The notes under the pieces are model-generated. The model saw only the letters and a program-made list of their open reading frames with translations, had not been told where the DNA came from and searched no databases. A program made the translations under genes and the position numbers. From Symbiodinium sp. CCMP2592 (lineage: Eukaryota; Sar; Dinophyceae; Suessiales; Symbiodiniaceae): a stretch of DNA of 64,000 nt. Below are positions 1 to 64,000 of this stretch, in pieces; the first letter of the stretch is position 1; each line of letters begins with the position of its first letter. The stretch covers positions 248,001 through 312,000 of the forward strand of contig CAJNDT010002002.1 of the NCBI GenBank assembly GCA_905221615.1. Reading direction: 5' to 3'.

Positions 1-42
1 GTTCTCAGTGCTCGTTTTGCTCTTCCGAGGATTCTGAACCGA

Positions 43-218
43 CGGTTGATGGGTTGCTTTAACGGGATCTAGAAGGGTACCTTTAAGGGGTTCGTTTAAA
101 GGGATCTGTAGGGTGTTAGGGTTTTAGGGTTTAGGGTGATGACATAAATCCGAAACTATTGGAATTATGGTAATTATATGCTTTATGATGGGTAATGCAG
201 GGTTTATATCATCAACCG
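43..218. mobile_element. Family A palindromic element carrying an S-unit
   Basis: The left end starts CGGTTGATG and the right end is GGTTTATATCATCAACCGTA, the family A terminus. Between the left end and the second GTGATGACATAAATCC lies about 80 bp of S-type sequence (GGGATCTAGAAGG ... TTAGGGTTTAGGG). This is the same arrangement as the copy at 63785. Confidence 0.65.
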
Positions 219-220
219 TA

Positions 221-551
221 CCACCTTGCTCTTAGAGGTACTTAGAACTAAGTTTTAGTGTTGGGTTCCGATAGTCCCTAGGCTGCTTCGGATTGGAATT
301 TCGGCTAGGGGTCTAAGTTTAGTATAGGCTTATGCAGTAAGACTAGCTATAGTCAACCTTAGGAGTTGTTGGCTCCTCTGCCCAAAAGCGCTAAGTGAAG
401 GTTTAGTGTTGATTGGGGATGTACAAGGTGCTATAGGCTCTCCAAAATCACTTCGTTGTTTGGGTGTGATTTCCTTCTGCCACTGTCTTCTGGGCTTTTG
501 AGGTGGTATGTAACGGATTCGGGTTAATTAATCCTTTAAACTCTTGCCCTC
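221..551. other. Non-repetitive spacer, nothing recognised
   Basis: AT-rich sequence with no recognisable gene. It includes TTCTAAGT/GGCTAGGGGTCTAAGTT fragments that recur near 38520 and 40530, so a decayed repeat family is likely. Confidence 0.4.
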
Positions 552-671
552 CACCTTTGTGACATGTTCATTGTACTTCCGGCTGAGTTCCGGCAGAAGC
601 CGGAAAGCACCATGGGAGAAGCGCTCCGTCTGACTTCTCGTCGACCCGACTGCGATAGGGTGAAGTGTCTC
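552..671 (+). CDS. Candidate exon, unknown protein
   Basis: An open segment reading LCDMFIVLPAEFRQKPEST and on through MGEALRLTSRRPDCDRVK before running into TTTAGGG repeats. The residue mix looks like ordinary protein and the GC content is above the flanks. No family recognised. Short open frames are common by chance, so composition is the only support. Confidence 0.35.
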
Positions 672-699
672 GGGTTTTGGGGTTTAGGGGTTTTAGGAT

Positions 700-812
700 T
701 TTAGGCTTTTTAGGGTTCAGGGTTTTAGGGTTTAGGAGTTAGGGGTTAGGTTTTAGGGTTTAGAGGTTTAGGGTTTGAGGGGTTAGGGTTTAGCGTTTGG
801 TTTGGGGGTTTC
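700..812 (+). repeat. Degenerate TTTAGGG array
   Basis: About fifteen variants of TTTAGGG in a row (TTTTAGGATTTTAGG, GGGTTAGGTTTTAGGG), G-rich strand forward. Confidence 0.85.
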
Positions 813-893
813 GCAATTGTGCGACTAGGTAGCAAGCCCGTAGCCATGAACTGCACACCCCAGTTCCTTGTTCAGGCAAGCTAGCTTTTTGCC

Positions 894-992
894 AAAGCCT
901 CCAAAACCCCTTAATTAAGGAATATACCTTAAATTATAACAGGATCCCTATTATAATTGTATACTCCTTCATTCAGGGGTTTTGAGCTCTGG
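894..992. mobile_element. Family B palindromic element
   Basis: The left arm is GCCTCCAAAACCCCTTAATT, followed by the family core (TTAAATTATAACAGGATCCC), and the right arm is a decayed GGGGTTTTGAGCTCTGG. One arm has drifted, consistent with an old copy. Confidence 0.75.
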
Positions 993-995
993 CTT

Positions 996-1347
996 GCCAA
1001 AGCTGCAGTCGGCTGGAGTGGACGTGTCAGAGTTCAACCCCGACTTCGTTGAGCGAAATCTGACGGCCACCTGGCCGTAAACTACGGTCAGGACGCTTCC
1101 CAGCGGTGCGGAGGTCCTCATGTGTGAGGTGCCAGGCCATGATTGCTTCACGAATTCGGCAGATTTGAAGGAGACGCCGGTGCGGTCCGACAGGCAGTAC
1201 ATGATGCTTTCGCGCGGCAGTCTCGTACTGAAGGACAAGCAGCAGATGCGGCTGCTCCAGTTTTGGTCCACCCGCATGTCCTGCCAGGTCAAACCTAGGT
1301 TACCCTGCGATTCCCTCAAATTTGAAGCAGAGCTCACTAGTTCTTAA
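996..1347 (+). pseudogene. Reading-frame relic with one in-frame TAA
   Basis: One frame reads LQSAGVDVSEFNPDFVERNL then TATWP, stops at TAA (1078-1080), and continues in the same frame through SGAEVLMCEVPGHDCFTNSA, LKETPVRSDRQYMMLSRGSL and a further 46 codons to a terminal TAA at 1345. Both halves have ordinary protein composition, so this resembles one coding block of about 115 residues broken by a single stop. The opposite strand is also open (969-1337) but is Ser-rich and less convincing. An intron starting just before TAA (GTAAAC) is an alternative. Protein family not recognised. Confidence 0.4.
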
Positions 1348-1492
1348 CCTGTATTTCGTGGGCCGTATCAGGCCAGCTGCATTTCAGTTACTTCTTCTTC
1401 TGCAGCTTAAATTCGATTAAACGTTTGGGGCCCCGAAACCGTAAACCCTTCACTTTAAACTTCAAAACTCTAAGCTCAAGGCCCTAAGGCCG

Positions 1493-1690
1493 CCGAAAAT
1501 AGGGGACCTTAAATCTCGTACCCTAAATAGTAGGATCCTTATTATATAAGGACCCCCAAAATGCGGTACCTATTGATTTTCGGAGACTCTAAGCCCTTAT
1601 AGAGCCCTTTACACGAACCCTTATATTGCCCTTATAGCAACCCTCTAAAGGAACCCTAAGGTACCCATAATTTTCGGAAACTCCCATGTA
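1493..1690. mobile_element. Family E palindromic element, expanded
   Basis: A CCGAAAATAGGGGACC arm, a core with CCTAAATAGTAGGATCC and TATAAGGACCCCCAAAATG, and an outer right end TTTTCGGAAACTCCCATGTA. An extra block of CCCTTATAG-type sequence (1590-1660) separates two right-hand arm copies. Confidence 0.65.
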
Positions 1691-1708
1691 GGCTGTTTGT
1701 TTTACAGC

Positions 1709-1790
1709 CTGATCGTGCGCAACGGCTTCATCGTGTTCACGTGCTCCACTGGTCCGAATGGCATCTCTAGCGTGCCTCGCCTTGCAGGGT
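1709..1790 (+). CDS. Candidate exon, unknown
   Basis: Follows TGTTTGTTTTACAG, a good 3' splice-site context, and reads SLIVRNGFIVFTCSTGPNG then ISSVPRLAG before TTTGG/TTTAGGG repeats. The acceptor-like context raises confidence over other islands. No family recognised. Confidence 0.42.
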
Positions 1791-1796
1791 TTTGGC

Positions 1797-2505
1797 TTTG
1801 GGGTTTAACGTTTGGGGTTTCGGGTTTGGGGTTTAGGGTAAGGGTACGACAAGCTTTGCAAGAAAGGTTCTATGAGGTTTGCAATGAGGGTTCCATGAAA
1901 GGTTTGCAACCAGGACTCTTGAAGGTTAACTCTAAGGGTTCTACAAGGTACAAGGGCTACTAGACGCGGTATCAGGGACACTACCAGGGTACGAAAAAGG
2001 CTTGCAAACTGGTTCCCTACGGAAGAATGTCAGGTGCATGATTTAGTGGTGTTTTTTTCCTGAATATGCCAGAAATCATGGGTGCTGGGATGTCCGGGTA
2101 CCGGGCTTAGGTTTTCGCCCAAGGTCAAACGAAACCTTAAAAGCCTTCAACACCCCCAGACTTTAGGCCCGGGACCCCCGGCCGGGGGGCCCGGCCCCTA
2201 CCCCAAAACCTTCAGCCAAGGTGGTCATCGACCCGAAACCCTAACCCCTAAGCCCTAAACCCTTAACCCGTAACTCCTAAACCCCAACCCCTAAGCCTTA
2301 AACCCTAAAACCCCTAAACCCCTAAACCCCCCCTAAACCCCTAAGCCCCAAACCCCTAAACCTCGAAGCCCCTAAGCCCAAGGTGGTCTTCTACCCGAAA
2401 CCCTCAGCCCCAAACCCTGGCCTTCGAAAGCGCGACAGACCTCTGCAGAGAGAAAATCCGTTGCCCTTGCAAAAGAAAATCCTAAACCCCTAAGGTAAAA
2501 GCCAG
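1797..2505. other. Telomere-like and low-complexity spacer
   Basis: TTTGGGG/TTTAGGG variants to about 1845, then 'aaggtt(c/t)' repeats, then a C-rich stretch with long CCCTAAACCCC runs (2230-2380). The motif AAGGTGGTCATC(G/T)ACCCG recurs at 2219, 2379, 2832, 3019 and 3114, indicating another dispersed short repeat. Confidence 0.6.
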
Positions 2506-2592
2506 AAAGTTGGAATATAATTATCCTAACCCTTCTATGGTAAATTAGAGGGTATCCTACCATGAAACCATATTCCAACTTTCTGGAGTTTC
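2506..2592. mobile_element. Family D palindromic element
   Basis: AAAAGCCAGAAAGTTGGAAT on the left pairs with ATTCCAACTTTCTGGAGTTT on the right around an AT-rich core. A short copy of family D. Confidence 0.8.
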
Positions 2593-2617
2593 CTATAACC
2601 CCTAAACTCTAAGCCCG

Positions 2618-2747
2618 GATGTATAGTGAACCCCAGAAAGATGGGACATAGATTTAGGATGATTCATGCTGGGATTCCTTATACTTTGCTTTAAGGGCAC
2701 GAGGCCAATGATGTTCCAACTTTCCGGCTTCTACTGTAGGGGCCTAG
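2618..2747. mobile_element. Family D palindromic element
   Basis: TATAGTGAACCCCAGAAAGA at the left and CCAACTTTCCGGCTTCTACT plus GTA at the right. TA is present at both outer ends. Confidence 0.8.
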
Positions 2748-3142
2748 ATGACTAGAATAGTTGGAGCCCGTCATGCTGTAATCAAAATAAGAAACACCCC
2801 AAATAGTATCGGTAATTATTAAGGCCCAAACCCAAGGTGGTCATCTACCCGAAACCCTACACCCCTATGTAGGAGCCTTAGCCCGTCATACTATAATCAA
2901 AATAAGGAACCCCCAAAACAGCATCCTGTATTTTTGTCCTGCCCAAGCGCAAGGTGTACTATAATTATAAGAAGGAGCCCCCAAAATAGTATCGGTAATT
3001 ATGAAGGCCTAAACCCAAGGTGGTCATCTACCCGCACATCCCTAACCCCTAAACCCCAAACCCCGAAACCCCTAAACCCCTAAGCCCTAAACCATTTTTT
3101 CCTGCCCAAACCCAAGGTGGTCATCTACCCGCACATCGACTG

Positions 3143-3206
3143 TCCCAGCTCCGGTGCGGATCTGAGCGACACTCGGAGCTGCACTGGTGTGGAGAGGGCT
3201 TAGGAC
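3143..3206 (+). CDS. Candidate micro-exon
   Basis: Reads DCPSSGADLSDTRSCTGVER then A and a stop. Higher GC than the CCCTAAA repeats on both sides. Composition is the only support. Confidence 0.28.
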
Positions 3207-3368
3207 GAGGCTGCGGGCTTTAGGCTTAGGGATCAGGCTCTGAGGCTTAGGGTCTCTTGTAACCCGTCCTAAGCCCTAAACCTGAACCCTTACATTCCGA
3301 GCCCTAAACTAAGCCGTTAAACCCTGGAGCCTAAACCGAAAAAGCCCTAAAAACCCAAGCCCCGAATG

Positions 3369-3497
3369 TTTGAACCTCCAGAGACGTCCCAAATCTCGCA
3401 TGTTGAGGACTGGATGCAGCTGCTTCCTTTTGCGCTCGTCTACAACCTGGTGTTTAGTGCCTTGCATGAAACTAAAGCTTCGGGCTTGGTGGCGTAG
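3369..3497 (+). CDS. Candidate terminal exon, unknown protein
   Basis: Reads FEPPETSQISHVEDWMQLLP then FALVYNLVFSALHETKASGL and VA before TAG. The mix of an acidic start and a hydrophobic helix (LLPFALVYNLVFSAL) looks like genuine protein. The reverse strand is also open (3309-3527) but basic and less plausible. No family recognised. Confidence 0.42.
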   Translation, partial: FEPPETSQISHVEDWMQLLPFALVYNLVFSALHETKASGLVA

Positions 3498-3621
3498 ATT
3501 TACGGATGAACATATCTTTATACTCACAACCCGGGACTAGGCGCTATGCCCTTGACGGCGGATCAAGATGTTTGGCCCAATGATTGCCATGCAGGTCCTA
3601 TACTCGCCTGTGGTGCTAATG

Positions 3622-3722
3622 TAGGAACCTGAATAAGAAGCCCTGGGCCCATAACCCTTCAAATAGTAGGATTCATTTCAGGAACCCTAATACAGGCCCA
3701 GGGTTTCTTAATCAGGTTCCTT
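3622..3722. mobile_element. Family L palindromic element
   Basis: GGAACCTGAATAAGAAGCCC on the left matches the inverse of GGGTTTCTTAATCAGGTTCC on the right. Further partial copies lie at 3805-3830, 14230, 49378 and 56650. Confidence 0.7.
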
Positions 3723-3839
3723 CATTACCCTTATAGATCCCTTATAGTCCCCTTGTAGATCCCTTATCGTAACCCTTATAGACCCCTTTAAAGGAACCCT
3801 CAGGCCGAAGGTGTCTTAATCAGGTTCCTACATTACCTA

Positions 3840-3925
3840 GTTTTGGTCGCTGTGTTGAGCCTCAAAGACGCCAGTTTACATCCTAAGAAGGATCCTCAAC
3901 CCGATCGCTCAGCCTAAGAAAGCTC
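3840..3925 (+). CDS. Candidate micro-exon
   Basis: Reads VLVAVLSLKDASLHPKKDPQ and PDRSA to a stop. Preceded by a partial family L arm and followed by TTTAGGG repeats. Weak support. Confidence 0.25.
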
Positions 3926-4261
3926 GGTGCAGGATTTAGGGTTCAGGGTTTAGGGTTTAGGGGTTTAGGGTTTAAGCCCCTCCTTCAACCCTCAACCCGA
4001 AACCCTCAACCCAAAACCCTTTAAAAAGAACCCTTAAAGGAACCCCTTGAAAAGGGCCCTTAAAAGAACCAGCCCTAAATCCTAAACCCTCAACCCCAAG
4101 CCGTAAACCGACAAACGTTCAGCCCTCGAACCCTAAACCCCCAAACTCATAAAGGAGCCTTACAGGAACCCTTTGAGGAACCCTTAAAGGAACCCCTAAA
4201 AGAGCACTCTTTAAGGGAACCGCTAAAAGAGCACCCTTAAAGGAACCCTTAAAGGAACCCT

Positions 4262-4560
4262 TAAAGGAACCCTTACGAATCCTAAACCCTAAACCTTCAA
4301 CTCTAAACCCTAAAATACCCTAAACCCTAACCCTTAAAAGAACCCTTAAAGGAACCCTTAAAGGAACCCTTACGAATCCTAAACCCTAAACCTTCAACTC
4401 TAAACCCTAAAATACCCTAAACCCTAACCCTTAAAAGAACCCTTAAAGGAACCCTTAAAGGAACCCTTACGAATCCTAAACCCTAAACCTTCAACTCTAA
4501 ACCCTAAAATACCCTAAACCCTAACCCTTAAAAGAACCCTTCAAGGAACCCTTAAAGGAC
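4262..4560. repeat. 97 bp tandem repeat, about three copies
   Basis: The anchor TTACGAATCCTAAACCCTAA starts near 4272, 4369 and 4466, a 97 bp period. Each unit joins a CCCTAAA block (with AACCTTCAACTC) to a block of CCCTTAAAGGAA units. Confidence 0.9.
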
Positions 4561-4627
4561 CCTTAAAGGAACCCTTAAAGGAACCCTTAAAGGACCCTTA
4601 AAGGAACCCTTAAAGGGAGCCCTTGCG

Positions 4628-4726
4628 AACAGAGGCCTCGGCTTTACCTTCCTCGTCTTCCACGCGGCGCGGAAGGTGGCGGAGCACTTGGTGAAGAGCA
4701 ACTTCCACGATCGAGGCGAACCCGAG
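4628..4726 (+). CDS. Candidate exon, RRM-like fragment
   Basis: Reads NRGLGFTFLVFHAARKVAEH then LVKSNFHDRGEPEV. RGLGFTFL resembles the RNP1 motif of RNA-recognition domains ([RK]G[FY][GA]F[VIL]x[FY]), followed by an alpha-helix-like segment as expected. It is only about 33 codons, so the family call is tentative. Decayed DNA copies of its last 25-30 bases (CGATCGAGGCGAACCCGAGG) recur at about 4804, 4959 and 5398. Confidence 0.38.
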
Positions 4727-5039
4727 GTTTCCTTTAAGGGTTTCTTCCGGGCTTCCTGTAAGGGATCTATAAGTTTAAGGGTTTCTTCAGTATGCTCATA
4801 GTAACTTCCGCGATCGAGGGGAACCCAAGCTCGTAGTAACGGTAAAGGGTATAGGGTTTAGGGTTTAGGGTAGTAACCGGAAAGGATATAGGTTCAGGGT
4901 TCATAGTAGCGGCTATCTAAGGAATGTATAGGGTTTAGGGTTTCGGTATGCTCATAGTAACTTCGAGATCGAGGCAAACCCAAGGTATCCTTTAAAGGTT
5001 GTTTCAGGTGTTCTTTTACGGTTCCTTTTAGGGGTTCCT

Positions 5040-5828
5040 TTAAGGTAAGGGATTTATAATAAAGTTTGCTCAAGGGGTTCCTTGGAGGGATCTATAAAGG
5101 ATCTATAAGGGATCTATAATACGGGTTCTACAAGGGACCTATAATGGATTTATAAGGGTTCTACAAGGGATTCTTACGGGGTTCCTTTAGGGGGTCTATA
5201 GGGGTTGTACAGGGGTTTATTAAGGGGTTCCTTTACCTTAGACAGTGAACGGCAGATTTTTCTTTTTGGTTTTACATATATATATATATATTATTATTAT
5301 TACTAGTTCTATCTCAGACAGTTTGAACTTTTTGGGGCCCGGTTGTTGGAGAAGAGAGTTAAGGGATCTACAGGGCTTAGGGGTTTTTGTTTGCTCATAG
5401 TGACTTTGAGACCAAGGCGAGCCGAAGCTCGTGGTAACGGTTCCTTTAAGGTTCAGCAGTAAAGGATATAGGGTATGGGGTTTAGGGCTCATAATAACGA
5501 TACAGGGTTTAGGGTTTAGGGCTCACAGTAGCGATAAAGGGTTTAGGCTTTAGGGTTTGGGGCTCATAGTAACGGTGAGTAGGCTTATAAGCAGGGTTCC
5601 TGTAAGGGTTCTCTAGGGTTTGGTTCGTTTAAGGGTTCCTTTAAGGTTTTCTATTAACGATAAAGGATAAAGGGTTTAAGGGTCTAGGGTTTGGGGTATA
5701 GGGTGTAGGGTACGATGCAGGATACACCATGTCCAAACATAGCAATGATAACAAACAGCAAAAGTAAATGGATAGCAATGGTATAGTATCAAATCAAAGT
5801 AGTGACTGTAATTAGAAGAACATTCACA
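5040..5828. other. S-type and TTTAGGG spacer with a short AT microsatellite
   Basis: Made of GGGATCTATAAGGG and GGTTCCTTTAAGG units, TTTAGGG runs, and (TA)n at 5275-5291. The phrase CTCATAGTAAC plus GGTAAAGGGTATAGGG recurs four to five times between 4795 and 5575, a loose tandem repeat of about 100-150 bp. Confidence 0.6.
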
Positions 5829-5898
5829 TCAGCCAAATTGGTCAGAACGATAAACATCGAGGCCGGCACGGCGTGGAAGTATAGCTGTATGGCATAGG

Positions 5899-6306
5899 TT
5901 GAATTTGCTTTCAATGTTTTTTTGTGAAGTGCTGCAGCCACAATGGGAGCGGCCCAACAACGCCGGACCCCTCCCAGGCGCTGAAGTCGAGTTCGCCATT
6001 GATCTGCAGCTCACGTGTCTGGAAGGCTGTCGCATCTTCTTGACGAAGAATGATGTGCGTCAGACTCCTGACTGGCTGTCAAACTGGTAATTGATGTACG
6101 CGTATGATCGCCGGACTGGCAAGCCTGTTTGGTTCAACAGGTCTTACGAGCTTACTCGAGCTCGCGTCTCGAACGCCAGGGAAGCCTACACCAAGCGACA
6201 GGAAATTCTTAGTGTATTCAATCAGGACTTGATTGATCGCACGGCGGGAACCGACGCCAATTGCATCATGGACTATATTGAGAAGTCGTACCCCGTTGAG
6301 AATTAA
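5899..6306 (+). pseudogene. Two-part reading frame with one in-frame TAA, unknown
   Basis: The frame reads MNLLSMFFCEVLQPQWERPN and 43 more codons, stops at TAA (6088-6090), and continues in the same frame as MYAYDRRTGKPVWFNRSYEL and on to ...MDYIEKSYPVEN, ending at TAA 6304. Both parts have convincing protein composition (aromatic, charged, no repeats) and the region is richer in GC than its flanks. Either a single stop inactivates a coding block of about 135 residues, or a small intron spans the TAA. Protein family not recognised. Confidence 0.5.
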
Positions 6307-6479
6307 GATCTCAGATGGGTTGAATTCATTGGTGCGTTGATGGAAATGGAAAACCCGACAGATCGCAGCCCTCAACGCTAAACCCAAAACTCGATACCGT
6401 TTCAGGCCTTCAAGCAAAACACTGCAGGGTCGAAGCCCGCTACAATCGTTTAAAGCCCTACAAACTGCTCCCGAAACTC

Positions 6480-6816
6480 TCAAGGAAACCCTAAGCGTAA
6501 ACCCAAAGTCTAGCTGTCCTAAACCTTAAACCCAAAAACCCTAACCCCCAACCCCTCAACCCCCCCAACCGCTAAAGCCTAAACCCCCAACCCTGGAAAT
6601 GGAAAATGCTCCCCGAAGCCCTACAACCTCCTCACGGAACTCTCAAAAAAAACCCTAACTCTGGCAGTCCTACGCACTGCTCACCGAAGCCTTAAACCTA
6701 AACCCTAAACCCTAATCCCTAAACCCTAAACCCTAATCCCTAAACCCTATCACCGAAGCCCCACGTGCCCGAAATTCTGGTCAGGCCCCTGGCACTTCGT
6801 AGCGACGGAGTCCCGG
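6480..6816 (-). repeat. Degenerate CCCTAAA-rich stretch
   Basis: CCCTAAACC variants, with CGGAACTCTCAAAAAAAACC and CACCGAAGCC phrases repeated two or three times. Confidence 0.75.
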
Positions 6817-7030
6817 CTGTTCAGTGGTACACTTTCTTGCTTTCAGATTTCTGGGTTCCTCTTCTAAAATAAGAAGCCTAAAAAAGTGTGTGGATCGCCC
6901 TCTAAATTAGGGCCCCTTTTTGGGTCCTTATTATAATATGGCACCTAATATTTAGAGTACCCCAAAAAGGGACCATGATTTTGACAACCACCCATATACT
7001 TTTCCCCAGTGGGTTACTGAAGAGCCTAGG
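6817..7030. mobile_element. Family F palindromic element with a nested family Q insertion
   Basis: The left arm GGCTGTTCAGTGGTACACTT and right arm CCCAGTGGGTTACTGAAGAG plus CCTAG match intact copies at 32857 and 42356. About 90 bp (6890-6992, with CCCCTTTTTGGGTCC and TTTTGACAACCACCCATA) is absent from those copies and matches family Q at 46322. Confidence 0.75.
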
Positions 7031-7129
7031 AGTTCCGGGACACCTACATCTGGTGGCTGTTCCTGAAGATGATGAAGGCCCTTCTCTCTGCGGGGGGGGG
7101 GGGAGGGGGAGTTTTGCAAGGTTTAGGTT

Positions 7130-7210
7130 AAGGTTTAGGGGTTTAGGGTTTAGGGTTTAGGGTTTAGGGGTTTAGGGTTTAGGGGTTTAGGGTTTAGGGT
7201 TCAGGGTTTA
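7130..7210 (+). repeat. TTTAGGG array
   Basis: About eleven TTTAGGG or TTTAGGGG units in tandem. Confidence 0.9.
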
Positions 7211-7394
7211 GGATTTACGGGTTTGCCAAGGTTTAGGTTAAGGCTTTTAGGGTCCAAGGTTTTAGGATTTGGCGTTGCGTTTCAGGGGTTCTTCTTCGAT
7301 TCTGTAGTTCAGTGTCTAGGGTTTAGCGATGAAGCGCCTTTCTTTCCAAGCCCCTCCTTCCCGTCATTCAAACTACTAACCCCTAACCCTTACA

Positions 7395-7475
7395 GTGGAG
7401 GACCTGCAGATCAACATCCTGGCGGCCGTGTTTACGAATTTGGGCTCCATCCAGCTGCGCCCCGGCCCTACCTAG
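7395..7475 (+). CDS. Candidate exon, unknown
   Basis: After CCCTTACAG the sequence reads VEDLQINILAAVFTNLGSIQ then LRPGPT and a stop. The acceptor-like border and alternation of hydrophobic and polar residues favour a real exon. Family unknown. Confidence 0.42.
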   Translation: MEDLQINILAAVFTNLGSIQLRPGPT

Positions 7476-7809
7476 AAACTTTCTCAGAGGTTTAGGGTCA
7501 ATCAAGGGTCTAGGTTCAGGGTTTAGGGTTCAGGGTTTAGAGGTAGCCCGGTACAACCATCAAAAAAAGCTTAAGGGACCCTTATACAATCCTTATAGAA
7601 CCGTCCTCTGGTGTCTGGCATTCGGGGATTGGGGGCTTCATGTTGACATGAGACAAAGCCGCTGCCGTTACTAGGATTAGCAAAGGGGTCGTAATGTTTT
7701 GGCCCTAAGTAAAGTCTACAAAAAGGTCGTTTCTGCTCCCCGTAGCGGGTTTATTGCCTGCGAGAAGCAAAGTGGCTCGAACTTAAACCCTGAGCCTAGA
7801 GTTTAAATT

Positions 7810-8037
7810 GTGGCTTTGACTTTCAAAAGTGTCGATCCGAGTGGTTGCAGTGTGACAGGGTACCAAGGACCACCTAAACATAAAGATCCCGCAGTCATCA
7901 GAAACATGTTTTTCTGGCATCCCCGTACTACAGAAGCCAAAATATTTACCAATTCTATTCTTAGGTTGCCTTATTATACGCAAAAGGCAAATGGGCCCCA
8001 AAGCCCTATTCCAATCATTAAGGCCCCCTACATTTAG
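7810..8037 (+). CDS. Candidate exon merging into a decayed family H arm
   Basis: Reads LTFKSVDPSGCSVTGYQGPP and KHKDPAVIRNMFFWHP. From about 7940 the DNA resembles family H (TATTTACCAATTCTATTC, TTAAGGCCCC), so only 7810-7930 is proposed as coding. The opposite frame (7783-8061) is also open. Confidence 0.3.
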   Translation: MALTFKSVDPSGCSVTGYQGPPKHKDPAVIRNMFFWHPRTTEAKIFTNSILRLPYYTQKANGPQSPIPIIKAPYI

Positions 8038-8235
8038 AGCGTGATGGACAAAATCCTGCATTGCCCATTACAAGGAATAGACCATAGTCCCCATAGTTTA
8101 GAGTCCTTAGGGTCATGCAGGATCTTGTCCATCAACAGTATTATCGCCCCTGTATTACACCGGGTCATTTCAGGCTTTCAGTCTCTCTGTGTAGGACGTC
8201 GGACGCGGAGGACCAGCAAAAAGCTGCGGTTTACT

Positions 8236-8337
8236 ACTGTTGATGACATAAAGCCTGCATTACCCCTAAGAAGGAATATGCCATAACTCCTATAGTTTAG
8301 GGTCATTAAGGTAACGCAGGATTTATATCATCAACCG
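8236..8337. mobile_element. Family A palindromic element (first of a tandem pair)
   Basis: Left TGTTGATGACATAAAGCCTG, right GGATTTATATCATCAACCGG. It abuts the next copy and shares the central CCGG. Confidence 0.85.
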
Positions 8338-8440
8338 GTTGATGATAAAAAAATCCTGCATTACCTCAAGGGCCGTAAACTATGGGAATCATGGTATCTT
8401 CCTTATTATGGGTCATGCAGGATTCATATCATCAACCGTG
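8333..8440. mobile_element. Family A palindromic element (second of a tandem pair)
   Basis: Left CGGTTGATGATAAAAAAATC, right CATGCAGGATTCATATCATC plus AACCG. Confidence 0.85.
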
Positions 8441-8511
8441 GGGTACCTCAGGGTGCTGTTCAAAGGGTTACGATAAGGGTACTATAAGGGTTCCGTTAAA
8501 GGGCTCCATAA

Positions 8512-8620
8512 GGGTTTAGAGTTTCCGGAAATGGGGGGGGGGTTCGTTATTCTGGGGTCCTTATAATAAGGATCCTAGCAATCCGACTATGTGGGGTGCT
8601 ATATTTGGATCCTGTTTAGG
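8512..8620. mobile_element. Family E relic
   Basis: AGTTTCCGGAAATGGGGGGG and TCCTTATAATAAGGATCCTA match one half of family E. The right arm is lost. Confidence 0.5.
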
Positions 8621-9457
8621 GGTTCAGGGTGTTAGGGTTTAGGCGGTTCACGGTTTAGGGTTTGCGGGTTTAGGGTTTATGAGTTCAGGGTCATGACTTC
8701 CACATCCAAGGCTCAGCACTGCGGTGGTGTCGACGCTGTATGGATATCTCTGCGCTCACCACCATCCATTCAGGGACCCGGTGTGGGGTTCAACCCTACA
8801 CCCTAACACCCCAAACCCAAGCCCTAAACCCTATAAACCCTAAACCAAAGCCATAAATCCTACAAGGTTTGGGGTTTAAGGGCTCAGGGGCTTGAGGTTT
8901 TCAGGGGCTCACGGTTTCGTGCTGTTTGAGGGTTTGCGGTTGTGGGTTGGCCTAAACCCTAAACCGAATCCTAAACCCCAGCCCTCAACCTAATCCTAAT
9001 TAAATTCTAAACCCAACCCTTATATAACCCTTTCCCTTAACCTAATCCTACATCTAATCCTAAACCCTAACCCTAAACCTAATCCTAAACCCGAATCCTA
9101 AACCCCTGCCTGCCCTTCCGCGTTTCAGGCGTTTTTTTTCGGGTAGGGTCGGATTTCAGGTTTTGAGTTTAGGGATTTTGGGTTTAGGGTTTTTGGGCTT
9201 GAAGCTGTCTGTTTTTTCGAAAAAACTCGTAGGGTTTTAGTTTAGGGATTTTGGATTTTTGGGCTTGCAGCTGTCTGTGGTTTGGGTGTAGGTTTTCGTT
9301 GTCTTCGGGCCCTAAAGCCTATGAGCCCTTATAATCCCTGCAGGCCTCTAAAACCTGTAAACGGGTGGTTGTCAAGATTAAGGGATCCTAATTTTGACAA
9401 CTACCAAGACCCTACAAGCCCTGATGGCACTTTGAGGTATCGTAGTATCGCTTGTAT
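8620..9457. other. Telomere-like spacer with one short coding-like island
   Basis: Mainly CCCTAAA and TTTAGGG variants. The stretch 8696-8790 is richer in GC and opens as DFHIQGSALRWCRRCMDISA. A GGTTGTCAAGATT...TTTTGACAACTACC hairpin (9366-9410) belongs to family Q. A direct repeat of TTTTTGGGCTTG(A/C)AGCTGTCTGT lies at 9193 and 9256. Confidence 0.5.
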
Positions 9458-9614
9458 GGCCCAGAGCCTCCAAAACCCCTTCATTAAGGAATATACCTTA
9501 AACTATAACAGGATCCCTATTATAATTTAAGGTATAACTTAAACTATAACAGGATCCCTATTATAATTTAAGGTATACCTTAAATTATAGCAGGATCCCT
9601 ATTATAGTTTAAGG
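9458..9614. mobile_element. Family B element with tripled core
   Basis: Starts CCCAGAGCCTCCAAAACCCC. The core phrase ATAACAGGATCCCTATTATA is present three times in tandem (about 35 bp spacing) and the right arm is missing. Confidence 0.8.
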
Positions 9615-9619
9615 TGTAA

Positions 9620-9712
9620 CCAGTGCCTCCGAATGTCGTGCCTGATTTCTCTGGGCAGCAACGAGGTGCTCCTGAGTTGGCTGCTGCGCTTTCTGAGCTC
9701 GGAGGCTCCATT
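9620..9712 (+). CDS. Candidate exon between two B elements
   Basis: Reads PVPPNVVPDFSGQQRGAPEL then AAALSELGGSI, ending where a family B element begins. Composition is typical of a flexible linker plus helix. The next island starts directly after that B element, suggesting B lies in an intron or has split a coding block. Confidence 0.42.
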
Positions 9713-9713
9713 T

Positions 9714-9822
9714 CCCAGAGCCTCCAAAACCCTTTAATTAAGGAATATACCTTAAATTATAACAGGATCCCTATTATAATTTAAGGCATATTGCTTAATT
9801 AAGGGGTTTTGGAGGCTCTGGG
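9714..9822. mobile_element. Family B palindromic element, near-perfect
   Basis: CCCAGAGCCTCCAAAACCCT and AGGGGTTTTGGAGGCTCTGG are near-perfect inverted ends around the AT-rich core. It sits between two coding-like islands. Confidence 0.9.
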
Positions 9823-10001
9823 TTCGGAGGAGTCTTGCAATGCGGACAGCGGAGATCCTGGCAGGAACAGGTTTGCTTGGTACGGAATCGAAGGCACACC
9901 CTCCAGCAATGAAGCCAAAAGGCTTTGTAACTCCGGACGTGAATCGTGGCGAGCAGGGACGTTCAGCTGGCTGCAAGGCTGTGCTGGCTAGGCCGATCTA
10001 A
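9822..10001 (+). CDS. Candidate exon after B element, unknown
   Basis: The frame starting GTTCGGAGGAGT reads RRSLAMRTAEILAGTGLLGT, ESKAHPPAMKPKGFVTPDVN, RGEQGRSAGCKAVLARPI to TAA. A second frame (from 9809) is open for 60 codons. GC-rich relative to neighbours; frame choice uncertain. No family recognised. Confidence 0.38.
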   Translation, partial: VRRSLAMRTAEILAGTGLLGTESKAHPPAMKPKGFVTPDVNRGEQGRSAGCKAVLARPI

Positions 10002-10080
10002 TTTTCACCCCGAGTTCGAACAGACTTCGCTGCGAGTCGCACTGCTTGCGCCGTGCACTCGCGTCACAGCATGTGTGAGC

Positions 10081-10213
10081 TATAATTTAAGGTATATTCC
10101 TTACTTAAGGGGTTTTGGAGTCCCCTAAACCCTAAACCCTATAGATCCCTTATAGATCCCTTTAAGGAACCCTAGGTATATTCCTTAATTAAGGGGTTTT
10201 GGAGGCTCTGGGT
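10081..10213. mobile_element. Family B half-element with S-unit and 30 bp duplication
   Basis: The 30 bp arm GGTATATTCCTTA(C/A)TTAA...TTTTGGAG occurs at 10091-10120 and again at 10175-10204. Between them is a 54 bp S-unit in reverse orientation (CCCCTAAACCCTAAACCC, TATAGATCCCTTATAGATCC, CTTTAAGGAACCCTA). The same S-unit and junctions recur at 19406-19519 and, inverted, at 10401-10514. Confidence 0.9.
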
Positions 10214-10272
10214 ATGGGTGACGCTTGCAGAATTTGAGCCATTGTTGCTCAGAGCCAGGCCATAAGGGGTTT

Positions 10273-10382
10273 CCCAGAGCCTCCAAAACCCCTTAATTAA
10301 GGAATATACCTTCAATTATAATAGGATCCCTAATATGATTTCAAGGTATATTCCTGAATTAAGGGATATTGGAGTCTCTGGG
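10273..10382. mobile_element. Family B palindromic element
   Basis: CCCAGAGCCTCCAAAACCCC on the left, GATATTGGAGTCTCTGGG on the right. The right end is of the 'TATTGGAG' subtype. Confidence 0.88.
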
Positions 10383-10392
10383 TTTAGGGTTC

Positions 10393-10584
10393 CCCGAGAG
10401 CCCAATACCCCTTAAAGAAAGCAATATACCTAGGGTTCCTTAAAGGGATCTATAAGGGATCTATAGGGTTTAGGGTTTAGGGGACTCCAATACCCTTTAA
10501 CTAAGCAACATACCTTTAATTATAAGGGGCTTCATATTATGATTTAAGCTATATTCCTTCATTAAGGGGTATTGGGCTCTCTGG
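10393..10584. mobile_element. Family B (AATACCCC subtype) with S-unit and duplication
   Basis: The arm CCCAATACCCCTTAAAGAAA...ATATACC (10401-10430) is repeated at 10485-10514 around a 54 bp S-unit (10431-10484) identical in sequence to the one at 10121 but in the opposite orientation. The right end is TATTGGGCTCTCTGGG. Confidence 0.88.
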
Positions 10585-10617
10585 GTTTGCGGCGTTGAGG
10601 GCCATGGGCTTTCTATT

Positions 10618-10760
10618 CTCAAAGGGGAAAGGGAGGGACCCTTAATGGGGACCCCTACCCTATTATGGGCTATGCAATGTTTATATCATGGCTATATTAT
10701 GGGTATATACCTGGGGGTCCTTATCCAAATAATTTGGGGTCCCTCCTTTTACCCATTGAT
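10618..10760. mobile_element. Family J palindromic element
   Basis: CAAAGGGGAAAGGGAGGGAC on the left matches the inverse of GGTCCCTCCTTTTACCCATT on the right, with a TGGGCTAT/TATTATGGGTATATACC core. Same family as 30992 and 30712. Confidence 0.8.
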
Positions 10761-11460
10761 ATTCGGAAGGGGTTCAGGTCGTGGGCAGGGTACGCACTTT
10801 CGGCGGTATGCGACGGCGCACCCCGGGCCGTGAAGCCTTAACCATCAACCCCAAACCTTAAATCGCTAAGCCCTAAGCCTAAACCCCTAAACCCCTAAAC
10901 CCTCAACCCCAAAGCCCTAAACCCTAAACTCCCTCAACTCCCTAAACCCTAAACTCCCCAAACCCTCAACCCCAAACCCACAACCCCTGAACCCTAAGCC
11001 CTCAAGCCCTCGACCCTCAAATCAACGGAAGGATCCCATGAACAATCTGCTCGAAGTTTGGTGCTCTCTGTTCTTTGGCTGTATTTGGGTTCAGGGTTGG
11101 GGGCTAGGGTTTAGGAGTCAGGGTTTATCTATAGGGTTCCTTAAAGGGATCTACAGGGTTCCTTAAAGGGGATCTATAGGGTTCAGGGTTTAGGGTTAGG
11201 GTTTAGGGTTTAGTCTTAGGGTTTAGGGTGGCCTTAGGGTATCTAGAGGGTTTGGGGTTTCAGAATCTAGGGGTTTTAGGGTTTTCGGGTGTTCGGCCTT
11301 TGGGGCGTTCGTCTTGGGTGTTAAGGGTTTTAAGGTTTAGGGTTTAGGGCTTTAGCATCTTTAGAAGCTTGTTTTGTTTACGGCTCGAGTGTTGAGGGGT
11401 TTGCGTTTCAGGGTTTGGGGGTTTTAGGGTATGTAGGGACTCTTGGGGACTGAACAGGTG
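10760..11460. other. Telomere-like spacer, orientation switch
   Basis: 10850-11020 is CCCTAAACCCC in type and 11080-11460 is TTTAGGG in type, with S-unit phrases (CTATAGGGTTCCTTAAAGGG) at 11130-11180. A short GC-rich island at 10758-10830 (GVQVVGRVRTFGGMRRRTPG) may be coding but is not separately called. Confidence 0.6.
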
Positions 11461-11533
11461 GGTTTAGGGTTTAGGGTTTAGGGTTTAGGGTTTAGGGTTC
11501 AGGGTTTAGGGTTTAGGGTTTAGGGTTTAGGGT
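11461..11533 (+). repeat. Clean TTTAGGG array
   Basis: About ten near-perfect TTTAGGG units, one with TTCAGGG. Confidence 0.95.
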
Positions 11534-11631
11534 CTAGTAGTCCATGAGGCTTGCACAGCGCGTCTACTTAAAGGATCATGGGACTGGGTTACATCTAGGA
11601 TTGGCGACGCTGCTTAGGATCCAAATTGTCT

Positions 11632-11756
11632 AAGCCATTTACAGGTGGGTAGTTTTAAGGTGGGTAGTCTCCCATAAGCCTTCCATACCACTCCTATAAG
11701 GTAAAGGGGTCTTATGGGAGTACTATGGAAGAGGAACTACCCACCTGTAATGGGCT
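11632..11756. mobile_element. Family P palindromic element (single copy here)
   Basis: CCATTTACAGGTGGGTAGTT on the left and AACTACCCACCTGTAATGGG on the right are perfect or nearly perfect inverted ends. The inner CTCCCATAAG pairs with CTTATGGGAG. Confidence 0.8.
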
Positions 11757-12168
11757 TCTAAATTGTTAAAGCTAAACCCTCAACCCTGTAAGCCCTAAAG
11801 CCCAAACCTTAACTGCTAAACGCTAAGACCTAAGCCCAGGCCCGAAATCTCTGAGCTCGAAGCCTTCAAAAGGAGTTGAACCATAAAGCTTTAAAGCCTC
11901 TAAAATATGGAGGCATCCCGTTAGCGTCCCCAGAACATAGCACAAAAGCATCGCAAAAGCCTGAATCCTGAACCTTCATAAGCCCTAATTCCCAGATCTT
12001 GAGCCCGAAGCCCCGAAAACCTATTGGTTTGGAAAAGCAGAAAATCTGGAGTTTCGAAAGTCCTAAACATGCCAAACACCCCTAGGCCCTATCCCGAATC
12101 ACGGTAGAAGCCCTAAAACCCAAAGTCTTAAACAAACCCTAAACCAACCCTGAACCCTGCACTCTCAG
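11757..12168. other. CCCTAAA-type spacer
   Basis: Degenerate CCCTAAA DNA. A minus-strand open frame (11866-12075) translates repeat-like sequence and is not proposed as a gene. Confidence 0.5.
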
Positions 12169-12245
12169 GTCAGTGGCTGGCATTTGCTTCTTCGCCTCCG
12201 GAATGGGCTTCGCTTACGACGCAGAGGCCTTCACATGTCAAAGTC
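12169..12245 (+). CDS. Candidate micro-exon, hydrophobic
   Basis: After CTGCACTCTCAG the sequence reads SVAGICFFASGMGFAYDAEA and FTCQ. The acceptor-like CTCTCAG and hydrophobic segment are the support. Confidence 0.35.
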
Positions 12246-12549
12246 TAGGCTTTAGGCCTAGCCTCTTAGGCTTTGGTCTCTATACCGGGTTCAATAATGA
12301 GGGTTTAGGGGTTGGTGTCCTGGGTTTAATGTAGGGGCTTTCGTAATTAGGTGTTGGGGGATATTATACTAATACGTTAATGTTAATGGGGAGCCTGCCA
12401 AAGCCAATGATTAAGGCCTTGCGTTAGAGAACCCTACTATAGATCCCTTGTGGAGCCTCTTTAAGGAATCCTTTAAAGGGAACCCTATGCTAATTATCAT
12501 GGCCCCGACGTTAGGGTTCAGGGTGCCTTAGGCTTCAGGGTCTAGGTTC

Positions 12550-12780
12550 CAGAGTCTAGGCCTCCCAGTGGGCCCTTTTTCCCTTTTCGTAGTCCTAGGT
12601 TCCTTGTAAAGTTACCCAATACCAAACACCAGGTTACTGGGCATCATAGGAGTGGTGTTCAGGATCCAAAGGCTGCTTGGAGCCCAGCAGCCTTTCCAGA
12701 GGTTAGGTTTGTTTAAACCTAGCTTCCTGAGTAGTACCCTAAACCCAAACCCTAAACCCTAAACTCTGAGTAGTACCCTT
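12550..12780. mobile_element. Family G relics
   Basis: GTGGGCCCTTTTTCCCTTTT and CCTAGGTTCCTTGTAAAGTT, then AGCTTCCTGAGTAGTACCCT, match pieces seen at 30222, 34668, 51040, 54034, 55626 and 56470. The boundaries are unclear. Confidence 0.5.
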
Positions 12781-12912
12781 AAGGGGCTTTCAGAAACTTA
12801 GGACATGGTATACGCCGCTCTTTTAATCTTCTCTTAAACTCGCGCTTCGCAAAGGGGTTTAAAGGGCTTAAGTTGGGGGTTTATTTCGTTTTGAGCAGAT
12901 AGCAATTGGCAC

Positions 12913-13011
12913 TTGGAGGTTCGTGGGTAGTTGTAAGTTGGGTTAGACGTCCCCTAATATGGGTCATAACTATCCTACATTTGAAGCCACTTAACCACCC
13001 ATGAACCGCCA
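12913..13011. mobile_element. Family C2 palindromic element
   Basis: CACTTGGAGGTTCGTGGGTA on the left and TTAACCACCCATGAACCGCC on the right. A relative of family C with a different inner part (CCCCTAATATGGG). Confidence 0.78.
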
Positions 13012-13994
13012 AGTAAGCCCTAAACCCTAAATCCTAGATGCGAGGTTGTATTCGTGTCGAGTCAAGAGTTAAGAAGCAGCCCTAAACCCTGAAGGTTTAG
13101 GTTTTAGCGTTCACTGTCTTAACCCCTGCATAAAAAAGGCTCATGGAACTTTAGTCAGCAAGGTTATACTTAGGACAACCTTACTGAGGGCACGCAAAGA
13201 TAACCCTACTTACTACGAGTATAGGGCTTATATGAGGATTATAAGGCGCATAGGGTTGACAGGGTGTAGTCCAAGTGTAATGAAGCAACCGCAAAGCTAT
13301 CACGGTAGGCTTCCTGGTCCCAGTTCGGATTAAGGAGTCTTCTTTCAATTAGATGCAGGTATCTTTGTCATAGTTGGGTAACCTTTCGCATTTTTTTGGG
13401 TCTTAAACCCAATAAGGAATAAAAGTGTACTTTTTTTAATCCTTTCCCAACCATGAACTAGGTATATTGCAAGATCTGGGTAGGGTATAGGGTGCAGTGT
13501 AGGGCGCAGGCATCGGGTTTCAGGGTTTACCTGATAGCCAATGGGCTCTTAAGGATTTTGTAGGGGTCTGTTGAGCAAAGGAACCTGCAAAATGTACGCT
13601 CTCTTGTGTGACAGGTGGGGTTGATATTTCAGGCATCAAGATGTCGAGTGCAATAGAGGGGTCGAGCAATTAATTAGAAATCCTATCCGCTTATACTCAC
13701 TCTGAAGATTTCAGCCAAACCTTCCCAAAACCCTGTTCTAAGTCTTAACGTCCCAAAATATCCATAATGTCATATTATGGGTCCTTATTTGAAGGACCTA
13801 AGAACTCTACCTTAGCCCCAAATAACCCATCTTTTAGGGACTTATATAAAGAAATCATATAAGGGAGCCCTAAAAAGGTAGGTTCCTTAGGGTCCATGTA
13901 CTCCAAACTCATAAGGTTCCTCAAACCCCAAACCCTAAACCCTAAACCCTATAGATCCCTTTAAAGGACCCCTTATAGATCCCTAGATTCCCCC
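13012..13994. other. Low-complexity and decayed element spacer
   Basis: Contains a decayed C2-like stretch (13145-13270, CAGCAAGGTTATACTTAGG, AACCCTACTTACTACGAG), the S phrase TATAGATCCCTTTAAAGGAC at 13950, and a family M copy (about 13842-13905). No convincing coding island was seen. Confidence 0.45.
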
Positions 13995-14075
13995 AAGTTT
14001 GCACCCAAGGACGACTACGCCGAGACCGCCCTCGAGACGCAGGAGCTTGGAGAAGGACCGAAGCCTGAAGAACCC
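13995..14075 (+). CDS. Candidate micro-exon, acidic
   Basis: Reads KFAPKDDYAETALETQELGE then GPKPEEP. Clearly richer in GC than flanks and charged in the way of real protein. S-type repeats lie immediately upstream. Confidence 0.42.
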
Positions 14076-14229
14076 CAAAGCCTTAAAGTCACCTTACAGG
14101 GCTTTCGGGTTCCTTTGAAGGGGTTCATAAGGGTGATTAGAAGGGATCCATAGTCACCTTAAAGCCTTAACGTCACCTTAGCGGTTTAGGGTTTAGGGTC
14201 CTACCTGTTTAGGGCTTAGGGTTTAGGGC

Positions 14230-14330
14230 CTTGATTAAGAAACCCCGGCCCCAAAACCGCCAATATAGTAGGATTCATATAAGGAACCCCTAATAAAGGC
14301 CCAAGGTGTCTTACTCAGGTTCCTACTTTA
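14230..14330. mobile_element. Family L palindromic element
   Basis: TTGATTAAGAAACCCCGGCC on the left; CCCAAGGTGTCTTACTCAGG with TTCCT on the right. Confidence 0.6.
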
Positions 14331-14449
14331 CCCTGATAGATCCCTTATCGTAACCCTTATAGACCCCTTTGCCCTATAAGCCCCAATATAGTAGGATTCG
14401 TATAAGCCCGAAGCACCGAAACCTTAAAGTCACCCTACCTGTAGCGGAC

Positions 14450-15329
14450 AAGGGTTTGCTCTAGGGTCTAGGGTTAGAGACCTACCTTTTTCAGGAACTA
14501 TACGGTTTAGGGTTTAGGGTTAAAGACCTACCTGTTGTCACGAACTATGTATAGAAATCATAAGGAGGGACACTAAAAAAGTAGGTCTTTTCGGCTACGG
14601 GCAATTTCTGAATGTTGAATCCTATGTAAGCCCTAAGCCCTGTGCTCTGAACCCCAAAACGCTAAACTCTCAGTTTGAAATCCAATGTAAGCCCCAAACC
14701 CGAACTTCTACAAATTGAATCTAAGTAAGCCCTAAACCGTACATTTAAACCTAAACCCCTAAACCCTAAACACCTTTAGGGTTGAGGTGTTTAGGGCTTT
14801 GGGGTTTAGGGTTAAGGGGTAGGAACCAAGAGCGTCCATATATGCTACCCTTATGGTATTCGTTCTCTAAAGCCATAATAGGGATGGCCTTTCAGGGCCT
14901 TATGCCATAATGGTCGGATATATGGACCGTCTGGGTAACATCCCCTGGTAGTCTGCTATACTGTGTGCAATATACCCTTCGATCCTATTCTAAGTAACGA
15001 TTCTTCGGGTTCGGTGCATGATGAAGGGGCCGTAATGATAAGACTGGGTGCAGGGTTTGTATTGTGGTAGATTGGCACAAGGAATATACTGGAACACTCG
15101 TGCGATTTGTTTGAACATTTGTTTTTATAAATTTCATCATAAACGTCACCCGTAGAGTCCCCCCTCCCGATTACAGCCATTTTGGGATTTAGCGTTTTAG
15201 GGTTCAGGATCTAGCATTTTAGGGTGTAGGATTTAGCGTTTTAGGGTTTAGGGAACCCTAAACCCTAGGCTTTTAGCCTCGGAGCCGGGGCGGCCCGATC
15301 TTCGAGGGTTCAGGTGTTCAGAGGTTTAA
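14450..15329. other. Spacer with decayed family M and an inverted arm pair
   Basis: GACCTACCTGTTGTCACGAA...AAAAAAGTAGGTCTTTT (14518-14590) is a decayed family M copy. CCATATATGCTACCC (14835) faces GGTCGGATATATGGACC (14911) around a GCC(A)TAATA core, another palindromic relic. The minus-strand frame at 14956-15180 opens for 74 codons without family signal. Confidence 0.4.
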
Positions 15330-15436
15330 AGTAGAAGCCAGAAAGTTGGAATATGATTATCCTAAGCCCTTTATGGTAAATTATAGGGTATCCTACCCTG
15401 AAACCATATTCCAACTTTCTGGAGTTCCCTTTACAA
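15330..15436. mobile_element. Family D palindromic element
   Basis: TAGAAGCCAGAAAGTTGGAA on the left, ATTCCAACTTTCTGGAGTTC on the right. A second right-hand arm (15515-15548) follows a CCCTAAA run of about 80 bp, so the right arm is duplicated around telomeric repeats. Confidence 0.85.
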
Positions 15437-15554
15437 GATCCCCCTAAACCCTAAACCCTAAACCCTTAAACCCTAAACCCTTAAACCCTAAACCCTTAAA
15501 CCCTAAACCCTAAACCCTGAAACCATATTCCAACTTTCTGGAGTTCCCTTTATA

Positions 15555-15625
15555 GCTACAGTCACGGAATGCAGGATGGTCAGCAGATATGTTTCCGATG
15601 GATCTGGATGGAGACATCAGAATCG
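15555..15625 (+). CDS. Candidate micro-exon
   Basis: After CACGGAATGCAG the frame reads DGQQICFRWIWMETSESRG then stop. AG|GA border as in the Cys-rich gene. Weak support otherwise. Confidence 0.3.
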
Positions 15626-15652
15626 AGAGGTTAAGTCATAGTTATAGCTTGG

Positions 15653-15760
15653 GCCCAGAGACTCCAGTACCCCTTAATTAAGGGAACATGCCTTAAAGAA
15701 GAGTAGGATTCCAAATTTTCATTAAGGTAGATTCCTTAATTTAAGGCATATTGGAGTTTT
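15653..15760. mobile_element. Family B palindromic element (TACCCC subtype)
   Basis: GCCCAGAGACTCCAGTACCC on the left and GGCATATTGGAGTTTTGGGG on the right. Confidence 0.75.
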
Positions 15761-15774
15761 GGGGGGTTCTTATG

Positions 15775-15913
15775 ATCATAGGGATCCTTAGGGGTGTAGG
15801 GGGAGGGGGGGTAGGGGGCCTTAAGGCCCATAATAAGGACTAGCAAGGCCTATTTAAGGAAATATAGTCCCCTACACCCCTCCCCCCTACACCCCTAAGG
15901 ATCCCTATGATAT
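15775..15913. mobile_element. Family K palindromic element
   Basis: ATCATAGGGATCCTTAGGGG, TGTAGGGGGAGGGGGGGTAG on the left pairs with CCCCTACACCCCTCCCCCCT and CCTAAGGATCCCTATGAT on the right. One other copy at 62995. Confidence 0.88.
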
Positions 15914-16047
15914 GATGCAGGGGTCGTAGTGCTTTGAGGGATCTGACGGTTTTGGAGTTCAGGTTTACGTGTTCCAGGGATGAAGGTTTCACTCTTGACC
16001 CGACTCCGAACTTCGAGCTTGAACCCTTAACTCTGAATCCTAAGTCC

Positions 16048-16155
16048 TACGGTTGATGATACAAATCCTGCATGACCCACAATAAGGAATATACCATAAT
16101 TCCCATGGTGCTGCAGGGCCCCTAAGGTAATGCAGGATTTAAATCATCAACCGTA
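16048..16155. mobile_element. Family A palindromic element
   Basis: TACGGTTGATGATACAAATC on the left, ATTTAAATCATCAACCGTA on the right. TA at both outer ends. Confidence 0.9.
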
Positions 16156-16300
16156 AGTCCTAGACCCTAAGTTTCGAATCCCAAACCTGGACTTAAAACC
16201 TTCAATCCCAAACTCTAATATGGCAAACCCCCAAACCAAACTTTAAGCTTGAACTCGAAACTTTAAACTGTAGACCTTTAACCTTGGCTCACCTTTGCAG

Positions 16301-16413
16301 ATGGCTCGCTGAGAGCGCAGATCCTGCCGCTGGCCGAGCGTGGAAGAGGGTTTCACCATAAGAAGAAGCCTGAATCGCAAAGGCCACCAGTTGCCCCAAG
16401 CCTTGCAAAGTCT
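16301..16413 (+). CDS. Candidate exon, basic
   Basis: After CACCTTTGCAG the frame reads GSLRAQILPLAERGRGFHHK then KKPESQRPPVAPSLAKSR before TTTAGGG. The pyrimidine-rich acceptor is good. Family unknown. Confidence 0.42.
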
Positions 16414-17003
16414 AGGGTTTAGGGTTTAGGGACTAGGGTTAGGGTTTAGGGCCCATTGATCCTTCTAGAGAGCGTCATAGGGTTTTGTAAACGTGTTAGG
16501 GTTAAGGTGTTAGGGTTTAGGCTGTTGTCTTGTTGTGCAAGGTTTTTGCAGAGCTTCAGAGGGTTGCATGTTCCTAGCGGTTTCTGGAGGGTTTTGTACA
16601 CGTAGCTGAGGCAAGATAGGCCCATACACTTTCTCCACAGCACAAAACATAAGGCATAGTGTGCAGCCGCCGATAACTTGTAATGCATTACATGACTTAG
16701 CAGTAGAGTAGGTAACCTTTCATTTTTCCGGATTGCTGTGACCCGTGTTTCATCCCAAAGGTAAGCCTCTAGTTTCCCTAGGCCCTGGGGTGTTTAAAGG
16801 TTCAGTCATAGGGCTTAGCAAGGTTATTCATGTTGTTCGGATAACCATACTTAGAGCACTTATTTATAAACCTCACAGATGGCCCTACTTACTGAGTATT
16901 ACGTCCCTTGAGCCCATAACCCTGCACTCCAAAGCCTGAACCCCTAAATCCTAAACCCTAACACTAGTAACCCTAAGAAAATCTTGCGGATCCGTCAACT
17001 CGA

Positions 17004-17220
17004 TTGCTTGATCCAAGTGAATTGTCTGTTGAGCAGAGAGAGGCCATTGAGTTGCAAGAACAACGTCCTCATGAAACTGAGGTGTCAGAGCCAGAATTGC
17101 CTTTCTCTCCCGGCATTCGCCGACCAGGTGATGAGATTGAGGAACCGCAAGCAAAGTCCTCCAGGATCGATCCGGACACTGAGGTTAAGACCTCACCTAC
17201 TAAGGTTCAGAGGATTCCCT
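17004..17220 (+). CDS. Candidate exon, acidic disordered segment
   Basis: Reads LDPSELSVEQREAIELQEQR, PHETEVSEPELPFSPGIRRP, GDEIEEPQAKSSRIDPDTEV, KTSPTKVQRIPW. Such acidic, Pro-rich stretches occur in linkers of structural proteins and in copia-type polyproteins between integrase and reverse transcriptase, but no catalytic motif is present, so neither is claimed. An overlapping frame (16984-17361) is also open. It lies just upstream of the coiled-coil exon at 17247. Confidence 0.45.
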
Positions 17221-17246
17221 GGCGAACCACAGCACCTTTGCTGCAG

Positions 17247-17350
17247 CAGCCCAGAAGCAGCAGCTGAGCGAAGAGGACTTCCTGGAGAACTTCAAGCAGC
17301 TGCGCAGCAAAGCCCAACAGTCGCTCTGGAAACGGCTGAGAGAGGCTCAG
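17247..17350 (+). CDS. Candidate coiled-coil exon (upstream of telomeric intron)
   Basis: After CCTTTGCTGCAG the frame reads AQKQQLSEEDFLENFKQLRS then KAQQSLWKRLREAQ. Heptad-like hydrophobic spacing and Glu/Lys/Gln richness indicate an alpha-helical coiled coil. It ends at GCTCAG|GACAAC, a GA-type donor like those in the Cys-rich gene at 45-60 kb. The next coiled-coil piece resumes in phase at 17483 after a CCCTAAA array. Confidence 0.5.
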
Positions 17351-17482
17351 GACAACCCTAAACCCTAAACCCTAAACCCTAAACTCTAAACTCTAAACCC
17401 TAAACCCTAAACCTTAAACCCTAAACCCTAAACCCTAAACCCTAAACCCTAAACCCCTAAACCCTAAACCACTAAACCCGAG
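17351..17482. repeat. Putative 132 bp intron made of CCCTAAA repeats
   Basis: Begins GACAACCCTAAACCC and ends CTAAACCCGAG. About 17 CCCTAAA units with a few variants fill it. Coiled-coil reading frames flank both sides in compatible phase, so this telomere-like array reads as an intron rather than a gene boundary. Confidence 0.6.
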
Positions 17483-17540
17483 AAAGTGATGGAGCTTCAG
17501 CGGGAGCTCTCGGAGCGCAAGCGGGACCGAGATGAGGTGG
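17483..17540 (+). CDS. Candidate coiled-coil exon (downstream of telomeric intron)
   Basis: Reads KVMELQRELSERKRDRDEVA, continuing the heptad character of the exon at 17247 in phase 0. It ends near GATGAG|GTGGCC, a possible GT donor. Only about 19 codons, but the continuity across the array is persuasive. Confidence 0.48.
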
Positions 17541-17572
17541 CCAAACCTCTAAACCCGAAGCTCTAATTGAAG

Positions 17573-17685
17573 TCTCAGTCTCTTCCTCGGAAGAGGAAGA
17601 TGCGCCACGGCCCTGCAGAAAGTCCGGAGGCTGTCACGTGGCATGTCATGGGGTTGGATAGTAGAGGATGGTTTCGTCAGGGTTT
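17573..17685 (+). CDS. Candidate exon, basic
   Basis: Reads SLPRKRKMRHGPAESPEAVT then WHVMGLDSRGWFRQ before TTTAGGG repeats. PRKRK could be a nuclear localisation-type cluster. Likely part of the same transcription unit as 17247-17540. Confidence 0.4.
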
Positions 17686-17702
17686 AGGGTTTAGGGTTTC
17701 GG

Positions 17703-17793
17703 GAAAGCAAACTCGCTCTGAAGAATTGGACTGAAGCCACGCAGGGCAGCCGACCCTCATGTATGCTGCAGGGCTCGGTGCGAAAATGGTCCT
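17703..17793 (+). CDS. Candidate exon
   Basis: Between two telomere-like arrays; reads ESKLALKNWTEATQGSRPSC then MLQGSVRKWSWV. Composition only. Confidence 0.35.
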
Positions 17794-17796
17794 GGG

Positions 17797-17930
17797 TTTA
17801 GGGTTTAGGGTTTAGGGTTTTAGGGTTTTAGGGTTTTAGGGTTTAGGGCTTTAGGGTTTTAGGGTTTTAGGGTTTTAGGGTTTTAGGGCTTCAGGGTTTT
17901 AGGGTTTTAGGGCTTTAGGGCTTAGGGACC
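17797..17930 (+). repeat. TTTAGGG/TTTTAGGG array
   Basis: About eighteen units, mostly TTTTAGGG, with GGCTTTAGGG variants. Confidence 0.93.
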
Positions 17931-17977
17931 GGGGAGAGATGAAACGTATGCAGAGATTGGCTCTGAGGTTTGCCTTA

Positions 17978-18094
17978 AGCTACTTGGAGGTTCATGGGCA
18001 CTTATAAGTAAGGTTATAACTAGGGTAACTATACTTATAACCCATATTAGGGGACTTATAACCCCACTTATAACTAGGCCTGAACCTCCAAGTA
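17978..18094. mobile_element. Family C2 palindromic element
   Basis: TACTTGGAGGTTCATGGGCA on the left, GGCCTGAACCTCCAAGTA on the right; TA at both ends. Confidence 0.85.
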
Positions 18095-18107
18095 CGGGCA
18101 CCTAACT

Positions 18108-18306
18108 TTTTTCAAAAAGGGTCCAAGTAGCAGTATAGTAGATATTAGCCCCAATTCCTAGTGTATGAAGCTATATTAGATCCCAGGAGCCCTTGAGGAA
18201 CCCTTAAACCCTAAAGCTTTCCCAAAGGGTCCAAGTAACAGTATAGCATATACTTTTGGGGCCCAAATACCTAGTAAGCACCTACTGTGATGGTACTTGG
18301 ACCCTT
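18108..18306. mobile_element. Family N palindromic elements (one partial, one complete)
   Basis: CAAAAAGGGTCCAAGTAGCA at 18113 is a partial copy. The complete copy starts CCCAAAGGGTCCAAGTAACA (18223) and ends TGGTACTTGGACCCTTTGGG (18306). Confidence 0.75.
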
Positions 18307-18327
18307 TGGGTTTGTAGGGAGGTAGGG

Positions 18328-18482
18328 TTTGCGCGCATCCCGACAGAACCTGATGGAGCCTTGCCGACAGGGTTGTCCGCTTTGGAGGTACTCTTCGGGA
18401 TGTTACCAGAAAAAAAAAGTTGACCGAGAAATACAACAAACATCTGATGGAATCTTGTACGCGCACTATAGAACCCCGCGAA
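18328..18482 (+). CDS. Candidate exon with poly-A frameshift
   Basis: Reads FARIPTEPDGALPTGLSALE, VLFGMLPEKK, then a run of nine A (18411-18419) after which the next frame reads LTEKYNKHLMESCTRTIEPR. Both parts look protein-like, so a homopolymer indel (real or sequencing error) is likely. Family unknown. Confidence 0.42.
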
Positions 18483-18566
18483 ACCCTATAGGCCCTATAA
18501 ACTTGCTAAGCCACCTGAATCTGAAGCCGTAAACCCTCAACCGTAAACCCGTCAAAACCCTGTAAA

Positions 18567-18650
18567 GCCAAATCTGGATCGAGGCTGGGTTTTCAGCTGA
18601 TCTCTTTCGCTGGCGGCTTCGGCATTCTGTCGGCCGCCTCAGCGTCGCAG
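18567..18650 (+). CDS. Candidate exon, hydrophobic helix
   Basis: Reads AKSGSRLGFQLISFAGGFGI then LSAASASQPVG before TTTAGGG. Could be a membrane segment. Composition only. Confidence 0.35.
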
Positions 18651-18885
18651 CCCGTAGGCTTTAGGGTTTAGGGTAGATCATACACTTGCGCATTATATCC
18701 TTGCCTTGTAAGTCTCTGGTATACTTGCAGTATGCCAGCAGACGAAACAGCCCCAGTCTAACTTCTTCTATATAAGTCCCTTTGCTCAGACCCTACCGGA
18801 ACCCTCTCACTCCGACCTTTCTTGTGTTCCTGACTAGGTTCCTGAGTGGTACCCTGTTGCCCTTTTTATTCCGGGTCCCCTTATC

Positions 18886-18995
18886 AATATAGGGGCCCAA
18901 ATAATTGCCAATACTATTCTGGTGGTTCCTTATTATGATTCTAGTATAGTATAATGGGCCCAGAACCCTATTCTACTTATTAAGGCTCCGATATT
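18886..18995. mobile_element. Family H palindromic element
   Basis: TATAGGGGCCCAAATAATTG on the left; GTATAATGGGCCCAGAACCC and TATTAAGGCTCCGATATTA on the right. Other copies at 40055, 45145 and 60268. Confidence 0.75.
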
Positions 18996-19333
18996 AACAG
19001 CATTTTGGGCCCGACATCCCCGACCCTGGTATCCAATTGGAACTCCCTCCCGCGGTGGGAGAGCCACCCCAACACCCAAGTAGAATAGGATTTTGGGGGC
19101 CCCTTAAATATGGATATAATAAGGAACTCACCAAAATAGCATTGAACATACTTAAGGGCCCTATATTACACAATAAACCTTCAATCATCGCTATACTAGT
19201 ATGGCCCTTATCGTGTCATTGCAGTCTCAAGTTGAAGAATATACTGCACTGTGATTCACTGCATCAAGACCCCCGCAGTTTTCAGAGTTGGGTTCAGGGA
19301 TGCGAGCGATTCGATGTTGATCTTGAAACCAAA
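18996..19333. other. Spacer with a partial family H arm
   Basis: Open in two frames (19037-19357 plus, 18994-19188 minus), but part of it (19085-19190) resembles decayed family H. No clear gene. Confidence 0.4.
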
Positions 19334-19527
19334 CCCAGAGCCTCCAAAACCCCTTAATTAAGGAATGTTCCTTAAATTATAATAGGATCCTTAATATGAT
19401 TTTAAGGTATATTGCTTAATTAAAGGGTTTTGGAGTCCCCTAAACCCTAAACCCTATAGATCCCTTATAGATCCCTTTAAGGAACCCTAGGTATATTCCT
19501 TAATTAAGGGGTTTTGGAGGCTCTGGG
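19334..19527. mobile_element. Family B element with S-unit and 30 bp duplication
   Basis: Complete left arm CCCAGAGCCTCCAAAACCCC. The right arm is present twice (19406-19435 and 19490-19519) around a 54 bp S-unit (19436-19489) identical to that at 10121. Confidence 0.92.
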
Positions 19528-19582
19528 AACCACCAGGCCCAGCATGCTAAAACCTGGACCCCTAAACCCTAAACCTCCAAAA

Positions 19583-20165
19583 CCCTATAGTAGTTCCTTT
19601 TTGGGATTACCTTATAGGACTCTAAATATGACCCTATAGTAGTTCCTTTTTGGGATTACCTTATAGGACTCTAAATATGACCCTATAGTAGTTCCTTTTT
19701 GGGATTACCTTATAGGACTCTAAATATGACCCATAGTAGTTCCTTTTTGGGATTACCTTATAGGACTCTAAATATGACCCTATAGTAGTTCCTTTTTGGG
19801 ATTACCTTATAGGACTCTAAATATGACCCTATAGTAGTTCCTTTTTGGGATTACCTTATAGGACTCTAAATATGACCCTATAGTAGTTCCTTTTTGGGAT
19901 TACCTTATAGGACTCTAAATATGACCCATAGTAGTTCCTTTTTGGGATTACCTTATAGGACTCTAAATATGACCCTATAGTAGTTCCTTTTTGGGATTAC
20001 CTTATAGGACTCTAAATATGACCCATAGTAGTTCCTTTTTGGGATTACCTTATAGGACTCTAAATATAACCCTATAGTAGTTCCTTTTTGGGATTACCTT
20101 ATAGGACTCTAAATATGACCCATAGTAGTTCCTTTTTGGGATTGCCTCATAGGATTCTAAATATT
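19583..20165. repeat. 49 bp minisatellite, 12 copies
   Basis: The unit starts CCCTATAGTAGTTCCTTTTT and continues GGGATTACCTTATAGGACTC then TAAATATGA. Two length forms (49 and 47 bp; CCCTATAG or CCATAG) alternate irregularly. Single dispersed relatives at 47322 and 60449 show palindromic outer arms, so the array looks like an expanded half-element. Confidence 0.96.
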
Positions 20166-20177
20166 CCAAAACCCTAT

Positions 20178-20293
20178 AGTAGAAGACAGAAAGTTGGAGC
20201 ATGGCTTTAGAAGGATTCGTGCTAGGATCCCTTATAGCTTACCTTAAGGGCATGAGGAGAATGATGTTCCAACTTTCTGGCTTCTACTATAAA
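20178..20293. mobile_element. Family D palindromic element
   Basis: TAGTAGAAGACAGAAAGTTG on the left; CCAACTTTCTGGCTTCTACT plus ATA on the right. It adjoins the minisatellite. Confidence 0.9.
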
Positions 20294-21006
20294 CCCTACA
20301 CCCTGGCTCTCTGGCCGTGCGCCATTATCTGGTGTGGGGTTCCTTCAGAGCCCAGTACCCTGTATGATAGAAGGAGTATACCTGAAGTTGATTGAGGCAT
20401 GTTATTCTGCTGTAAGGTAAGACAGCTTATTCGATTAAGCCTCCCATCTTCGCTACTGGGTTCTTGTTAAGGAACTTCATTAAGGACACTATAGTGGGGT
20501 TCTATAGTAATTAACATGGTTTCCTTGTGACTGACGCTAGATCCCTTAACAAGAGCCCAGACTAAACCAATTCAAAGCCCGATAGGAGGTGAGACAGCAG
20601 TCAACTCTTACAAAACTCTCATGGAAGCCGTATAAGACTCGTATAGAACCTGCATAAAAGCCGTTCGCACCGCTTGAGGGGTATTTTAGGTCCACGGTAC
20701 TTCAGGGCTTGGAGTTTTTGGAACTCGGGTTCCTGTATAGGCACTGCACCCTCAACTGGAACACGGATACAGCTTGAATGACAATTGTATAACATAGGGT
20801 TTTACGGGTTTAGGGTTTAGGTTTTCGAAACCCTACTCTTCCCATTACGGAGGCCCTATATTGCAACCAGGAGCCTGTCCCCCAAACCTACACGCCAAAG
20901 CTCTAAACCCCTGCGCCCAAAACCCCAAGCTCTAAACCCAAAACGCTGCCCCAAAGCCAGGGGTTTAGGGTTTGGTCAACGGCTTCTGCGGCTTCTTTTA
21001 CATGTT
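20294..21006. other. Spacer
   Basis: A mostly unique AT-balanced stretch. CTACTGGGTTCTTGTTAAGG (20455) and CCTTAACAAGAGCCCAG (20544) form inverted arms around GTTCTATAGTAATTAACATG, a single palindromic element of about 110 bp. The rest is CCCTAAA-like. Confidence 0.5.
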
Positions 21007-21124
21007 CTGTACTTGGAGGATCATGGGACTTAGTCAGTAAGGTTATAAGTACCCTAATTTGGGGTTATAAGTATAGTTACCCTAATGATAACCCCAGTTA
21101 CTATGTCCCATGATCCTTTAAGCC
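21007..21124. mobile_element. Family C palindromic element
   Basis: TACTTGGAGGATCATGGGAC on the left, GTCCCATGATCCTTTAAG on the right, core GGGGTTATAAGTATAGTTAC. S-type sequence (CCCATAGATCCCTTTAGTCC) follows. Confidence 0.9.
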
Positions 21125-21411
21125 CTAAACCTCCCATAGATCCCTTTAGTCCCTTATAGATCCCTTTAAAGACCCCTTTAAGGAACCCTATTCTGATTAT
21201 TAAGGCCCCTATAGTAGGGGTTTCGGGCTCCCACGATGGGCGCTCCAAGGTTCCTCCAACTCTTCGGTGTCGCACCAGGTGCCGGCAAGACTATGTCGGG
21301 GCTTACTTAACTTATTGGCTGTAAGCTCAACTTTTCAACTTTTGGGGTTCTTACAAGGTAGTCGATTCTGAAAGTTTCAACTTTTACTTCCTTGGGCTTT
21401 GGGCCAGTGAG

Positions 21412-21569
21412 TTAAAGGATCATGGGACTTAGTATACAGCAAGGGTTATCCGTTTAGGGTTTAGGGTTTGGTTTTTAGGGTTTAGGGTTTAGGGTTATTA
21501 TTAGGGCAAGTATACGTATAACTACTTATAACCCCAATTAGGGTACTTATATAGTCTCATGATTCTTCA
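21412..21569. mobile_element. Family C element interrupted by TTTAGGG repeats
   Basis: AAAGGATCATGGGACTTAGT on the left and AGTCTCATGATTCTTCAG on the right. About 45 bp of TTTAGGG units (21450-21494) lie inside the core, absent from other copies. Confidence 0.85.
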
Positions 21570-21758
21570 GGTAGGGTCTGTGGCTCAGGGTTTTAGGGTT
21601 TAAGTAACTTAGAGTCGAGAAGTCTCAATAAATAGCAAGAAAGTCCCATTGTTTTTTTAAGGGTTTAGGGTTTAGGGGTTTAGGGGTTTAGGGGTTTAGG
21701 GTTTAGGGGTTTTCACGAAGGTCCCTAAGGTTTAGGCTTTCGAGGATTCTCGGCCGAG

Positions 21759-22181
21759 ATGCTAATTAGCATCGGCGAGGACTCTCAGCTGCACGCTGTG
21801 AGCACACTCCTTCTAAAGAGCGAGACTGAATCCATGGCGGCGAAGCTCTTGACTCTCTTACACCTCGTCCTGCGTGCTCATTCAGACGCGGACATCACTC
21901 GCGTAAAGGAATTTGTTGGAAGTTCTGTGATGGTTTCGTTCCAGCAACAGACCAAACCACACAGATTTTCAGTGGGCCTGACAACCCCAAATTTCAATTC
22001 AATTGTGCGTTTCCCTCTCGGCAATGAAATCAAGTGCAGAAAGGCTGAAGAATTGCTGGAAGAACTGGCAATCGGGAGAGACTCCGAGCAGAGCCTCAAA
22101 ATATTTAACAGGCACATGGCAACGATTGATCTGGTCTTCCATGAAATCAAGAAGATCTCAACAGGTCAGTCGTCTGACTAG
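21759..22181 (+). CDS. Hypothetical protein exon, 140 codons
   Basis: The most protein-like long frame of the window. It starts MLISIGEDSQLHAVSTLLLK and contains predicted helices (ESMAAKLLTLLHLVLRAHSD, CRKAEELLEELAIGRDSEQS, MATIDLVFHEIKKIS). The frame is open upstream to about 21726. Near its end, CAACAG|GTCAGT (22162-22170) is a strong canonical GT donor, so the coding exon probably ends at 22165 and the last residues (QSSD) are intronic. Coding-like sequence resumes at about 22202. TTTAGGG repeats lie directly upstream. No family recognised; possibly a helical repeat or N-terminal domain. Confidence 0.6.
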   Translation: MLISIGEDSQLHAVSTLLLKSETESMAAKLLTLLHLVLRAHSDADITRVKEFVGSSVMVSFQQQTKPHRFSVGLTTPNFNSIVRFPLGNEIKCRKAEELLEELAIGRDSEQSLKIFNRHMATIDLVFHEIKKISTGQSSD

Positions 22182-22208
22182 CCTGCACTTCGCATCTTGG
22201 CTTGAAAG

Positions 22209-22388
22209 CCGCTGAAGAAACCATGAGAGAGGTGCATGAGACACCTGCATTCTCAAGAAACATTTGTCCAAAAAAACAAAACAAGCTACACCGTCGCATG
22301 CGCGTCTACCTGGATGGCGAGGCAGCATGGCATGACCGCGAGGGAGGACGAGGGCAGGGTTCGGCCGGGATAGGTGAGACGGAAAGGT
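22209..22388 (+). CDS. Candidate downstream exon of the 21759 gene
   Basis: Reads EETMREVHETPAFSRNICPK, KQNKLHRRMRVYLDGEAAWH, DREGGRGQG and ends at TAG 22388. Basic and charged. If the GTCAGT donor at 22166 is used, this is the likely next exon; the acceptor cannot be fixed by eye. Confidence 0.4.
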
Positions 22389-22553
22389 AGAGACTGCAAG
22401 AATGCATATCTCTCAAATCGGTTCGGGGATGTTTGCAGAGCCCTAAACTCAGGGGGATTTTTTATTAAGGGGTTTAGGCCTGAGAGCGGGTGTAGGGATT
22501 ACGGATTTAGGGTTCAGGGGGTAGGATTTCGGGCTCAAAACCCAACTCTCCGG

Positions 22554-22664
22554 GACCCAGAGCCTCCAAAACCCCTTAATTAAGGAATATACCTTAAAAT
22601 CATATTAGGGAGCCTATAATAAGTTAAGGTATATTCCTTAATTAAGGGGTTTTGGAGGCTCTGG
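22554..22664. mobile_element. Family B palindromic element
   Basis: CCCAGAGCCTCCAAAACCCC and GGGGTTTTGGAGGCTCTGGG are perfect inverted ends. Confidence 0.93.
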
Positions 22665-22745
22665 GGATGCCGGACATCATGTCCGTGATCAGGAGATCGA
22701 GCTGGGGGGCCTGAGCCCTGAGCCCTAAACCCTAAACCCTAAACC

Positions 22746-22910
22746 TTAGAAGGGGGGAGTCGCTGCTTGGGACTTTAGGAAAAAAGGAGTTCAAAAATAG
22801 AACCGTAGAAGGGGCCCCCCCCCACCCTGTAATAGTGGTATGATAGGAATATAATAGGGCCCTTATATAATCCTTTTAATCACTATTACGGGGTGGGGGC
22901 CCCTCTAACC
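22746..22910. mobile_element. Family I palindromic element
   Basis: TAGAAGGGGCCCCCCCCCAC (22806) pairs with GGGGTGGGGGCCCCTCTAAC at the right; core AATAGTGGTATGATAGGAAT. Second copy at 31284. Confidence 0.8.
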
Positions 22911-23049
22911 TAAACCCTAATCCCAAACCCTACACGCAAATCCCTAAGCCCTTACAGATCCCTAAACCTCAAACCCCAAGCCCTAAAACCCCCAAAACCC
23001 CAAGCCCCAGCCCTGAATCCTCACGCCCCTGCACGCCCGCGATCAAACG
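22911..23049 (-). repeat. CCCTAAA-type stretch
   Basis: Degenerate CCCTAAACCCCAAGCCC run. Confidence 0.8.
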
Positions 23050-23258
23050 GTTTACAGTGAACCCCAGAAAGTTGGAACATGGGATAAAGATGATTAGTGC
23101 TGAGATTCTCTCTATTTTAACGGGTTCCTTGAAGGATTTTTATTGTAAGGGTTCCTTTAAGGCTTCTTGAAGGATTTTTTGAAGGGTTCCTTTAAAGATC
23201 CCTCTACGTTAAGGGCATCAGGATAATGATGTTCCAGCTGTCTAGCTTCTACTTTAGG
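23050..23258. mobile_element. Family D element with internal S-like insertion
   Basis: TACAGTGAACCCCAGAAAGT on the left, GATGTTCCAGCTGTCTAGCT with TCTACTTTA on the right. The core is swollen by 80-90 bp of GGGTTCCTTTAAGG/GAAGGATTTTT units (23118-23200). Confidence 0.82.
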
Positions 23259-23593
23259 TACTGCCCCCCTTACAGTAAGAGTCTATAAGGCTACTATTAA
23301 GGTCCTGATATATCTGTATTGTGAATATTATTCAACTATTACTGAGTGTGGGCCGTACCCAGCTTCTACTGTAGGTTGAGGACCCAAGCAGCTCCCAAAA
23401 GAATGTAAAGCTTAGAAACGAATTCTAAACCCGAGCACCCTCCCCAAAAAGCTTCGTTCTGAACTACCATACTTTGCTACTTCTTTTTCGGACCTGTTTC
23501 TTAAAGGAGCGATCATTCTGTATAATGTTAGTTGACTACTTTTTCTCGCTTGGTTGCTTCGAAGCCCCAAAGAACTGTCTCGTGCTTAGTAGG

Positions 23594-23766
23594 CAATGGG
23601 GGAATGGATCCCTTGTAGTCGCTATATGGGAGTTTCCGAAAATTAGGGGTACCTGATTTGGGGTCCTTATAATAAGGATCCTACTATTTAGGTTCCTATA
23701 CTAGGGTCCCTGATTTTCTGAAACTCCCATATAATCCCCAATAGTAGTCCCCATAACCCATTCCCT
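23594..23766. mobile_element. Family R element split by a family E insertion
   Basis: TGGGGGAATGGATCCC on the left and ATAGTAGTCCCCATAACCCA with TTCCC on the right are the arms of R. Family E (23624-23733) sits between GTCGCTA and TAATCCCC. The second R copy (28741) reads GTCCCTATATAATCCCC here, the expected empty site. Confidence 0.85.
23624..23733. mobile_element. Family E palindromic element nested in R
   Basis: TATGGGAGTTTCCGAAAATT on the left, TTCTGAAACTCCCATA on the right, with TA duplicated at both borders. Confidence 0.93.
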
Positions 23767-23841
23767 CTTTCAAAGCCCCAGACAACATGTCCAGCAGGTG
23801 TGGCCAGGTGGATTCCGCAGAGCATGAGGCGTGCCGGTCGG

Positions 23842-23935
23842 TTTAGGGTTTAGGGTTTAGAGTTCAGGGTTCAGGGTTCAGGGTTTAGGGGTTTAGGGTT
23901 CAGGTTTTAGGGGTTTAGGGTTTGGGGTTTAAGGG
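23842..23935 (+). repeat. TTTAGGG array
   Basis: About twelve TTTAGGG variants (TTCAGGG, TTTAGGGG). Confidence 0.9.
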
Positions 23936-24060
23936 GGCCTTCTTAATTTTTGAACAGGGGTGTATGGGATACTCTAATGCGGCCTGTACGGGGATGTAAT
24001 TGCTGATTTTCTTGACCTCTGACTATGCGGCGATGGGCTAGAGCCCTGAGCCCAAAGCCG

Positions 24061-24172
24061 CATGTGGGAGTTTCGGAAAATGAGGGGTACCTTGTTTTGG
24101 TGTCCTCATAAAAAGGATCCTACTATGTAGGGTACTATATAAGGGTCCCCTATTTTCGGAAACTTCCATATA
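24061..24172. mobile_element. Family E palindromic element
   Basis: CATGTGGGAGTTTCGGAAAA on the left; TTTTCGGAAACTTCCATATA on the right. Confidence 0.88.
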
Positions 24173-24539
24173 ATCACTAGGCCTTAGGCTTCAGGATTTG
24201 GGACGTCGGGTTGAAGGTTTAGGGAACCCAAAACCCTAAATATTCAATCCGTGTACCCAAATGCCCAAAGTAAGTGCACGACATATTCCTCGTAAGGCCC
24301 ATGCAAAGAGCACCAAAGAGGCTGCAGAACCCTTATGGAAACCTGCACAGATACCGAATTACACAACTCTTACAGAATCCTGTAAAACCCCATAAACTCC
24401 TTCCACAAGTCCTGCTAAAGAGCACCAACATGAAAGGAGCAACACACCTATGTTATATAGTCACAGAACCCTTGCCGATCCATTTTGATCCCTTCAAGAA
24501 CACGCAGACTGGCTTACGCATAGACAAATAGTTCTAAAT

Positions 24540-24785
24540 AACCCTCTTTTATCTCTATCTCTGTCTCTATCTCTATCTCTATCCCTATCTCTATCTCTAT
24601 CTCTATCCCTATCTCTATCCCTATCCCTATCCCTATCCCTATCCCTATCTCTATCCCTATCCCTATCCCTATCCCTATCCCTATCTCTATCTCTATCTCT
24701 ATCTCTATCTCTATCTCTATCTCTATCTCTATCTCTATCTCTATCTCTATCTCTATCTCTATCTCTTTCTCTTTCTCTATCTCTT
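24540..24785. repeat. Hexanucleotide (TCTATC/CCTATC)n microsatellite
   Basis: About 40 units of CTCTAT or CCCTAT. One strand is almost purely pyrimidine apart from A. The minus-strand open frame (alternating Glu/Ile/Gly) is an artefact of the repeat. Confidence 0.98.
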
Positions 24786-24854
24786 CACCGAGCATTGCGG
24801 GGGGAATGCGTGACTAGTTGCCAACACGTTTCCTTACGGTTCCTTCTTATACCT

Positions 24855-24965
24855 AGGATTTAGGATTTAGGGTTTAGGGTTTAGGGTTTAGGATTTAGGG
24901 TTTAGGGTTTAGGATTTAGGATTTAGCGTTTAGGGGTTTAGGATTTAGGATTTAGGGTTTAGGGT
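24855..24965 (+). repeat. TTTAGGG/TTTAGGA array
   Basis: About fifteen units alternating TTTAGGG and TTTAGGA. Confidence 0.9.
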
Positions 24966-24967
24966 TT

Positions 24968-25086
24968 ACAGTAGAAGCCAGAAAGTTGGAACATCATTAG
25001 CCTCATGCTCTTAAAGCAAAGCATAGGGACTCCTAGCACGGATCCTCCTCAGTCCATGTTCCAACTTTCTGAGGTTCACTATATTA
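24968..25086. mobile_element. Family D palindromic element
   Basis: TACAGTAGAAGCCAGAAAGT on the left; GTTCCAACTTTCTGAGGTTC and ACTATA on the right. TTTAGGG repeats abut both ends. Confidence 0.92.
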
Positions 25087-25317
25087 GGGTTTAGGGTTTA
25101 GGGTTTAGGGTATTATATCATAGCCAACAACCCTATCCTAAGTTTTTTTGAAAGTCCACACCTTTGGAAACACTTATGGAACCCTTATAGAACCCCAAAG
25201 AACCCCTATAGATCTCTCAGAGAACCCTCACACATCCCTTGTTTGTAGAACCCTTCTAGACTCTCCTTCAGAACCCATCCCTAAACCCTAAACCCTAAAC
25301 CCGTAACCCTTAACTTA

Positions 25318-25420
25318 GCAGCTGAGTAGATACCCGTTACACTTTTTGGGATAATATTACCCACTATAAAACTGAAAGTGTACACTTCTTGGGGCTTATG
25401 AACTCGGCAACTAAGTTAAA
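25318..25420. mobile_element. Palindromic relic related to family F
   Basis: AGCAGCTGAGTAGATACCCG...ACACTTTTTGGGA faces GTACACTTCTTGGGG...CTCGGCAACTAAG. A further relative may lie at 31865-31910. Confidence 0.5.
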
Positions 25421-25555
25421 GAACCCGCTATAGAACCCCTTATAGAACCCTTTCCGAACCCTGACCCCTAAACCCCAAACCCTAAACCCTAATCCCCAAA
25501 CCCTTAAAGAACCTCCTGAAGATCCCTTTAAAGGGACACTTTTTCGAGGCCCCGG

Positions 25556-25626
25556 GACTCCGATGGCCTGGAGCTCGCCGCGGAGCAGCTGGGCCTCGCG
25601 TTCAAGGCGCAGGGAGGGTTTTCAGA
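25556..25626 (+). CDS. Candidate micro-exon
   Basis: Reads DSDGLELAAEQLGLAFKAQG then GFSE. GC-rich against AT-richer flanks; amphipathic helix character. Followed by TTTAAGAG/TTTAGGG repeats. Confidence 0.42.
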
Positions 25627-25860
25627 GTTTAGGACTTTAAGAGTTTAGAACTTTAAGAGTTTAGGGTTTAAGGGTTTAGGGTTTTAAGAGTATAGAACTC
25701 TAAGAGTTTAGGGTTTGAGGGTTTAGGAATTTAAGAGTTTAGAATTGAGGGCTTTAAGAGTTTAGGGTTGTAGGGTTCAGGGTTTTTAGAGGTTTAGGGT
25801 TGAGGGGTTAGGGTTTGGGGGTTTAATGGTTTAGGGTTGGGGTTAGGGTTTAGGGGTTTG
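25622..25860 (+). repeat. TTTAAGAGTTTAG(A/G)-type degenerate array
   Basis: A loose tandem of TTTAAGAGTTTAGAAC and TTTAGGG variants. Confidence 0.8.
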
Positions 25861-25876
25861 AGGCCAACCTTTGAAG

Positions 25877-25982
25877 TACGGTTGATGATACGAAGTTCTG
25901 CATTACCTTAAGGACCCTCAACTATGGGAATTATGGTATATTCCTTATTGTGGGTAGTGCAGGATTTATATCGTCAACCGTA
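25877..25982. mobile_element. Family A palindromic element
   Basis: TACGGTTGATGATACGAAGT on the left, GATTTATATCGTCAACCGTA on the right. Confidence 0.93.
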
Positions 25983-26143
25983 CATCAATACATCTAGCCT
26001 TCAAAACGCGCCCGGAAGAAGCGCAGGGGACTCAGTTTAGAGCTTTAGGAGCTCAGGGTTTAGGGTTTTTAAGAGTTTGGGGTTCATAAGAGTTTAGAGT
26101 TTATAGTTTTTAAGAATTATATATATATAAACACATACACGCG

Positions 26144-26214
26144 TCATGTATGTATGTATGTATGTATGTATGTATGTATGTATGTATTTATGTATGTATG
26201 TATGTATGTATGTG
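26144..26214. repeat. (GTAT)n microsatellite
   Basis: About 17 GTAT units, preceded by (AT)n. Similar arrays at 26955-27055. Confidence 0.97.
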
Positions 26215-26334
26215 CGCAACGCATAATGTAACATATATTCTCATAACAGAATGCGGTATAGGTTAATGTAAGATAGTATAACACGATATAGTTGTCTAGA
26301 ACACGACTTGGTATGTTATTGATAAAACAATTAT

Positions 26335-26555
26335 GAGGTCGCTGTAACGGGAGCTGTAACGGAGTTGTAACGGGAGCTGTAACGGAGCTGTACCGGGAGC
26401 TGTAACGGGAGCTGTAACGGGGCCGTAACGGAGCTGTAACGCGAGCTGTAACGCGAGCTGTAACGAAGCTGTAACCGGAGCTGTAACGGAGCTGCAGCGG
26501 AGCTGCAACGGAGCTGTAACGGGAGCTGTAACGGGAGCTGTCGCGGAGCTGTAAT
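26335..26555. repeat. 12 bp minisatellite GAGCTGTAACGG
   Basis: About 18 units of GAGCTGTAACGG or 11-13 bp variants. Both minus-strand open frames here (Ser/Arg/Tyr/Thr-rich) are translations of the repeat. Confidence 0.95.
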
Positions 26556-26954
26556 AACCGCCCAAACCTCTTGACAAAAAAGTCATAGTAAATGATAGTA
26601 GAGAATACCCCCAATATAAGGTGATACACAAATCACTAAAATAGACGCAATACAATGTCATGGTACATAAAATGTATGAGTAAGCACAATGAAGAAGCTA
26701 CAACATGCTAGAATGAAATATAACCCATAGACCATAAGATGATACAGTATACTATGAAATAATGCAATATGCTACAATACAACACCATACAAGGAAATAT
26801 GATACCACATCGTATGCTAAAATACAACATAGTCCAAACTTGCATCATATGGTATAAAACAGCACCCATGTGATATATTACTGCATTAGAGTGTAATACA
26901 ACATAGCATAACATGGTATAGCATAATACAACATAACTATAACCGTATACCGTA
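26556..26954. other. AT-rich spacer with ATGATACA/ATACAACA phrases
   Basis: Loose repetition of ATACAACA(T/C)AG and ATGGTATA. No coding signal. Confidence 0.5.
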
Positions 26955-27055
26955 TATGTATGTACGTATGTATGTATGTATGTATGTACGTACGTATGTA
27001 TGTATGTATGTATGCATCTATCCATGTATGTATGTATGTATGTACGTATGTAGGT
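26955..27055. repeat. (GTAT)n microsatellite
   Basis: Two blocks of TATG/GTAC units separated by CATCTATCC. Confidence 0.95.
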
Positions 27056-27090
27056 ACAGACGTATTTGTGTTAAACTTGATTTTCCCTAG

Positions 27091-27195
27091 GTCATGACTT
27101 TCCCAAGCCACAAACTGCAGAGGCAGCAGATTTCTCGAAGTTCGACGACGTGGCTGTGGCCAGAAATTTCGCTCTACTTCAGGACCGGGGGTTTG
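27091..27195 (+). CDS. Candidate exon
   Basis: After TTGATTTTCCCTAG (good acceptor) the frame reads DFPKPQTAEAADFSKFDDVA then VARNFALLQDRGF. Acidic start and helical end look genuine. Family unknown. Confidence 0.48.
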
Positions 27196-27880
27196 GGGCT
27201 CGGGGTGTCGGGTTTTGTAGGGGTTGTCGATTCTGTTAGGGCTCAAGGGGGGGAGGTAAAACCCTTATTCTTAACCTAGTTGGGGGGTTGGAAAAGGCCA
27301 CCCCCACCAACCCCCCACACCCCCTTCCCTCCACCCACCCTCTACCCCCCCGGCCCTCCCCCACCTGCCCCCCCTCCACCCCTCCAAATCCGTCCAAGGC
27401 GGTTTTATGAGGGTTTCTATTGGCTTGCGTTTGGTTTGGGGCGTTCTAACTAGCTTTCCGAAAGCAGGTAAGCCGCAAGCCTAAGCTCTAAAGCCAAGGC
27501 TTTCTAAGATTATCATACTGATCAGATTCGGCCCTTTATAGACTCCGTAACTTAAAGATGTGGTTAGGTGACCCCTCTGAATACCTAAACCGTAGCCCCT
27601 AAACCGTAACCCCTAAACCGGCCCCCAACCCCCAAATCCTAAGCCAGAAGCCCCAAACCCTAAACCCTGAACTCTCTGAGCCCCAACCTAGAGCCGTCGA
27701 TTCAAGTCTCCACGGGCCTGTAAGAACAGAGACTAAAACATGGGAAGCCGCTCAACCCAAAAGCACACCTTAACCCTAGAAAGCCTATCCCTTTAAGGGA
27801 GTGCGGAAGCCAGAACAAGGAGCCCTCCGAAAGGCAAGCTTCAACCCTAAAGCCCAGCGAAGCCCTAGGAAAGTGGAGTC
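27196..27880. other. C-rich and CCCTAAA-like spacer
   Basis: 27285-27390 is an unusually C-rich tract (CCCCCACCAACCCCCCAC). 27590-27680 is CCCTAAACC-like. No gene recognised. Confidence 0.5.
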
Positions 27881-27884
27881 CTGC

Positions 27885-28282
27885 ACCCGAACTCAGATCC
27901 ACGTCTGTTCCGGAGAACAATAAGATCCTCTATGATTCGCTTCTCGAAATCTTGCCTTTGTACAAGCACTTGGATGGCCTAATCATGGACCGTGCCTGCG
28001 GTTTCTTGCCCACAGCCCAGGCCGACAAGAGCCTAAAACAAATCAAACACTGGAGTATCGACGGCTTTCATGCGAAGGGCCACACCAAAGGGATGTCCTT
28101 GCAACCCCATCTACAAGAAGAGGTTGGCTACAAGGTTCAAGCGGGTTCTCAACGAGAGCTCCCCTATGCGCCATAGCTTCAAGGTGTTGTACTTCGTCAA
28201 GCTGCATAATTGTGCAGTGGAGCAGAAGCATGCCGCCGAACCCGGAAACACGGAACCCTGGACCCTGAAACTTGAAGCATAA
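27885..28282 (+). pseudogene. KDZ-like transposase fragment with one-base frameshift
   Basis: Frame 1 reads ENNKILYDSLLEILPLYKHL, DGLIMDRACGFLPTAQADKS, and WSIDGFHAKGHTKG. At a GGG run (about 28090) the sense moves by one base to frame 2, reading GCPCNPIYKKRLATRFKRVL, NESSPMRHSFKVLYFVKLHN and CAVEQKHAAE to a stop at 28282. The D-x-FH-x3-H-x3-C-x-C spacing followed by ...NE... and RHxFxVLY recalls Kyakuja/Dileera/Zisupton-type (KDZ) or CxC-containing transposases, in which a HxxxHxxxC zinc-binding patch lies between catalytic acidic residues. Only a central piece of about 130 residues is present, without recognisable ends. The family call is from memory and tentative. Confidence 0.45.
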
Positions 28283-28740
28283 CCTCCACCACCCCAATAG
28301 AAGTGTCAGAACACTTCACAAGACTATGCCTACTAATTCTTGTCTATCTTCATCACAGTATGATGTCCCACCAAAGCTCAGTTTTGATCAGTCAGGCTTT
28401 TATAGCCTTTATAAACACTAGCTAAACAAAATCATTAAATCTCGTCTAGCATCGATGTAAGCCTCCACAAGAACATTCAACGACACCCCAAGTCCCAAGC
28501 TCAACCTCCAAGCCGCTGAGCCCATCAACCCTAAGCCCCTCTAAATCCCCAAAACTCTCCCATAGCCTCCAAACCCAGAAAACCCTGGTAGGCCAGAACC
28601 CTTCGAAACCCCTGTTCCCGAAACCCCAAACCCTCAATCCCGAGCCCTTAAGCCCTTGTAGCCCCAAGCCCCAAAGGCATGAGCGTTTGAAACCGAGAAT
28701 CCCAAGCCCCAACCCTTCACTGTCTGGCACTTGGTACGGA
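28283..28740. other. Spacer, CCCAAGCCC-type
   Basis: 28283-28440 is AT-rich without signal; 28450-28720 is degenerate CCCTAAA-like. The minus-strand frame (28446-28730) translates that repeat (Gly/Leu-rich). Confidence 0.5.
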
Positions 28741-28915
28741 AAGGGGGAATGGATTCCTATACGGTTGATGATATAAATCCTGCAGGACCCATAATAAGGA
28801 ATATACCATAATTCTCATAGTTTAGGGTCCTTAAGGTCATGCAGGATTTATATCATCAGCCGTAGTAGTCCCTATATAATCCCCAATAATAGTCCCCATA
28901 ACCCGTTCCCCATTC
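28741..28915. mobile_element. Family R element split by a family A insertion
   Basis: GGGGGAATGGATTCC on the left and AATAATAGTCCCCATAACCC with GTTCCCC on the right are the arms of R. Family A (28760-28864) is inserted at a TA, a different position from the E insertion in the copy at 23594. Confidence 0.85.
28760..28864. mobile_element. Family A palindromic element nested in R
   Basis: TACGGTTGATGATATAAATC on the left; GATTTATATCATCAGCCGTA on the right. Confidence 0.95.
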
Positions 28916-29343
28916 CCTGCTAAGAACCAGCCACTCAAACCAAACCCAAAGCCAAACCCTGGAGCACTTGAAGCAAAAGAACCCCCAAACCCAACATCCA
29001 AACCCTCAAGGATGTAGTATAGGGGCCTTAGTCATTAGAAAAAGGTTTTGGGGAGTTACTTGTTCCCTTAATTTCTAAACCCTAAACCCTAGACCTCCCA
29101 CACCAGAGAGCCCTCAAGAAGCTACCCCAAACCCAACTCCCCCAACCGAAATGCTGAAGTACTAGAGCCCAAGCAACAAAGAGACCCTATGAAGGAGGGC
29201 CCAGCCCCTCCGTCCTAAACCCTAACCCCTAAACCCTACAACCCGACAACCCGAAACCCTTAAAGGAGCCCTTAAGGGAACCCTTAAAGGAACCCTAAGC
29301 CCTAAACCCTAAACACCAAATCCTAAGCCCTAAAAACCCCCCG

Positions 29344-29420
29344 GCGAACGGAGGAGAGCCGAGCTTTGTTGCAATCCACCAAGTGGCATATCCGACGGAG
29401 CGGGTCCGTGGGGAGGGGCG
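29344..29420 (+). CDS. Candidate exon
   Basis: Reads ANGGEPSFVAIHQVAYPTER then VRGEG. GC-rich island between CCCTAAA and GGGTTTAGGG runs. Composition support only. Confidence 0.4.
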
Positions 29421-29535
29421 GACGTTGGGGGGTTTGGGGGTTTAGGGTTAAGCGGTGTAGGGGTGTGTAGGGGTTCAGGGGTTTAGGGATTTCAGGTTTA
29501 GGGTTCAGGGTGGCTGGTGTTCGGTGGCTTAGACG

Positions 29536-29760
29536 TTGGTTTCCTTGTGTTTCACGGTTTTGCTGTACTGCAATGCGCATCATGGCAGTGTAGTCGTTGT
29601 TCTTTCCACTACGCTAGTGTGGTGTGTAAACAGGAGGTTCCGTAGGGCTTCACGCTGGACCAGGTCATTCACTCGTCTTATGCCGGGGCGCCACTACATG
29701 GCGCGGCTGATCAGCAAGGAGCCTGCCCCCGGGGTCCTGCCGTACTTTGGGGTCCAGGGT
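29536..29760 (+). CDS. Candidate exon(s), basic
   Basis: One frame is open for 86 codons. The second half (TRSFTRLMPGRHYMARLISK, EPAPGVLPYFGVQG) looks more protein-like than the first. May contain a short exon from about 29660. Confidence 0.35.
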
Positions 29761-29867
29761 GTAGGGTTGAGGGTTCAATCCCATGTAGTCGCCTGAACTT
29801 TTGGAAATAACCTCATAATCCCCAAGTTACATCTTGTGATACGCCCAAAACCTATTCTGGTTCTCCA

Positions 29868-29965
29868 GGCCCGTATGGCGCAGCCTGTATACATCAACCC
29901 CGAAAAACCCTCGAAGGAGCCTGGTCGCTCTGTTCTATTCACCGACGGTTCTAAATTCCATAAGA
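29868..29965 (+). CDS. Candidate exon
   Basis: After TTCTGGTTCTCCAG the frame reads ARMAQPVYINPEKPSKEPGR then SVLFTDGSKF. Good pyrimidine-rich acceptor context. VLFTDGS recalls the first strand of RNase H folds, but it is too short to assign. Confidence 0.42.
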
Positions 29966-30351
29966 GCCCTTTAAAAAATTATAGCCCTAAGCTCCAAACC
30001 TTAAACCCTAAAGACTAAGCCCAAACCTGAAAGAAGCTTCTAAGTGCAGGTAACCTTACAACCCCCAACTCCCTAAGCCCCGAAAGCCCTGAAGCCCTAA
30101 ACCCCTAAAGCCCTAAAGCTCTAAAGGCTCTAAACCCCCAAAGCCTTAAACCCAACACCCAGTATTTCACTCTGCACCCTACACCCTAAACCCTAAACTA
30201 GGCTGCCCAGTAGTGTTGTAGTCCTAGGTTCCTTGTAAAGTCACCCAATACCAAAACGGGAGCCCTTTTTATTCCTATGGGCATCCTAGTTTATACTACC
30301 CTAAACCCTAAAACCCTAAACCCTAACGCCCTAAACCCTAAACCCCTTTTT

Positions 30352-30498
30352 GGGCCTTACAAAGCCTTAAAGCACCACTCAAGCGTTGAACGAGAGAGTC
30401 TCCTGCAGGAAAAGTCGATGTCCATGCAACTCGAAGACGACGGCGAGCCGGAGCTTGACCCAAGGGGTCTGGCAGATACCGGTGAGGAGGCATTTTGA
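30352..30498 (+). CDS. Candidate terminal exon, acidic
   Basis: Reads ALKHHSSVERESLLQEKSMS, MQLEDDGEPELDPRGLADTG and EEAF to TGA. Upstream sequence in this frame is CCCTAAA repeat. Composition is convincingly protein-like. Confidence 0.45.
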   Translation, partial: GPYKALKHHSSVERESLLQEKSMSMQLEDDGEPELDPRGLADTGEEAF

Positions 30499-30502
30499 GC
30501 TG

Positions 30503-30620
30503 AAGTTTAGGGTTTAGGGTCTAGGATTTTAGGGTTTAGGATTTTAGGGTTTAGGGTTTTAGGGTTTAGGGTTTAGGGTTTTAGGGTTTAGGGTTGTAGG
30601 GTTTTAGGGTTGAGGGACTA
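30503..30620 (+). repeat. TTTAGGG/TTTTAGGG array
   Basis: About sixteen units starting directly after the stop codon of the preceding island. Confidence 0.93.
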
Positions 30621-30711
30621 GGCTTTGCAGGACATGAGAGCCTGAGGCCTCGCTGGACTCTTGAGGGCTTCTCGAGATTCGTGTCCCTTTTCTCCCTTGG
30701 CTTAGTATCTA

Positions 30712-30810
30712 AGCAAAGGGGAAAACCCTTAATGGGGATCCCTACCCTATAACGGACTATATAATGAGCAAGAAATTTTTTGTTCCTACATAGTATCAAA
30801 GGGGGGAAAA
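30712..30810. mobile_element. Family J relic
   Basis: CAAAGGGGAAAACCCTTAAT on the left; GTATCAAAGGGGGGAAAAGT on the right, where the right arm is altered. Confidence 0.55.
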
Positions 30811-30991
30811 GTAGGGTTTCCATATCAAAATTATGGTCCCTGAACCCTGAACCCTAAACCAAGGGTCCTATGCACCGATATAGCAGAATGTAGGGTTTCC
30901 ATATTAGGAGTTACTATCATGACTTAGGGAAGTATGCCCCGGAACAGTACATAGGACCCTTTAGGATAGGAGACAGATCTAAGGTTCATTC

Positions 30992-31126
30992 AAAGGGGAA
31001 AAGGAGGGACCCTTAATGGGGACCCCTACCCTGTAATGGGCTATATAATGGGTATATAATGGCTATATTATGGGTATATACCTAGGGGTCCTTATTAGGA
31101 GTCCCTCCTTTTACCCTTTGATAGTA
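30992..31126. mobile_element. Family J palindromic element
   Basis: CAAAGGGGAAAAGGAGGGAC on the left and GAGTCCCTCCTTTTACCCTT with TG on the right. Core TGGGTATATAATGGCTATAT. Confidence 0.88.
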
Positions 31127-31200
31127 GGGAATAGAGGAATGAGGTAGAATTATAACTACAACTACTACCAGTCTTCCATTCCCTACTAACCAAAGGTAAG
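31127..31200. mobile_element. Short palindrome
   Basis: TAGTAGGGAATAGAGGAATG and CATTCCCTACTAACC are inverted arms around an AACTACAACTACT core. Confidence 0.55.
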
Positions 31201-31283
31201 TTTTGTGGCCTTGGTCCCTTTCACGATCCGTTTCTGCAAATGCAGCCAAGACTCTGTCTTGGATCTACCCTAAACCTTAGACC

Positions 31284-31386
31284 TTAGAAGGGGCCCCCAC
31301 CCTGTAATAGTGGTATAATAGGAATGTAATAGGGCACTAATATAATCCTTATAGCCACTATTACCGGGCGGGGGCAGCTTCTAACT
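31284..31386. mobile_element. Family I palindromic element
   Basis: TTAGAAGGGGCCCCCACCCT on the left, CGGGCGGGGGCAGCTTCTAA on the right. Confidence 0.88.
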
Positions 31387-31399
31387 TAGACCCTTGACT

Positions 31400-31476
31400 C
31401 TGCAGACAACTTCGTGTCTTCTCAGCTCTCAATGAATACAACCGCGAAGTGGTGCTCTTGGAGTGCCTTTGACTAG
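31400..31476 (+). CDS. Candidate exon upstream of family A insertion
   Basis: After CCTTGACTCTGCAG the frame reads QLRVFSALNEYNREVVLLEC then L and a stop. Strong acceptor context. A family A element starts 15 bp further on, followed by another coding-like island. Confidence 0.45.
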
Positions 31477-31488
31477 TAAGACCTGGCA

Positions 31489-31592
31489 GTCGGTTGATGA
31501 TATAAATCCTGCATTACCTTAAGGACCCTAAACTATGGAAACTATGGTATATTCCCTTTTATGGGTCATGCAGGATTTATATCATCAACTGG
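31489..31592. mobile_element. Family A palindromic element between exon-like islands
   Basis: CGGTTGATGATATAAATCCT and GGATTTATATCATCAACTGG. The right end is mutated (CTGG) and no TA duplication is visible. Confidence 0.93.
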
Positions 31593-31593
31593 T

Positions 31594-31776
31594 TCACTAG
31601 GAGCATCTGCAATTGTCAATCTGCCAGTGTCAACGAAAATCGTGCAAACGGCGCTGCATTGGCGGAAGTCCGCATTGAATTTGGAGAGCAATGTTCGGGG
31701 TGTCCGACCTAGGAATCAAACCTTCCGGTGTGGAACTGTTGATTTTATGGCTAAGCAATGCATAGTATGGTTCTAA
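31594..31776 (+). CDS. Candidate exon downstream of family A insertion
   Basis: Reads SLGASAIVNLPVSTKIVQTA, LHWRKSALNLESNVRGVRPR, NQTFRCGTVDFMAKQCIVWF to TAA. Normal composition, about 60 codons. The reverse strand is also open (31630-31815). Family unknown. Confidence 0.45.
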   Translation, partial: SLGASAIVNLPVSTKIVQTALHWRKSALNLESNVRGVRPRNQTFRCGTVDFMAKQCIVWF

Positions 31777-31829
31777 GGCCGTTCTAGTAGTTGATCCAGT
31801 AAATACACTGTACACCTTCAGGTGGGCCC

Positions 31830-32278
31830 CAAGAGACTTAGCCCCTCAACCCCTTAAGCCCAGTAAGCGTCGGAAAAATGAGCAGTACACTTCTTCGGGG
31901 AGCTCGTGATTTACAACTAGACAATAATATTCACCAAAATCCTATCCTAATTCTGAAGCTCCCAACATTTCAGAACCCTGTTATAGATCCATTTTCGACC
32001 CCTTAGAAGTAACCTGTAAAGAGATCTTGTTCGGAATATTAAGGCTGCTCCTAAAGCCTAAACCTGAACAAGCCCGTAAACCATAAATCCCTAAAGCTCG
32101 TAACCCCAAAACCCGAAAATCCTAAATCCTAAACCTTAAACCGAAATCGACCCTGAAACCCGAAAGCCCTCAAGCCCTGAACCGTAATTCCTGAAGGCCT
32201 GAAATCCTGAAACCTAAATCCCTGAAACCCTAAACCTTGAAGCCCTCAGCCGTAAGCCCTAACACCCTAAACCATGCC
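31830..32278 (-). other. CCCTAAA/CCTGAAACC-type spacer
   Basis: From 32040 a degenerate array of CCCTGAAACCC/CCTAAATCCC units. Before that, unique AT-rich DNA. Confidence 0.6.
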
Positions 32279-32279
32279 C

Positions 32280-32360
32280 CTGTCTGAACCCTCTGTGTCG
32301 CAGCTGGAGAAGGTCGATGCTTCTCGCGAGAGCGAAGACAAGTTGCTCGGCAGGGTTTAG
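32280..32360 (+). CDS. Candidate micro-exon
   Basis: Reads LSEPSVSQLEKVDASRESED then KLLGRV and TAG where TTTAGGG begins. Charged helical character. Confidence 0.42.
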   Translation: MSEPSVSQLEKVDASRESEDKLLGRV

Positions 32361-32700
32361 GGGTTAGCGTTCAGCGTTTAGGGTTTTTTGGTTTAGGAGG
32401 GTTTAGGGGTTTAGGGTTGCGGGTTCCTTTCGTGTGTAGCGGTGCCCTATCACATTTTCTATAGGGTTTACGGGTTTTTCTTGTTTAGTTTCTAGGTTGT
32501 TTAGTTTATAGGTTATAAACCTAGACTGCTATGATATAGGGGATCAGCACGTTTGACAGAGATACGTTTGCGTGTCTTATCCTTTGTTGGGACGTACTGT
32601 GGAAACGGTCAGTTTGGAGTTTGGAGGATCAGAAAGACTTGTTTTCTTGGTTTGTTTTCGAGCTTCAGGGGGGGAAGGATTCAAAAGTCAGTAGCACCTG

Positions 32701-32760
32701 AGAAACCCTAAACCCTAAACCCTAAACCCTAAACCCTAAACCCTAAACCCTAAACCCTAT
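32701..32760 (-). repeat. Clean CCCTAAA array
   Basis: Eight perfect CCCTAAA units. Confidence 0.97.
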
Positions 32761-32763
32761 TCC

Positions 32764-32826
32764 CATCTCATGAAGTTGGTCAATCCGCGTGTAGGATTCA
32801 GCGAAGTCTTTGGAACTGCTTCGGGT
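32764..32826 (+). CDS. Candidate micro-exon
   Basis: Reads LMKLVNPRVGFSEVFGTASG between a CCCTAAA array and TTTAGGG. Orientation of the repeats flips across it. Confidence 0.35.
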
Positions 32827-32856
32827 TTAGGGTTTGAGTGTGGCTTTACTTCAACC

Positions 32857-32968
32857 AGGCTGTTCAGTGGTGCACTTTTTTACTTTCAGGTTTCTGGGAT
32901 CCTATTATAAAATAAGAAGCCTAAAAGAGTATATACTTTCTCCCAGTGGGTTACTGAACAGCCTAGTC
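32857..32968. mobile_element. Family F palindromic element
   Basis: GGCTGTTCAGTGGTGCACTT on the left; CCAGTGGGTTACTGAACAGC plus CTAG on the right. Confidence 0.92.
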
Positions 32969-32973
32969 AAAGT

Positions 32974-33062
32974 TCGGGGTTTACTTGGAGGTTCATGGGT
33001 ATACTTAGAGGATCATGGCTAGTTATGAGTCCCCTTATATGGGTTTTGACTATAGTTTCGCC
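32974..33062. mobile_element. Family C2 relic
   Basis: TTACTTGGAGGTTCATGGGT, then a second TACTTAGAGGATCATGGCTA; the right arm is missing. Confidence 0.6.
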
Positions 33063-33171
33063 CTGTTACTTCCCTAAACCCTAAACCCTAAACCCTAAAC
33101 CCTTATAGCCGTTATAGCCCACCTCGAAAGGCTCCATTGCACCTATGCGGGTGCAATTTATGGGGTTCCTT

Positions 33172-33390
33172 TACTTAAAGGATCATGGGACTTAGTAACT
33201 TTTAAGGGTTCCTTAAAGGGCTCCTTAAAGGGCTCCTTAAAGGGATCTATAAGGGATCTATGGGGGGGTTTAGGGTACTTAAAGGATCATGAGACTTAGT
33301 AACTAGGGTTATTATTAGGGTAACTAAACTTATAACCCCAATTAGGGTACTTATAACCTTACTTACTAAGTCCCATGATCCTCCAAGTAC
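33172..33390. mobile_element. Family C element with S-unit and 28 bp duplication
   Basis: TACTTAAAGGATCATGGGAC...AGTAAC (33172-33199) is repeated at 33276-33303 with one mismatch. A 76 bp S-type insert lies between (TTAAGGGTTCCTTAAAGGGC ... GGGTTTAGG). The right arm of C ends at TGATCCTCCAAGTA (33388). Confidence 0.92.
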
Positions 33391-33547
33391 GGGTTCCTCT
33401 AACCGTTTTACAGGGTTTTGGGTGTACCAAGAGCGCACGCAAGCTAAACCCCAGTCCCTAAATCCCCAACGCAACTCCTGTGCAGCCACTGCGCCCGACC
33501 CCATCCATGTGTGTCTAACCGCAAGCCCTACACCCGAAACCTCCTTG

Positions 33548-33640
33548 TTCCTCATCCAGATCGCGATCGTTCATACCGGTTCCCCAGCATGGAGCAGCCG
33601 CATGTGTTTCCATCTTTCGATTCCTTTCTGCCAGGCTGAC
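33548..33640 (+). CDS. Candidate exon
   Basis: One frame reads HPDRDRSYRFPSMEQPHVFP then SFDSFLPG; another (from 33422) reads through as LIQIAIVHTGSPAWSSRMCF. GC-rich; frame uncertain. Confidence 0.35.
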
Positions 33641-33817
33641 CCTCTCTACTCCGCCCTTAAGCATCGCTTATAGACCGAGTTTAAGAAATCCTGTGAAAGA
33701 ACCGTGAGTTAAACTCTAAACCCTAAACCCGGAACCCTAAAACCCTCAACCCTCACCCCCAAACCTTGAACCCTCAACCCCAAAGCCTGAACCCCTAATT
33801 CTCGAAGCCTCTTTCTG

Positions 33818-33885
33818 CAGCCTTAGGCTTGAAGATGATCGGGGAGGTCATCAGCTTTCAATTCCACAGGAGCCCTTTTCGAGTT
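33818..33885 (+). CDS. Candidate micro-exon
   Basis: After CCTCTTTCTGCAG the frame reads LRLEDDRGGHQLSIPQEPFS. Strong acceptor context. Confidence 0.4.
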
Positions 33886-34050
33886 CTTTAGTTCAGGGTT
33901 CCTTTTCGATTTTTTAAAGATTCCTTTTCGAGTTCCTTGTAAAGGTTCCTTCAAGAGTTCCTTTTAAAGGTTCCTTATAGAGTTCCGTTCAACTGTTCCT
34001 TTAGAGTTCCTTCTAAAGGTTCCGTTTAGAGTTCGTTTTGGAGTTCCTTT
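33875..34050 (+). repeat. GTTCCTTTT(A/C)GAGTTCC short-unit array
   Basis: About ten units of 16-18 bp, e.g. AGAGTTCCTTTTAAAGGTTC. Related to the S-unit phrase GGTTCCTTTAA. Confidence 0.8.
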
Positions 34051-34428
34051 TAAGAATCTGGGCTCAATTTTTGCACTTGCAGTGCATTTTTCCGGGCTCA
34101 CCTTCTCAAGGGCTTGAGGTCATAAATGTGGGGGTGGAGGTCAGAAGCCGGGGCACCTATACCTCTTGGATGTTGGTCCAAGTTAGTTTAAGTGTGTGGG
34201 CTGGAGCTAGAGAGGAAGGTGAACATAGGGGCCATAGGAGTTTCGAACAAAGAGTATTTTGGGGTTGGGTACGTACATAGACTTTTACAGGGTGGGGGGC
34301 AGTACAGAATACACAATGCACTAGCCTCTGCCAGAAGCCTTAGATCGTAAGCGCTTGAAATCTCGGGTTCCCAATCGAAGTAAATGGCTGCTCCTTCCGA
34401 GGAAGTGGCTTCCGAAAAGTTTCCTTCC
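34051..34428 (+). other. Unique stretch, weak coding signal
   Basis: A plus frame is open 34038-34280 (HLQCIFPGSPSQGLEVINVG, VEVRSRGTYTSWMLVQVSLS). Possible exon, but no splice or family evidence. Confidence 0.3.
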
Positions 34429-34526
34429 CAGAGACTTGTTTTTTGGAATGTACCTTAAATCATAATATGGATCCTAGATTAGTTTACGGCCTATTCCGTA
34501 ATTAAAAAATATTGGAGTCTCCGGGT
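34429..34526. mobile_element. Family B relic
   Basis: CCCAGAGACTTGTTTTTTGG on the left; AAAAATATTGGAGTCTCCGG on the right. Confidence 0.7.
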
Positions 34527-34586
34527 TCCTGTCGCAGGATCTTGAGAGCAGCCTTCCAATACCCCTGAACTAAGCAATATCCCAGA

Positions 34587-34665
34587 GAGTCCAAGTACCC
34601 AAATGGTAGGGTTTTCGGTCCCAAAAACCCATTCAGAGTATGGGTTTTTGGGTCCCAACTACAAC
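34587..34665. mobile_element. Family O palindromic element
   Basis: GTACCCAAATGGTAGGGTTT and a TTTTGGGTCCCAAC counterpart around CCCATTCAGAGTATGGG. Second copy at 41548. Confidence 0.7.
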
Positions 34666-34667
34666 TA

Positions 34668-34775
34668 GGACCCAGAGTAGGCCCTTATTCCCTTTTTTAT
34701 GGGTTAGGTTCCCTTAATAACACCCTTTACCCCAAAAAGGGCACTCTTTTTATTCCTAGGTTACTCTTGGGTCCC
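34668..34775. mobile_element. Family G palindromic element
   Basis: TAGGACCCAGAGTAGGCCCT on the left; TAGGTTACTCTTGGGTCC on the right; inner CCCTTTTTTATGGG faces AAAGGGCACTCTTTTT. Better copy than 12550; cf. 54034. Confidence 0.75.
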
Positions 34776-34799
34776 AACTACAAAATGTCCGCAGCTTTC

Positions 34800-34870
34800 C
34801 TAAACCCTAAACCCTAAACCCTAAACCCTAAACCCTAAACCCTAAACCTAAACCCTAAACCGTAAACCCA
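34800..34870 (-). repeat. CCCTAAA array
   Basis: About ten CCCTAAA units with one CCTAAA. Confidence 0.95.
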
Positions 34871-34894
34871 GAACAAGCTTTGGGATCGGCGGCT

Positions 34895-35190
34895 CTACGT
34901 GGAGGATCACGGGACTTAGTAAGGGTTCCTTAAAGGGATCCCTAAGGGATCTATAAGGGGTACCATAAGGGTTTATAGGGAACTCCAGAAAGTTGGAATA
35001 TGGTTTCAGGGTAGGATACCCTATAACTTACCATAAAGGGTTTAGGATAATCATATTCCAACTTTCTGGCCTTTACTGTAGGGTCTAAGGATCATGGGAC
35101 TTAGTAGGTATGGCTATAAGTACCCTAATCGGGGTTATGAGTATAGTAACCCTAATAGGCCCAGTTACTAAATCCCATGATCCTTTGAGT
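34895..35190. mobile_element. Family C element interrupted by S-unit and family D
   Basis: A left C end (GTGGAGGATCACGGGACTTA) at 34899, then S-type units, then a complete family D element (34975-35083), then a complete C from TAAGGATCATGGGACTTAGT (35091) to TGATCCTTTGAGTA. Three layers of insertion. Confidence 0.85.
34975..35083. mobile_element. Family D palindromic element
   Basis: TATAGGGAACTCCAGAAAGT on the left; TTCCAACTTTCTGGCCTTTA with CTGTA on the right. Confidence 0.93.
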
Positions 35191-35235
35191 AGGGGTTTCG
35201 AATCTAGTAATCCACATCCCTAAGCCCCAAACCCC

Positions 35236-35760
35236 TTGAACCCCCAAAACTCAGAAATCAAGGACCTTGCCGCCCTAAGCCCACAAACCCTATTTAGGGG
35301 CTGCGCCCAGGTGCGGGCAGCGCGAGCTGTTGTCAGAAACCCGCGGTATATAGAAGTGCAACGTAGGCCCGAAGTGCGCAACTTGTGGGTGATCGTAGGC
35401 TCTCAGCCCCCGTCGGCCCTGCATGTAGCCCGCACCCCCCGTCCGCCGGACCCCGCTGATGCTCATGATGCGCGCCCTTTGGCGGCTTCCGCAACCCACT
35501 CAAAAACTTGGGAGTTATGACTTCGCGCCCACGTCGCGCCGCCGGCGCCGGTTGCGGGCGCCCGAGGGCTCATGATGCTCGCCGGCTCGCCTCCTGGCGT
35601 CGTCCACGGCGGCCCCGAAACCCGCCACACCGCGGGGAATGGCTGCAAAACGCGTGCGCGTTCCGAGACGCCTTCGGGCCAGGCCCCGCGCGGCCCGAGG
35701 GAGAAACGAGGGTCCGATGATGCGGGGTCCGGGGCGGGTCGGCGGCACTGTCGGTCGTGG
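35236..35760 (+). other. GC-rich block, no gene identified
   Basis: Sharply higher GC than surroundings, open in several frames on both strands as expected from low stop density. The 35236-35520 plus frame (NPQNSEIKDLAALSPQTLFR) could be an exon start. An extended element of foreign composition is possible. No motif recognised. Confidence 0.4.
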
Positions 35761-35762
35761 CT

Positions 35763-35852
35763 TCTGCTTCGCAGACGAAGCTCATTCGTCTGAGCCATAG
35801 CTCAGTCCATACAGGGCAGCGAAGCGCTGCCCGATTTAAGAGCCTCCGGCTC
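35763..35852. repeat. Chain of five perfect small hairpins
   Basis: In order: TCTGC-TTC-GCAGA (35763-35775), GACGAA-GCTCA-TTCGTC (35774-35790), TGAGC-CATA-GCTCA (35791-35804), GGGCAGCG-AAG-CGCTGCCC (35814-35832), GAGCC-TCC-GGCTC (35840-35852). Stems are 5-8 bp and perfectly paired, loops 3-5 nt. Confidence 0.9.
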
Positions 35853-35979
35853 AAGCCGCCGACCCCGTGGGCGACAGACCAGAAGCCGAATGCACTTGTA
35901 CAGCAAAGTCGTTTGGTGTCCGCGAGGCTGTGCGCCAGTTTTGAGCCGCTACTCGCAGTCACAGTGGTCCTAAACCCTC

Positions 35980-36087
35980 AAGCCGACAAGCTTCACTGGT
36001 GCGCTTCTAAGATTGTGAGACTAAACGGGAACCTTCAAGTTGACAAGCTTCGCTGGTGCGCTTCTAAGATTGTGAAACAAAACGGGG
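35980..36087. repeat. About 52 bp direct repeat, two copies
   Basis: GACAAGCTTCACTGGTGCGC TTCTAAGATTGTGA (35986) recurs at 36038 with one change (TTCGCTGG). The copies are adjacent. Confidence 0.9.
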
Positions 36088-36384
36088 GGAAGAGGCGGAA
36101 GCACGTGAGGCTGCGCGACGATCACACGAAGTAGGAACAAGGAGCACTTTGAGCGGAGCAAGGTTGAAGAGGAAGAAGGGGGCAAGGCGGGGGAGGGGGG
36201 GGGGAGGGCAAAACAGGAAAAAGGAGAAAAACATTGGTGGTCTCCTACAGTGAACTGATTTGAACCCAATGGGCTGTGGTGTGATGCCTTTGGGGGCTTG
36301 GGTGCTGCTTGCAAACAGCCATGGGGTACCCCCCCCCCCAGGGTGCGCCCAGTGTGCGGGATTTTGGTGTGGGAGGAGGGAAAA

Positions 36385-36455
36385 AAGGAGGTTAACACCT
36401 CCAAGCTCATCGAGACCCATCCAACACGCCGCCAGGGTCGGCGGAAACCTGAAAC
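36385..36455 (+). CDS. Candidate micro-exon, basic
   Basis: Reads EVNTSKLIETHPTRRQGRRK then PE before CCCTAAA repeats. Just upstream are a C11 tract and G-rich runs. Weak. Confidence 0.33.
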
Positions 36456-36459
36456 CCTA

Positions 36460-36600
36460 AACCTAAACCTGAAACCCTAAACACTAAAACCCCAAACCCT
36501 AAACCCCTAAACCCCTAAACCCTTAAACCCCAAGCCTTAAACCCTAAACCCTACACCCTAAACCCCTAAACCTTACACCCTAAACCCCCAAATCCCCAAA
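36460..36600 (-). repeat. CCCTAAA array
   Basis: About eighteen CCCTAAA variants. Confidence 0.92.
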
Positions 36601-36661
36601 ACGCCCCAAGCCCCTTCGGCTTTGACAGGACGGATCAGCCCAGCGGCCTTGCTGCAATCCT

Positions 36662-36898
36662 CACTTGGAGGATAATGGGACTAAGTAAGTAAGGTTATAA
36701 GTACCCTAAGTGGGGTTATAGAACTACTTAAGGGCCCAAAGCAGGGGTCGGCGGATAAGTATGATTACCCTGATAATAACCCTAGTTACTAAGTCCCATG
36801 ATCCTTAAGGCCTGGACCCCCATAGATCCCTTATAGATCCCTTTAAAGAACCCTTTAAGGAACCCTTAAACGTTACTAAGTCCCATGATCCTTTAAGC
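36662..36898. mobile_element. Family C element with S-unit and 23 bp duplication
   Basis: The left arm is CACTTGGAGGATAATGGGAC. The right arm GTTACTAAGTCCCATGATCC appears at 36785 and again at 36872 around a reverse S-type insert (CCCATAGATCCCTTATAGAT ... AACCCTTAAAC). Inside the core, about 35 bp (GGGCCCAAAGCAGGGGTCGG) is extra. Confidence 0.9.
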
Positions 36899-36965
36899 AG
36901 GGAGGGGCCCTAGGGTCGTTCCAGGGTCAGGCTTAGGGTTCCTTTACCAGGCTGTTCAGTGGTAC

Positions 36966-37040
36966 TGTAGTGTAGGGTTTAGGGTTTAGGGTTTAGGGTT
37001 TAGGGTTTAGGGTTTAGGGTTTAGGGTTTAGGGTTTAGGA
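36966..37040 (+). repeat. Clean TTTAGGG array inside family F
   Basis: Ten to eleven near-perfect TTTAGGG units. Confidence 0.97.
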
Positions 37041-37048
37041 GTTAGGGT

Positions 37049-37172
37049 ATTTACAGTAGAAGCCCAAAGTTGGAAACCCAATAGCCTCAGTCTTTAAGAG
37101 GAATGCAACGGGAATCCCAGCACTATTTGGCCTTAATCCGGTTTCCAACTTTTTGGGGTTTACTGTGCACTG
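37049..37172. mobile_element. Family D palindromic element (GGAAACC subtype)
   Basis: TTACAGTAGAAGCCCAAAGT on the left; GTTTCCAACTTTTTGGGGTT with TACTGT on the right. Same subtype as 44163 and 59233. Confidence 0.92.
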
Positions 37173-37267
37173 TTTTACTTTCGGGTTCTGGGCTCCTATT
37201 ATAAAATGAGAAGCCAAAAGAAGTGTATATATATATATACTTCTTCCCAGTGGCTTACTGAACAGCC

Positions 37268-37460
37268 TAGTTAAGGATTCCTTTAAGGGTGTAGGGTTTA
37301 GGGTTTATATAGGGTTTAGGGTTCCTTTAAGGGTTCCTTTATAGGTTCCTCTAAGTGTGTAGGGTTTAGGGTTTATATAGGGTTCAGGGTTCCTTCTAGG
37401 GTTCCTCTATGGGTTCCTCTAAGGGTTCAGGGTTTATATAGGGTTCAGGGTTTAGGGTAT
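37268..37460 (+). repeat. About 60 bp loose tandem (TATATAGGGTTTAGGGTTCC)
   Basis: Three or four units of GTGTAGGGTTTAGGGTTTAT plus ATAGGGTTCAGGGTTCCTT. Confidence 0.8.
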
Positions 37461-37559
37461 GATGCTTGCAGGAACTTTACAGTTTTGCTTTTAAAGGGGG
37501 GAGGAAGGGCAAGAAGAGGCCAAACCTCACTATTATACGCATTTAACCATCGCTGGATT

Positions 37560-37700
37560 TGTCGGCATTGGCGATTCGGCATGTTTCCGCCAATGCTTTT
37601 CGGCACTGGCCATTTCGCGCGTTTTCCGCCAATGCCGACGGAGATCTCGCCAGTGCCGACGAAGATCGACGAAGAGTTCGCCAATGCCGACGAAACATCA
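37560..37700. repeat. Cluster of CGCCAATGCCGACG motifs in both orientations
   Basis: CGGCATTGGCG (37563), CCGCCAATGC (37588), CGGCACTGGCC (37602), CCGCCAATGCCGACGG (37627), CGCCAGTGCCGACGAAG (37649), CGCCAATGCCGACGAA (37680). The region is open in several frames (37485-37706, 37559-37825) and could be coding. Confidence 0.8.
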
Positions 37701-37825
37701 AAGTAGAAAAACATATGATGAATTCTACAACCCCAAACCCTCATCCCCTAAACCCCAACCCCTCAACTCTTCAAGACCCATCGTCTAAGGTGTTTTGGGG
37801 ACTGGACGAGGGCTGGGGCTTGTAA

Positions 37826-38802
37826 TTTCGCAAACACCGGCAGTTTTGCTTAAGGTTTATAGGGTTTCAGGATTTGGGGGCTTTTGGGGTTCAGGGTGGG
37901 TCGAAATTGTTTGGGAAAAGACGCGCATCTGAGGTCGGCAGACCCTGGCAGTGAGCAGGGTGAGTACGAGACTTATGTGTTTTAAGCCTTGGGGGCGCTG
38001 CTTCGGGTGGTTTCGGCCCAATCGAGAAGCGTGTGTAATTTCCGGCATTATTCCTAAGGGTTACTTTTATGATACTGATTGTAGTAGAATATATCCCGAA
38101 GCCCGATACTAGTTGATAGAGCCCTTATATGATTCCTAAGGGTTTATTTTATAATTGTGCTGCACTATATCCCAAAGCCCGATCCTAACTGATAGAGCCC
38201 TGTGATTCCTAGGTAGTATTAGGGAGACCCCTCAAAGGGGACCCTTCTTTACCCTACTTCTGGCTCTCTTAAAAGGGGCCTTATTCAGAGGGTCTATGTC
38301 CCCAAGGGTCCCCCCAATCCTAGCTCCCAATTATGTGACGTCACGGCTCAAGGCACCACTTCCCAGAACCAAAAAACCATCTCTCAAGATGCAGGGTGTG
38401 GATTTTGGCGTTCCCTCGCGGGGGGGGGGGGGGCATAGCAACTTAGGGGTACTTAGATTTTTGTTAAAACTTTTTTGGTGATTATAATGCCTAATAGACA
38501 GCTACAAATATAATTTTGGCTAGGGTTCTAAGTTCAGTATAGGCAATTAGATACCTTCATGTTGACAAGCCTACGCTGGGGTTCGAGGGTTGGTACACCG
38601 CTGTATAACCCCTAAGTCCTAACCCCAAACCCCCAACAACCAAAATGCTAAAAGGCTCATCGCCGCCCAAGCATCCGTCAATCCTAAGGGATCAGACCAT
38701 CGCATATAGCTTCTGCAGAGCGGGGAAGCCAAAGCTCAAGTCGAGGCGCTTTTCGTTTTCCTCCTTCGTCCATGAAATGTTTCTGTTTCAGTCTCCAGCC
38801 CC
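37826..38802. other. Spacer with weak islands
   Basis: 38050-38210 holds a 90 bp imperfect direct duplication (TCCTAAGGGTTA(C/T)TTTTAT ... CCCGATACTA / CCCGATCCTAACTGATAGAGCCC). A short island at 38648-38700 reads KRLIAAQASVNPKGSDHRI. A G13 run lies at 38420. Confidence 0.5.
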
Positions 38803-38932
38803 TACTTAGAGGATCATGGGACTTAGTAAGTAGGTTATAAAAGGGGTTATAAGTCCCCTAAGTGGGGTTATCCTAATCATAACCTACTTATAACCTTACT
38901 TACTACGTCCCATGAGCCTTCAAGTAAGCTCT
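38803..38932. mobile_element. Family C palindromic element
   Basis: CTACTTAGAGGATCATGGGA on the left; CGTCCCATGAGCCTTCAAGT with A on the right. Confidence 0.9.
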
Positions 38933-40054
38933 AAACCAGGAAGCCCTAAACCGTTCGTTCAACTTTTTTCGTGGCAGTTTAGGGTTTAGTTTCGTTTAGG
39001 GCAAGAGGGCTGGGGTGAAGGGGTTCGGGTAGAGCGTTTTGGGATTTAACGCTTACGGCTTAGGTGTGGAGGGTTTGGAGTTTAGGGTACAGGGGGTCGT
39101 CCAACAGGGTAGGAAAAGAGTGGACATCACGATTCCGGCCGGAAGACTTCACCCTGTAGAGGGTTAATGACTACAACAACCAAAAAAAGGAGCTATACAG
39201 ATTCATGTGATGAAGCAGAGTGCCACATTGCCCTGAGTTCTAACAACCAACTAAACCCTAAACCCTGAACAATTAACACTAAACCCTAAACCCTAAAAGT
39301 TCCTTCAAGCCCTCAGGCTAAAGATTGACTCTTGAGTTACGTGTTGCGGGCTAACGCCAAACCCTAAATTCCTAAATGCTAAGCCCCAAACCCCAAATCC
39401 CAAACCAGAGTGTGTGTAGCCCAACCCAGTTCGCCGCTCTCGGCTCGGTTTAGGGTTAAGGTTTAGGGTTTGGGGCGTAGGGTTTAGGGTGTAGGGTTTG
39501 GGGCGGGGGCTTTATGGTTTCATGTACGTGTGTGTATGTGTGTGTGCTTGTGTGCTTGGTTTGGGTTAAGGGTTTAGGCTGTCGTTATGTAAGGCTTTAC
39601 CTAAAAAACCTTCTCGTTAAACTAAAGGAAAAGATACCTTATTCAAGGGATATCTCGGTTGCGGTTGTGCTAGCGGTTGTGGGTTCCATCCGCTGAAGGA
39701 GAGAGCGTGGCAGCCCTAAGTATTTCGGCCTAGGGTTCAGGGTCAATCAAGACCTTAAACTCTAAACCCTGAGCCCTTTCCCAGAACACAGAAACCCTGA
39801 ACAAATCCCGCTTAATCCCTTATCCTGAATCTGAAGCCATTAATCCTCAACTCCAGATCCCAAAGCCCTGAGGCCTATACCTTCAAGCCCCTATAAAGCC
39901 TTAACCCGGGGGCGCCACCAAACCCTAAACCTTTGGCCCTAGAGCCTTAAACCCCAAACCCTGAAGTCTTAGACACTGTGCTGACGACTGAGCTCGGCAT
40001 CCCTCCCGGTTGATGCTGGCGCTTTGATGCCTGCATGAGATCCTTCCTTGATCT
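38933..40054. other. Telomere-like spacer
   Basis: Mixed TTTAGGG (38970-39090, 39450-39510), a GTGTGTATG stretch (39525-39555) and CCCTAAA-like DNA (39760-39990). No convincing gene. The 39514-39696 frame (LVKLKEKIPYSRDISVAVVL) may hold a short exon. Confidence 0.45.
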
Positions 40055-40158
40055 TACTATAGGGGCCTAAATCATTACCAATACTACTTCGGGGTTCCTT
40101 ATTGTAATTATAGTATAATGTGCCCCAAAACCCTATTCTGAGTATTAAGGCCCGTCTG
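40055..40158. mobile_element. Family H palindromic element
   Basis: TACTATAGGGGCCTAAATCA on the left; GTATAATGTGCCCCAAAACC and TATTAAGGCCCGTCTGTTA on the right. Confidence 0.8.
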
Positions 40159-40172
40159 TTACGGTCTTGTAC

Positions 40173-40275
40173 AGGGATGTATGCAGCAAGGGAACTCCAG
40201 GGGATTGAAACTGAAGGCTGTTAAGGATTCGCCTGGCTTGGCGATCTTATCAGTAGCTGTATGCTGTCGGTTTAG
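40173..40275 (+). CDS. Candidate exon
   Basis: After GTCTTGTACAG the frame reads MQQGNSRGLKLKAVKDSPGL then AILSVAVCCR, running into TTAGGG. AG|GGATG border. Composition support. Confidence 0.4.
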
Positions 40276-40649
40276 GGCTTAGGGTTTATGGGAGACAAAA
40301 ACTTAGAATCGAGACATCCATATACACCTTCTGTGCGTGGAGCCCCTTTGATGGCCCCAAATAGACTGCGGTGCAAGAGACGGCTGTGCAACTATCGTAG
40401 GAGCCTGAATAGCTGAATAGCTATGCTATTCCTCAGGGTTCGTATTCTACTCTTAGGGGTACTTAGAAATAACCTTTGCTTTTTGGTTATATAATATAAT
40501 CCCTAAGAAACGGCTAAATTTACAAGTTTTGCTAGGGTTCTAAGTTCAGTATAGTACTACAACCTACTTCAAAGCTCTATTGACAGCTTCAAGGCCCCTA
40601 CAATAGACGATCTGTTTTCGGGGAGTTCCACCTTAGCTTGTCGGACCCG

Positions 40650-40855
40650 GGTCCGTAAACCTTAAACCCCTAAACCCTAGACCCTGAACCCCTAAACCCC
40701 TAAACCCTAAATCCTAAACCCCTAAACCTTAAATCCTAAACCCTAAACTCTAAACCCCAAACCTTAAACCCCTGAACCCCAAACCCTGAACCCCTGAAAC
40801 CCTTAAACCCTAAACCCAAACCCCAAACCCCCAATCCCTAAACCCTAAACCCCAA
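40650..40855 (-). repeat. CCCTAAA array, degenerate
   Basis: About 26 variants of CCCTAAA, CCCCTAAA and CCCTGAA. Confidence 0.92.
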
Positions 40856-40907
40856 AAGGGGTCGGCGGAGCGTGTTGCGGAGCCGGAACCCGAAGTCCCA
40901 AACCCTA

Positions 40908-41105
40908 CTGAAAGGATCATATCATGGGACTTAGTAATGTTCCTCAAGGGGATCCATAAGGCATCTATGGGGTGTTTAGGGTTTGAAAGATCATGGGATT
41001 TAGTAACCAGGGCTATTTTAAGGGTAACTGTACTTATAACTACTTGTAACCTCAATTATGGCACTTATAACCTTACTTACCAAGTCCCCCGGTCTTCCAA
41101 GCAGA
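40908..41105. mobile_element. Family C element with S-unit and duplicated left arm
   Basis: AAAGGATCAT(ATCAT)GGGACTTAGTAA at 40911 and AAAGATCATGGGATTTAGTA at 40984, with an S insert (GTTCCTCAAGGGGATCCATA ... GTGTTTAGGG) between. Right end GGTCTTCCAAGCAG. Confidence 0.85.
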
Positions 41106-41356
41106 CCCTAACCTTAAACCCATAGATCCCTGCAAGGAACCCGAAAGATCCCTTCAAGGAACCCTATAGATCCCTTCAAGGAGCCTTTTAAGCCCCAAAG
41201 CCTAAAGCTCTGCAGCCTTACATTCCAAATCCGTGACACACCCAGAGTCCCAAACCCTTCAGGAAAGGCTTGTAAAAATCTTATAGAACCTTGAAAGAAC
41301 CTTCCCTAGAGCTCTAAGGACTCATATATTCAGGCTGTTGCGCCCAAAGACCATAC

Positions 41357-41460
41357 TACTGTTGATGATATAAATCCTGCATGACCCATAATAAGGAATA
41401 TACCATAATTCCCATAGTTAGGGTCCTTAAGGTAATGCAGGGTTTATATCATCAACCGTA
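41357..41460. mobile_element. Family A palindromic element
   Basis: TACTGTTGATGATATAAATC on the left and GGTTTATATCATCAACCGTA on the right; TA at both ends. Confidence 0.93.
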
Positions 41461-41547
41461 TATAAGGCTTTTGGGCTATTCGGATGCCCAGAGCTTGTGT
41501 AAAGCCTAATTATAGAACCCTGGAAGAACCTTGCCCTCAGGGTCCAA

Positions 41548-41632
41548 GTGCCCAAATAGTAGGGTTTCAGAGTCCAAAATCCATTCAGAGTATGGACTTT
41601 TGGGACTTGAAACCCTACTATTTGGTTACTTG
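41548..41632. mobile_element. Family O palindromic element
   Basis: GTCCAAGTGCCCAAATAGTA and CCCTACTATTTGGTTACTTG around TCCATTCAGAGTATGGAC. Confidence 0.8.
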
Positions 41633-41704
41633 TTTTTAGGGTTCCCTAACATGATTTCTTTATATAAGTCCTTAAAAAAGTAGGTTACTTGGGGCCAAGG
41701 TAAT
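41632..41704. mobile_element. Family M palindromic element
   Basis: TTTTTAGGGTTCCCTAACATGATT with TCCTTAAAAAAGTAGGTTAC. Nearly identical to 45066-45146, which also keeps the outer AACCTACC. Confidence 0.75.
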
Positions 41705-41988
41705 TATGGAAGCCTCAAGACCCGTCTAAACCCTAAACCCTAAACCAGGGTGCCAGTGAGCTTCTCTTTAGCCCAGTTCCCGAGAGCCAAGGAAGGGCTC
41801 GAGAACCTCAAACCCAAACCCTGAACGAGGCTTAAAAGGCTCCTTAAAGGGATCTAAAGGGTTCCTTCATGGGATCTATAGGGTTCTTGAAGGTATCTAT
41901 AGGGTTCTGAACTCTGAAACAAGGGCTTAGGGATTTAGGGATTTAGGGTTGTAGGGGTTTAGGGTTAAAGGTTTAGGGATTAAGCAGG

Positions 41989-42084
41989 ATTACTTGGAGG
42001 GTCATGGGACTTAGTAAGGTTATAAGTACCCTAACCCTAATAATAACCCTAGTTACTGAGTCCCATCATCCTTTAAGTAGGGTT
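41989..42084. mobile_element. Family C palindromic element, shortened
   Basis: TTACTTGGAGGGTCATGGGA on the left; AGTCCCATCATCCTTTAAGT with A on the right; core truncated. Confidence 0.9.
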
Positions 42085-42132
42085 GAGGGAGTAGGGCTCA
42101 GAACTCAGGGTACCAGGTTTAGGGAGAATCCA

Positions 42133-42235
42133 AGGGTAAGAGGAGGGACCTTTACTAAGGACCCCTAGGTATATACCCTTAATATAGCTACTATACCCAT
42201 TACAAACCCTAAACCCTAAACCGTGGTTTAGGGAC
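42133..42235. mobile_element. Family J relic
   Basis: AAGGGTAAGAGGAGGGACCT and GACCCCTAGGTATATACCCT match half of family J; the rest runs into CCCTAAACC. Confidence 0.6.
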
Positions 42236-42246
42236 AAACCAAGGGA

Positions 42247-42330
42247 GGGCCGCGGTAGATCTCAGCCAGCAGCCAGCACTGGCAGAGCGAAGCTCATAGA
42301 CCTGAGCACCCGGCGCCTTGCAGCCCTTTC
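42247..42330 (+). CDS. Candidate exon, basic
   Basis: Reads GRGRSQPAASTGRAKLIDLS then TRRLAAL. GC-rich island between CCCTAAA runs. Confidence 0.4.
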
Positions 42331-42355
42331 TGGAAAACCCCTAAACCCCTAAACC

Positions 42356-42468
42356 AGCCTGTTCAGTGGTACACTTTTTTACTTTCAGGTTTCTGGGTTC
42401 CTATTCTATATAAAATAAGAAGCCTACAAAAGTATATACCTTTTTCCAGTGGGTTACTGAACAGCCTA
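42356..42468. mobile_element. Family F palindromic element
   Basis: GCCTGTTCAGTGGTACACTT on the left; AGTGGGTTACTGAACAGCCT with AG on the right. Confidence 0.93.
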
Positions 42469-42891
42469 GTAAACCCCTAAACCTCTAAACCCCTAAACCC
42501 TAAACCTCAAACCCTAAACCCTAAAACGCTAGAACCCTAAACCCTTTCGGGTTTTGGCTGCGCCGCAACTTCCGGGGAATGTGGGATGCAGCAAAGGATG
42601 ACAGGGGGTATGATGCTTGCATGTATTCGGAACGAGATATGAGGAAGTCGCCGCCCCACCCATCAGGAAGTAACCGAAAGACCATGTTATATTTCCTATT
42701 GCATAAATTCATGAGGTAATGCCATGCAGAGTGTGCCATCACCAGAAGTCCTAAATCCTTAACCCCCAACCCTGGTGCGGCTTGTTGTTGAGTTTCGGGT
42801 TTACGGTCACGGGCTTTGCAGTGCTGCTATCAGTAGTCCAGCAGTGTTCTGTAAGGGTTCTATCATCATGGTTTTATATGGGTTCTCCCCA

Positions 42892-43118
42892 ACCCTACTT
42901 GGAGGGTCACGGGACTTAGTAAGTAAGGTTATAAGTACCCTAATTGGGGTTATAAGTATAGCTACCCTAATAATAGCCCTAGTTACCAAGTCCCATGATT
43001 CCTTAAGTACCCTAAACCCCCCCATAGATCCCTTATAGATCCCTTTAAGGAGCCCCTTTAAGGAGCCCCTTTAAGGAACCCTTAAAAGTTACTAAGTCCC
43101 ATGATTCTTCAAGTAAGC
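42892..43118. mobile_element. Family C element with S-unit and duplicated right arm
   Basis: The left arm is TACTTGGAGGGTCACGGGAC. The right arm GTTACCAAGTCCCATGATTC at 42982 recurs as GTTACTAAGTCCCATGATTC at 43088 around a reverse S insert (CCCATAGATCCCTTATAGAT ... AACCCTTAAAA). Confidence 0.9.
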
Positions 43119-43156
43119 CCCGTAAACCAGACCGGGGTTCGGGTAGGGTTGGGGTC

Positions 43157-43250
43157 CACGGTTTAGGGTTTAGCGTTTAGCGTTTAGGGGTTTAGGGGTT
43201 TAGGGTTTAGGGTTTAGGGTTTAGGGTTTAGGGTTTAGGGTTTAGGGTAT
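43157..43250 (+). repeat. TTTAGGG array
   Basis: About thirteen units, the last eight perfect; runs straight into a family E element. Confidence 0.96.
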
Positions 43251-43356
43251 TGGGAGTTTCCGAAAATTAGGGGTACCGTATTTTGGGGTCCTTATAAGAA
43301 GGGTCCTACTATGTAGGGTGCTATATTAGGGTCCCTTATTTTTGGAAACTCCCGTA
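43247..43356. mobile_element. Family E palindromic element
   Basis: TTGGGAGTTTCCGAAAATTA on the left, TTTTTGGAAACTCCCGTA on the right. Confidence 0.93.
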
Positions 43357-43372
43357 TGTGCTCCTTGTACAG

Positions 43373-43518
43373 GCTTAAGCGGGGCACCAGATGCGACTCA
43401 TTGCGAGTATCACCGGCCTCCATTAATCCCACTCAGCCAAGAAAGCGGTTTTGCACCCCGTATTAAGAGAGCTAATGCCTACAACAGCCCAGACTTTCGG
43501 TGTTGTTGGGGGGTGTAG
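43373..43518 (+). CDS. Candidate terminal exon
   Basis: After TGCTCCTTGTACAG the frame reads LSGAPDATHCEYHRPPLIPL, SQESGFAPRIKRANAYNSPD, FRCCWGV to TAG. About 48 codons of ordinary composition with a good acceptor. Family unknown. Confidence 0.48.
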
Positions 43519-43674
43519 GACAAGCTGAAGCAGGCCTAGAATATTGCAGAACGTCCCCTAAGCCGCAACCCCCTAAGCCCTGAACCGAAAAAACCCTACA
43601 CCCTAATCCCTAAACCCCTCAGTCCTAAACCCGAAGCCCTTAGACTTTAAAACCTATAAGCCCTAAAACCCTAG

Positions 43675-43758
43675 CAAGGCGTCGAGAAGTGACGCGCAGC
43701 TCCAGAAGGAGGTGATTTTCCAGTTCAGGTCGTTTGGTGCTCATGAAAAATGGAAGGG
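43675..43758 (+). CDS. Candidate exon
   Basis: After AAACCCTAG the frame reads KASRSDAQLQKEVIFQFRSF then GAHEKWKG. Charged and helical. TTTAGG follows at once. Confidence 0.45.
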
Positions 43759-43872
43759 TTTAGGATTTGGAGGTTGAGGCTTTAGGATTTGGGGGTTGAG
43801 GCTTTAGGATTTGGGGGTTGAGGCTTTAGGATTTGAGGGCTGAGGCTTTAGGATTTGGGGGTTGAGGGTTTC
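43757..43872 (+). repeat. 22 bp tandem repeat, five copies
   Basis: Unit TTTAGGATTTGGGGGTTGAGGC with minor changes. A derivative of the TTTAGGG motif with an enlarged period. Confidence 0.95.
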
Positions 43873-44162
43873 AGGGGCGTTAGGGGCAATATGAGGCCCA
43901 ACAGGGTTTAGGCGCCGTTTAGGGGTGTGTTTCATCAGAGCGACAGACGGACTATCAGGGGATGGCATCAAATATCAAGTACATAAGTTCTTAACCCCCA
44001 AACCCTTGAAGTGAAACTTCCATATCATACACCCTAAACCCTTAAAGACACCTGCATACTACATCCATCCACATTTCTTGAGGGTTCTTTTCAGCTTTCA
44101 GCTTCGGGGGCTCAGGTGTAGATGCAGCAGCTTCAAAATTCGAAGATTTCAACCTATCAGTA

Positions 44163-44279
44163 CTGTAGAAGCCCAAGAGTTGGAAACCCCATAGCCTCCA
44201 TCCTTAAGAGTAATGTATAGGGAATCCCAGCACTATTTGGCCTTAACCCGGTTTCCAACTTTATGGGGTCTACTGTATA
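44163..44279. mobile_element. Family D palindromic element (GGAAACC subtype)
   Basis: TACTGTAGAAGCCCAAGAGT on the left, GTTTCCAACTTTATGGGGTC with TACTGTA on the right. Confidence 0.93.
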
Positions 44280-44379
44280 TGGTGTATGTATATGGATATG
44301 CATATGTAGTTGTAGATGTATATGGTGTATGTATGTATGTATATATACTCTGTGTGTGTATGTGTAAGTCTATGTGCAA

Positions 44380-44459
44380 TCCTGCTCCTGCTCCTGCTCC
44401 TCCCGCTGCTCCCGCTGCTGCTGCTGCTACTACTACCACTACCACTACTCCTAGTACTC

Positions 44460-44500
<41 letters not shown>

Positions 44501-44513
44501 GCTACTGCTACTG

Positions 44514-44602
<89 letters not shown>
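44380..44602. repeat. (CTA)n/(CTC)n trinucleotide microsatellite
   Basis: CTG/CTC/CTA triplets for about 220 bp. Poly-Thr, poly-Leu and other open frames here are repeat artefacts. Interrupted at 44599 by a family A element; CTACTACGAC continues after it. Confidence 0.97.
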
Positions 44603-44703
44603 GTTGATGATATAAATCCTGCATTACCTTAAGGGCCCTAAACTATGGGAATTATGGCATATTCCTCATCATGGGTAATGCAGGATTTACATCATCAACC
44701 GTA
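44599..44703. mobile_element. Family A element inserted in the CTA microsatellite
   Basis: TACTGTTGATGATATAAATC on the left; TTACATCATCAACCGTA on the right, followed by CTACTACGAC. The host repeat on both sides gives an exact insertion boundary at TA. Confidence 0.95.
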
Positions 44704-44954
44704 CTACTACGACTTTCTCATCGGAATCCATGAACCCATGTGCCTCAAGCGATGGCGTTGAAGCTTTAGCTCCCAGAAGACTTCGGGGAGATTTTTCCCT
44801 AAGCCCTTAACCTGTCAACTCTAAAGGGGGTTTAGGGTTTAGGGTTTAGGGGACTTTGGTGGGCCGGCGGGTTTAAGCTTGAGGCTTTATGGGCTTTCGG
44901 CTTGGGGCTTAGGCTTTAGAGTATTCTGGCTTTGCCTCTTAAGGAGGAGAGGTC

Positions 44955-45035
44955 ATGAAACTCGCCGCTGCCTTCGCCCTCGCCACGTGCGCCCTCGCGC
45001 AAACCTGCACCGACCTAGTCCCATCAACCTGGCAG
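44955..45035 (+). CDS. Exon 1 of secreted Cys-rich protein: signal peptide
   Basis: ATG at 44955 gives MKLAAAFALATCALAQTCTD then LVPSTWQ. Basic start, hydrophobic core and small residues before A-Q-T make a textbook secretory signal peptide (likely cleavage after ALA). The exon would end TGGCAG|GACGCATGA, a GA-type donor. Joined to the next exon at 49471 (CTACAG|GAC) the frame gives W-Q-D-R-D-G-N-N-C-S-N-Y, matching the W-V-D-S-R-G-Y-S-C-Y-I-Y of exon 3. Without splicing the frame stops at TGA 45042. Acts in the secretory pathway or outside the cell by inference; role unknown. Confidence 0.65.
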
Positions 45036-45065
45036 GACGCATGAGGGTTACCTGGACCCTCAGGA

Positions 45066-45146
45066 ACCTACCTTTTTTAGGGTTCCCTAACATGATTTCG
45101 TTATATAAGTCTTTAAAAAAGTAGGTTACTTGGGGCCAAGGTAGGG
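45066..45146. mobile_element. Family M palindromic element
   Basis: AACCTACCTTTTTTAGGGTT on the left; TCTTTAAAAAAGTAGGTTAC on the right; core CATGATTTCGTTATATAAG. Confidence 0.85.
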
Positions 45147-45236
45147 TTCAGGGGATGCTATTTTGAGGGTTTCTTATTTTAAATTATAGTATAACAAGCC
45201 CCAAAACCCTATTCTTGCTATTAAGGCCCCTCTATT
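45147..45236. mobile_element. Family H relic
   Basis: AGTATAACAAGCCCCAAAAC and ATTAAGGCCCCTCTATTA match the right half of family H. Confidence 0.65.
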
Positions 45237-45428
45237 AGGGTTTAGGGGTTTCCAAACCCCTAACTCTTGAGGGTTTGGGGTTTAAGCTTTGGGGGCTTCG
45301 GGGTTTAAGGTTAAGTGGGGTTTAACGTGTCAGGGCTGAGGGTTCAGAGGTGGGCATTTGAGGTCTGGGTTTTCATAGTTTCAGAGTGCGGAGCAGAAGC
45401 CAAAGAGTTTTAGGGTTTAGGGTTGGTT

Positions 45429-45527
45429 GAGGATGCGGTGATTTTGTTACATGTTCGTGGCCTTAGAAAGTCTGATTGGATTTGCGACCGGCTCGAGGGC
45501 AGGCAGAGTTGGGGAGTTTGGCTTTAG
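45429..45527 (+). CDS. Candidate terminal exon
   Basis: Reads EDAVILLHVRGLRKSDWICD then RLEGRQSWGVWL to TAG. Convincing composition between TTTAGGG and TTTGGGG repeats. It lies in the putative first intron of the Cys-rich gene, so it would belong to another gene or a fossil. Confidence 0.42.
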   Translation, partial: EDAVILLHVRGLRKSDWICDRLEGRQSWGVWL

Positions 45528-45576
45528 AGTTGTGTGGTTTCTGGTTTTGAGTTTAGGGGTTTGCGTTTGGAGTTTA

Positions 45577-45655
45577 GGCCTAAACCCTAAACCCTAAACC
45601 CTAAACCCTTAAACCCTAAAGCCTAAACCCTAAACCCTAAACCCTAAACCCAAAC
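45577..45655 (-). repeat. CCCTAAA array
   Basis: About eleven CCCTAAA units, the first after TTTAGGCCTAAACCC, a sharp head-to-head switch from G-rich to C-rich orientation. Confidence 0.95.
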
Positions 45656-45725
45656 CCTAAGCCCTAAGCCCTTAGGGGGGTAGGGTTCAGCATTCAGGGG
45701 GTCGAGGCGGCTTGCGAGTTGGAAT

Positions 45726-45905
45726 TTACTTGCAGTTTCATGGGACTTAGCAAGCAGGGTGTGGATTACTTCAAAAAGGTAGTTTGGGGTTTAGGGCGTA
45801 GGGTTTAGGGTTTAGGGATTACTTCAAAAAGGTAGTTATAAGCACAGTCACCCAATGGCAATAGCAACACGATTTACGAATCAGTCCCGTGATCCTTTCA
45901 GTAGG
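45726..45905. mobile_element. Family C element with telomeric insert and 22 bp duplication
   Basis: TTACTTGCAGTTTCATGGGA on the left; AGTCCCGTGATCCTTTCAGT with A on the right. GGATTACTTCAAAAAGGTAG with TT occurs at 45763-45784 and, identically, at 45816-45837. The 31 bp between is TTTAGGG-type. Confidence 0.93.
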
Positions 45906-46039
45906 GGTTTAGGGATTTGCGAAAGTTGGCCAGACGGCTTCGGCCATAAGCCATAACCCCTAAACCCTAAACCCTCACCGCCTGAGCCCTAAACCCTAAC
46001 ACCCTGAACCCTAAAACCCCAAGCCCTAAACCCTAAACA

Positions 46040-46140
46040 CGGCCCTGGGATGGCATCCGCTTGGATGCTCTACCGCGTAAACGTTTGTGGGTCTAAGGAG
46101 AGCCTCAACTCGAAGGAAGAGGGTTCTGGGGTATAGTATA
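46040..46140 (+). CDS. Candidate micro-exon
   Basis: Reads MASAWMLYRVNVCGSKESLN then SKEEGSGV to TAG. Starts with ATG after CCTGGG. Composition only. Confidence 0.38.
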
Positions 46141-46321
46141 GTAGACTTGTAGTAAGGAAATCTAGGGAATAGTATTACTTATGATTCAGGTTTCTGTATT
46201 ACTATTGTTACGGTTCAGGGTTTTAGGGTGGCCATTTTCTTATAAATACTTCTGATCACATTTGAGGGGCGCAAAACCTTCCTTGCTCAGTCCCCTGACC
46301 CTCTAAGTAGGGTTGAGGATA

Positions 46322-46386
46322 GTACGGCACCTAATATTTAGGGTACCCAAAAAGGGGCCATAATTTTGACAACTACCCATGTATCA
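46322..46386. mobile_element. Family Q half-element
   Basis: GGCACCTAATATTTAGGGTA and AATTTTGACAACTACCCATG match the insertion inside F at 6890. Confidence 0.65.
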
Positions 46387-46399
46387 GTGTGCAACCCTA

Positions 46400-46510
46400 A
46401 CCCAGAGCCTCCAAAACCCCTTAATTAAGGAATATACCTTAAAATCATATAAGGGATCCTATTATAATTTAAGGTATATTCCTTAATTAAGGGGTTTTGG
46501 CGGCTCTGGG
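46400..46510. mobile_element. Family B palindromic element
   Basis: CCCAGAGCCTCCAAAACCCC and GGGGTTTTGGCGGCTCTGGG. Confidence 0.95.
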
Positions 46511-46529
46511 AACACCCTAAGCCCTAAAC

Positions 46530-46605
46530 CCTAGCCAGGGAGAGTCTTCAAAGGAAGGAGAGTGCGGAACAAGTGCAGAAACTGAAAGGCCATTTTGAGT
46601 TCTTC
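46530..46605 (+). CDS. Candidate micro-exon
   Basis: Reads ESLQRKESAEQVQKLKGHFE then FFPLPP. Helical start. Composition only. Confidence 0.36.
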
Positions 46606-46677
46606 CCTCTCCCTCCTATAGGGTTCCTTTAAAGGGGTCTATAAGGGTTACTGTAAGGGATCTATCAGGGTACTATA

Positions 46678-46788
46678 ATTGAAACGCTTCGCGTCGCCCG
46701 CCTCGGCCCGGCTGCACACGCATGTGCCAAATAATTTGAAACGCTGCGCGTCGTCCGCCTCGGCCCGGCTGTACGCGCATGCGGCGAG
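46678..46788. repeat. About 57 bp GC-rich direct repeat, two copies
   Basis: TTGAAACGCTTCGCGTCGCC CGCCTCGGCCCGGCTG (46678) recurs at 46736 (TTGAAACGCTGCGCGTCGTC). Followed by unique DNA. The minus frame across it (46665-46937) repeats the same peptide twice. Confidence 0.9.
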
Positions 46789-46857
46789 TGGCTACTATGT
46801 GCAGCAAGCTCTTGTAGGAAAAAAGTAACAGTTGGAATCGCACTTATAGTAAAAGTA

Positions 46858-47133
46858 ATGTTCATAGCAACACGAAGCAGGATGATTGTGAGTAGTATTA
46901 GTAGTGGTAGTATCAGTACGAATTTTGGTGTCGTCATTCCGAAACACTGGATACCAAGACTCTCGCAAGCGGCGGGATGCCTTAAGTATGGGCCGTTGAG
47001 GCTGTGGATTTCGTGGGCGTCTTGGATTAGGGAAGCATCACAGCCTTTTGAACCACGTTACTCCGCCTATCCCCACGAAAGGGCGTCTAAAACAAGCCTG
47101 AGACGCAAAGCCATCAATTCGATACCAACATAG
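46858..47133 (+). CDS. Candidate exon, unknown
   Basis: A plus frame of 91 codons reads MFIATRSRMIVSSISSGSIS, FGVVIPKHWIPRLSQAAGCL, KYGPLRLWISWASWIREASQ. Moderate protein character, no repeats. No family recognised. Confidence 0.35.
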   Translation: MFIATRSRMIVSSISSGSISTNFGVVIPKHWIPRLSQAAGCLKYGPLRLWISWASWIREASQPFEPRYSAYPHERASKTSLRRKAINSIPT

Positions 47134-47317
47134 GGGCCCAAACAATGATTAAGACCCTGCTGGGGTTTTCTCGGAGCAGACAAGGTGAGGTCACACAGGT
47201 TAGGTCTTCGGTAAAACAGACTTTTGGTCTCAGAAACAGACTTTTAACACCAGAAACAGATACCTCTGACCGCTTCGGCCGGGTAGACTGCTGCACTACG
47301 CATCAGGTTACCCTAAG

Positions 47318-47402
47318 GCCCCAAAGTAGTTCCTTTTTGGGGTTCGTATATAGAAGTCGATAAGGCACTCGCAAAAAGGAACTACTTTGGGCCTTAGGGT
47401 AA
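47318..47402. mobile_element. Palindromic relative of the 49 bp minisatellite unit
   Basis: CTAAGGCCCCAAAGTAGTTC with CTTTTTGGGGTT on the left and AAAAAGGAACTACTTTGGGC with CTTAGGG on the right. It shows the presumed full-length element from which the 19583 array could derive. Confidence 0.8.
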
Positions 47403-47459
47403 TGGAGGGTGCTTCTTTTTGTAGGGTCCTGCGCGTAGTCGACACGAAATGTGCACCTG

Positions 47460-47612
47460 CATTACAGTCCGGTGCGAGGGTGGGGGAGGAGGGGAGGCGG
47501 AGGGGCAGGGACATAAAGATGCTACGAAAGCTCGCGCCTGTCAGGAGAAGAGGGGAGGAGGGGGGGGGGGGGGGGGGGAGGGGGGGGAGAGTGGGGGGGG
47601 AGGGGGCGACTA
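47460..47612 (+). repeat. G-rich tract
   Basis: GAGGGTGGGGGAGGAGGGGA and later a run of about 18 G. A similar G-rich tract at 49275-49322 flanks the other side of the 75 bp array. Confidence 0.9.
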
Positions 47613-47668
47613 GTCCCTATTACAACCGGAACCCCCATACCGCAACCAGAAGCCCGATACTGCAACTG
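47611..47668. repeat. Left arm of a long inverted repeat pair
   Basis: TAGTCCCTATTACAACCGGA ACCCCCATACCGCAACC ... is the inverse of 49214-49273 at roughly 80-85% identity by eye. Confidence 0.75.
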
Positions 47669-48104
47669 GGCCTGGACTTTGCGCAGAACCCGGAACCACC
47701 ATATCACAACCAGCCAACAAACTTACATTTTGCATGGTTTCCAATCTGCTGGTGTACCATGGTGAACCTTTAAGGAAACACATTCATTCTTAGAAACAAG
47801 TCAGTTGCAGTAGGTACCGTTCCTCGCCTAGATGCTACGATCTACTAAATTATCATCACGAACAACTAAAAACTAATACCAACTGCTAACTTTTAGAGGT
47901 TTGATGTCAGGCAGTAGCGAACACGCAAAAAACATTTTGACATACCCCCAGAAGCTTTAAACCTCTTAAAGTTAGCAGCTTACTACCGCGACTGCTTCAA
48001 ACCTGCAAAACCCGGAAGTTTAACAGCTTCAATCTTCAAAAACCCAACAGTGTACTGCCCCAGAAGTTTTAAACCAGTAAAACCGAAAGCTTACTAGATC
48101 TTCA

Positions 48105-49080
48105 CTCTCATCGACATGGACAACAGGAATGGCGAAGGATGATCCGTCCTATCATGCTCTAGCCCATTCAAATGAAAGACTGTCATCGACATGGACAACA
48201 GGAAAGGCGAAGGATGACCCGTCCTATCATACTTTAGCCCTTTCAAATGAAAGACTGTCATCGACATGGACAGCAGGAAGGGCGAAGGATGACCCGTCCT
48301 GTCATGCTTTAGCCCTTTCAAATGCAAGACTGTCATCGACATGGACAACAGGAAGGGCGAAGGATGATCCGTCCTATCATGTTTTAGCCCTTTCAAATGA
48401 GAGACTGTCATCGACATGGACAACAGGAAGGGCGAAGGATGATCCGTCCTATCATGCTCTAGCCCATTCAAATGAAACACTGTCATCGACATGGACAACA
48501 GGAAGGGCGAAGGATGACCCGTCCTATCATGCTCTAGCCCATTCAAATGAAAGACTGTCATCGACATGGACAACAAGAAGGGCGAAGGATGACCCGTCCT
48601 ATCATGCTCTAGCCCATTCAAATGAAAGACTGTCATCGACATGGACAACAGGAAGGGCGAAAGATGACCCGTCGTATCATGCTCTAGCCCATTCAAATGA
48701 AAGACTGTCATCGACATGGACAGCAGGAAGGGCGAAGGATGACCCGTCCTATCATGCTCTAGCCCATTCAAATGAAAGACTGTCATCGACTTGGACAGCA
48801 GGAAGGGCGAAGGATGACCCGTCCTGTCATGCTTTAGCCCTTTCAAATGCAAGACTGTCATCGACATGGACAACAGGAAGGGCGAAGGATGATCCGTCCT
48901 ATCATGTTTTAGCCCTTTCAAATGAGAGACTGTCATCGACATGGACAACAGGAAGGGCGAAGGATGATCCGTCCTATCATGCTTTAGCCCTTTCAAATGA
49001 AAGACTGTCATCGACATGGACAACAGGAAGCGCGAAGGATGATCCGTCCTATCATGCTCTAGCCTTTTCAAACGAAAGGA
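48105..49080. repeat. 75 bp minisatellite, 13 copies, open on both strands
   Basis: The unit begins CATCGACATGGACAACAGGA and includes GGCGAAGGATGA(C/T)CCGTCC and TATCATGCTCTAGCCCATTC. As 75 is a multiple of three, a plus frame (48129-49094; repeat LSSTWTTGRAKDDPSYHALA + HSNER) and a minus frame (48094-49071; FLLSMSMTVFHLKGLKHDRT + DHPSP) both stay open for over 320 codons. Units 3-4 and 10-11 share the same variants (CHALALSNAR, VLALSNER), a higher-order period of seven units. No codon evidence favours either strand, so a protein is not claimed. Confidence 0.95.
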
Positions 49081-49213
49081 ACTGGTGGCTATGACAAGGA
49101 ACAGCTGCCTAAGCCCAAAAACGAAAACACTAAACCATACAAAAAAGAACTGTCCAGTTGTAATAGGGACCTTTTTTCAGTATATAGCTGCTCAGTTGTA
49201 GTAGGGTCCAGTT

Positions 49214-49273
49214 CGTGGTTGTAGTATAGGGCTTCCGGTTGTGGTATCGGGGTTCCGGTTGTAGTAGGGACTA
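49214..49273. repeat. Right arm of a long inverted repeat pair
   Basis: TAGTATAGGGCTTCCGGTTG TGGTATCGGGGTTCCGG...TAGTAGGGACTA, inverse of 47611-47668. The arms enclose the 75 bp array. Confidence 0.75.
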
Positions 49274-49470
49274 TTTCCGGGGGAGGGGGGGGGAGGGCGG
49301 GGGAGAAGGGGGAAGGGGGTTAAGAGAGGGAATCCGAATAGGAACCTCTGACCGCTTCGGCCGAGGCGAACTACGTAGGAATCTGATTAAGAAACCCTGG
49401 CCCTGCAAGCTCCTAAACCCTAAACCCTATAAACCTTAACCCTTAAACTCCAACCACTAAGCCCCTACAG

Positions 49471-49585
49471 GACAGAGACGGGAACAATTGCTCGAACTAC
49501 GTGGATTTGCAGCTCTGCACCCCCTACGGGGGCTACGGCCCAGGGTGGAACTACGGAGACGCTGCATCTCTGCCGATAACTTCAA
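49471..49585 (+). CDS. Exon 2 of secreted Cys-rich protein
   Basis: After AGCCCCTACAG the frame reads DRDGNNCSNYVDLQLCTPYG then GYGPGWNYGDAASLPIT. The spacing C-x2-Y-x4-LC-T-x2-GGYGPGWN matches the domain consensus also found at 54213, 59070 and 59950. The AG|GAC start joins in phase 0 to exon 1. The 3' border is uncertain (about 49560-49585). The putative intron before it holds the 75 bp array, G-rich tracts and several palindromic elements. Confidence 0.65.
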
Positions 49586-49691
49586 GTAGTGTAGGATTTA
49601 GGGGCTTTTGGATTAACTTCAACACCCTGAATCCTAAACCCTACACCCTAAACCCTGAACTCTGAGCTCTATCTGAGAGGTTTAGGGCTCA

Positions 49692-49790
49692 GGTTGTTGC
49701 TACCAGTAGAGGCATTCACAGTCGTACTATGGGTGCTGGGCGTATCGTTTCTGAAAGCCGTGCGCCCTCGACCCAAGCCCCAAACCCTAA
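49692..49790 (+). CDS. Candidate exon
   Basis: Reads QVVATSRGIHSRTMGAGRIV then SESRAPSTQAP. Follows GGGCTCAG. Ordinary composition. Confidence 0.38.
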
Positions 49791-49902
49791 GCCCTTAAAG
49801 TGCGTCTGTTGTTGATCTCAACACCTCTTTTGCCCTACGTACTTTAAGTAAGGTTACGCTAGCTACAACCTTACTTGTAACCCTACCTACTAGGTCAGGT
49901 CT

Positions 49903-49975
49903 CCGGATTCTGCATGGTGTTCTACTCAAAGGCCTCTAAGTTCGGATTCGGGGTCCTCGACGAAAAACTAAAACC
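49903..49975 (+). CDS. Candidate exon
   Basis: Reads SGFCMVFYSKASKFGFGVLD then EKL before CCTAAACCC. Aromatic and compact, looks like a folded-domain segment. Confidence 0.42.
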
Positions 49976-49998
49976 TAAACCCTAAACTCAAGGCCTAG

Positions 49999-50024
49999 GC
50001 CGCCCACCTCCGTGGGTGGGCGGC
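49999..50024. repeat. Perfect 10 bp GC hairpin
   Basis: GCCGCCCACC-TCCGTG-GGTGGGCGGC. Immediately upstream of a Pro/Leu-rich plus frame (50038-50286) of low complexity. Confidence 0.9.
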
Positions 50025-50489
50025 GCTTAAGACGTCGATGGCGGTACCGGAGCAGGTTCTCCTAGGGACCCCCCAGGGGCGGCTTGGGGCCTGCAGCGAG
50101 CAAAGTTCGGGGACCTGGCGGCCTCCAGGCCGATCCGAAATGGGAGACCTGAAAACTGGTGGAAAAGCTCTTTTGGCCCCTGCCAGGCCCTTCCAGGCCT
50201 CCCCAGGCCCCCCAGCCCTCGGGCCCCCCCTGGCCCCCCTGGCCTTGCCTGCGCTGACCAACCTGCTGCTGGTTTTTGCTTATTAAATTCTGTTCATCAA
50301 ACGTGCATTTTCATTATGGCCCGGTGCCAAAGTCGAGGTCCCCTCCTTTCTTTGTGTGGACCTAGTCTAAAGAAAGAAAGAAAACCATCGAATGAGTTTA
50401 GGTGCTAAGCCCTAAAAGGAATAGGTTTGGGTGGTTTGGCCGCCTTAGACGGCGTGGGGTGGGAGAGTTTAAAGAAAGAGCCATCCACC

Positions 50490-50590
50490 ATCAGGCTCCA
50501 ACAGCCAATCGTCATATTACGACGCACTCGACAATACACTGTCGCAAGCTACTTCCGCTTCTGCGCCACTCTACGGCAAACCCTAAACCC
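50490..50590 (+). CDS. Candidate exon
   Basis: Reads SGSNSQSSYYDALDNTLSQA then TSASAPLYGKP to a stop in CCCTAAA. Ser/Gln-rich. A second frame (50402-50593) is also open. Confidence 0.38.
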
Positions 50591-50679
50591 TAAACCCTGA
50601 ACCCTAGACTCAGAGCTCTGAGCTGCAATCAGAGAATCATAGCTTGGCGTTCTTCTGGTTGGCTCTTTAGACTTTAACT

Positions 50680-50756
50680 TTTTGGGATCCTTATAATAAG
50701 GATCCTACTATTTGGGGTACTATATGAGGGTCCCCTATTTTCGGAAACTCCCATAT
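50680..50756. mobile_element. Family E element, left arm shortened
   Basis: TTTTTGGGATCCTTATAATA core and TTTTCGGAAACTCCCATATG right end. Confidence 0.8.
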
Positions 50757-51031
50757 GAACCATTATAAGGAGGCTAAAAGTTTAACTTTTTGGAGGGGTT
50801 CAGAAGTCAGCCAACTTAGGTGGCCACAAGGGGATTTAGCCTATGGGGGTTTAGTAGGGATTACGGTTCCCATAATAGGGTTATATTAAGGAATCCCTGC
50901 CCCAAGAATCTTAAACGCCCCTTTTGGCCTCCCATAAGAGAAGCATACCGTAATTCAGGCGTATCGGGGCACCATTTCCATGCCAAAACGTCGAACACTG
51001 CTCAGAACTTCACAACGTTATGTCCCAGGTT

Positions 51032-51240
51032 TCCTTCCTAGGTTCCTGAGTAGTGTCCTCAAAGGGTTCCTTAAAGGGCCCTTCAAAGGGTTCTACATGG
51101 TAGCCTTTTTTCCTTTTGCTTTGGGGTTTCCTGATTGATGCTGCACAGTAGGAAACGAGGATCCATAGGCCCTTAATTTCTTTTTAAAGGTGTAGGTTCC
51201 CTTATAATCCCCTTTAAACCAAAAAGAGCACCCTTTTCTG
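51032..51240. mobile_element. Family G relic
   Basis: CCTAGGTTCCTGAGTAGTGT on the left; AAAAAGAGCACCCTTTTCTG on the right; S-type phrases inside (AAAGGGTTCCTTAAAGGGCC). Confidence 0.55.
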
Positions 51241-51405
51241 ACCTACTCGTCCTTCATGTGGGTTGTTAAGCCCCTGCTGGTGGTCCCGTATGCCCTCACC
51301 AAATACCTTTTGGGAAGTGGCACCTGGAGCGCCGTGCTTCGAGGAAGCGGAGAGCTTCCCTAGGAAGTAAAATGGACCGGCCCCAGGGGCCAACAGCCCT
51401 GGACG

Positions 51406-51663
51406 GTGAACTACGTCCAAGACCGGGAGCAACAACTGCCCTACGATCTGTTGGTCATGGATTTGGTTGCTCGCACAGATACTGGCGCCGCGCATTGGAG
51501 AGGGCCAATTGCGTGGTTCATCTATGCTTGGCAGACCCGTGCACCGCCCCGGAGACCGCCGAACTCCACAAACACGCTAGGCGTTGCCCCGCAACACATC
51601 GGTGTTGACTTCAGCGAACTTGCAGGGCGGGGCCCGTTTGGCCCGGGCACTTTTCGCTTCTAG
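51406..51663 (+). pseudogene. Upstream frame of the recombinase element
   Basis: GC-rich frame reading NYVQDREQQLPYDLLVMDLV, ARTDTGAAHWRGPIAWFIYA and on to TAG 51661. Two other frames overlap it. It may be the N-terminal part of the recombinase polypeptide in a shifted frame, or a separate ORF of the element. No motif recognised. Confidence 0.4.
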
Positions 51664-51734
51664 GTTTATGGCTCTTCGAGGCATTGTGGGAGGCTGGGCT
51701 GGGTCAGCCTGCACCGCACTGGGTAGGGTGTGCT

Positions 51735-52006
51735 GCTGCAGCAAGCCCAAGATCGAGGCGCGCTCCGCGTCGTTTGGTAAAAGACCATTTGTCGGCCACC
51801 ACCCAGAAGTTGCATGACGGCCACTGGCGGTGGTGGGAGCTTTATACTCGTCGTCGAGGGATTTCGGCCTTACGCTCTGTGGATCGTTTCGATCGACTAC
51901 CTGGCCAAGGCCTCGCCGCCCCCACAGCCCAGGCTAGGCGAGGGGCGATCCGGAGTGTGCACCTGCAACTAGGGTTCCCGGACCCCCTCAAGCCGTTGCC
52001 ACGCTG
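51735..52006 (+). pseudogene. Tyrosine recombinase, N-terminal part (frame a)
   Basis: Reads VKDHLSATTQKLHDGHWRWW then ELYTRRRGIS, the usual core-binding region of tyrosine recombinases (a helix followed by WxWWxxxCxxRGI-like sequence). Later AIRSVHLQLGFPDPLKP precedes a TGA (52005). Frame b takes over at about 51990 in the same sense, implying a one-base indel in or near a CCCCC run. Confidence 0.6.
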
Positions 52007-52714
52007 ATGCTGGCATTGGAAAGCATAAGGAGACGCCGTGGCCCAATCGCAAAGAGGAGGCCGGTGACCCCAAAGATGCTCGCACGGGCAAACAACGCTT
52101 TGCCGTTCGACTTCGTTGCCTGCGCCCTCCAGCTGGGTTTTTTCTTCTTGCTGAGGGTCTCCGAAATCGTTGGCGGCTCCAACCCCAGGTTGGGACTCAG
52201 GGTACGCGATGTGGCCCTCTTCAAAGAGGGCGTGCCCTTGCTTCGCCCCCCTTTCGAGGGAGCGGACGAGGTTCAGCTGACCGTCCGAGCGTCGAAGACC
52301 GACCCAGAAGGAGAAACGGCCATCCGCAACTTGTTCAAAGGTGGCGCGGAGGTATGCCCAGTGGTTGCCACGGCATGCTACCTCCGATGCCTGTGGGATG
52401 AGCTTGGTACTCCCGAGCCTGGAGCGAGGTTTTTTCCTCACCTGACGCGGCAGGATTTGCAGGAAGTCTTGCAAACGGTCGCTTCTTCCCTGCGACAGGA
52501 CCCCCACTCCTACACGCCACGCTCCCTCCGCTTTGGAGGGACTTCTGCCATGTGGTCCGGGGGCTTCGACTCCTATGTTTTGAGGGCATGGGGTAGATGG
52601 AACTCCGACGCCTTCCTCGCCTGCTTGTGGGCCTCGCGCAAAGCGTCAGCGACCACTGCTGCGAGAATGGCCGTCGCAGATATGACCCCTGTGAAAGGGT
52701 TTCCCAGCGCCTGA
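51990..52714 (+). pseudogene. Tyrosine recombinase catalytic domain (Crypton/DIRS/Ngaro-like), probably inactive
   Basis: In the 235-residue frame from 52007, the first catalytic Arg is in GFFFLLRVSEI (R50) and the Lys in VRASKTD (K97). The H-x-x-R box reads TPRSLRFGG (expected H replaced by R172, second Arg R175 kept). GRW follows (W198), but the residue at the expected catalytic Tyr in GRWNSDAFLACLW is Cys (C206). Missing His and Tyr, with the upstream frameshift, suggest a dead copy. Such recombinases mobilise eukaryotic Crypton, DIRS and Ngaro elements. GC is much higher than the host DNA. Confidence 0.72.
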
Positions 52715-52753
52715 GGGGACACTTCGTTCCACCCACGCCCTGGCCTCGGGTTA

Positions 52754-52842
52754 TGACAACCGTGTCGCGTTTCGCGACCGGTTTGTCATCCCGCCTGGTC
52801 GTTTTGGCAATCCCTTGTCGTGTCGCGCTTCGCGACCGACAA
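52754..52842. repeat. Two GC-rich hairpins after the recombinase
   Basis: ATGACAACCGTGTCGCG-TTT-CGCGACCGGTTTGTCAT (52754-52790) has two one-base bulges. TTGTCGTGTCGCG-CTT-CGCGACCGACAA (52817-52841) has one. Cores GTCGCG-TTT/CTT-CGCGAC are perfect. Likely element-end structures or terminators. Confidence 0.88.
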
Positions 52843-52882
52843 CCCCTTGTGTGGAGGGGCGTTTTTGCGTGAGGGGGCGGGG

Positions 52883-52968
52883 TGCACCGATGGCGCAAAA
52901 AGAGAACTGAAGTTTTTTCCGCTCCGCGCGAAAAAGAGTGAGTCCGAGCCTGCTTGTAGGAGAAACGT
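52883..52968. repeat. 86 bp direct repeat, copy 1 (element 3' region)
   Basis: Starts TGCACCGATGGCGCAAAAAG, contains GAAGTTTTTTCCGCTCCGCG and GAGTCCGAGCCTGCTTGTAG, ends GAAACGT. Confidence 0.95.
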
Positions 52969-53045
52969 GGTAGCCCAGCTTCGCGTGCGTAGTGTTTCAC
53001 CTCCGGTAGGCTCTAGGCTCATGGGTGACCCGCCCACCCACCCCC

Positions 53046-53132
53046 TGCACCGATGGTGCAACAAGAGAACTGAAGTTTTTTCCGCTCCGCGCGCAGAAAG
53101 AGTGAGTCCGAGCCTGCTTGTAGGGGAAACGT
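53046..53132. repeat. 86-87 bp direct repeat, copy 2 and probable element end
   Basis: Same as copy 1 with a handful of changes. GC-rich DNA stops at 53132, where a family C2 element begins, so this is probably the element's right border. Confidence 0.9.
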
Positions 53133-53236
53133 AATTATTAAATAGTAGGGTTAGAAGTCCTCTAATATAGGTTATAACCTAAAGTTATCCTACGTATAAC
53201 CCTACTTGTAACTACCCTTGAACCTCCAAGTAAGCC
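53133..53236. mobile_element. Family C2 element, left arm replaced
   Basis: AAATAGTAGGGTTAGAAGTC core and ACTACCCTTGAACCTCCAAG with TA on the right. The left arm is missing at the junction with the recombinase element. Confidence 0.8.
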
Positions 53237-53561
53237 CTGCTCAGGGCTTCGAAGCGGAAGGATGGACCGTCGAGCAGGGTGAGCAGGGAGCATCAGCAGT
53301 GTGCTGCGGAGCCTTGATCATACGGCGTTTTGGGTTCTTAGGGCTTAGGGTTTAGAGTTTATGCTAAGGAAGTTTGTTTAAGTTTCCATCGTAAGGTAAG
53401 GCAAGGTAACATTTTTTCGCAGAAGATCCCCATTATGGTAATTCAAACTAAGTTCGAATTCCTTAAACAGGGCAAAATTTTGGGTGTTAGGGGGAAGGGT
53501 GTAAGAGCATGAACCCATCCAGCTATTGAAAGCGCGTGCGACATGATGTTGAGGTTTTTGT

Positions 53562-53660
53562 GGGAGTTTCCGACAATTAAGGGTACTTATTTTGGGTAGA
53601 GCCCTTATAGTACCCTGGCGGTAACCCTTGAAAGGAACCCTTAGGTGCCCTATTTATTAA
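53562..53660. mobile_element. Family E relic
   Basis: TGGGAGTTTCCGACAATTAA on the left; the right half is replaced by S-like CCCTTGAAAGGAACCC. Confidence 0.55.
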
Positions 53661-53734
53661 GGCGCCGCGCCTTTATGATGTCCTCAAGATGCCACGTTGG
53701 CTTTCCTGATCGAACTCTCTTTTGGTGGTCGTTT

Positions 53735-53952
53735 CGGTTTAGGGTTTAGCGGTTTCCGGGTGTAAGGGTTTAGGGGTTTAGGGGTCTAGGGGTTTGGGTT
53801 TAGGGGTTTACGGGTTTACGGGTTTAGGGGTTTAGGGTTTAGGGGTTTAGGGTTTAGGGTTTTAGGGTTTTAGGGTTTTAGGGTTAAGGGTTTAGGGGTT
53901 TAGGGGTTTAGGGGTTTAGGGGTTTAGGGTTTAGAGGTTTAGGGTTCAGGGG
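53735..53952 (+). repeat. Long TTTAGGG/TTTAGGGG array
   Basis: About 28 units, many TTTAGGGG. Confidence 0.95.
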
Positions 53953-54033
53953 TGTGTCTTATTTCTTGGGCTTGAGTCGGCATTCGCTGGACCCTGGTTT
54001 CACCCAAAACTTTCCCCAAGGCCTCTGTCATCT

Positions 54034-54150
54034 AGGACCCAGAGTAGGCCCGTATTCCCTTTTTTGAGGTTTAGGTTCCTTTACAGCACCCTTTAAGCCC
54101 AGAAGGGCACCCTTTTTATTCTTAGGTTACTCTTAGGTCTAGATCATCAT
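54034..54150. mobile_element. Family G palindromic element
   Basis: TAGGACCCAGAGTAGGCCCG on the left; TAGGTTACTCTTAGGTCTAG on the right. Confidence 0.8.
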
Positions 54151-54212
54151 CTCTCTCCGTGGTGAAGAGACTTGCAATTGCTAAACAAGGATGTGGTGCA
54201 GGCGTCTGCAAG

Positions 54213-54314
54213 GACCAGGACTGGGTGGACTCCAGAGGCTACAGCTGCTATATCTACGAGAAGGAGGGACTTTGCTCCAACGGCACGGCTACCAGAGCCC
54301 TGGCTTCTTTCAAG
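54213..54314 (+). CDS. Exon 3 of Cys-rich protein
   Basis: After GCGTCTGCAAG the frame reads DQDWVDSRGYSCYIYEKEGL then CSNGTATRALASFK. W-x-D-x-x-G-x-x-C-x-x-Y-x5-LC is the first half of the same domain as exons 1-2. Frame phase and AG|GAC start match exons 2, 4 and 6. The 3' border (CAAG|GG) is uncertain. The frame remains open upstream to 54159, so the exon could start earlier. Confidence 0.62.
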
Positions 54315-54570
54315 GGTTCCGGTTTAGGGTTTAGCGTTTAGGGTTTGGGGTTGAGGGTTTAGGGTCCGTGTAGAAAGGATTCCTGGGTTCCTGAGGGGTT
54401 CCATGGGGTTATACTGAGAATTTAGGCTTTGGTTTTCCTGTAGGTTAATGTAGCTCACTTTACGCTTACGCATTCATGAGAGAGCTAATCATAAAGAAGC
54501 CTTAAACTCCAAACCGTGGAAACCAGGTCATCGCTATGAAACCCGCGCATCACTTTGTAATCCTGTGCAG

Positions 54571-54690
54571 GACCAACATGTTTGCCCCCTCCGAGGTGAC
54601 CTGTCCGCCTACGCCGTGGACAACGTCTCTGCTGTGGATGCTTGCTGTTCTTGCGGAGGAGGCTTGTACGGTTTGGGTAGTTCTGGTTCT
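54571..54690 (+). CDS. Exon 4 of Cys-rich protein
   Basis: After AATCCTGTGCAG the frame reads DQHVCPLRGDLSAYAVDNVS then AVDACCSCGGGLYGLG. AYAVDN-x-SA-x-DACC-x-CGGG is the second half of the domain, the part I recall as most conserved in dinoflagellate proteins. The frame stays open to 54870, but sequence after CGGG is less typical and may be intron. Exons 3 and 4 together make one near-complete domain. Confidence 0.68.
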
Positions 54691-54870
54691 ATGAGAATCT
54701 CCAGAGTTCGCTCCAGGTTTATGTATTTTTTGGCTTCAGGGGTTCAGCTGTACCTGTGGCTCCAGTTATTGCAAGGGCAAAGCCCTACAGGTAAGCAGCT
54801 GCCGCTGCAAAACCCTGATACAGCGAAGAAAGCCTGCATAGTGCGCTTTCAAGACCGTCTCCTCCTATGA

Positions 54871-55430
54871 AACAGCATCATAAACCTGATAGAAAACAAT
54901 AACAACCGTCGCAGAACTGTGGACAGCCCTAATAAAGCCACAAAAAAACATCTGAAGCAGTAAAACACCCACTCCACCAGGTTGTCAGAGTAATGAATCT
55001 TGGCGCGACACGCTTGGCAATAACTGCAGCTCCTATTTCTGGTCTGGGTGGTGTTCCTGGGCTGACACCTGGGCTTCGTGGGTCTCGGGTTTTTGGGATT
55101 CCTTGCATGGTTCCTTTAAGGTTCCATAGGGCTATGCTTGACACAGGGTGTAGGGCTGAATGATTTGGGGCTCAGGGCTCAGGGGCTAAGGGCGGGCACG
55201 AAAGAAGAACAAACCCTAAACCCTAAACCCTAAATCCTAAACCCAAAATCCTACACCCTAAACCCTAAACCCTAAATCCTAAACCCTAAACCCTACATCC
55301 AAGAACTCTTCAACGCCCCAGTCCATAAACCCTCAGCGCCAGACCCGAGACCCCAAAGGCCGCAAACCTCAATCCAAAGTGTTGAACCCCAAACCGGATA
55401 GGCCCTTAACCTCAAAACCCAAACCCTTAT

Positions 55431-55480
<50 letters not shown>

Positions 55481-56113
55481 TATGTGTATATATGTATATA
55501 TATATATATATATCAGCCCTAATACATTCATGGTCGAAGGCAGGTTGACCCACCGACTCTCGGGATCGTGTTCAGAGGCAAATCCTGCCTTTGCCCAGGA
55601 TCGGAACAGAGTTTAGAGGTCCTGGGCATGCCCAGTAGTACCCATATTCCCTTTTTGTAGTCCTAGGCTCCCTATAAAATTACCGGAACAGAGTTTATAG
55701 GTCTAAGGGTATCATGTCAGCATACATTCTGTCATATTTCCTTGTTGCATCATGTACTTCATGAATGTGTACTACATCATCTCTACATGGTTGTGCTTAA
55801 ACATGTGCACAAACTGCGATTCCCTGATACTCCCCAGTGCCTTGCCACAAGCCGCAGCCTTGAAATGCGATGTCCTAAAAGATTGCCGCAACCCTAAACC
55901 CTAAACCCCAAACCCCAAACCCTGAACCCTAAACCCGAAGCCCCCTAAACCCTAAATCCTAAACCCTAAACCCTGAACCCCAAACCCTAAACACCGCCTC
56001 AAAGCCACACAGATTTGCGATCCGCGCGCCCGTGCTTCATCGGTGCAGTGGGGACGATGCTGAAACGTAGAAGGGGCGGGGGATGGTAACCACGCCCCCA
56101 TATACATACATAC
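54871..56113. other. Spacer with AT microsatellite and CCCTAAA arrays
   Basis: CCCTAAA at 55212-55305 and 55885-55995, (AT)n at 55438-55513, and a family G relic at 55626-55690 (GCCCAGTAGTACCCATATTC). The minus frame 55293-55553 is a translation of repeats. No exon recognised. Confidence 0.6.
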
Positions 56114-56224
56114 ATATATGGGAGTTTCCGAAAATAGGGGTACCTTATTTAGGGGTCCTTATAACAAGGATCCTACTATTTGGGGTACTACATTGGGGTC
56201 CCTTATTTTCGGAAACCCCCATAT
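56114..56224. mobile_element. Family E element at an AT microsatellite
   Basis: TATATGGGAGTTTCCGAAAA on the left; TTTTCGGAAACCCCCATATA on the right, continuing into (AT)n. Confidence 0.93.
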
Positions 56225-56454
56225 ATATATATATATATACACATACATCCATTCTCATTCAGGAAGGAAAATACAGTGAGCCTAAGCCCTGCATAACCCG
56301 AAAGCAAGAAGGCATATCTAAAGAGCAATGCAGGAGCGCCAGAATTCTGAAATGCAAACTCGAGTCCCTGAGACTTAAGCCGTACTTCAAGACCCTATTA
56401 AGCCCAAATCACCCCTAAGCCCTGAATCCCTAACCCACAACACAAGAAACCCTC

Positions 56455-56710
56455 GAAGAAAAGCTTTCACTAGGTTCCTGAGTAGTACCCTGTGCCGTTT
56501 CTTTTTTAGGGTCCCCTTGTTAAAGCCGAGGCGTAGGTAAAAGGGTACCCTCATTACAAAGAGGCTACAACCCTAACCCCAAACACAAGACACCCTACAA
56601 CACAAGCTCTATAGAACCCTTAACAACGCCTGGCATCATATGGGCTATGGGCTAAGGATTCATATAAGGAACCTTTATAAAGACCGAGGGTTTCTTGATC
56701 AGGTTCCTAC
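56455..56710. mobile_element. Relics of families G and L
   Basis: CACTAGGTTCCTGAGTAGTA (56468, family G arm) and GGGTTTCTTGATCAGGTTCC (56687, family L arm). Confidence 0.5.
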
Positions 56711-56922
56711 ACGACTCCAATATCATTTAATTACGGAATATACCTTCAATCATACAAGGGATCCAACCCCAATTTAAGGAATATTCCTTAATTCAGGACG
56801 TTGGAGTCCCCAAAACCCCAAACCAAATAGATCCCTTATAGGAACCGTTAAAGGAACCCTTATAGATCCCCTTAAAAGGAACCCTAGGAGTCTTTGGGTC
56901 CCTTCTATATTGGAGTCTCTGG
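56711..56922. mobile_element. Family B element with S-type insert
   Basis: GACTCCAATATCATTTAATT on the left, a first right arm TTCAGGACGTTGGAGTCCCC at about 56790, S-type CCCTTATAGGAACC blocks, then a second right end TATTGGAGTCTCTGGG (56907). Confidence 0.75.
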
Positions 56923-56959
56923 GAAGTGCTTTTAACCCTAAGCCCTAAACCCCAAACCC

Positions 56960-57155
56960 TAAAACCTAAACAAAGACCGCCGCTTTCCCCAGCTAGCGCT
57001 GGCGGCGGTCGCTACCGCGTCCCCACTGGTGGGCGCGGTGCGTCCAATCGATGGGCTTCAGCCCTAGTGGACGCCGACTTGGATCCGTCCGGTGAGGACG
57101 GTCGACGCTCAGAGCTAAGTGAACCTGCCTGCAGGCGACAGTCCTTCTCTTAGCT
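56960..57155 (+). CDS. Candidate exon, unknown
   Basis: GC-rich; reads SPASAGGGRYRVPTGGRGAS, NRWASALVDADLDPSGEDGR, RSELSEPACRRQSFS to TAG. Both strands are open. No family recognised. Confidence 0.35.
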
Positions 57156-57177
57156 CCTAAGCTGATTACCCTAAACC

Positions 57178-57398
57178 CCACGATTTGGAGTAACATCCTA
57201 GGATTTAGGATTTAGGATTTAGGGTTTAGGATTTGAGATTTAGGATCTAGGATTTAGGATTTAGGATTTAGGGTTTTGGGGTTTTGGGGTTTAGGATTTA
57301 GGATTTAGGATTTAGGGTTTAGGATTTAGGATTTAGGATTTAGGATTTAGGATTTAGGGTTTAGGATTTAGGATTTAGGATCTAGGATTTAGGATTGA
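57178..57398 (+). repeat. TTTAGGA (GGATTTA) 7-mer array
   Basis: About 28 units, mostly TTTAGGA rather than TTTAGGG. Preceded by CGATTTGGAGTAACATCCTA, the same phrase that precedes the 7-mers in each unit of the 58.1-58.8 kb satellite. Confidence 0.95.
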
Positions 57399-57399
57399 G

Positions 57400-58100
57400 G
57401 ATTGGCCTCCGGAAAAGGAGCGGGCACTGCAAAATCGACATTTTTGGTGCTTTTGTGTGGTTCGCTTATCGGCGGCCTTGGAAGCCGGAAATCCACAAGA
57501 AATACAACCGGCCTCGGGCCTCGGAAATGGCCTCCGCAAAAGGAGCGGGTACTGCAAAATCGACGATTTTGGTGTTTTTGTGGGGTTCCACCCATTTCGG
57601 CGGCCTTGGAAACCCGGAAATCCACAAGAATTACAACGGGCCTCGGAAATGGCCTCCGGAAAAGGAGTGGGCACTGCAAAATCGACGATTTTGGTGCTTT
57701 TGTGGGTTTCCACCCATCTCGGCTGCCTTGGAAACTTGAAATCCAAGAAAGGTACTGCAAAATCGACGATTTTGGTGTTTTTGTGGGGTTCCACCCATTT
57801 CGGCGGCCTTGGAAGCCGGAAAGCCACAAGAATTACAAGGGGCCTCGGAAATGGCCTCCGGAAAAGGAGCGGGTATTGCACAATCGACGATTTTGGTGCT
57901 TGTGTGGGTTTCCACCCATTTCGGCTGCCTTGGAAACCTGAAATCCAAGAAATTCAAGGGCCTCGGAGATGGCCTCCGGGAAAAGGAGAAAATCGACGAT
58001 TTTTGTGCTTTTGTGGGTTTCCCATCCATTTCGGCGGCCTTGGAAGCCGGAAATCCAAGAAATACAAGGGGCCTTGGAGATGGCTTCCGGAGAAGGAGCG
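57400..58100. repeat. About 110-120 bp satellite with internal palindromes, about six copies
   Basis: Unit phrases: GGCCTCCGGAAAAGGAGCGG, TACTGCAAAATCGACGATTT, GGGTTTCCACCCATTTCGGC, GGCCTTGGAAGCCGGAAATC. AAAATCGACGATTTT is a perfect palindrome and GTGGGTTTCCACCC a hairpin. Copies vary in length. Many overlapping frames on both strands are open; they are repeat translations. Confidence 0.95.
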
Positions 58101-58812
58101 GGTACTGCGGGGGGTTGCGTGTGCGAACCGAGACTGGGCACACCCGACGATTTGGAGTAACATCCTACGATTTAGGATTTAGGATTTAGGGTTCAAGACT
58201 TAGATTTAGAAGAAGGAGCGGGCACTGCCGGGGGCTGCGTATGCGAACCGAGACCGGGCACACCCGACGATTTGGAGTAACATCCTAGGATTTAGGATTT
58301 AGGGTTCAAAACTTAGAGTTAGAAGAAAGAGCGGGTACTGCGGGGGGCTGCGTGTGCGAACCGAGACCGGGCACACCCGACGATTTGGAGTAACATCCTA
58401 GGATTGAGGATTTAGGATTTAAGATTTAGGGTTCAAAACTTAGAGTTAGAAGAAGGAGCGGGTACTGCGGGGGGCTGCGTGTGCGAACCGAGACCGGGCA
58501 CACCCGACGATTTGGAGTAACATCCTAGGATTTAGGATGTAGGATTTAGGGTTCAAGACTTAGATTTAGAAGAAGGAGCGGGTACTGCGGGGGGCTGCGA
58601 GTGCGAACCGAGACTGGGCACACCCGACGATTTGGAGTAACATCCTAGGATTTACGATGTAGGATTTAGGGTTCAAAACTTAGAGTTAGAAGAAGGAGCG
58701 GGTACTGCGGGGGGCTGCGTGTGCGAACCGAGACCGGGCACACCCGACGATTTGGAGTAACATCCTAGGATTGAGGATTTAGGATTTAGGATTTAGGGTT
58801 CAAAACTTAGAT
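58088..58812. repeat. About 120 bp satellite with embedded TTTAGGA/TTTAGGG, six copies
   Basis: Unit: GAAGGAGCGGGTACTGCGGG, GGCTGCGTGTGCGAACCGAG, CCGGGCACACCCGACGATTT, GGAGTAACATCCTAGG, then two to four TTTAGGA units and GTTCAAAACTTAGA. Starts near 58090, 58206, 58324, 58446, 58566 and 58686. Its first phrase overlaps the previous satellite's GGAGCGGGTACTGC. Confidence 0.97.
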
Positions 58813-58905
58813 TTAATATCTAAAAATATCTCAATCCAATAAAAGCCCTAAACCCGCCAAGGTTGAGATGTGGGTGGGCGGGTCGGGCGAGAGCGTTGAA
58901 CACTT

Positions 58906-58943
58906 GCGCGCACCACAACACACGCCTGCGTGGTGGTGCGCGC
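58906..58943. repeat. GC-rich hairpin
   Basis: GCGCGCACCAC (58906-58916) pairs perfectly with GTGGTGCGCGC (58933-58943); the loop holds a second small stem CACGC-CT-GCGTG. Confidence 0.88.
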
Positions 58944-59068
58944 GGAACGTTTAGCAAACCCTAAACCCTAAACCCTGAACCCTAAACCCTAAACCCCTGC
59001 TTTAAAAGAAAACTCTAAACCCCTGCATAAAAAAAACCCTAAACCCCTAAACCCTAAACCCTGAGGTT

Positions 59069-59121
59069 CTTGGACTGGTGGCCTGGGACCAGGATGGAAC
59101 AGCAGCTGGGGCTCCGTGGAG
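59069..59121 (+). CDS. Exon 5 of Cys-rich protein (GPGWN segment)
   Basis: Reads GSWTGGLGPGWNSSWGSVE and ends TCCGTGGAG|GATGGC, a GA-type donor. Joined to exon 6 (AG|GACTATGC) it gives SWGSVE-DYAVNDISAWDACC, a continuous domain. The sequence aligns with GGYGPGWN of exon 2. The 5' border is uncertain (CCCTGAG|GTT). Confidence 0.6.
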
Positions 59122-59138
59122 GATGGCTCTTAGGGTTC

Positions 59139-59230
59139 CTTTTAAGGGACCCTTTAAAGGGATCTATGAGGGTTCCTTTAAAGGGAACTTGGGTTTAGGG
59201 GTTTAGGGGTTTAGGGGTTTAGGATCTAGA
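59139..59230 (+). mobile_element. Stand-alone S-unit
   Basis: TTAGGGTTCCTTTTAAGGGA, AAAGGGATCTATGAGGG, then (TTTAGGGG)n. Not flanked by an obvious duplication. Confidence 0.6.
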
Positions 59231-59232
59231 GA

Positions 59233-59353
59233 CCTATAGTAAACCCCATAAAGCTGGAAACCGGGTTAAGGCCAAATAGTGCTGGGATTCCCTATACATT
59301 TCTCTTAAGGATTGAGGCTATGGGGTTTCCGACTTTTCGGCTTGCACTGTAAG
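59233..59353. mobile_element. Family D palindromic element (GGAAACC subtype)
   Basis: TATAGTAAACCCCATAAAGC on the left; TTTCCGACTTTTCGGCTTGC with ACTGTA on the right. Confidence 0.9.
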
Positions 59354-59640
59354 GGCTTAGGCTTTAGGGTTCGTTTAAAAGCTTTAGGGTTCAGGGCTGG
59401 GGGTTTAGAGTTTAGGGTTCGTTTAAAGGCTTTAGGGTTTAGGGTTTAGGTCTGAGGGTTTAGGGTTTAGGGCTGAGGGGGTTGGGTTCCTTTGAAGGCT
59501 TTAGGGTTTAGGGTTTAGGGCTGGGGGTTTAGGGTTTAGGGTTTAGGGCTTAGAGTTTAGGGTTTAGGGAATAAGGGTTTCCATAAGGGGTCCATAAGGG
59601 TACTATAAGGGCTTTCTTGGTTCAGGGTTTAGGGTTTAGG
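59354..59640 (+). repeat. Loose tandem of TTTAGGG with GTTCGTTTAAAGGC
   Basis: Three to four units of about 60-70 bp (GGCTTTAGGGTTTAGGGTTT AGG, GGGTTCGTTTAAA). Confidence 0.8.
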
Positions 59641-59949
59641 AGGATGGCTCCTGGAAGGGCTCCTCTGAAAGTCTTTATATGGGTCTCCTGGCTCAAATGG
59701 TTCTTTTAAGGGTTTTATATGGGGGCCCTTTAAAGGTTCCTTGTAAAGGTTTAGGGTGTAGCGGTTAGGGTCTATAGGGTTTGGAAGGGCTTTTGTAGGG
59801 GCAAGAGGCGACCACGAAACGAGCGCAAAGCTTTGAACCCCAAGCCAAAGACCTTAAAACCCTTAAGCGCTAACCAGCCCTAACCCCCTGAAACTTGAAC
59901 CGTCCATCCCAATCCCTTACGGTTTAGGGTTTAGGGTTTAGAAATGCAG

Positions 59950-60045
59950 GACTATGCAGTCAACGACATCAGCGCTTGGGATGCTTGCTGCGAGTGCCAG
60001 CGTTGTCCCCGTGAAGTGCTTCTCGGATTTCAATTCCTGTGCACG
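59950..60045 (+). CDS. Exon 6 of Cys-rich protein (ACC-x-C segment)
   Basis: After TTAGAAATGCAG the frame reads DYAVNDISAWDACCECQRCP then REVLLGFQFLCTG before TTTAGG. It aligns with AYAVDNVSAVDACCSC of exon 4. Phase 0, AG|GAC start. Downstream residues after CQ diverge and may be intronic. Confidence 0.66.
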
Positions 60046-60267
60046 GGTTTAGGCTTAGGGTTTAGGGGTTTAGAGTTTAGACTTTGGAGGTTTAGGGTTT
60101 AGGTGTCGGGTTTCGGTTTCTGGGAGTTTAGGGAGGTTAGCGTTTAAGCTCAAGCCCTAAGCTTGACTTCAGGCAGGCGGACCAAAGAAGAGCCACAACA
60201 TTGAACACAAAGCGAGCTTTGAACCCTCAGCTGTTCTTTCCCAAACCCTAAACCCTAAACCCCTAAT

Positions 60268-60368
60268 ATCGGGGCCTTATCAATTACCTATACTATATTG
60301 GGGGAGCCTTATTATAGTTACAGTATAATGGGCCCCTAAACCCTACTCTATTTATTAAGGCCCCTCAT
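60268..60368. mobile_element. Family H palindromic element
   Basis: ATATCGGGGCCTTATCAATT on the left; AGTATAATGGGCCCCTAAAC and TATTAAGGCCCCTCATTA on the right. Confidence 0.8.
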
Positions 60369-60439
60369 TAGAGCGATGCGGAAACCTTGCCCCTTGATCC
60401 ACACGTCTTTTTGTTTTCATGCCTTAGTGTCTACACATA

Positions 60440-60520
60440 TAGGCTACAGTGTACTTCCTTTTTGGGATTACCTTATAGGATTCTAAGTATGAACCCCTAA
60501 AAGAAACTACTGTGGAGCCT
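60440..60520. mobile_element. Single relative of the 49 bp minisatellite unit
   Basis: TACAGTGTACTTCCTTTTTG GGATTACCTTATAGG, with right arm AAAGAAACTACTGTGG. It supports the view that the array at 19583 expanded from one palindromic element. Confidence 0.75.
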
Positions 60521-60650
60521 GTGGGTAGCCTCTGTGGAGTATTGCAAGGCGTCTCAAGCTTAAGCCATAAGCGCAAGCCCTAGCAGCCTCACGGTCATGT
60601 TGGGTTGGGGTTTAGGGTTCAGGGTTTTGGGTTTAGGGTTTGGGGTTTAG

Positions 60651-60746
60651 ATGTTATCCAACCTCAAAGAGGGGAAGGCTGTTCTGCTTGTAGTTGTGCC
60701 GTTGACCTCAAACACTGAACGCTTGATTGTCATTGTGTGCAACTGA
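60651..60746 (+). CDS. Candidate small exon/ORF
   Basis: ATG after TTTAG; reads MLSNLKEGKAVLLVVVPLTS then NTERLIVIVCN to TGA. Hydrophobic strand-like segments. The reverse strand is also open (60647-60844). Confidence 0.4.
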   Translation: MLSNLKEGKAVLLVVVPLTSNTERLIVIVCN

Positions 60747-61046
60747 GCCAACCGAAGTTTCAGTATTAGGACCCCACACACCCCCAAAACGACCTCCGAT
60801 TTGAGGGACCCCACCCTCAATACGACACAGATGAATCCCCTCAATTCTTGATCCTAAGTTAAACCTCCTTACAACCCCTTTCAATGCCCATGAGCCCTCA
60901 AAACCCCGTGAAACCCATTGGCACCCTGTCTTTAAAATCCTCTGCCACCCCTGCGAAACCCTATACCCGAAACACTGATAAAGCCCTTTGCCCTATGCAA
61001 CGACCCCTAAACCCTAAACCCCAAACCGTAAACCTCAAACCGAGGA

Positions 61047-61147
61047 TTTTGATGGATCAGTCAGATCTAGACAGCTATGCGGCCCTCGGCTGTCAACGCG
61101 CACACAGGCGAAAGAGATTCAGGGTTCATCGTCTTAGTGGGGTTTGA
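61047..61147 (+). CDS. Candidate terminal exon, basic
   Basis: Reads ILMDQSDLDSYAALGCQRAH then RRKRFRVHRLSGV to TGA. Follows CCCTAAACC-type DNA. Confidence 0.4.
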
Positions 61148-61344
61148 AGTTTAGTTAATATTTCGTTTGGTGGGGAAACTTGTTTTGTTCGGAGTTGAGT
61201 GCTTTGGTTTCGGTGATGTTGCATGGAATTTCCGAGGACAACTTCCATTAGAAGGAGCAGCTTGTCTTTTTGCTCGCTTCGTGCAGGAAGTGGAAACTTC
61301 CTGCATGTTTGTTTGTTTGCCTGCCTAAGCCCTAAAGCCCTAAA

Positions 61345-61446
61345 CCCTCGTGGGGCAGGCTCTATTCCGGTGGAGCTGGAGACTTCAGCCAGCTAAAGCT
61401 TCGCACTGTCAACTACGTGGTGTCTCAGTCGAAGCGAGCAAATTAG
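61345..61446 (+). CDS. Candidate terminal exon
   Basis: Reads SGGAGDFSQLKLRTVNYVVS then QSKRAN to TAG. Composition only. Confidence 0.37.
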   Translation, partial: PSWGRLYSGGAGDFSQLKLRTVNYVVSQSKRAN

Positions 61447-61821
61447 GGTGTTCTGAAGGGTTTAGGGCCGGTATAGCGCTAGGGCTCAGGGTTTCGGGTT
61501 TAGGCTTTGGGGCTTGGCTTGGGGTTTAGGGTTGAGGGTTTAGTGTTAAGGGTTCAGGACATACATGGGTAGCTTCTTAAGTTCGCACCCTTTTCTGGAT
61601 CCTGACATGAAGGCGTGACTCTCACAAAAAGCACTGCTTAAAGGGATCTTAAGTTAGCTAACATCCTAAACCCCCCAACCTAAAACCCGACTTCAACCCC
61701 AAAGCCAGAACCCTAAACCAGTGAACCCCTTATATCCCAAATGTGAGAAGGGCTTGGGGAAAACAGGTGGACAAGGTTTTCGAGGGTACTCTAAAACTCA
61801 TATAGTTAATTGTATAGCTTC

Positions 61822-61911
61822 ATGCCTCTGGGGGCACGCTTTGCTGCCATCATTGCGAGTGCGGGCATTTTGGGCTCTACACGATCGGTTTGGAGGCCCT
61901 TCGGGGATTAG
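61822..61911 (+). CDS. Candidate small ORF with hydrophobic helix
   Basis: ATG gives MPLGARFAAIIASAGILGST then RSVWRPFGD to TAG. Could be a membrane segment. An overlapping frame is open 61721-61927. Confidence 0.38.
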   Translation: MPLGARFAAIIASAGILGSTRSVWRPFGD

Positions 61912-62221
61912 GGTAACATGTGTTTAGAGTTTAGGGTTTAGCGTTTAACATACAAGATATTATTTCTGATGTTCCAACGACGATATACCTCCAAACCCTG
62001 TTCTAATATCATGGGCTCTACATAACCCAGAGCGTCCCAGTCTGCATCGAAATGTCAAGTTTTTGGGGTCCCCCTTTCTCTACCCCGGATGGTGCTTGGT
62101 GTTGGAGCCCTGGAGTAACTTTCATAACTAAGCCTGCATAGCGTGCTGCGTTGGAATGACGTCGGTTCTATCGGCGACCGTGCCCAAATCACAGGTATTT
62201 ACATCGTTTTTGCCACTTAAT

Positions 62222-62336
62222 CCTTGGAGGTTCATGGGTAGTTGTAAGTAGGGTTATCAGTCCCCTATTCTGGCTTATAACTATACTTATCTTAATTGTA
62301 ACCCCGCTTATAACTACCCATGAATCTCCAAGTACA
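62222..62336. mobile_element. Family C2 palindromic element
   Basis: CCTTGGAGGTTCATGGGTAG on the left, ACTACCCATGAATCTCCAAG with TA on the right. Confidence 0.92.
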
Positions 62337-62339
62337 ACA

Positions 62340-62560
62340 TCCTGACGCGTTGTATCAAGCTGCCTTGCGCAAGCATGCCCAAACGACTAGCCTCCACAGA
62401 GTTTCGCCCCTTTACACAGAATACTGCAGAAGAATGTTCTACAATTCTGGCATAAGGTGCCCTGTCAGAAGTGTTGGTGCCTTGTGAGAGCATGCCCGAA
62501 ATACAGGTTCTTTTACAGTGCCTTTGCTTCTTTGCACAAAATAGTGCCAAAAGGTAAAGT
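62340..62560. repeat. About 110 bp imperfect direct duplication
   Basis: CAAGCATGCCCAAACGACTA ... TTTCGCCCCTTTACACAGAA TACTGCAGAAGAAT (62370) resembles GAGCATGCCCGAAATACAGG ... CTTTGCTTCTTTGCACAAAATAGTGCCAAAAGGT (62488). Confidence 0.6.
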
Positions 62561-62994
62561 GACGGCGGTTTATGATGATGATGTTGTTGATGGAGAAGAG
62601 GATGATGATCACTGCAACAAAAGCCATGGCTGAGCTAGAACTTGTCCAACTTGCAAGATCACCGGGGCCTTAATAGAATACGATTTGGGGGTGATTGCGG
62701 ACATGAGTCTGAGGTGTCCAGTAACATCACACGGTCTCGGACATCGCAGAATAGGGTTTGGGGGTATATGATACTATAAATATATCAAAGAACCACAAAT
62801 AGTAGAGGCAATTATTTAGGCCCTTATATAGCAGTTTCCTGCAGGCGCTACAAGCTTGTTTTTCCTGAAAAGTCGCGCGAAAGCTTCGGCTTCCTGCGCA
62901 GCTAAGGGTTTAGGGTTTACCTACATTGGCGGGTGCAAGAACTTCCGTGTTCAGCAAGTTCTGTCATTATGCTCAAAGAGAGTCGGTGGGCTTA

Positions 62995-63124
62995 ATCATA
63001 GGGGCCCTTAGGCCCTTAGGGGTGTAAGGGCAGGGGGGGTAGGGACCAAGGACACAATAAGGCCTATTTAAGGAAATATAGTTCCCTACCCCCCTCCCCC
63101 CTACCCCCTAGGGGTCCATATGAC
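62995..63124. mobile_element. Family K palindromic element
   Basis: ATCATAGGGGCCCTTAGGCC with GGGGTGTAAGGGCAGGGGGG on the left; CCCCCTCCCCCCTACCCCCT and AGGGGTCCATATGA on the right. Confidence 0.85.
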
Positions 63125-63264
63125 TTAAGGTGTGCCGCAACACCTCCGTTTGCGCGTTCAGGCCCGAAGCCCGCATCAGGCTTGTGAATAAACTGCGAAG
63201 CCCGAGAGCCCCGAGTTAGGCGAACTTTGCACGATTGCGTGTCTCCGCGGCAGAATTCGTGCAG

Positions 63265-63340
63265 TTGTTGAGTTTTGCGGGCCCAACTTGAGGCCAGAAA
63301 TCGGCTTAGTTTTTGAGTTTTGCGGGCCCAACTTGAGAAC
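63265..63340. repeat. Direct repeat, two copies
   Basis: TTGAGTTTTGCGGGCCCAAC TTGAG occurs at 63269 and 63315. Confidence 0.93.
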
Positions 63341-63430
63341 AAAATCGGTTTCAAAATTGGGTCCCAATCATTGGACCCGCCTAGTTAGCAACTCTTAAGG
63401 AAGATTTCATTGCGGCACCCGGAAGCCATG

Positions 63431-63715
63431 CCCAGAGAGCCCAATACCCCTTAATTAAGGAATATACCGTAAATATTAAGGCCCCCTATAATTTAAGCAA
63501 TATTCTTTAATTAAGGAATATACCGTAAATATTAAGGCCCCCCTATAATTTCAGCAATATTCCTCAATTAAGGAATATACCGTAAATCATAATATTAAGG
63601 CCCCCTATAATTTAAGCAATATTCCTTAATTAAGGAATATACCGTGAATCATAACATTAAGGCCCCCTATAATTTAAGCAATATTCCTTAAATTAAGGGA
63701 TATTGGCTCTCTGGG
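63431..63715. mobile_element. Family B element with four tandem inner units
   Basis: CCCAGAGAGCCCAATACCCC on the left and GGGATATTGGCTCTCTGGG on the right. Between them AATTAAGGAATATACCGTAA ... ATTAAGGCCCCCTATAATTT ... AGCAATATTCC is repeated four times (about 62-70 bp units). Confidence 0.95.
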
Positions 63716-63784
63716 TCCCTAAACCCTAAACCTAGTACCCTCAATCCTTGACAGAATGCTGAAACTTCGAATCATAAGTCCTCC

Positions 63785-63971
63785 GGTTGATGATCTAAAT
63801 CCTGGGGTTCCTTAAATGGATCTATAAGGATACCTTTAAGGGATGTATAGGGGTTTTAGGGTTTAGGGTTTAGGATGATATAAATCCTGCATTACCCATT
63901 CTAAGGAATATGCCATAGTTCTCATGGTTTAGGGTCCTTAAGGTAATGCAGGTTTTATATCAGCAACAGTC
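63785..63971. mobile_element. Family A element with S-unit and 16 bp duplication
   Basis: GATGATCTAAATCCTG (63789-63804) recurs as GATGATATAAATCCTG (63874-63889). The 69 bp between is S-type (GGGTTCCTTAAATGGATCTA ... GTTTTAGGGTTTAGGGTTTA). Right end GGTTTTATATCAGCAACAGT. Confidence 0.92.
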
Positions 63972-64000
63972 GAACCCCTACCTGTAGCCGAAAAGACCTA

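Follow-up and report, generated by a model that had tools for sequence, protein, structure and literature searches.

A stretch of 64,000 nucleotides of Symbiodinium sp. CCMP2592 DNA (C2002:248001-312000, hereafter the window) contains a short telomere-like unit, designated S, that recurs between direct duplications inside several palindromic families. The first-pass annotation had described S as an insert that duplicated its targets in families A, B and C, resembling target-primed retroposition or PLE-like capture of telomeric repeats. The locus raises the question of what the duplicated sequence is and how S came to lie between its two copies. As a whole, the earlier reading is partly supported by the analysis below, in which coordinates are those of the window unless a contig is named.

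The S unit and its copies in the assembly

S is a telomere-like unit of about 50–80 bp that runs from a 5' start, AGGGTTCC, through AAGGG-type modules (including TTCCTTA, ATCTATA and variants) to usually about two TTTAGGG repeats. The same start was read by eye in several different hosts. The exact 18-mer core of S was present in 6,178 copies (2,985 + 3,193) in the assembly searched (1,098 Mb, i.e., ~1.1 Gb, in 5,383 contigs), compared with 0 + 1 for the reversed-pattern control. Within the window, the 18-mer was matched 53 times when up to three mismatches were allowed, against 0.18 expected, several of them within a tandem array at 4150-4616. The full S of 50 bases matched 205 genome places at up to three mismatches, with 0 in the control. 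S units of different hosts are homologous: a typical B unit aligned with the 3' part of a typical D unit over 49 of its own 51 bases, the differences being a single substitution and a 2-nt gap. These results confirm that S is a real and discrete telomere-like unit.

The surroundings of S were analyzed in 78 loci (L001-L008 and L041-L110) obtained from 100 listed places of the 6,178. Because only exact matches to the 18-mer, from the contigs at the head of the listing, entered this set, diverged S units are under-sampled in it. TTTAGGG was found within 60 nt downstream of the core in 61 of the 78 loci and CCCTAAA in only one, which answers the earlier question of whether the tail is always at the same end. 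The description of S as ending in TTTAGGG holds for these 61 loci but not for every unit, as S at 36811-36871 ends in a G-run. No TTTAGGG tail was detected within 60 nt in 17 loci, and TTTAGGG occurred upstream of the core in 10. The polarity of S would match that of a chromosome end, where canonical repeats lie distal to variant ones.

A source of the S body was sought at 18 long TTTAGGG arrays, and none had the S body within 300 bp upstream. Two of these arrays (C327 and C682) were within 2 kb of a contig end, and 16 were farther away. The idea that S is a plain piece of telomere-flanking DNA is thus unsupported. Several of the 18 long pure arrays begin abruptly in unrelated sequence, and very many short interstitial TTTAGGG-like arrays are distributed throughout the window. 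Searches for the S 22-mer gave 0 matches in viral and 0 in prokaryotic contigs, and no Rfam family reached the gathering threshold in the window. The S body also occurs as tandem arrays of ~22-bp units at four sampled loci (L001, L071, L072, and L088), a possible reservoir of S. Of the dinoflagellate spliced-leader 21-mer, 217 + 212 copies were counted in the assembly, with 0 for the reversed-pattern control, which identifies the DNA as that of a dinoflagellate.

Composites of S and hairpin MITEs in the window

The hosts of S have the features of MITEs. Paired tips, i.e., terminal inverted repeats on a short element, were found in A, B, C, and also D (GGGAGTTTCCGAAAA...), a further S-carrying family beyond those noticed earlier. 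Individual copies fold as hairpins: a D copy of 102 bp (L131) had a z value of -5.8, and the full-length 110-bp B element at 10273..10382 (+ strand), the empty form of the family, folded into one hairpin with z -9.7. Short target duplications of fixed length were found for B (2 bp) and D (4 bp). Among S-free D copies, exact 4-bp duplications flanked 26 of 40 (shuffled mean 6.1, maximum 13), and among S-free B copies, exact 2-bp duplications flanked 10 of 14 (shuffled mean 2.6, maximum 8). For family A, TA-like flanks were observed in six of nine copies vs. a shuffled mean of 4.2, a difference that is not significant.

When S is present, the order is tip, S body, TTTAGGG, tip again, core, and far tip. 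Each of the nine listed duplication pairs was scored against 300 shuffles, and the earlier claim that S lies between direct duplications in A, B, and C was upheld for most of them: seven exceeded the best shuffle, the pair 63789/63874 equaled it, and the copy at 43-218 failed.

Three composites belong to family B. In the first, on the - strand, the outer B tip (CCCAGAGCCTCC...; 10174..10212), which holds the first duplication copy, is followed by an S unit of 53 bp (10121..10173) and the inner B tip with the second copy (10090..10120), beyond which the B copy is truncated. The second, on the + strand, consists of an outer tip of subfamily CCGAGAGCCCAATACC (10393..10431), an S unit (10432..10486) whose final ACT belongs to the inner tip, and the inner tip (10487..10515). 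The third covers 194 bp (19334-19527) and places the outer tip at 19489..19527, S at 19436..19488, and the inner tip at 19405..19435, all on the - strand. The pairs 10090/10174 and 19405/19489, 31 bp each, scored 29 and 27 against a shuffle maximum of 12 in both cases, and the 30-bp pair 10402/10487 scored 19 against 14. Directly beside the third composite lies a tandem array of a 49/97-bp unit (19582-20164).

Family C contributes four composites. On the + strand, an outer C tip (33172..33200), an S unit of 75 bp with extra body modules (33201..33275), and an inner C tip (33276..33304) follow one another, and the pair 33172/33276 scored 28 with a shuffle maximum of 15. The S unit at 36811..36871 (- strand), in which the G-run replaces the TTTAGGG tail, lies within the pair 36785/36872 (score 24, shuffle maximum 12), and a 77-bp unit at 43010..43086 (- strand) lies within 42981/43087 (26 and 14, respectively). 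A diverged unit at 40938..40989 (+ strand) has a duplication of 17 bp only, 40921/40990, which scored 15 against a shuffle maximum of 13.

The A composite near the end of the window, on the + strand, comprises an outer A tip (GGTTGATGATCTAAATCCTG; 63785..63804), S (63805..63873), and an inner A tip with the start of the A core (63874..63900). Its 16-bp pair, 63789/63874, scored 14, equal to the best shuffle, and is backed by A copies of the same order at three other loci (L018, L117, and L128). All of these A composites show the order seen in B, C, and D. In the A copy at 43-218, S lies at approximately 58..136 (+ strand), and the outer tip is down to a few bases; its duplication, with a score of 7 vs. 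a shuffle mean of 7.5, is undetectable by shuffle scoring. A D composite with an S-like body and a degenerate tail was found at about 1487..1685 (- strand). Additionally, an S-like insert without a TTTAGGG tail was observed at 3681-3841 between imperfect duplications (GGTAATG.AGGAACCTGATTAAGA), with a score of 32 vs. 18 for the best shuffle; it probably sits in another host family.

S sits just inside the tips of four MITE families

In these composites, the duplicated sequence is the tip of the host hairpin MITE and not an arbitrary target. The earlier interpretation of the duplications as target duplications must be amended in this respect: the duplications are present, but the duplicated stretch is the host tip, and the site is not arbitrary. 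S was shown to sit just inside the tip of four MITE families with different tips (A, B, C, and D), between the tip copies and with its TTTAGGG end facing the inner copy.

This position was quantified by counting telomere-like tails before successive windows of each element, leaving out overlapping loci such as one tandem B array that inflated the B tip counts. The counts describe sampled loci, mostly chosen for S, and are not genome rates; the choice was independent of the position of S in the element. In D, a G-rich tail preceded the tip windows at positions 4, 7, and 13 in 28/175, 17/92, and 1/85 cases, respectively, and the 11 internal windows in 2/910. The three tip windows of B were preceded by such a tail in 26/125, 35/122, and 29/142 cases and its internal windows in 0/1,265, and the corresponding values for C were 24/96, 5/99, and 0/90, with 1/479 for internal windows. 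A C-rich tail was found before the first tip window in 0/175 (D), 2/125 (B), and 4/96 (C) cases, and before internal windows 5, 8, and 3 times, respectively. As the tail meets MITE tips and hardly ever their interiors, the idea that S inserts at arbitrary sites and makes ordinary target duplications was rejected. In the whole assembly, an exact TTTAGGGTTT up to eight bases before an exact D tip was found at 228 places (control 0), a pattern that asks for the tail and not for the S body.

Most of the 78 sampled S loci were bordered by a recognized MITE tip. Tips were recognized with consensus strings of five families (A-E) within 180 nt, at a loose threshold that 12 of 400 shuffled stretches also reached. 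In 34 loci, S was flanked on both sides by a recognized tip of the same family; 22 loci had one only to the right, nine showed other combinations, and 13 had none on either side. Overall, the right side had a recognized tip in 60 loci and the left side in 43, and the right-hand tip started at consensus position 1-7 in 55 of the 60. Direct similarity between left and right flanks exceeded all 60 shuffles in 43 of 78 loci; inverted similarity also passed in 35, and the direct test is blurred because the hosts are palindromic. A search for hairpin arms after the tail placed 31 of 78 loci above 99% of the null, but it also missed known D loci and was uninformative. Tip E (L063 and L064) was dropped as a host, as it does not abut the tail.

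Three single loci are noted here. L107 appears as a chimera with an E-like left tip and a D right tip, suggesting recombination within S. At L098, a C element has S-like sequence at both ends, each tail facing the element (by eye). At L069, an S unit with a degenerate tail lies between 27-bp copies of a possible tip F (ATATAGGGGCCTTAATAACTAGAA), which gave 39 loose matches in the sampled loci; F is a possible further host family known from this one locus.

The tip junction bears on the idea of retroposition, in which a 3' end exposed at the MITE tip would prime reverse transcription of an RNA whose own 3' end is telomere-like, either one similar to TERRA or one copied by an enzyme of the PLE or telomerase type. 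Copying from such an end would leave a fixed tail junction and a variable body junction, and S indeed has a tail junction at the tip, a variable left junction, and the same start, AGGGTTCC, across different hosts (by eye). A simple-repeat 3' tail of fixed polarity, typical of retroposons, was also found. However, the target duplications at unrelated sites that characterize retroposons were not, as the recognized duplications are MITE tips. At the 13 tipless loci, nine had no duplication above shuffles, and the other four (L060, L093, L096, and L110) had one only in simple or tandem repeats (repeats judged by eye), which argues against a freely inserting retroposon. The first-pass annotation had regarded a usual lack of flanking duplications at S units genome-wide as evidence against its reading, and these tipless loci partly bear out that concern. 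Furthermore, neither an RNA source nor a reverse transcriptase could be tied to S, and the family-linked variants of S described below make most copies look inherited and not fresh. We consider tip-primed retroposition unlikely. The target-primed or PLE-like origin proposed earlier did not gain support, given that S is too short to encode a reverse transcriptase, that a source RNA could not be identified, and that the S body was absent from the 300 bp upstream of all 18 long arrays.

Copies without S, S-bearing mobile units and the number of captures

Whether S belongs to its hosts from the beginning can be judged from host copies without it, as the first-pass annotation had pointed out. Among 30 D copies fetched by their core, 27 had no S at the queried end (by eye), and S-free forms were also present in B (10273-10382) and A; these are paralogues and not orthologous empty loci. 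Because S-free copies are common, S is an insert and not an intrinsic part of the host, and S as a constitutive MITE part was ruled out by the S-free majority of the sampled D copies and the S-free forms in B and A. The D core itself was found at 5,163 genome places at up to two mismatches, a count that differs in stringency from the 228 places with a tail and an exact D tip. Local similarity between the S body and MITE cores was strongest for the S of D against D (18 vs. 8.9 in the null) and for the S of B against the reverse strand of B (17 vs. 8.3), and it was read as left-copy remnants or shared composition.

A related possibility is that S is an old MITE module, e.g., subterminal binding sites with a second tip, that was lost from the S-free copies by recombination between the direct tips. 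D copies with and without S are intermixed, and an array of seven tip-S units at C2502:251200-251753 shows that the tips recombine. On the other hand, S-free copies make up the majority of the D sample, and a common ancestral module is improbable given that tips of different sequence and target duplications of different length (2 bp in B, 4 bp in D) distinguish the hosts.

Host target duplications indicate which tips bound the mobile unit. The outer and far tips of B composites were flanked by exact 2-bp duplications in 17 of 20 cases (shuffled mean 2.6, maximum 9). In D composites, exact 4-bp duplications flanked the outer and far tips in six of 11 cases (shuffled mean 1.8, maximum 6, which equals the observed value and makes this a weak test), and the inner copy shared an exact 4-bp flank with the far end in one of 19 (shuffled mean 0.5). 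S is inside the mobile unit because the host target duplications flank the outer tips and not the inner copy. Additionally, among B loci with a readable far tip, a non-consensus base of that tip was shared with the outer copy in 10 of 14 and with the inner copy in three of 14. These results show that, in B and D, entire composites act as single mobile elements.

The inner-copy flanks also speak to a nested origin, in which two adjacent copies of one MITE enclosed a telomere-like sequence and the core of the first was then deleted. A few junctions (L003, L005, and C213) do retain TTAT or ATAT in front of the inner tip, resembling a TSD. Against this, an exact 4-bp flank common to the inner and far tips was found in only one of 19 cases, and the same S would be needed between copies in several families, which leaves a nested origin highly improbable.

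The earlier proposal that S occurs in several unrelated palindromic families and was amplified with each host agrees well with the family-linked variants and with the host target duplications around the composites. A D variant of S was present in 24 of 30 D loci, where the C variant was absent (0), and a C variant in nine of 13 C loci, where the D variant was absent (0). The left junction of B was the same, when a 2-nt shorter form and small substitutions were tolerated, at 59 of the first 100 places in a list of 218. Judging from the family-linked variants and the shared B junction, S seems to have entered each family at least once, and many copies seem to stem from few captures. These sequence patterns suggest few captures per family followed by amplification. 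Other left junctions besides the main B form also exist (e.g., L038). Private bases common to the left and right tips of one locus exceeded the permuted values in C (15 vs. 5.5, p 0.002, nine pairs), D (5 vs. 1.5, p 0.02, 24 pairs), and B (4 vs. 1.05, p 0.009, 17 pairs), an excess that would also be expected if, instead of few captures, there had been many separate insertions or gene conversion had acted locally. In a tree of D copies with a strict S label, 27 of 85 copies were S-bearing, and 22 changes were counted vs. a shuffled mean of 23.0; S-bearing and S-free copies were intermixed, and the tree is star-like and poorly resolved. S may instead have been captured several times per family, or the two tips may have converted each other. 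Tip-S units can also expand in tandem, the C2502 array being built of 84-bp units.

Possible origin of the composites and known systems

The anatomy of the composites is tentatively best accounted for by a break at the MITE end that was repaired by capture of telomere-like DNA, with overhang fill-in duplicating the tip; the break itself is deduced from this anatomy. Cutting by transposase or cleavage of the hairpin would open a staggered break at the MITE end, with a 3' overhang of roughly tip length. P-element transposase, for example, cuts one strand well inside the tip. Telomere-like DNA, with its proximal variant and distal canonical repeats, would then be added to or captured at the overhang bearing the first tip copy, and fill-in of both overhangs with end joining would yield the tip-S-tip arrangement. 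Composites may have arisen once or a few times per family in this way and multiplied by ordinary MITE transposition. Within both D and B, the duplication has a variable left end, so the overhang need not have had a fixed length.

Individual steps of this break repair have precedents. Complementary 3' protrusions at breaks lead to tandem duplications via CST/Pol alpha fill-in (PMC8355091). Telomeric repeats are inserted at breaks in mammals, sometimes with a telomerase-RNA fragment of 31-118 nt, and flank duplication accompanied 6 of 130 such inserts in rodents and 4 of 25 in primates (PMC2246262).

Replication template switching offers another route to the same anatomy. A polymerase that stalls in a hairpin MITE after some 10-45 nt could copy a distant S and restart at the hairpin base. 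The hosts are strong hairpins, the position of the tail junction would be set by restarting at the hairpin base, and the left ends are variable; moreover, the left junction in C runs on with AGGGTT, matching the start of S (by eye). Template switching gives no account, however, of the same S in one orientation in several families, and we regard it as rather unlikely. The anatomy is accounted for by break repair or template switching no less well than by the target-primed retroposition or PLE-like capture suggested at first, and tip-primed retroposition and template switching fit nearly as well as break repair. Another scenario, which seems quite unlikely, is transposon-end-primed synthesis: when transposons are cut, telomerase or a related reverse transcriptase would write telomere-like S specifically onto the 3' ends left exposed. 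In this way, several MITE families with no relation to one another would each have been tip-capped independently, and the capped forms would transpose.

Among known systems, the interstitial telomeric sequences of vertebrates, including TERC-ITSs, resemble S in combining short telomeric repeats with a non-telomeric body of 25-118 nt inserted at breaks, with microhomology at the junction and, in a minority, flank duplication (PMC2246262 and PMC8537989). TERC-ITSs differ in number and setting: PMC8537989 gives 41 loci in 22 of 30 vertebrates, with no transposon enrichment at the 27 primate or rodent loci examined there, and its authors suggest that transposons did not spread TERC-ITSs. In contrast, S has thousands of cores, a recognized MITE tip beside most of the 78 loci, and amplification with MITEs. 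The tandem arrays of the S body at L001, L071, and L088 argue against a telomerase-RNA-derived body.

The B and D hosts, as short hairpins with short TSDs (4 bp in D), are similar to the introners of Symbiodinium microadriaticum, which have TIRs and 4-bp TSDs (PMC9860276). Unlike such TIR MITEs and introners as described there, S composites build in a second tip copy and a telomere-like unit, and the likeness to introners is one of element architecture. The small tandem duplications made by CST/Pol alpha (PMC8355091) also duplicate the segment at the break; here, in contrast, the S unit lies between the copies.

Another comparison is with the Penelope-like elements of rotifers, which are reportedly telomere-associated and move by means of reverse transcriptase. 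S shares the telomere association, but the S units themselves (about 50-80 bp in the window) contain no reverse transcriptase gene and are too short to encode one.

Telomeric inserts at breaks and MITEs are each already known, and full-text searches of the open-access literature gave no description of tip-S-tip composites. If it is a rule that a single telomere-like unit connects to MITE tips in several families and the tip is duplicated, transposon cleavage or hairpin breakage would be linked to a telomere-like mode of repair, and the composites may reveal how transposons with broken ends are mended or by what route telomere-like DNA is moved. They constitute a large natural set of junctions for testing the repair mechanism and may bear on the abundance of interstitial TTTAGGG in this dinoflagellate DNA.

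Two coding features of the window were also recorded. An open frame of 258 codons at 51938-52714 (+ strand) had 0 Pfam families at E values up to 1; by eye, it presumably resembles a tyrosine recombinase. At 48081-49094, open frames on both strands encode a tandem peptide repeat of ~25 residues.
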